24,689 nt of DNA, taken from a virus. Within the stretch, counting starts at the first letter, position 1, and every line of letters begins with the position of its first letter. Position numbers and translations under genes: made by a program. The stretch is taken from positions 1-24,689 of IMG/VR virus record IMGVR_UViG_3300036770_008647; one strand, 5' to 3'. Of this stretch, positions 1 through 24,689 are shown piece by piece. Below the pieces are notes generated by a model. It had not been told where the DNA came from. It was given only the letters and a program-made list of their open reading frames with translations, and made no database searches.

Positions 1-1852
1 CCATGATGACATCTTGCTGTATGTCAACGGAATGACCAAATTGATCGCCGGCATAGACATCATCTAATGTAAGGCTCTCAGCGTAGACCATCGATCCCGA
101 ATTGGTGATGCCAGTCTCTGAATCTGTCAGCATCTCGAACATGTAGACTGCGCCCGATCCCTCTACAGTATGCACGAACTTGGTGGTATCACTGTCAAAT
201 TCTGTGGCCTCGTCGTCAAATACCACTTCCTGTAACAGGTCAGCATTGGTACTACTGATCAACAGTGTATTTCCGTCTGCGGAAACTTTCACCAACGATC
301 CAAAAGCACCTTCGTTAGAATCGGGTTCTGTGATCCCTTGTGCTAGAATGTAAGTTTTGATTCCTAGGTCGACCAGGGTCGATCCAGTGGCATCATAGAT
401 TTCTATGCCTTGTCTACGACGAGAAGTGTCGGTGACAGTGATCTTGCTATCTGCCAGCGACGCGTGTACTCCGGGGATCGATAAAGATCCTATGTCAGAG
501 ACCAAAGTCTCAAGGGTAGCGGAGCCTGTACCTGCTTCGGTGAGTACCACTGATACTCGATTTACCATGATAGTGGACCCAGACTGTAGGGAGGTTGGAG
601 TCAGAGTAGAAGATATCTCTCCAAAATTCGTTCCTGTGTCCGAGAAACGATAGACCTTGCCTTGATAATAAGATGAATTATAATAGTTAGGTGCACCAAC
701 ATACAAGGACTTGGCACCAGAGTCAATGTCTAAGGTATGACCAAAACGATTGGTTTCTACAAAGTCCGGTGACGGCAGTATTTGATCCAGCAAGAACGAT
801 GATGATCCTATCTCTAGTTTTCTTCCTGACTCTACTGGAGTGGCAAGCACGACTTGTCCAGCATTGACAGTATAGTCTAGGCGCGGGTCTAATACTTGTC
901 CATCGATCTTCACAGATTTTATATCGCTGATGAACCCTGTGACATAAAGCACCTGAGATGTTTTGGTCGTTTGCTCTTCGACTACTCGACGATAGAATCG
1001 TACTTCGCCGGCATTGTTGTATGTGAATGCAGTGGCGTTTCCGTTTTCGTCTAGTTTGATATTTCCTTCAATGTCGCGAACAAAATCTTCTAGGTCACTG
1101 TCTGGGGCGCCAACAAACAATTTTGAGCCATCGTGATTGGTACGCACTGAATATCCAAACTCCGATCCGCTATCGTCGTGACTGATGGTCTCGGCCAGCA
1201 CATATCCAGGCGCCAATTTGATATCGATAGTATCAGTGATACGAGAATCGTCGATGATATCAACTTGGAATCCAGCTTCGTCGTCACCGACGATGTTGTA
1301 TTCAGTGCCTAGTACAAGAATCTGCTCACCCGATGATACCTGTATCAACGGCAGCAGTGACTCGCTGACATCAAAAGTAATTTCATATTGTCCGAGACCC
1401 GCAGAAGGCAAGCTGATGTTGTTTGATATTACATTTGTTTCTTTGCGGTAAGCAAATACTTTGGCTGCGCCAGGGGCTCCCACAAACAACCATTGCCCGT
1501 CACCACTGATATTCACAGAATAACCAAATAAATCATTGGATTGTGCGCCGGGATTCAAGATTATCTGTGGGCTGTAGGATTCGTTGTCTCCGCGGAAATT
1601 ATAGACATAGACTAAACCTTGTCCGTCCCAAGTGTCGGGTGCGCCTACTGCGGTGGTGTAGGATTTGAGATCAACGGATTTACCAAATCCCAATACATCG
1701 ACTAGCTGAGTAGGTTTGAATGTGGCACTTTGTTTGTACTCGCCGGATATGAGTTTAACGAATGTCTTTATGTTTCCAGCCTCGGCGCCGGGTGATGCCA
1801 CGACTACCAGATCTCTCTGGCTGTTGATTTTTAGTGCATGACCAAAACGGTC
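1..1852 (-). repeat. FG-GAP-type beta-propeller repeats inside the giant protein
   Basis: Seven protein repeats follow the pattern (D/N)-x-FG-x-(S/T)-(V/L)-x-(I/L), then DG-x-x-L-x-VGAP. They begin near nt 1852 (DRFGHALKI), 1690 (GFGKSVDL), 1537 (NDLFGYSVNISGDG), 1171 (GSEFGYSVRTNHDG), 751 (NRFGHTLDI), 310 (GAFGSLVKVSADG) and 46 (DQFGHSVDI). The first three are about 51-54 residues apart; later ones are 93-140 residues apart, so extra segments are inserted between blades. The pattern fits the FG-GAP/integrin-alpha family of beta-propeller blades. The acidic calcium loops of classical integrin blades are not evident. The series continues past the window edge. Confidence 0.75.
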
Positions 1853-4800
1853 ACTGCCGATAGATTCAGATGTCTGGGCCTGTATACGCTGCTGATACTC
1901 CCAGGGCTGTGTTTTTTCATACACGGCCCAACGATCTTCGCTGTCATACCGATCTACCCAAACTCGATCGCCGGGCAGCCATCCCAACGCTGGGGTCAAC
2001 GAAGAGATGTCGGTGGGTTTGCTGACTCGCATAGATTCTGTCTTTAAGAATACCCCGGGGCCAGCAAAGTTTCTTGTTTGCTTGATCTGTTCTGAATTTT
2101 TATAGATAGTGGTAGATACACGACGAGAATCCAGCACAGAGGTCACGCGGTAAAAACCGTCGATCACCGAGTCAAGATTCTTGATTATAAACACATCACC
2201 TTGGTTTAGTTCGTGAGCACGGTCAAAAGTCACCGATAGGCTGTCGTCGAGATCATATCTCACAGACTCTACAGCACTTTCAGTCTCGGTGACTCTATAA
2301 ACATCCCAGTCGCTGTCAAAGTCTTTGGCTACCCAAATCTTGAAGCCGCGGCCGGCCTTTGATAAAAATTGGTCTAGATTGACTTGCTCTTTGATATCAA
2401 AAACTGTGCCATCGATATCGGCGAGGTTCACAAAACCGGCCGTGAGTATATCGCCGCTGGTATCGGTGTTGTCGGTGCGATTGAAGAAAATGTCTTTGCG
2501 ATAATCGGCGGTTCTGCGATAAACCTCATTGACTTTGACTCCATTGGCATTCACAGATGCCGACTCATTGATATCAAGGAATTCTATCGTGCTGGGTTCA
2601 TTGGTGAATTTGGCTTCATCTAGCAGTACTTCGATTTGTGCATCGCTGCTGACAGCGCCGTATTCGCCCACTCGGATCGCCCACTCCTCATAGACATCGA
2701 TAGAACTAGACACATTGTTTAATTGTGCTGTGGTCAGTGCATCGATGGAATTTTTCGTTCCTTTGTCTTTGATGAATCCTTGATAGAATTTGATTTGGCT
2801 GGCGGTGTCAAGTCCAAAATCTGTGAGATACTCTCTTTCACGGAATCCGATCAAACCTGCGCTGTATTCTAGCAAATCAAAATCAGCGGCATTGTTGTCG
2901 ATGTCGTAGATGTTTTCAAACTTCTGTGCGTTGTAGGCAAAGTTTGGCAAGAGACCGGTCTTGATCGATGATTTATCGATCAGTGTCCAAACAGTCCGAT
3001 CAAATTCAGATGCGGCCACGATGTTTTCAAGGGCTGTGAAATACTGTTCTTTGAATTCAACGATCGTGCCTTTTTTGTAGTCCTTGCCAGGTACCCATGC
3101 ATCGACTTTGTCGCTGTTATAGATAAAGCCCGGAGGATTAAGTTCGCCGGCCCAGTCTGCGGTTTTACTGCCCACTAGTTTGAGGCGATATTGCCTATTT
3201 CCCAGCTCGGGTAGATAAACGATGTCATTGAAGACCGTGACATTGTCAAATATCAATGCGTGTTCGTATTGTACCACTTCCAACTCGGCCAAACAGATCA
3301 TCTGATCATTGAGGGCTGTTATCTTGAATTCGTTGTCTTGTCGTACCACTGTGAACTGATTGTTCTTGATAGTAGAAAACTGTTGATCAAGGAGTTTACT
3401 ACCGTTGATGGTATTGGTCACATGATCAATGACACCAGTGGGTGTTGACACTCGCAGAGAATCACCAATCGGGCTCAGTATTATTAGGTTGCCTGACTTC
3501 CAGCCTTGTTGGCTCCAATGCAAGAATTCCCTGGCACTGAGTATCCAATCTTTCTTGGTCTTTAGCTCGTCACTGCTGTCAACGAAACGACATCCCTGAC
3601 CAGTTAGATAACGCCCGTAGCTCACTAAGAAATCCACTACCTGTTGGCGGGTAGTAAACTCATGGCCATATGGAACTGTTATTTTTTTGCTTTGATAGTC
3701 GCGATAAATGACACCACGCTGCTGACCCACTGATATAGCATAAGCGTTGTTATTGGCCAGGCTGGGAATGATAGTGAAATAAGGTGTAGAAAGATCGTAG
3801 CCCGATACGATAAATCCGTTATCAGATTTTTCAACGATGACACCACTGTAGACCACCTTACGTACAGGACTAGATTTCGCGAGATGCACGAAATAGTTTT
3901 CTTCGGGCAGTACCACCGAGTCATTGGTCGACATGGGCGAACTCTGTTCGGCCAATACTTTGATATAATTTTTGTCAGTGTAACCAGCGACCTGATATCC
4001 CAAGCGGACCGAGATGTTGTTGATCTTTTCTCTGATTACCGTGGATGGATCGCGACCGAGGTTTCGCACAAAGTCTCTGATCCAATTGAGATAGCCTGCG
4101 ACTCTGTTGATAGAACCACCGGAGTCGACAGTACCTTGGATCACTATGCTTTCCGGAGTGATCCTTCTCAGCGTGTCTTTGTTGATGATCTGATCCAGCT
4201 TGTCGCTGCGATTGTAGCGCATGACATTGACAAGACTACCAAAGTAAAAAGCTGGCTTCATCAACGCGATGGCTTTTTGCAAAGCATACGGATAATCGCT
4301 GCTGCGTCTCCAAGCTACTTCGGCTGGACCAAATGCGCCAACAGAGAAACTGCGGCTGGCATCTTGGCTGTTGAAGTTTTTGATCAGGAAATCATAGGGC
4401 GAACGCAATGCTCCGTATTGATCTACGGGCACTATATCTAACAGTTGCGGTCTCGAGAATCTTGTATCATAACCGGCTCTTGCGCCGGCATGTATGTAAC
4501 CTTTGCTGAGATCTTCCCACAACAATCGGTTACCACCGGTGTAAGGTGCTTCGCCGTAGCGGTCTTGCCACCAGGCGGGTTCTTCGCTAAATCCCAACAT
4601 CTCCCAAGGATGGGTATTGGGACGATCTGTATCAAAGAAATATTTGTAAATCGCTCTCCATGTGCCCGGTAACAAAGATCCATCGATACGATCTCGGTAA
4701 CCTTGATAGTTCCAAGTCCACGAATCGTTGGACAAGAATGTGGAGTTTGAAGAGAAGTCAACTTGGTTGGTGCCTGCCCACCGCAAGAAACTCTTGCCGA

Positions 4801-7800
4801 CAACACGAGTAAATTCTGTGAGGCTGTACCCGGTATCACGGAATTTTCCAGGAATATAATCGTGGATGTTGACGATGTTTTCTTTGTAGTCGACCTTGAT
4901 ATTGTTATAGATCCGTAGCTCGAGTTCCAACAATAGCTGATCTCGATAATCACCAAAGCACGGAGTTATCGAACCGTCGTGTCCTTGTATCACATCAATG
5001 GGAGTGCGATAAGTATCGTCTCTGAAAATCGAAGGTTTGAATTTGGGATAGAGACCAATTTTGCTGGGAGTCTCTGGAACATAAGAACCGTCTGTGTCAA
5101 AATAATCCACGACCTTGACCACATCGTCGGCGTTGAGGTCGTAGGAATCATTGATGATAACGGCGGTGCGATCCTGTGGAAAATAGTAATCGGTGTCTTT
5201 GACCAATTGGCGATCATTGACATAGACCAGAACTGCACGATTGCCAAGTTCGTTGTCATTGAAAACCGTGGGCAAATCAAACTGGCGCAATTCGGGGTTG
5301 ATCACGGTGTCGATGTACTCTCGACGGTTGTCACCGTACGGTACCATGTCTGAATAATACCATGGGAATTGGTTGGTCTTGACGAGATTGATAGTTCTTA
5401 GAATGGAATCTACAGCATCAGGTATGAGTGCTGAGTCTTCGACTACATTCTTTGCAGCCAGTTCAAGGAATTTGTTTTTAAACTTGAGATATTCTTTGGC
5501 AGCCAAGTCGACGCTGTCAATGAAATTGACTTCTTTGTCTTGCAAGAACAAGCTGCCATAGACAGTGGGGCTGGAATGTTGAAGTATCGTGCCGCCATGA
5601 TTTTTGTAGGTGATATCTCGGTAACCAGTGTAGGCACCTGTAGACGACACATAGTCGTTGGTGTTTTCCGACAGCCGGAACATGTGATTCTTGATCTGTC
5701 CCAATGTGAGATATTCAAAGTCTTTGTTCAGTGCATTGAAGTCAAGATTCAGTGGAACTTCATAGTAGCCCAGTTCGCTTTTCTGCTTGGAGTAGATCAA
5801 TATATCCACTGCTGCGCGATCCACCAGCAGCGAGGATGCGATACGGATGCACTTCCTTGCACCGATGCTGTCATAGACATACTGAGATTTTTTGAGCAGC
5901 ACATTGTTGACATAGACTTTGGTGTGAGGGATTTCGCTGTTTTCTACTTCGGGCTCAATGTCTATTTCAAAATAGTTGGTGGTACCGTCAAACACATGTG
6001 ATATGACCTGATATTGACGGCTCTTTTGTTGTGCCTTGACCCAGATATTTTTGGTCTGCGTGGTTTCAAGATCGCTGTAGGAAAGCAGGTATCCGAGATT
6101 TATTTTCTTGGCTACTTCTTTGGTATCGTCGAGATACGAAAACGACGAGTTGTCGAAGGCATTGCTGAACTCGATGTCACCGACATTGCTGAAATTCCTG
6201 TACTTGAGAGGGAATCCCAACACAGGATCATTGTTTCCTGTACCAACACGATAAGAAAATATCGGAGTTCCAACAAAAGTGGTGTTGCTGTATCTATCAG
6301 TGTTGCCAAAACTGTAGCCATCGCTGTCAACTACTTCAAACATGGGTGACTGATTGATCGCGGTCTTTGCCACTGCTTCGTGCCACACAGAACCATCATA
6401 CCAGTAGTTCTTGCCAAGATTCAGCCCAGACCCAATCACTACAGTATTATTTGCTTGTATAGTCACACCCAGCAATGGTGTTAGATGAACGACTTCTTGA
6501 CCATCGATGGTTTCCATGTTCATCTGGTAGACGGAGTTCCTTACTTCGGGATCCTCGTCATTGGAGAATATCACGGTTTTTCCATCGACGATGGAAAGTA
6601 TTTCTTCCCAGTACTGACTGGTGGCCGAAGGTGGCTGCGCGATATCCATGATGGCTCGATACAGCACATTTTCATGAAGAGCGAATTCACCATCGGCGAT
6701 TGAATTGGCTGTTTCAGCATCATAATCAACATAGACATCAACCGTTGACCACAGCACTGCTGCGGCCTCAGGAGTCAGTCCTGCAGAACCACCCGGTGAA
6801 ACACAGATATAATATCGGTCTTGATATCTGACTAATGCGCCTTGCTCGTAGGCTTCTGCGATGTCAAAATCTACGAACGCCAACTTGTCATAGGCCACTG
6901 CTGTCCAATAACCCGTGTCAGTGGGCACATGCTCGGCAGTGACTATCTTGGCACGATAGATACCATCTTGATATTTTACTAAGTTATTGGCAAAATATAC
7001 ACGATCAGCATTGTAGTCCTCGGCGGCTCCGACCAGTTCCCAGTTATCGGCATCGGTGGGCGCCTGCTGTAGGTTAATCAACGCACGATATATTTTGCTA
7101 CCTACCACAACTACATCGTTTTTGTTGTAGCCGGTCAGTGAATCATAAGGATTGCCAGCACCCTCGACTTGGCTGAAAGCATCTGTGACATAGGTGTCAA
7201 AGAAATCCACCGGGGCGATGCCCACCCGACCAAAGTTGAACATCTGTAAATCAGATTCAAATTCAATGATGGGACGGTTGGCACGATAAGTGTTGTCGGG
7301 TAACTCAACCGTGTTGTTATACTTGGCTGTGGCTTTTAAAACATCAATGTGGAACCAACGATTGCTGCGACTCCAAGCGTTGAGATCAAGGCTGCCGCGA
7401 TTTATAGTGATGTAATCGAGATTTTCTAACTGTTCGTCAAAGTATCCGGGGTTGACAAGATGCTCAACATCGACCAGTATTATGGATTCTCCTACACCCT
7501 CAACGAAATACTCTTTCTGTCTGTAGCGAGCAGGAGTCACTTGGCTGTCAAAGCGTATCTTCAGCCCATTGGTGAATACTACTCCATTGGGGCTGGTATA
7601 ATTTTTTCTTGTCAGTATATCATTTTCAACATCAATGAAAACATTGTTAGAGTCTACTATGCGTATCTCTCCAACAAAATTGGCACTGGTGCCGTCTTGA
7701 TAATAGAGTCGATCGGCACTGGCAGTGATGTTGGGAATCTGATGATAGAGACCATCATAATCAATGAAAAACTCTTTGGTGGCATTGTTCTGGCCGCGAC

Positions 7801-8899
7801 GCACGAAAATCCGTTGATTAGACAGGACTTCTGTGCTGGGCATCAATTTGATCACATGGTCTGTGCCGCTGGGTATCATCTGTATGCGCCATAGATTGCG
7901 TCGCATGCTTTCTGCCACGGTTTCTGCCACCACTACATCGTAGGGATAGACATCATAGATTTCGTTGTCGGTCCAGAATTCGTCGTCAATGTCATTGTTG
8001 ATGAATACGATATAACGACCGTCAAGGTCTGTGGCAGTGGTATACCCATCAATGCCTTGTGGATGAGATTTAGCAAATTCTTTGAGACTGTGATTTTGTA
8101 TGTCGGAGTAACTGATATCAGTGGCCAAGTCTACCGAAGCCACTAACTCCATTGAAGTGTATCTTTCCTGTGCAGTGATCAGCGGCACACGGAAAGTGAC
8201 CACTCCGGAACCAGCACCGTTGTTTATGACTCCCAGGACATCACGAGTAGATACGCTGGGCTGTGTGGCTTTAGTACCGGTGACGCCGGGCTCGCTCTGG
8301 ATCCAAAATCCATCGCTGCCTTGGGCGGTTTCGAATTGATATGTGCCGCCACGAGCCAGGGTCAATATGGGGTTGGCTTCATTGCCTTTGCCGGAAAAGT
8401 TGTAGCCGCCGTCGATGACGTTGCGAACCACTTGGTAGGTCCCTTCGCTGTCAACATTGCCAGCATAGACATCCACAGCATCGGGCCCATTGGGTACCCA
8501 ATAATAATTGTTGAAGTTGATGAACTTGTCAAAGTCAAAGCGACCATCAAAGGTGTAGTATTCGTTGGAGAATAGGCGATCGTGGTCATTGACATGTCCG
8601 CCGTAATAGGAAATCTTTTGGAGTAGATCGCGATACGACGAAAAGAAATTTATTTCATTGGTGTAAGGGTCCTCGACCACCACGCATGGCTCGAGTTGAT
8701 AGTTTTGTCTATCACTGGTATTTTCGAGTATGTAGTTGTCGCTGGCCTTGAATGTGGGGGCAAGCCGTCGGCCGATATAGCCATTGACTCTTTTAAAACT
8801 GGGTTCGCTGATCAGCTGTTCGGCGGTGGCCGACAAGAATTTCTTGTTGGGATCAGTCCTGAAAATATCAGGTAAAAAATTTAGAGTCTTAGATGCCAT
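1..8899 (-). CDS. Giant virion structural protein, gp7-position baseplate wedge candidate (3' end cut by window)
   Basis: One minus-strand frame starts at ATG 8899 and stays open to base 1, so at least 2966 residues are encoded and the C-terminus is missing. It begins MASKTLNFLPDIFRTDPNKK, 24 nt after the gp6 stop, with a GGCGAGG stretch just before the start. Visible parts are: an N-terminal region with no recognised fold; four tandem Y/W-rich carbohydrate-binding-like repeats at about residues 590-765; beta-type segments of the pattern VYVN-x-L-DY (near nt 5920, 5230 and 850); a W/Y-rich middle including a single further CBM-like unit near residue 1933; and FG-GAP-like repeats from about residue 2350 to the edge. 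T4 gene 7 (1032 aa, wedge initiator) follows gene 6, so position suggests a gp7 counterpart with very large additions; I see no clear sequence match to T4 gp7. A tail-fibre-like or adhesin role for the C-terminal part is inference. Virion structural protein is fairly secure; the exact baseplate role is not. Confidence 0.7.
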   Translation of the reverse strand, partial: MASKTLNFLPDIFRTDPNKKFLSATAEQLISEPSFKRVNGYIGRRLAPTFKASDNYILENTSDRQNYQLEPCVVVEDPYTNEINFFSSYRDLLQKISYYGGHVNDHDRLFSNEYYTFDGRFDFDKFINFNNYYWVPNGPDAVDVYAGNVDSEGTYQVVRNVIDGGYNFSGKGNEANPILTLARGGTYQFETAQGSDGFWIQSEPGVTGTKATQPSVSTRDVLGVINNGAGSGVVTFRVPLITAQERYTSMELVASVDLATDISYSDIQNHSLKEFAKSHPQGIDGYTTATDLDGRYIVFINNDIDDEFWTDNEIYDVYPYDVVVAETVAESMRRNLWRIQMIPSGTDHVIKLMPSTEVLSNQRIFVRRGQNNATKEFFIDYDGLYHQIPNITASADRLYYQDGTSANFVGEIRIVDSNNVFIDVENDILTRKNYTSPNGVVFTNGLKIRFDSQVTPARYRQKEYFVEGVGESIILVDVEHLVNPGYFDEQLENLDYITINRGSLDLNAWSRSNRWFHIDVLKATAKYNNTVELPDNTYRANRPIIEFESDLQMFNFGRVGIAPVDFFDTYVTDAFSQVEGAGNPYDSLTGYNKNDVVVVGSKIYRALINLQQAPTDADNWELVGAAEDYNADRVYFANNLVKYQDGIYRAKIVTAEHVPTDTGYWTAVAYDKLAFVDFDIAEAYEQGALVRYQDRYYICVSPGGSAGLTPEAAAVLWSTVDVYVDYDAETANSIADGEFALHENVLYRAIMDIAQPPSATSQYWEEILSIVDGKTVIFSNDEDPEVRNSVYQMNMETIDGQEVVHLTPLLGVTIQANNTVVIGSGLNLGKNYWYDGSVWHEAVAKTAINQSPMFEVVDSDGYSFGNTDRYSNTTFVGTPIFSYRVGTGNNDPVLGFPLKYRNFSNVGDIEFSNAFDNSSFSYLDDTKEVAKKINLGYLLSYSDLETTQTKNIWVKAQQKSRQYQVISHVFDGTTNYFEIDIEPEVENSEIPHTKVYVNNVLLKKSQYVYDSIGARKCIRIASSLLVDRAAVDILIYSKQKSELGYYEVPLNLDFNALNKDFEYLTLGQIKNHMFRLSENTNDYVSSTGAYTGYRDITYKNHGGTILQHSSPTVYGSLFLQDKEVNFIDSVDLAAKEYLKFKNKFLELAAKNVVEDSALIPDAVDSILRTINLVKTNQFPWYYSDMVPYGDNRREYIDTVINPELRQFDLPTVFNDNELGNRAVLVYVNDRQLVKDTDYYFPQDRTAVIINDSYDLNADDVVKVVDYFDTDGSYVPETPSKIGLYPKFKPSIFRDDTYRTPIDVIQGHDGSITPCFGDYRDQLLLELELRIYNNIKVDYKENIVNIHDYIPGKFRDTGYSLTEFTRVVGKSFLRWAGTNQVDFSSNSTFLSNDSWTWNYQGYRDRIDGSLLPGTWRAIYKYFFDTDRPNTHPWEMLGFSEEPAWWQDRYGEAPYTGGNRLLWEDLSKGYIHAGARAGYDTRFSRPQLLDIVPVDQYGALRSPYDFLIKNFNSQDASRSFSVGAFGPAEVAWRRSSDYPYALQKAIALMKPAFYFGSLVNVMRYNRSDKLDQIINKDTLRRITPESIVIQGTVDSGGSINRVAGYLNWIRDFVRNLGRDPSTVIREKINNISVRLGYQVAGYTDKNYIKVLAEQSSPMSTNDSVVLPEENYFVHLAKSSPVRKVVYSGVIVEKSDNGFIVSGYDLSTPYFTIIPSLANNNAYAISVGQQRGVIYRDYQSKKITVPYGHEFTTRQQVVDFLVSYGRYLTGQGCRFVDSSDELKTKKDWILSAREFLHWSQQGWKSGNLIILSPIGDSLRVSTPTGVIDHVTNTINGSKLLDQQFSTIKNNQFTVVRQDNEFKITALNDQMICLAELEVVQYEHALIFDNVTVFNDIVYLPELGNRQYRLKLVGSKTADWAGELNPPGFIYNSDKVDAWVPGKDYKKGTIVEFKEQYFTALENIVAASEFDRTVWTLIDKSSIKTGLLPNFAYNAQKFENIYDIDNNAADFDLLEYSAGLIGFREREYLTDFGLDTASQIKFYQGFIKDKGTKNSIDALTTAQLNNVSSSIDVYEEWAIRVGEYGAVSSDAQIEVLLDEAKFTNEPSTIEFLDINESASVNANGVKVNEVYRRTADYRKDIFFNRTDNTDTSGDILTAGFVNLADIDGTVFDIKEQVNLDQFLSKAGRGFKIWVAKDFDSDWDVYRVTETESAVESVRYDLDDSLSVTFDRAHELNQGDVFIIKNLDSVIDGFYRVTSVLDSRRVSTTIYKNSEQIKQTRNFAGPGVFLKTESMRVSKPTDISSLTPALGWLPGDRVWVDRYDSEDRWAVYEKTQPWEYQQRIQAQTSESIGSDRFGHALKINSQRDLVVVASPGAEAGNIKTFVKLISGEYKQSATFKPTQLVDVLGFGKSVDLKSYTTAVGAPDTWDGQGLVYVYNFRGDNESYSPQIILNPGAQSNDLFGYSVNISGDGQWLFVGAPGAAKVFAYRKETNVISNNISLPSAGLGQYEITFDVSESLLPLIQVSSGEQILVLGTEYNIVGDDEAGFQVDIIDDSRITDTIDIKLAPGYVLAETISHDDSGSEFGYSVRTNHDGSKLFVGAPDSDLEDFVRDIEGNIKLDENGNATAFTYNNAGEVRFYRRVVEEQTTKTSQVLYVTGFISDIKSVKIDGQVLDPRLDYTVNAGQVVLATPVESGRKLEIGSSSFLLDQILPSPDFVETNRFGHTLDIDSGAKSLYVGAPNYYNSSYYQGKVYRFSDTGTNFGEISSTLTPTSLQSGSTIMVNRVSVVLTEAGTGSATLETLVSDIGSLSIPGVHASLADSKITVTDTSRRRQGIEIYDATGSTLVDLGIKTYILAQGITEPDSNEGAFGSLVKVSADGNTLLISSTNADLLQEVVFDDEATEFDSDTTKFVHTVEGSGAVYMFEMLTDSETGITNSGSMVYAESLTLDDVYAGDQFGHSVDIQQDVIM
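6608..7129 (-). repeat. Four tandem CBM5/12-like (chitin-binding type 3-like) repeats in the giant protein
   Basis: Four consecutive units of about 33-45 residues share a Y/A-x-x-G/N-x-x-V start, a central (I/R/L)Y(R/I)A or YYIC strand, a proline, and a closing tryptophan. Copies span roughly nt 7129-7040 (GYNKNDVVVVGSKIYRA, ending NWEL), 7015-6905 (KYQDGIYRAKIV, ending GYWTAV), 6850-6749 (YEQGALVRYQDRYYICV, ending VLWSTV) and 6705-6608 (ALHENVLYRAIMD, ending QYWEEI). This is the layout of small carbohydrate-binding modules found in phage tail proteins and chitinases. The family name rests on motif resemblance only. Confidence 0.55.
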
Positions 8900-8923
8900 G
8901 CCTCGCCTATCTTTTTACATTGT

Positions 8924-11900
8924 TCAACTAATATTTAACCCTGCAGAAATCTGGTTGATTTGTGCAGCGGTGATAGCAGAGATTATTTCTACATCGTCGA
9001 CGGTGGCCGAAGAAATGATGATCTCGTCGGGCTCGGCATTGATCTGATAAAGATTTCCAAAAGGAACATTGCTATCGGCTGCCACGATGATCACAGATGC
9101 TATGTCGGGACTTAGACGGTTGTGCAGGTAGGCACTGAGTTCACTGAAATAGAATGTTTCACCAAAGTCCCAGTTAGCGATGTCGAAATAAGAGTTGACT
9201 GCAGAAATCAACGAAGTCTTGATGTCGCTGTCGCTGATGATGAGGTTGGGATTCTTGACCACTTTGAATTTGGCACGCAAACTACTCTCGGCACGGCTCC
9301 CGAAAATGGGTTTGAATCGTGCCGAATTATAAATGATGGTATCACTCATGGCCTTGTAGTTTTCCAGAGAGCTGAACTCGATCTTGAGTTCTTCGTTGCT
9401 GGGCTCGTCGGGCATGGCAATAATGCCGGATGTATCTTTGATCCAAGTGAGATAATCAGTGGCATAAGTCTTGGTCAGTATGAACAAGTCCATGATATTA
9501 TTGGGGCTCGGGTCGATGCGGCGCTGGTTGGGACTGTTGTGTCTATATTGGAAATTGAGTTGTCCACGACCAGTCTTGGCAAGATAGTCGTTGGTTTCGA
9601 TCAGTCGACTTTGTGTCTGATTGTATTCGTAAAACTTTTTGTCTTGGTATGCGTAAAATATCTGCCCGTAATCATAGGAACCGATATTTGACAATATAGC
9701 TTCTTTGGTCAAGAAACCGGATTCTATATCCGATGACTTGACAGGACGATAATCAATGAACCCACCGGCCTGAGTGTCTACATAAAAGTACACGAGTTTT
9801 TCTGTGGGGTTGACCTCAGGCGCAACGATCAACTCGAATAGATCGGGATTGTCGGGCACACCATCGTTGTCAAAGTCCGGGAAGGTCAACAGCACTTTGT
9901 TGGTATTGACATGCCCGTCGGGCTCAACTACACGCTGGTGCATGAACCAGATCAAATTGTTGGTCAAAGGTTCTGATGTGTCGGGACTGGTATTAAATCT
10001 CATCACATTGATGTAGTCATTGATGGTCTGACCAGTTTTAGAATCAAATATCTTGACTCTCTCGTCGTAATAAAACTTGGTCTCTAAGAGACTTTCAAAA
10101 TAGTAATCAAGGCCACGGTATTCGACCACGTATTGCTGGCCGTCGTAGCTCAACTTGATCAACCAGCTGGCATCTAGATTGTTGCCCGAAATATCGCCGG
10201 CATGATCTTGCGAATAGGTGGACCCACCTAGGTCTTTGGCTTCCACTATTTCCCACGAAGAAGTGATGGTGTCATATCTTAGGCCAAATTCTGCGTAAGT
10301 CTTGATGTAACTGGCGATGGTCTTGATCATGGCATCGCTGATGTTGTTCTTGAATACTGGAATCAATTGATCGGGTACCGCACCGGTGGGCACCAGCTGA
10401 TTCAATGTGATGGTGCGTGCAGTATCGTCTGCGGAAACCACGGCAGCATATATGTACTTGCGATCAGTGTCTCGAGTGGGTTGACCAATTGCGATTTTTC
10501 CGTTGCCGGTAAAGTACTTTCCTGCACCAGCAGAGAATCGTATCATTGACTGTGGCACTATGTATTTCAATGGTGCCGATGTGCTTGCACCCACATCGAC
10601 TGGCAGCGAAGATGTGTCCAGCAGCTGACCAATATTGGTGTTAGTGGCTGTTTTTTGACTGAGCCAAGTCAGACCCGACAACTCGGGGCGGGCGATCGAC
10701 GAATAATAAAAATGCTGCAGGGCTTTGCCAGACACCAATGGTCGGATCTGGTTATAGATCACCGAGTAGATCTCGTTGTCGGTCTGGTAGCTGAACTGGA
10801 AATCTTTGAGATATTGATCTCTGTATAATATTCCGTCACTGGCAAAGATATTGGTAGAACTGTATTTTCCAGTGACATCCAACACATCCAAGAAACGGCT
10901 CACACCCGAACTGGTGCGATTCACTGCTTTGGCTTTGAGTACTGTAGAGAACGCTGTGTAAGGGAAGATGTTGTAGTCTTCGCCGGTGATCATGCGATTC
11001 TGTGTGTAATACTGTTGGGGAGCTTTGGTACGGATCTCGTCCAGTGTTTCCCGTGCTGTGGCATTGGCCACTGTGTAGTTTAAACTCACACGCAGAGTCA
11101 GTGTTTCCACACGACCACTGCGGCTCACATACTCGATGGGGATCGAGATATTCTGCATCTCGTCGGGTGTGATCTTATAAGTGAGACCATTGCTCTGACG
11201 ATAGAAGAAACGGAAATTGCCTCGAGGAATGTTAGCAAACGCTCCGTCACCAAACACGAGATCAACTTGGTCGCTGACTCGGCTATTGACTTGATAGAGA
11301 TTGCGTTCCTCGGTCTTGTTGTAAATGATGTTGACTCCAGCTACAGCAGGAACTCGATCCCAGGTTGTTGTGATGATGTTTTGATTACTGAGCCCATACA
11401 ACCAAGTGTCTGTGTTGTTGATGTTGTCAAAGTTCATGCTGACCACACGATTGGGTAGGCTTTCATTGATGACGAAATCGGCGTTGGACATCTGTCCTTG
11501 CTTGAAGTAGACAAAATAACCGGTATTGTTAGAGCTGTTGCCTAGATTGTCGTTGCGATAAAGCAGGTTAAACTTGGCACTGGGCCGAGGTTCTACTTCG
11601 TAGATGTAGGTCTTGCCGGCTGTGCTAGCCGACACTGCTTCAAAATTCATCGAAGATCCTTCCACTGTTGAGGAGAATCTATAGATAGGAGATACGCCCG
11701 CGGGCACACTCACCGAGTATTCCTCAGTGATCACATTGTTGACTGCTTGGCTATTACCAGGTTTGCCGATCACTTGGCTGTTGACCAAGGTGGCATTTAA
11801 TATAGCATTGAACTGTTCTTGCCAGTTGTCATTGGTGGAATCATTCCAAGAAATGATGAGGTTGGCGAGGTCGATGCCGTTGCTGTCTGTGACTGACTCT

Positions 11901-12277
11901 GTGGTGGAGATCGCATCAACTTTGAGCATGCCCGATGCGGGGATATTACGCTTGGGACTGTAGTTGATCAAGCGTGCCAATTTCAGCACGCTGTCCCTGC
12001 GTTCAGCGGTGTCGATGAAGTTTTCTCTGGCGTTTAGGTCTGTGCGGAAAGCCAGACTCTGGCCTAAGAATGCGATAAGGTCAATGAGGGCTACATATTC
12101 TGAACTTTCAATGAAGTCATTGAAATCTTCGGGGTAGTAGACACGCAAGTAATCGATCATGGCCTTGCGCAGAGTCTCAAAGTCGTAGCTTTGGAAGTCG
12201 GCCTCTTTGAAGGTCTGATAGATCTTGGTCCAGTCTTGCTGGACGAGTAAGTTGGTTTGTCTTGTAGTCAGCGCCAT
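8924..12277 (-). CDS. 6: Baseplate wedge subunit gp6
   Basis: This 1117-residue protein opens with a segment typical of T4 gp6: residues about 25-110 include DFQSYDFETLRKAMIDYLR, EDFNDFIESSEYVALIDLIA, and FRTDLNARENFIDTAERRDS followed by LARLINYSPKRN. In T4, gp6 dimers form the inner ring of the baseplate and clamp gp25 and gp53; the family carries a baseplate-J-like core. The protein is much longer than T4 gp6 (660 aa), with extra sequence in the middle and C-terminal half. The C-terminal region (FSSLENYKAMSDTIIYNSAR to the end) resembles the gp6 tail end, including a segment with DIKTSLISAVNSYFD and DWNFGETFYFSEL-type order. It starts 47 nt after gp25 with only a weak GGTAAAG ribosome site, and is followed by the giant gene. 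Identity is secure. Confidence 0.93.
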   Translation of the reverse strand: MALTTRQTNLLVQQDWTKIYQTFKEADFQSYDFETLRKAMIDYLRVYYPEDFNDFIESSEYVALIDLIAFLGQSLAFRTDLNARENFIDTAERRDSVLKLARLINYSPKRNIPASGMLKVDAISTTESVTDSNGIDLANLIISWNDSTNDNWQEQFNAILNATLVNSQVIGKPGNSQAVNNVITEEYSVSVPAGVSPIYRFSSTVEGSSMNFEAVSASTAGKTYIYEVEPRPSAKFNLLYRNDNLGNSSNNTGYFVYFKQGQMSNADFVINESLPNRVVSMNFDNINNTDTWLYGLSNQNIITTTWDRVPAVAGVNIIYNKTEERNLYQVNSRVSDQVDLVFGDGAFANIPRGNFRFFYRQSNGLTYKITPDEMQNISIPIEYVSRSGRVETLTLRVSLNYTVANATARETLDEIRTKAPQQYYTQNRMITGEDYNIFPYTAFSTVLKAKAVNRTSSGVSRFLDVLDVTGKYSSTNIFASDGILYRDQYLKDFQFSYQTDNEIYSVIYNQIRPLVSGKALQHFYYSSIARPELSGLTWLSQKTATNTNIGQLLDTSSLPVDVGASTSAPLKYIVPQSMIRFSAGAGKYFTGNGKIAIGQPTRDTDRKYIYAAVVSADDTARTITLNQLVPTGAVPDQLIPVFKNNISDAMIKTIASYIKTYAEFGLRYDTITSSWEIVEAKDLGGSTYSQDHAGDISGNNLDASWLIKLSYDGQQYVVEYRGLDYYFESLLETKFYYDERVKIFDSKTGQTINDYINVMRFNTSPDTSEPLTNNLIWFMHQRVVEPDGHVNTNKVLLTFPDFDNDGVPDNPDLFELIVAPEVNPTEKLVYFYVDTQAGGFIDYRPVKSSDIESGFLTKEAILSNIGSYDYGQIFYAYQDKKFYEYNQTQSRLIETNDYLAKTGRGQLNFQYRHNSPNQRRIDPSPNNIMDLFILTKTYATDYLTWIKDTSGIIAMPDEPSNEELKIEFSSLENYKAMSDTIIYNSARFKPIFGSRAESSLRAKFKVVKNPNLIISDSDIKTSLISAVNSYFDIANWDFGETFYFSELSAYLHNRLSPDIASVIIVAADSNVPFGNLYQINAEPDEIIISSATVDDVEIISAITAAQINQISAGLNIS
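8932..8939 (-). promoter_or_regulatory. Late-promoter-like box GTTAAATA upstream of the giant gene
   Basis: On the minus strand this reads GTTAAATA, matching six of eight positions of the T4 late consensus TATAAATA, including the whole TAAATA core. It lies inside the last codons of gp6, 32 nt before the giant gene's ATG, a workable distance for a late promoter plus leader. It may equally be ordinary coding sequence. Confidence 0.35.
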
Positions 12278-12285
12278 AATCTTTA

Positions 12286-12318
12286 CCGTTTTTGTTATTT
12301 ACCGCTGTTTAAAAACGG
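12286..12318. other. Inverted repeat (CCGTTTTT / AAAAACGG) in the gp25-gp6 gap
   Basis: Bases 12286-12293 (CCGTTTTT) are exactly complementary to 12311-12318 (AAAAACGG), with a 17-nt loop between. It fills most of the 47-nt gap between gp25 and gp6. The loop contains the TAAATA core listed separately. No U-run follows the stem on the minus strand in the usual terminator position, so it could be an mRNA processing or stability hairpin. Only two G-C pairs plus one close each end, so stability would be modest. Confidence 0.35.
12296..12303 (-). promoter_or_regulatory. Late-promoter-like box GGTAAATA upstream of gp6
   Basis: Reads GGTAAATA on the minus strand, six of eight matches to T4 late TATAAATA with the full TAAATA core, 18 nt before the gp6 ATG and outside any coding region. 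It sits in the loop of the inverted repeat 12286-12318. Confidence 0.4.
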
Positions 12319-12324
12319 CTATTA

Positions 12325-12702
12325 TTATGCCGTGGTCATAGATTGGCTGTCTCTGTCGAACTGTAACCGCAGTATGCTTCGTTGATCAGTGGTCACATAG
12401 CGCAGATCGATTTCTATCTGCAGACCTTGGTCGTATTCGTCGATGGTCACACGGTCTACCGCTAGCCTAGGGTCGTGAGATACGATGCGTTTGACATCGT
12501 CGACCACTACCTGTCGCACTTCTTCAGTCAAGGGTTCAAACAGCACATTCCATATGATGGTGCCAAAGTTTGGGTTCATCAGCTTTTCGCCCTTGCGGAT
12601 GTGAAAGTGATTGATGAGATCTTGCCTCACTAACTCAAAGTCCGTGACGCGGAACTTTTTGCTACGGGACTGTGTGCTGAAACCTCTATAAAGTATTGGC
12701 AT
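12325..12702 (-). CDS. 25: Baseplate wedge / sheath initiator gp25
   Basis: A 125-residue protein, close to T4 gp25 (132 aa). It has the GPW/gp25 family layout: an N-terminal RGFST-x-x-RSKKFRVTDFELVR segment, then DLINHFHIRKGEKLMNPNFG (residues about 31-50), TIIWNVLFEPLTEEVRQVV, and a C-terminal strand pair ending LRLQFDRDS. In T4, gp25 joins the wedge to gp6/gp53 and nucleates sheath assembly. The ATG at 12702 is 10 nt after the gp5 stop and lacks an obvious Shine-Dalgarno sequence (ACACTACT precedes it), so translation coupled to gp5 is likely. It is followed by a 47-nt gap and gp6. Identity is secure. Confidence 0.93.
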   Translation of the reverse strand: MPILYRGFSTQSRSKKFRVTDFELVRQDLINHFHIRKGEKLMNPNFGTIIWNVLFEPLTEEVRQVVVDDVKRIVSHDPRLAVDRVTIDEYDQGLQIEIDLRYVTTDQRSILRLQFDRDSQSMTTA

Positions 12703-12709
12703 AGTAGTG

Positions 12710-12717
12710 TATTTAAC
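12710..12717 (-). promoter_or_regulatory. TAAATA-core box GTTAAATA at the gp5-gp25 junction (doubtful)
   Basis: Reads GTTAAATA on the minus strand, but its TAA is the gp5 stop codon and it ends only 7 nt before the gp25 ATG. A promoter here would make an almost leaderless gp25 message. It is listed because the same core recurs at neighbouring gene junctions. Confidence 0.2.
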
Positions 12718-14833
12718 CCGTTGCAGTTCCGGTGGCCAGCGTGTTCACGGCATATCGTCCTTTGTTGAAATAGGCTTCGCCGCTGGTGCCATTGGCGTCA
12801 GCACCGCCCCCAGTGTTGCGCCAGGTTTTCGCACCACCCGCTCCCAATAAATGTGCTACCTGCAACATACCGGCCACAGACTGTTTGTCATCGGTGCTCT
12901 TGATGGCACCAATCCTGACCATGGTCTTGTAGTTGCTTTGCATGAGATCGTACATCACACGCTCTTGCACGCCTTTGTTGTTGAAGTAGTCGTCGAGACT
13001 AGAGATGCCGTCCTTGCCGGTCCATGCTTCGGGATAGTTGACCGCCCCGTTCTTGTATTGTTTGAAGTATTCTTTCTTGATGTAGCCTTGATCTGACAGC
13101 ACAGCGGCCCCAGTCTGGTAGCGACCCACATAGTTAAGGCTGTTCTTGGCGCGATAGTTCCAGGAACTCTCGCTGTAAGCGATCTGGGCCATGAGTGCTT
13201 TGGTCTCGTATTGGCTGAGATTGCCGACACCTCCAGGCGGATTTGGGGCATCATCGCGGGTCAACCAGCTGGGATCTAGGGGTTTAGACGGCGGTTTGCC
13301 TAATGCGCCATCGGGGCCAATGTCCCGAGGATATTCGCCAGCTGGCGCAGGAGTCTTACTGGGCGCGGGCTGTGTAGCGATCTGTTCGCCACCCTGTTTG
13401 GGACGATTCTGCTGATAACCTTTGTTCCTAGGCCATGGTTCATGTCCCGGGGCGATGGTAGTGATCGAAGTTATCTGATTGGGCACCGATATCCAAGGAT
13501 GCAGTTCGCTTTCCCTGCTGACATCGGGGTGTAGCAACAAGGCTATATTACCAGGATCTTTGACTTTCTGGCCGGGGCCATTGTTGAGATCGATCCTGGC
13601 ACCTTGGAATCGCATATTGCCACCACTGGTGAATTCGCCCTTGCTGGCAGCATCTAGCACGATGTCGCCACCGCTGCCAATTTTGACGTTGCCGGCAGCA
13701 TAAGCAGTGATATCCTCGCTGGCTTTCAGCGTGAGATTGGTGGTATCAAGATTTATGCCTTGGTCTGCACGCACATTGAATGATCCTTCGCTATGCATGC
13801 GTATGTTACCCGATGAGTGCAGGTTGAAATCGCCTTCGGTCCTGAAGTTCATGCCCGCGGCTGAGTACATGTTGATATGTCCTGAACCAGTAAATTCTAG
13901 CCAAGCCGATCCATCACTGTTGGCGATGTAGAGTATACGATCACTGTCGTTCATGAGTATCTGATGTCCGCCGGCTGTGCGCAGGCGAACCAATTGGTTA
14001 CGACCAGAATCAATCTCGCCATCGTCCATGATAAAACTGTGGCCGCCTTTGCGAACACGGATAGCATACTTTTCTTCGTCGATTTCACCTGATGCTAAGA
14101 GGAAACCGTAGTTGGCATCATCGGCTGGATCATTGATGGGGCGACCCGGTGTGGATATACCAAACACCTGGCTGGGGGTTTCGCGGGAACTTGATGAAGT
14201 GGGAGTGCCGCGTACTGTGTCTTTGTCCAAGCCTTGATTGATGACGATCTCTGCCTGAGTTTCGTGTATGGCTTTTTTGTTGTTTTTGAATCCGTCAGTG
14301 ATGTTGGCAGGATCGTTTTCGTTGAATCCTACCACTGGTAGATTGGGAGTGAATTTCTGTGCCAGAGCGTTCTTGACCAATTGGCTCTTGACTTTGTCTT
14401 TTTCTATGGGACCGGCAGTGCCTGTAGCTGGCAGCATGGCATGGCTGAGATTCTTGTTGACACAAGCGAACCAATAACCACGACCCGGATCTCCGTTGAC
14501 GAATGTACACAACACTTCGTTGCCAACATCGGGTGGTACCATCCACATGCCGTAGGTCTGCTGTACCTTTTCAAACTCTGTGGATCGTGTGGCTTCGGGT
14601 TGGTTAGTGGCACCAAAGAAAGGACTGGCATAACTCACAGTACGCCAGTTCTGTACATTGCTTTCGTCGCCGCCGAGATCGGGAATGTAGACCTGCAATC
14701 GCCCGCTGTTGGTGGGGTCGATGTTGTTTTTGATCACGCCAAGGAACGGCCCAGGATCTAGCTTGACTCCAGTAGTAGTGGATTTGTCTGCCCAAAAAGG
14801 CAGTTTGTTTCCCAGGCGTTTATTGCTACTCAT
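12713..14833 (-). CDS. 5: Baseplate hub / central spike gp5 with C-terminal peptidoglycan-degrading domain
   Basis: A 706-residue protein. Residues about 28-125 form an OB-fold typical of gp5/VgrG spikes (LGVIKNNIDPTNSGRLQVYI, then WMVPPDVGNEVLCTFVNGDP). Residues about 255-420 hold a glycine-rich repeat series (SSGNIRMHSEGSFNVRADQG and following) that should form the trimeric beta-helix spike. A proline-rich linker (about 470-535) leads to a domain at about 540-700 with YSESSWNY, YVGRYQTGAAVLSDQGY and a later Q-x-A-x-LLGAGG. This resembles the lytic transglycosylase/lysozyme fold, with Glu555 the likely catalytic acid. In T4 gp5 (575 aa) the lysozyme lies between OB-fold and beta-helix; here it follows the helix. 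The ATG at 14833 is 25 nt after the hub gene, preceded by AGAAGAG. Family identity is secure; the lytic activity is inferred. Confidence 0.9.
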   Translation of the reverse strand: MSSNKRLGNKLPFWADKSTTTGVKLDPGPFLGVIKNNIDPTNSGRLQVYIPDLGGDESNVQNWRTVSYASPFFGATNQPEATRSTEFEKVQQTYGMWMVPPDVGNEVLCTFVNGDPGRGYWFACVNKNLSHAMLPATGTAGPIEKDKVKSQLVKNALAQKFTPNLPVVGFNENDPANITDGFKNNKKAIHETQAEIVINQGLDKDTVRGTPTSSSSRETPSQVFGISTPGRPINDPADDANYGFLLASGEIDEEKYAIRVRKGGHSFIMDDGEIDSGRNQLVRLRTAGGHQILMNDSDRILYIANSDGSAWLEFTGSGHINMYSAAGMNFRTEGDFNLHSSGNIRMHSEGSFNVRADQGINLDTTNLTLKASEDITAYAAGNVKIGSGGDIVLDAASKGEFTSGGNMRFQGARIDLNNGPGQKVKDPGNIALLLHPDVSRESELHPWISVPNQITSITTIAPGHEPWPRNKGYQQNRPKQGGEQIATQPAPSKTPAPAGEYPRDIGPDGALGKPPSKPLDPSWLTRDDAPNPPGGVGNLSQYETKALMAQIAYSESSWNYRAKNSLNYVGRYQTGAAVLSDQGYIKKEYFKQYKNGAVNYPEAWTGKDGISSLDDYFNNKGVQERVMYDLMQSNYKTMVRIGAIKSTDDKQSVAGMLQVAHLLGAGGAKTWRNTGGGADANGTSGEAYFNKGRYAVNTLATGTATG

Positions 14834-14855
14834 GGTTGAAAATCTCTTCTTTTGT

Positions 14856-14863
14856 TATTTAAG
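14856..14863 (-). promoter_or_regulatory. Late-promoter-like box CTTAAATA upstream of gp5
   Basis: Reads CTTAAATA on the minus strand with a complete TAAATA core, 22 nt before the gp5 ATG, leaving room for a short leader and the AGAAGAG ribosome site. Its TAA doubles as the stop codon of the upstream hub gene, so part of the match is constrained by that. Confidence 0.35.
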
Positions 14864-17800
14864 ATCCCTGTGCGGCAGCGAGTTGGCTTTCAAGGCCAGA
14901 CAGTTTGGCATTGAGTTCTTTGACCTTACCAGTATTGCCGCGGCGCTCATAGAAAGCTAGACTGCGTTTGGTATTGAATATGTCATACTCGAGATCTTTG
15001 ACTAAAGTCTCTTGGGAGGGCTGTGTTGTAGTGTCGGCGGTTCGAGTAGTTACACCACCGCCAGTGGTTTCATTGGTCTCTACTGTTTCTGTGACTTCTT
15101 TGTTGGTGGTGACCGGACCAGTCACTGGATCGTTGGTGGCTGTACTAGTATCGGCCTGTGCCTGTATCTGATCCTGTTGTGCAGCTGACGAAACCGTGGT
15201 CTGCACGGGTTCATCTGATTCGTCATCTTCGTCCTGATCGATGTCCTGATCATCATCTTGTTCAGCGATGGTAGATAAATCCTCATTTTCTTGGCTGTCG
15301 GGGTCAATGTCGGGATCGGCATCAGGATCCCATGGCTCGTCTTCTTCACCGTAAGGGCTGATACCGTCATCGGGATCGGAATCTGTGGAGCCGTCGTCAC
15401 TTTGATCATTGACGACCACACCCGAAGAGTCGGTGATTATCCCGCTCACTGCACCACCTTCTTCGTCGTCGATATCTTTGCGCTGGTCCGATACCGTGGG
15501 CGCTTTTAATATGTCATCGGGCAAGCGTATGAGATCTAAAGTCTGTTCAAACCTACCACTTCGGAGCTCGGAATCCACTTTGAGGATCTGATATAGACCT
15601 GAAAACTTGCTGTCAGAATATCGAGTGTTTTCTCTCAGGAGTCCAGTGTCATCGTCGATGTCAACGGGTGTGCGGAAACGGATCCTAGCATATATGGCTC
15701 CGGCATCCATGACCAAGCTACCAACATCAGTCAGCAGTTGTTGCGATATCTTGGAATCATAGTCGGGGTCACTGGGATTTATCAGCATGTCATCTTGCTT
15801 GATGAAGTGCGGGTCTCCAATTATCTTCAATCGCACATTCAGCATATCTCCTCGGGCACTGGTGTACACACTGTTTTGTATGCTGGCTGCTGTTTTAGTA
15901 GTAGGATCCCTGTTGCCGTCTAACACTGCACTGGCGCCAGGATTGTCGGGGATGATACCATAGGATATCTGCTGCAACGACGAAGGTTGGCTGGGATTAG
16001 AAATATCATTGGGGCGGGCGCCTTCGCCGACACTGGCTGCGCCTGAAACAGTCTGATATGTGCCGCGGTTAACTTCCACAGCAGTATAGTAGGCAGCGTC
16101 AAAATCGATGGCAAGATCCAGTATGTCGCTGTTGGCTCCGGTATAGATATAATCGTATTCTTTGACATAGCCATTGGGTCTTGACTGGGGGCCCATGGGA
16201 TGTTTGGTGTTGTAGACTGTGTGCGTCTTGATGTAGTAAGTGATGGTGCGTGCCCAACGATTGGTCTTGGGATCAAACTTTTCCAGTTTAACTGCCGGGA
16301 TGACCTTATACCATTGCAGGGGTTTGCCGCGCATGTTGGCGATTTCTTCGGCACTTTTGGAGGAAGGATCAGCCACTTGGCTCAGCACATAATTGCTGTT
16401 GCGCATGACCATGTCGACCAAACGCAACACCGATGTGCCCGCAGCCACACTAAAAGATCCGGCTTTGAAATCGGGTCCGGCGGCGTTGGGACTATTGACC
16501 ACACGAGCTTTGGCTGTGCCAGGATCAGGTACCGGGGTCTTGTTGGGGTCGTTGCGATCGGACAACACCATGTCGGTGTCAGCAATCTCTGGGTCAACCA
16601 CGAATCGTATCTTGTCGGCGAATTCTCTGGCACCGGTACTGACTTGATAATCATGCCAGGAGTTCACACCGGCGGTATAACTGGATGCTTTGACTTTGAG
16701 TCCTTTTTCCAGTTCGGTGATGCGAGCCTGGTAGAGTTTCAGTATGTCGTTGTCTGTGCGCACTGAATCCAGTTTGACTGCTTCGCGCAAGGCAGAGAGT
16801 TCGTCGGAATCGGCTACCACGGCTTCGCCTTCATCAAAGAAGTCGCGCACGGTCCGGGCGTCAATCTCAAGATTCACTGGGGTGCTGGCTATGTTTTCTT
16901 GCAAGGCCTGATGATTGAATGGTGCGGCACGAACCGAATATTCAGTGCCTTTGGTGCCCACTTTCATCTTCATTTCCAACAAGCTGATCGGTAACCATTT
17001 GCTCATGCCCGGGATCGGGGTGGGCATGTCACCTTCGTCGGTGCTGCCAAAGAAGTCGATCTTTAACAGATAAGGCAGCTCGAGATAGTTACGACAAGCT
17101 GGTTTTATGGTTTCGGCCACATCGATGATACGATCCAGCAAAGTGATACCATAAGGCTCAATCAGCGTGAATGCTATCTCTATGGCGTTACTGGATTTGG
17201 TACGAGCATTCATGCCTATCACAGTGGTCAGGCGCAAGCCATCAAAGTAAAAATCGTCCCGGAAAGCAGCATGGCGACTGGTGTCAGAATTGTATCGGCC
17301 GGCGCCGCCTATCAGACACTTGCCTACTCGGTCCCATCGTGTCTGATTTGACATGCCTTGATTGTATTCGTCGCTGTTAAGCACAAACAGGCTGATGTTA
17401 TAGGTGTAAGAGGCATAGTCATGTAAAGGGTTGCCTACTGGGTAATAGTTGGGCAGGGTTTTAGATCCCACTGATCCTGTGGAAGAACTTATTTGACCAT
17501 CACCGGGATCAGTTTGTTCGCCGTATTGTCGGGGATTGTCAGCGTCTTGCTGGTCTTGCTCATCTACGGTAGCACTGGAATCACCAAGTGCGCCATCACC
17601 GGGATCAGTTTGTTCGCCGTATTGTCGGGGATTGTCAGCGTCTTGCTGGTCTTGCTCGTCGCCATCATTGGTAGGATTGTCAAGAGCTTGGCGCTCTTCT
17701 TCGCTGAGATCTTCGGATTCTATGTCGCTGTCTACTGGTGTATCAGTGCCGGTGCGATCTGACCCCGGTGTAGCTGCATCGCCAGCGGTTTGCGACGACG

Positions 17801-18161
17801 CTGACTGTTTTTCTTGCGAGTTTGCAGCGTCAACAGAATCTGTGTCTTCTTCGATGACAGGGTCTTCGTTTCGTTGTATACTCGACAAAGTAGTCCCGCT
17901 GGCTGTGGGGCCAACAGTTTCGGGTCGTGTAGTGACCAATGTACCACCGGTGTTGGCAGGGCTGGCCACACTGGAATTCGTCAATTGGCCATAATTGGGA
18001 TTGTAATCTCGATCTTGGGGATTTTGGCTGCCGACTTCATCGATGGAGTAACTGCCGATGTCGTTGTCGCTGATACCGGCTGTTTTTAATGCTTCGTCCT
18101 CACTGAGACCCTGGGAGATGGCTGCATTAAAGGCCGCGGCTTTTCGTGGATCGTAGGCCAT
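14859..18161 (-). CDS. Large baseplate hub protein, gp27-like candidate
   Basis: An 1100-residue protein between gp53 and gp5. Residues 1 to about 245 are low-complexity and acidic (Asp, Glu, Gln, Thr, Ser), containing an exact 23-residue motif twice (DEQDQQDADNPRQYGEQTDP and on). A folded region runs from about 250 to 890, starting LHDYASYTYNISLFVLNSDE and including YLLKIDFFGSTDEGD and LQWYKVIPAVKLEKFDPKTN. Another acidic stretch (about 890-1040, rich in DPD and DQD) is followed by a short C-terminal coiled-coil-like helix (KRSLAFYERRGNTGKVKELN). T4 gp27 (391 aa) forms the hub ring that holds gp5; position beside gp5 and the tail-hub-like core support an analogous role. No diagnostic gp27 motif is visible, so the assignment is by context. 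Starts 3 nt after the gp53 stop. Confidence 0.6.
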   Translation of the reverse strand: MAYDPRKAAAFNAAISQGLSEDEALKTAGISDNDIGSYSIDEVGSQNPQDRDYNPNYGQLTNSSVASPANTGGTLVTTRPETVGPTASGTTLSSIQRNEDPVIEEDTDSVDAANSQEKQSASSQTAGDAATPGSDRTGTDTPVDSDIESEDLSEEERQALDNPTNDGDEQDQQDADNPRQYGEQTDPGDGALGDSSATVDEQDQQDADNPRQYGEQTDPGDGQISSSTGSVGSKTLPNYYPVGNPLHDYASYTYNISLFVLNSDEYNQGMSNQTRWDRVGKCLIGGAGRYNSDTSRHAAFRDDFYFDGLRLTTVIGMNARTKSSNAIEIAFTLIEPYGITLLDRIIDVAETIKPACRNYLELPYLLKIDFFGSTDEGDMPTPIPGMSKWLPISLLEMKMKVGTKGTEYSVRAAPFNHQALQENIASTPVNLEIDARTVRDFFDEGEAVVADSDELSALREAVKLDSVRTDNDILKLYQARITELEKGLKVKASSYTAGVNSWHDYQVSTGAREFADKIRFVVDPEIADTDMVLSDRNDPNKTPVPDPGTAKARVVNSPNAAGPDFKAGSFSVAAGTSVLRLVDMVMRNSNYVLSQVADPSSKSAEEIANMRGKPLQWYKVIPAVKLEKFDPKTNRWARTITYYIKTHTVYNTKHPMGPQSRPNGYVKEYDYIYTGANSDILDLAIDFDAAYYTAVEVNRGTYQTVSGAASVGEGARPNDISNPSQPSSLQQISYGIIPDNPGASAVLDGNRDPTTKTAASIQNSVYTSARGDMLNVRLKIIGDPHFIKQDDMLINPSDPDYDSKISQQLLTDVGSLVMDAGAIYARIRFRTPVDIDDDTGLLRENTRYSDSKFSGLYQILKVDSELRSGRFEQTLDLIRLPDDILKAPTVSDQRKDIDDEEGGAVSGIITDSSGVVVNDQSDDGSTDSDPDDGISPYGEEDEPWDPDADPDIDPDSQENEDLSTIAEQDDDQDIDQDEDDESDEPVQTTVSSAAQQDQIQAQADTSTATNDPVTGPVTTNKEVTETVETNETTGGGVTTRTADTTTQPSQETLVKDLEYDIFNTKRSLAFYERRGNTGKVKELNAKLSGLESQLAAAQGS
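17497..17561. repeat. 65-bp direct repeat, copy 1
   Basis: Identical over 65 bases to 17593-17657, with a 96-bp period. It lies inside the acidic N-terminal arm of the hub gene and encodes the second (C-proximal) DEQDQQDADNPRQYGEQTDP-type unit. Confidence 0.95.
17593..17657. repeat. 65-bp direct repeat, copy 2
   Basis: Identical partner of 17497-17561. The 31-bp spacer encodes ALGDSSATV plus flanking bases, so the period is exactly 32 codons and the frame is kept, as expected for an in-frame duplication. Confidence 0.95.
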
Positions 18162-18164
18162 CTA

Positions 18165-18464
18165 TTACAACCCCAAGTCAGTGATCAGTGTTTCTTTCTT
18201 GGGAATATAGATAGACACACCGGGTCGGAAATCAAACACAGGATCTTTGATCACATTGGGATTACGGACCGCGAACACCCACCAAAGACCAGCATCACCA
18301 TAGAGGTCATAGGCCAGCAAATCTGGGCGGTATTGATAGATACGATCGATCTGATAGTAGACATCCGAAGGCAGTTTGCGGAATGATCTATTGTTCATGA
18401 CATCCAAGAAACTGCCATAGTTCTTGGTATCATAGTAGGGACTGCTTTTGCTATAAGTGGCCAT
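18165..18464 (-). CDS. 53: Baseplate wedge subunit gp53
   Basis: A 99-residue protein of the gp53 family: a short N-terminus (SSPYYDTKNYG), a helix region (LPSDVYYQIDRIYQYRPDLL), the conserved AYDLYGDAGLWWVFAVRNPN around residues 54-70, and a closing LysM-like strand (DPVFDFRPGVSIYIPKKETL). T4 gp53 is 196 aa; this short form keeps the core only. In T4, gp53 clips onto gp6/gp25 and holds neighbouring wedges together. Its start overlaps the stop of the upstream tube-cap gene by one base (TAATG), and GGAGG lies 9 nt before the ATG. The next gene starts 3 nt after its stop, so these are surely co-transcribed. Confidence 0.9.
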   Translation of the reverse strand: MATYSKSSPYYDTKNYGSFLDVMNNRSFRKLPSDVYYQIDRIYQYRPDLLAYDLYGDAGLWWVFAVRNPNVIKDPVFDFRPGVSIYIPKKETLITDLGL

Positions 18465-19351
18465 TATAGGAATCCTCCGCGGCCATTGAGTAGATTGCCA
18501 CGAGCGAACTCATCGAGGTCAAACCCGCGAGCTTTGTTGCGGCTGACCACTGGTTGTAGAGTCACTGATATGGTGCTGGAAGTGGGGATACGAGTGGACT
18601 CCTGACCGATGTAGGTTTCGATATAATCGGAGTCACCGGGCATGGTGTGAGAGAAGTTGGTTATCACGCAAGTCACATGAGGAAAGTAATGATCGCCATA
18701 GCCATCGAGATATACCAATGGCGGCGGATTGCCGGCCAGTTCCCCTTGGCCAAACCACATCTTGGTGCAGGCCCGGAAAAAATAGATAGAAGCCAACACA
18801 TACTTGGCTTCAAGGTCATTTTGTGCTGTAAATTCGCCACTGATAGTTATGGCCTGCACTTCTGATCCTTCGTAGAAATACGCGTCATAATTACTGTGTG
18901 TGAGTTTCTGATTGCCGTAGCGTGCTGTGTGTTGTACCTGGATCTGGGGAGAATAAGGAAATATCACACCACTCTGACCAGTACCATTGAACAGGGGAGC
19001 CATCACTCCTTTGTTGGAAGAATTATAGAAATAACTGGCCCGATTGGCCAAGCTGATGCGCACCCGCCAGTCAGTGTCACCGGCGGAACTCGATCGATTG
19101 AACCCAACCACTGTGGTACCACGAGAAGCAGCACCTCCGGTCAGTAGACCTGAAATAGATCGACGAACATTACTGGGGTCAAACATGTTAAGAGCAGAAT
19201 CTATCACACCAGGCAAGCGTCCACCGGATACAGGAGCATTGCCCATGGCTTCGGCGCTGCCATCGACCTCGTATGGATCTTCGGCGCCGTATGTGGGCAC
19301 ATTCACAGATCCCTTTTTAAAGAATCCGCCGACAGTGTCTAATATTCCCAT
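18464..19351 (-). CDS. Baseplate tail tube cap / initiator, gp48 or gp54 type
   Basis: A 295-residue protein, similar in size to T4 gp54 (320 aa) and gp48 (364 aa). A glycine/serine-rich N-terminus (MGILDTVGGFFKKG) precedes a compact core from about residue 90: DWRVRISLANRASYFYNSSN, VIFPYSPQIQVQHTARYGNQ, and GSEVQAITISGEFTAQNDLE, then YVLASIYFFRACTKMWFGQG and a final strand set (FPHVTCVITNFSHTMPGDSD, STISVTLQPV). This is the tube-like fold seen in tail-terminator/tube-initiator proteins that cap the hub and start tail-tube polymerisation. Which of the two T4 paralogues it matches cannot be settled by eye. It is the first gene of the minus-strand block, with GAGGAAA 9 nt before its ATG and a late promoter box 28 nt upstream. 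Confidence 0.8.
   Translation of the reverse strand: MGILDTVGGFFKKGSVNVPTYGAEDPYEVDGSAEAMGNAPVSGGRLPGVIDSALNMFDPSNVRRSISGLLTGGAASRGTTVVGFNRSSSAGDTDWRVRISLANRASYFYNSSNKGVMAPLFNGTGQSGVIFPYSPQIQVQHTARYGNQKLTHSNYDAYFYEGSEVQAITISGEFTAQNDLEAKYVLASIYFFRACTKMWFGQGELAGNPPPLVYLDGYGDHYFPHVTCVITNFSHTMPGDSDYIETYIGQESTRIPTSSTISVTLQPVVSRNKARGFDLDEFARGNLLNGRGGFL
18474..18478 (-). promoter_or_regulatory. Ribosome binding site of gp53
   Basis: Perfect GGAGG on the minus strand, 9 nt before the gp53 ATG and inside the last codons of the tube-cap gene. It is the strongest ribosome site in the minus-strand block and fixes the start at 18464. Confidence 0.7.
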
Positions 19352-19360
19352 TTGATAGAA

Positions 19361-19367
19361 TTTCCTC
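19361..19367 (-). promoter_or_regulatory. Ribosome binding site of the gp48/54-type gene
   Basis: Minus-strand GAGGAAA, 9 nt before the ATG at 19351; supports that start codon. Confidence 0.6.
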
Positions 19368-19379
19368 TTGCTTTTTGAA

Positions 19380-19387
19380 TATTTATC
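19380..19387 (-). promoter_or_regulatory. Late promoter box GATAAATA driving the baseplate block
   Basis: Reads GATAAATA on the minus strand, seven of eight matches to the T4 late promoter consensus TATAAATA. It is non-coding, 28 nt before the tube-cap ATG, with the GAGGAAA ribosome site between them. This is the best promoter candidate in the window. Confidence 0.65.
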
Positions 19388-19421
19388 GGTTATTATAAAC
19401 TGGTCTTATTATAGGAATCCC

Positions 19422-20309
19422 ATGAAACACAACTATCTCAACAACAAGGACATACTCAAAGAGATACACAAGAGCAAAAACACCTATTGCACTTATCTCT
19501 CTGTGGCCGACGCCGACTACGACATGATCTTGCCCGATATCAAAAAGATCAACAAGAAAAACATACTCGAAGCTCGTAGGAATCGCGCCGAAAGGCTGGC
19601 TAAACTGGCACACGAGGCGGCATCTGCCGATGGCACCAAACACAAATTGGCCGATTTCGAAGTCAAACTCAAGGATGTCTCAGACACAGATGTGGTATTC
19701 CGCGTGATGACCTGGGATCATGTTCCCATGGATACTTCCAAAAAGAAACCTAAAAACGCCAAGACCAACCTTTTGTTCGACGACGAAGACATCCATAACG
19801 AGTACGATGCCGATCTTGACGAATCGCCCACCAAATATGTCAAGTGCAACTTTCCACCGTTCCAACATTTCCGAGTCACCGAAGACGGAGAACCTTACTG
19901 CGTGGGCAAGAGTCACTGGAAAGGCGATTTGGAAAAAGGCGGGTTTTCGCGAGACCACGGGTCCATGACCAACAAACTAGCTCACATGTTCCTGAAACTC
20001 TGCGAGCGTTATGCCATGCGTTCAAACTGGAGAGGATACACTTACAATGACGAAATGCGAAGCCAAGCACTACTACAACTGTCGCAGATCGGACTCCAAT
20101 TCGACGAATCAAAGTCACAGAATCCTTTTGCCTACTACACAGCAGCCATCACTAACTCGTTTACTCGAGTGCTCAATATTGAAAAACGCAATCAAAACCT
20201 ACGCGACGACATCTTAGAAATGAACGGACTCACCCCCAGCTACACACGACAGGCCCAGGGAACCACTTGGGGCGGTAACGGCGGTGGTGGATCACCGGTA
20301 GAGGAATAA
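19422..20309 (+). CDS. 55: Late transcription sigma factor gp55 (enlarged)
   Basis: A 295-residue protein. The N-terminus (HNYLNNKDIL, residues 3-12) matches T4 gp55 (YNYVNNKELL). From about residue 180 comes the sigma region-2-like part: KLAHMFLKLCERYAMRSNWR, GYTYNDEMRSQALLQ, FDESKSQNPFAYYTAAITNS, FTRVLNIEKRNQN. Gp55 replaces the host sigma factor and recognises TATAAATA late promoters. The protein is about 110 residues longer than T4 gp55 (185 aa), mainly through lysine- and acid-rich sequence at about 14-180. The C-terminus ends in a Gly-rich tail without the hydrophobic clamp-binding motif of T4 (SLDFLYE). The ATG at 19422 is preferred over an in-frame TTG at 19368 because AGGAA lies 4 nt before it and homology begins there. 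gp47 follows after 6 nt. Confidence 0.88.
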   Translation: MKHNYLNNKDILKEIHKSKNTYCTYLSVADADYDMILPDIKKINKKNILEARRNRAERLAKLAHEAASADGTKHKLADFEVKLKDVSDTDVVFRVMTWDHVPMDTSKKKPKNAKTNLLFDDEDIHNEYDADLDESPTKYVKCNFPPFQHFRVTEDGEPYCVGKSHWKGDLEKGGFSRDHGSMTNKLAHMFLKLCERYAMRSNWRGYTYNDEMRSQALLQLSQIGLQFDESKSQNPFAYYTAAITNSFTRVLNIEKRNQNLRDDILEMNGLTPSYTRQAQGTTWGGNGGGGSPVEE

Positions 20310-20315
20310 TCAATC

Positions 20316-21332
20316 ATGGCGAATCTGTTCCGCAAGGCTGCGGTGTTCACTGACATCCACTTTGGGCTTAAATCCAACAGCCAATTACACAACGACGATT
20401 GTCTAGCATTCGTGAAATGGGCCACTGCCAAAGCCCGAGAAGAAGGCTGCGAAACGGCCATGTTCCTGGGCGATTGGCACAACAACCGTGCCAGCATCAA
20501 CATCGTGACACTGACTTACAGTCTGCGGGCACTAGAGCACCTCAATGAGAACTTTGACAATGTGTTCTTCATCCCCGGCAATCACGATCTGTATTACAGA
20601 GACCGCCGTGATGTGCAGAGCGTAGAATGGGCGCGACACTTGCCCAACGTGCATATCTGCAACGATTGGTTCTCCGAAGGCGATGTGGTCATCGCACCTT
20701 GGCTGGTGGGAGAAGATCACAAGAAGGTACCCAAGCTCAAAGGCAAATACATGTTTGGGCACTTTGAGTTACCTGGCTACTTCATGAACGCCATGGTACA
20801 GATGCCCGACCACGGGGAGATCAACGCCAACGCCTTCCACGGATTCGATCATGTGTTTACTGGACATTTCCATAAAAGACAAAGCAACAACAACATCACT
20901 TACATCGGTAACTGCTTCCCGCACAACTATGCCGATGCCGGCGACGACGAACGCGGCATGATGATCCTAGAATGGGGCAAGGAACCCGTGTTCCATGCTT
21001 GGCCTGACCAGCCCCGTTATCGTGTCTATCAACTTTCCAACATACTCAAAAACACCGACGCACTGTTGTTCAACGGGTTACATGCCCGGGTCAACATCGA
21101 TGTGGACATCTCCTACGAAGAAGCTTCGTTCCTCAAAGAAACATTCATGGGACAATATGGCTTGCGTGAGTTCACACTGATCCCGGCCAAGAACACCGAT
21201 GTCACTGACGGAGGTTCCTCTGCACAGATCGCGTTCGAAAGCGTGGACCAGATCGTTGCTGATCAGATCACCAACATTGAAAGCGAGCAATATGATCGTG
21301 GAATGTTGCTGAACATCTATCAGAATCTATGA
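20316..21332 (+). CDS. 47: Recombination endonuclease subunit gp47 (Mre11-type nuclease)
   Basis: A 338-residue protein, almost exactly the T4 gp47 length (339 aa). The calcineurin-like metallophosphoesterase motifs appear in order: FTDIHFG (DxH), FLGDWHNN (GD), FIPGNHDLYY (GNHD), YMFGHFE, and FTGHFHKRQ (GHxH). It is the nuclease partner of gp46, processing DNA ends for recombination-dependent replication and degrading host DNA. The ATG at 20316 follows gp55 by 6 nt, with GAGGA 10 nt upstream inside the end of gp55. Its stop overlaps the start of the radical SAM gene (ATGA). Identity is secure. Confidence 0.95.
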   Translation: MANLFRKAAVFTDIHFGLKSNSQLHNDDCLAFVKWATAKAREEGCETAMFLGDWHNNRASINIVTLTYSLRALEHLNENFDNVFFIPGNHDLYYRDRRDVQSVEWARHLPNVHICNDWFSEGDVVIAPWLVGEDHKKVPKLKGKYMFGHFELPGYFMNAMVQMPDHGEINANAFHGFDHVFTGHFHKRQSNNNITYIGNCFPHNYADAGDDERGMMILEWGKEPVFHAWPDQPRYRVYQLSNILKNTDALLFNGLHARVNIDVDISYEEASFLKETFMGQYGLREFTLIPAKNTDVTDGGSSAQIAFESVDQIVADQITNIESEQYDRGMLLNIYQNL

Positions 21333-22927
21333 CTCTATTAGAAAGACTCAACGACGAGTATTCGGCTGTGGTATGCCAAGACATCGGCGACTTTTTTGCC
21401 ATGTCTTGGGGGGATTTCTATTCCACTCTACAGGCACTCAAGCACGACGAGTACCAAGATCGTGAAAGATTGATATTCTATCTACGAGATCGAGTCGGCG
21501 AAGATTTGTTGTCACGGTTCTTCCGAGATTTTTTCCAACAACTGGCAGTGCTCGACATCCCGAGTTTCTTTGTGATTTTAGTATTGCCCAGTGAACGAGA
21601 AGCGGCCATCGCTTCACGAGTGCATGAAAGCACAGGCACCGACGATCTTCCTACCTTAGTCATCGACTCGGAATCCGACGGAGACCATTTACAACCCACT
21701 GAGATCACGACCAGCCGAGCTGCATTCGGCATGCCAGCCACGGCGTGCCCGTTGCCCTGGAATTCTTTGGATATCAGCCCAGTGGGCGGATTCGCTCCGT
21801 GTTGCTTTTATCAGGAGGAAGTGACTGACGAACAAGGTCGACCATATGACCCTAAAACACACAGTCTTGGCGAAGTCTATAACAGCAAGTACATGCAGAA
21901 ACTGCGTCAGCTATTCCGGGACGGAGTGAGGCTACAGGCCTGTAGCCGTTGCTGGAAAGAGGAAGAAAGCGGGACTCTCAGCAAAAGGCAGCTCTATGCC
22001 ATGCGTTGGGGGCACGATAGCCGGGCCATCAATTGGGAGGAGGACGACGAACGCAATCTCAAGATGCTGTCAGTGTCATTTGGCAACACCTGCAACCTCA
22101 AGTGCCGCATCTGTTCCGATAAAAGCAGCAGCAAGATCGCCGGGGAGATGTTGTCCAACATGCCCGAGCACGAAAAGAAAACCAGCCGAGCGTGGCAGTC
22201 ATTGGAGAGAGGTAAATGGATCAGCGAGTCGACACATTTCTGGGACGACCCCACTCTTGATCAGATCAAATATTTTGATTTTGCAGGCGGCGAACCTTTG
22301 CTAGACAAGAATCACCTCATTGCATTGAAAAGATTCGTGGACCAAGGTACTGCCAAGGACATCACCATACACTACAACACCAATGGTACCATCATCAATG
22401 ATGGATTGCTTGAGACTTGGAGCCATTTTAAAAAGATAGACCTCGCTGTCAGCGTCGACGACATCGGACAAAGATTTAACTATCAGCGACACGGTGGTTC
22501 GCAGTTTGGTTGGGATCTGGTATCCAAAAACATCGATTACATAAAACACAACAAAACATCGAACATCGTGCTGAACATACATTGTGCCGTCAGCATACTC
22601 AATGTGTTTTACTTGCCTGATCTCTGCGACTGGATCGAAACAGTGGGGTTCGAAGACCTGCACTTCAGCGTTTTATACAATCCGCTGCATCTCAGCCTTT
22701 TAAGCATGCCCATGGCGGCTGCACAAGAAGGAGTGGAAAGATTATCGGCACACCGATTCAGCGATCGTGTGCAGCCATTCATTGACACCGTGATCGGTAT
22801 ACTGAGCAGCCGTAAAAAGAAAGAAAATCCCGAGTTCGTCGAGCATATGATCCGTTTAGATTCCATACGCAAAGAAAATATATCTACGGCACAGCCCGAG
22901 CTTGCAAAACACTTTGGTTTCAAGTAA
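21329..22927 (+). CDS. Radical SAM protein with N-terminal SPASM/twitch-like cysteine region
   Basis: A 532-residue protein. Residues 1 to about 105 form an unrecognised helical domain. At about 138-215 lies a SPASM/twitch-like region: CPLPWNSLDISPVGGFAPCC (Cys140, 158, 159), a LGEVYNSKYMQKLRQLFRDG segment, and ACSRCW (Cys205, Cys208), enough to ligate an auxiliary Fe-S cluster. The radical SAM core follows from about 245: GNTCNLKCRIC gives the CxxxCxxC cluster motif (Cys255, 259, 262) and FDFAGGEPLL the GGE motif that contacts SAM. SPASM usually follows the core; here it precedes it. The substrate is unknown; SPASM enzymes often modify peptides or proteins. The start overlaps gp47 by 4 nt, implying translational coupling, and gp46 follows after 11 nt. 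Radical SAM identity is firm; any role in recombination is conjecture. Confidence 0.88.
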   Translation: MTLLERLNDEYSAVVCQDIGDFFAMSWGDFYSTLQALKHDEYQDRERLIFYLRDRVGEDLLSRFFRDFFQQLAVLDIPSFFVILVLPSEREAAIASRVHESTGTDDLPTLVIDSESDGDHLQPTEITTSRAAFGMPATACPLPWNSLDISPVGGFAPCCFYQEEVTDEQGRPYDPKTHSLGEVYNSKYMQKLRQLFRDGVRLQACSRCWKEEESGTLSKRQLYAMRWGHDSRAINWEEDDERNLKMLSVSFGNTCNLKCRICSDKSSSKIAGEMLSNMPEHEKKTSRAWQSLERGKWISESTHFWDDPTLDQIKYFDFAGGEPLLDKNHLIALKRFVDQGTAKDITIHYNTNGTIINDGLLETWSHFKKIDLAVSVDDIGQRFNYQRHGGSQFGWDLVSKNIDYIKHNKTSNIVLNIHCAVSILNVFYLPDLCDWIETVGFEDLHFSVLYNPLHLSLLSMPMAAAQEGVERLSAHRFSDRVQPFIDTVIGILSSRKKKENPEFVEHMIRLDSIRKENISTAQPELAKHFGFK

Positions 22928-22938
22928 AATCAAGAGAT

Positions 22939-24689
22939 ATGTTTAAAATCAAAACCCTTACAGTCAAAAACTTCATGAGCGTGGGCAATGCCACGCAGGC
23001 GGTGAACTTCGATCGACGAGACCTCACCTTGGTATTGGGTGAGAACTTGGATCTCGGTGGTGACGATTCTGGTGCCAGAAACGGCACAGGCAAAACCACC
23101 ATCATCAACGCCCTCAGTTATGCGCTCTACGGCAATGCGCTGACCAACATCAAAAAAGACAACCTCATCAACAAGACCAATGGCAAGAACATGTTGGTCA
23201 CCATCGAATTCGAGAAAGATGGCATAGACTATCGCATCGAACGCGGACGCAAGCCCAATGTCATGAAGTTCTGGGTGGCCGGTGACGAGCAAGAAGTCAC
23301 CGACGATGCACAAGGCGACAGCAGAGAAACACAAGCCGACATCGAACGCATGTTGGGCATGGAACACGAGATGTTCAAGCATGTGGTGGCACTCAACACT
23401 TACACAGAACCATTCCTGGCGCTGCGGGCCAACGATCAACGGACCATCATTGAGCAACTCTTGGGCATCACGCTATTATCGGAAAAGGCGGATCGTCTCA
23501 AAGAGCAGATCAAAGCCACCAAAGATGCCATCACGCAAGAAGAAGCTCGGATCAAAGCCGTCCAAGACGCCAACCGGCGCATCGAAGAACAGATCGAAAG
23601 CCTGCGCAAGCGCCAGCGACTGTGGATGGCCAAGCAAGACGAAGACTGCGCTAAGATGCGGACAGGCATCGCTGAACTGGAAAAGATCGACATCGAAGCC
23701 GAGATCCAAGCACACAGAGATCTGGTATCGTTCAACGAAGAACAAAAGACACGATCTGACTTGGCCAAAGCACAACGACAGAGCGAAGCCGAACTGGATC
23801 GCTTGATCAAACTAGCATCTAAACTAGAAAAAGAGATCGTGTCTCTCAAAGAACACAAGTGCTATGCTTGTGGACAAGACATACACGATGCCAAGCAAGA
23901 CGAGATACTAAGTGATAAGCAAGCATCGTTAACCGAAGCACGAGATCAAGCCAAGACCATCAGCGACGAGGTAGAAGCCATCCGGTCTGCTTTGCTAGAT
24001 TTAGGCGACCTGCGACATCCTCCTGTGGTGTTCTATGACACACTGGAAGATGCTCTCAACCATCGCAATACGCTGGAAACACTCAAGACCAATCTAGCTG
24101 CTCGCGAGGCCGAACACGATCCCTACAGCGAGCAGATCCGTGAGATGGAAGAGGCCGCTGTGGAAGAAGTCAATTACGACACCATCAACGAGATCGCGCG
24201 AGTGCGAGATCACCAAGACTTCTTGTTGAAACTATTGACCAGCAAAGACTCGTTTGTGCGAAAGCGCATCATCGACCAGAATCTCGCTTACTTGAACCAG
24301 CGACTCAGTTACTATCTAGATCGCATCGGGCTTCCGCACACAGTGAAGTTCCAGAACGATCTCACAGTGGAGATCACCGAGCTAGGCAGAGACCTAGACT
24401 TCGACAACCTGTCGCGCGGTGAGCGCAATCGCTTGATCCTTTCACTGTCGTGGGCGTTCCGCGATGTATGGGAAGGCTTGTATCAGCCCATCAACTTGTT
24501 GTTCATCGACGAGCTAGTAGATTCGGGCATGGACAGTTCGGGTGTGGAAAATGCCTTGGCTATCTTGAAGAAGATGAGCCGTGATGTGAATCGCAGCGTG
24601 TGGTTGGTATCGCACAAAGATGAACTGGCGGGTCGAGTCAACAACATCATGCATGTGGTCAAGGAAAACGGATTCACTACCTACAACAC
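22939..24689 (+). CDS. 46: Recombination endonuclease subunit gp46 (Rad50/SbcC-type ATPase; 3' end cut by window)
   Basis: At least 583 residues are encoded; the stop lies beyond the window (T4 gp46 is 560 aa). Walker A is GARNGTGKTT (residues 45-54, Lys52). Two coiled-coil arms rich in E/K/Q flank the zinc hook CYACGQ (Cys308 and Cys311). Toward the end come the ABC signature LSRGERNRL, Walker B LLFIDE, the D-loop DSGMD and the H-loop VSH. This is the ATPase that pairs with gp47. The ATG at 22939 is 11 nt after the radical SAM gene, with only a weak AAGAGA stretch close to it, so expression probably depends on the operon message. The C-terminal end is nearly complete since all catalytic motifs are present. 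Confidence 0.95.
   Translation, partial: MFKIKTLTVKNFMSVGNATQAVNFDRRDLTLVLGENLDLGGDDSGARNGTGKTTIINALSYALYGNALTNIKKDNLINKTNGKNMLVTIEFEKDGIDYRIERGRKPNVMKFWVAGDEQEVTDDAQGDSRETQADIERMLGMEHEMFKHVVALNTYTEPFLALRANDQRTIIEQLLGITLLSEKADRLKEQIKATKDAITQEEARIKAVQDANRRIEEQIESLRKRQRLWMAKQDEDCAKMRTGIAELEKIDIEAEIQAHRDLVSFNEEQKTRSDLAKAQRQSEAELDRLIKLASKLEKEIVSLKEHKCYACGQDIHDAKQDEILSDKQASLTEARDQAKTISDEVEAIRSALLDLGDLRHPPVVFYDTLEDALNHRNTLETLKTNLAAREAEHDPYSEQIREMEEAAVEEVNYDTINEIARVRDHQDFLLKLLTSKDSFVRKRIIDQNLAYLNQRLSYYLDRIGLPHTVKFQNDLTVEITELGRDLDFDNLSRGERNRLILSLSWAFRDVWEGLYQPINLLFIDELVDSGMDSSGVENALAILKKMSRDVNRSVWLVSHKDELAGRVNNIMHVVKENGFTTYN

Follow-up and report, generated by a model that had tools for sequence, protein, structure and literature searches.

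An N-twitch radical-SAM protein with an unassigned N-terminal domain at the variable gp47-gp46 junction of large T4-like phages

The window, by which we mean the whole stretch of 24,689 nucleotides that was analyzed, carries a gene for a 532-residue radical-SAM protein (rSAM) between gp47 and gp46, with a gp55-like gene upstream (Table 1). The identities of gp55, gp47, and gp46 are PHROGs assignments. An earlier sequence-only reading had described the open reading frame, its ATGA overlap with gp47, and the 11 nt that separate it from gp46, and these coordinates were confirmed. The gene order gp55-gp47-rSAM-gp46 was likewise found in a second phage, whose rSAM is 65% identical. There is no room for a precursor-peptide gene at the rSAM gene, as the gaps amount to −4 and +11 nt only; for these gaps, the earlier statement that no such gene lies nearby was borne out. 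Motif matches for a promoter or terminator belonging to the rSAM gene itself were no commoner than about chance. A recent foreign acquisition of the gene was rejected because nucleotide composition shows no step across it. Elsewhere in the window, an open frame of at least 2966 aa (positions 2-8899, minus strand) runs off the end of the DNA and matches the virion structural family phrog_10938.

Table 1. Features of the rSAM locus, with positions in the window
Feature	Position	Strand	Basis
gp55-like late sigma factor, upstream of gp47	19368..20309	+	phrog_12791, 5.6e-79
gp47 (SbcD/Mre11-like), left flank of slot	20316..21332	+	phrog_100, 3.8e-62; 98% aa identity to L001
ATGA stop-start overlap, gp47 TGA/rSAM ATG	21329..21332	+	Sequence; generic at junction among relatives
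N-twitch radical-SAM protein, 532 aa	21329..22927	+	NF033640, 324.9 bits (cut-off 170); AlphaFold2 mean pLDDT 90.5; top PDB matches in Foldseek are rSAM maturases and viperins
N-terminal accessory domain, residues 1-112, predicted alpha/beta; common to GT-B-like proteins of related phages	21329..21664	+	HMM search; hhalign 99.4%; helix/strand order in two AlphaFold2 models
Linker, residues 113-137	21665..21739	+	AlphaFold2 low confidence, pLDDT <50 at 119-132
Twitch (half-SPASM) domain, residues 138-215, C140/C159/C205/C208	21740..21973	+	PF13186, 140-209; cysteine conservation
Radical-SAM core, residues 245-480	22061..22768	+	PF04055, 249-416; conserved GGE(P) motif at 320-323
CxxxCxxC motif, C255/C259/C262	22091..22114	+	Invariant in 78/78 relatives
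11-nt spacer, rSAM stop to gp46 start	22928..22938	+	rSAM stop ends 22927, gp46 starts 22939
gp46 (SbcC/Rad50-like), right flank of slot	22939..24687	+	phrog_77, 9.1e-106; 97% aa identity to L001; continues past window end

Membership of the protein in the rSAM family is secure. Residues 138-528 matched the NCBIfam model NF033640 (N_Twi_rSAM, "twitch domain-containing radical SAM protein") above its curated cut-off, and Pfam placed the SPASM model ahead of the Radical_SAM model. The auxiliary cysteines lie N-terminal to the CxxxCxxC motif, as in the other members of NF033640. The sequence-only reading had regarded this order as the reverse of the usual one; the order itself is correct, but a named subfamily already has it, and a "reversed SPASM" as an anomaly was rejected because an auxiliary domain before the core defines NF033640. 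The window protein resembles that model over the whole twitch and core length and differs in an added N-terminal domain of ~110 aa outside the model and in its position at the gp47-gp46 junction. Under the subfamily name, no literature was found on NF033640 in phages.

Structure prediction had been suggested as a check on the first reading. The AlphaFold2 model showed an alpha/beta N-terminal domain, followed by the linker, the twitch domain, and the core. The PDB matches in Foldseek were the maturases CteB, anSME, SkfB, and SuiB plus viperins, which scored similarly, and a viral library returned phage rSAM proteins, including those of KVP40 and phi-pp2. By sequence, phmmer detected no real relative in the PDB. 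The viperin family model NF038283 gave 37.3 bits, far below its cut-off of 180, so that the likeness to viperins consists of weak core similarity and fold matches and does not extend to membership. Viperins are not known to have a twitch domain. With CteB, anSME, SuiB, and SkfB the window protein shares the core fold and an auxiliary Fe-S domain; however, this domain is C-terminal in those enzymes (PMC9012708), whereas in the window protein it is N-terminal, with a four-cysteine set and no adjacent precursor.

In an alignment of 78 relatives, C140, C205, C208, C255, C259, and C262 were invariant, and C159 and C158 were kept in 72 and 57 sequences, respectively. C419 and C433 were not conserved; outside the core motif, conservation was confined to positions 140, 158/159, 205, and 208. 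The protein thus lacks the conserved cysteines for two auxiliary clusters that characterize a full SPASM domain. Judged from the alignment, C140, C159, C205, and C208 are the most likely auxiliary ligands. Because four near-invariant cysteines suffice for one cluster, a single auxiliary cluster would be expected, which points to a twitch domain and not to a full SPASM domain. Twitch and SPASM domains have been described as C-terminal extensions, and a twitch domain binds one cluster (PMC9012708). Of the SPASM region that had been proposed ahead of the core, the auxiliary-cluster domain is therefore retained, but with only four conserved cysteines it is a twitch domain.

The fold bears on the nature of the substrate. 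Because Foldseek places the modeled core near both peptide maturases and nucleotide-acting viperins, the substrate may also be a peptide or a nucleotide. The enzyme might modify a peptide or protein in a RiPP-like or sulfatase-maturase-like manner, with a phage or host target encoded elsewhere. This is suggested by the top PDB matches and by weak similarity to the peptide-maturase models of NCBIfam, and the many paralogs per phage described below could suit many target proteins. On the other hand, viperins score similarly in Foldseek, the gaps on either side of the gene are too small for a precursor, and the gp47-gp46 slot showed no precursor family. We consider peptide or protein modification a possible, less favored alternative.

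The gp47-gp46 junction was surveyed in the window, in the related locus L001, and in the best (most similar) 80 of at least 594 gp47 loci in IMG/VR; gp46 could be placed in 81 of these. The junction was occupied in 43 of the 81 loci and empty in 38, percentages being rough, as near-duplicates are included in the sample. The inserts measured roughly 0.2-2.9 kb, their genes formed ~30 sequence clusters, and 69 of 70 inserted ORFs lay on the gp47-gp46 strand. The cargo comprised rSAM proteins, DUF6071 proteins, methyltransferases, sulfotransferases, a nucleotide-sugar epimerase, a UDP-glucose dehydrogenase, AMP-binding enzymes/AMP ligases, and a 2OG-Fe(II) oxygenase. Near-identical flanks enclosed different contents: L053 and L059, with 91% identity in gp47 and likewise in gp46, contain 1803 and 11 bp between them. 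The contents differ also between L018 and L022 and between L033 and L038, at a flank identity of 81-89%. That the junction is an exchangeable cargo slot is well supported by these sequence comparisons. Variable genes between conserved core genes make up the hyperplastic or cargo regions of T4-like phages. The slot resembles these in principle and differs from them in being a single junction inside the gp47-gp46 pair with tailoring enzymes as occupants; no description of it was found in the literature searched. Of genes linked to mobility, the 55 cargo ORFs yielded one HNH match and the region downstream of gp46 in L001 a SegE-like GIY-YIG gene; the slot of the window has none. In Paride, RaK2, and Vibrio 2.275.O, gp55, gp47, and gp46 follow one another in this order and no rSAM gene intervenes; in Atu_ph07, a small ORF separates gp47 from gp46.

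The tight coupling of the rSAM gene to its neighbors had been taken as a sign of co-expression and common function with the Mre11/Rad50-like complex. The survey did not support this interpretation. The −4 stop-start overlap was used by the first cargo gene in 27 of 43 occupied slots and by gp46 itself in 21 of 38 empty ones; since it occurs with or without cargo, it is a property of the junction and not of the rSAM. A dedicated partner of gp46/gp47 would show conserved co-presence, whereas many of the slots were empty and most others held different cargo. A functional unit of the rSAM with Mre11/Rad50 was therefore rejected as the default explanation.

Comparison of the window with L001 gave protein identities of 98% for gp47, 97% for gp46, and 64% for the rSAM. 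Synonymous divergence was 0.38 for gp47 and 0.48 for gp46 and saturated for the rSAM, and at either end of the rSAM gene identity fell from ~0.92 to 0.6. Positions 18165-24687 of the window form a mosaic relative to L001, in which gp55 and the upstream structural genes on the baseplate side have synonymous values from 1.1 to saturated. Because these genes are also deeply diverged, two histories would fit the sequences: either the gp47 and gp46 flanks were recently shared around an old rSAM gene, or the rSAM gene was replaced. Downstream of gp46, L001 carries two further rSAM genes, the SegE-like endonuclease, a metallophosphoesterase, and a glycosyltransferase (L001:11384-17040).

Residues 1-137 of the rSAM matched no model in Pfam or NCBIfam. 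The N-terminal domain had earlier been called unrecognized at a length of 105 residues, and with ~110 aa it remains so; this domain, absent from both collections, is what looks new about the protein. An HMM built from the N-domains of the window and L001 alone reached GT-like ORFs of related phages (L037, 9e-4; L086, 3e-3), and the same relationship was recovered when rSAM-linked and GT-linked N-domain profiles were aligned with hhalign, at a probability of 99.4%. In two AlphaFold2 models, one of each kind, the helices and strands of the domain follow one another in an identical sequence. A GT-B fold, with SdgB as the best match, was obtained for the GT-like proteins, which consist of a single ORF of 364-396 aa or of two adjacent ORFs of ~180 aa each. 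The one-ORF form occupies the slot at L093:10739-11929 and L209:1956-3125, and the split form, which many phages have and in which the ORFs overlap or adjoin, at L086:9014-10103, L037:9084-10198, L085:9014-10100, and L039:9021-10087; gene fission, fusion, or a recoding site may account for the two forms. No phage isolate in our INPHARED copy matched the GT-linked N-domain proteins. One slot rSAM (L084:4526-6046) has another N-terminal domain, likewise without assignment.

IMG/VR was scanned with the GT-linked N-domain, with no gp47 in the query. Gp47 and gp46 bracketed 49 of the 52 loci detected. As most of these loci belong to a single family whose place is fixed, the count reflects positional stability and should not be read as 49 separate insertions. 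Fifty contigs, picked for holding gp47, were also searched over their whole records; 11 of them had the N-domain, each in a single copy. Nine of these copies lay in the slot, one immediately upstream of gp47, and one in an rSAM array. This preference for the site could reflect a real link with gp46/gp47. It is also, together with the translational coupling, an argument for an rSAM that works with the gp46/gp47 complex, for example by modifying the complex or DNA ends in repair or recombination, with the N-domain docking the enzyme there. Such a role is improbable, considering that the slot of close relatives is empty or holds unrelated enzymes, that the coupling is generic, that gp47 and gp46 are 97-98% conserved compared with 64% for the rSAM, and that one clade of N-domain rSAMs resides in arrays with no gp46/47 marker nearby.

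In the tree of twitch and core sequences, the N-domain rSAMs of the slot appeared at two places, near the window and L001 and together with L044, L070, L110-L113, and L115. The N-domain rSAMs of the arrays formed a third group. Topology tests rejected a single clade of the slot N-domain rSAMs (p=0.00071) as well as a single clade of all N-domain rSAMs (p=1e-11). The tree of the N-domain itself splits by partner, separating rSAM-linked from GT-linked sequences with 99/100 support. Because of these rejections and this split, independent joining to several rSAM lineages is indicated: on the trees, the N-domain is joined to at least two rSAM lineages, probably three, and separately to GT-B-like proteins. 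A resident N-domain with freely swapped catalytic parts is weakened by the same split. The N-domain might have no specific role and only stabilize the protein or supply homology for module exchange at the slot, which would agree with its fronting different catalytic parts at one locus and with the two lineages of slot rSAMs. We consider this unlikely, as the split by partner is not what a resident domain with freely swapped rSAM and GT parts would give.

N-twitch rSAM genes are present in many copies in these phages. The 207-kb phage of L001 contains 11 matches, six of them in tandem, and other large records contain 12-16, with recurrent arrays; two further large records have few or none, G040 three and G050 none. 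Nol-like carbamoyltransferase, DUF6071, and unnamed families flank the arrays, and clusters c0, c2, and c3 among the conserved neighbors are without a known domain. A conserved array of this kind, in which four to seven N-twitch rSAM genes stand in tandem and are surrounded by carbamoyltransferase, DUF6071, and conserved families without a name, lies at G001 105720-113216, and similar ones occur at L118, L120, L123, L128, L130, L142, L148, L157, and L158. Two matches with an in-frame TAG (G001:64563-65165 and G018:318146-319294) are perhaps decaying copies or cases of recoding. Vibrio phage K566 (L007, 159838-170788) carries rSAM genes among unnamed genes, which places them in isolated, culturable Vibrio phages. 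The isolated relative KVP40 encodes an N-twitch-like rSAM, Q6WHP4. With respect to the order gp47-rSAM-gp46, which the sequence-only reading had proposed to survey, N-domain proteins do favor this position, but most other N-twitch rSAM genes sit elsewhere.

Expansions of rSAM genes in large phages have precedents. Phage TARA_ERS488813_N000010 has 12 rSAM genes (PMC5332604), and Aeromonas phage 332-Vera has 8, which its report calls highly unusual (PMC12390700). Both resemble the phages studied here in the multi-copy expansion; neither the gp47-gp46 slot nor the N-terminal domain is described in the available portions of the two reports (PMC5332604, PMC12390700).

Cellular relatives were sought in genome contigs. 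A first scan with the window rSAM and its relative as queries yielded no loci, and a second with array relatives yielded 22 loci in bacterial and archaeal assemblies. None of the 16 of these loci that were scanned for the N-domain contained it. A UDP-sugar dehydrogenase and another rSAM are encoded close to one cellular relative. Clusters of three to five N-twitch-like rSAM genes, without the N-terminal domain, occur on marine gammaproteobacterial and Bdellovibrionota contigs (L246, L250, and L253).

With a probability of roughly 0.55, the best explanation is that the rSAM is exchangeable tailoring cargo of the N-twitch subfamily, serving the modification of glycans or other surface components. 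A tailoring pathway is suggested because this phage group has 11-16 such enzymes in addition to glycosyltransferases, a carbamoyltransferase, sulfo- and methyltransferases, and nucleotide-sugar enzymes; its assignment to glycans draws on the minority of array neighbors that are annotated. A [4Fe-4S] cluster on C255, C259, and C262 would cleave SAM to give a 5'-deoxyadenosyl radical, and the auxiliary cluster of the twitch domain would help in substrate binding or electron uptake. The enzyme would most likely oxidize or cross-link a sugar, lipid, or protein acceptor in a phage-encoded pathway acting, for example, on virion or host-surface glycans. As cargo between gp47 and gp46 it would be kept in translational register by the stop-start overlap, which is open to any occupant, and the occupants are probably exchanged by recombination within the conserved genes on either side. 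The N-domain, which GT-B-like proteins of the slot also have, probably directs the catalytic part to an acceptor or partner that both kinds of protein share. Among substrates, we infer a glycan or other surface acceptor as first choice and a protein or peptide as second, with a role in DNA repair the least likely. A broader and still tentative proposal is that the N-domain is a new recruitment module of large uncultivated T4-like phages, which fronts radical-SAM and GT-B chemistries and guides them to a single acceptor common to both or to the gp46/gp47 machinery, the gp47-gp46 junction being its preferred exchange site.

That a gene is tightly coupled to gp46/gp47 does not by itself imply that it acts in DNA repair. 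The presence of 11-16 genes of one uncharacterized rSAM subfamily in large aquatic phages implies a chemistry that is important to infection and was not identified in the literature searched. The N-domain, which lies outside Pfam and NCBIfam, occurs with two enzyme classes, and is concentrated at one genome junction, offers a concrete handle on this chemistry, as its binding partner would point to the substrate.
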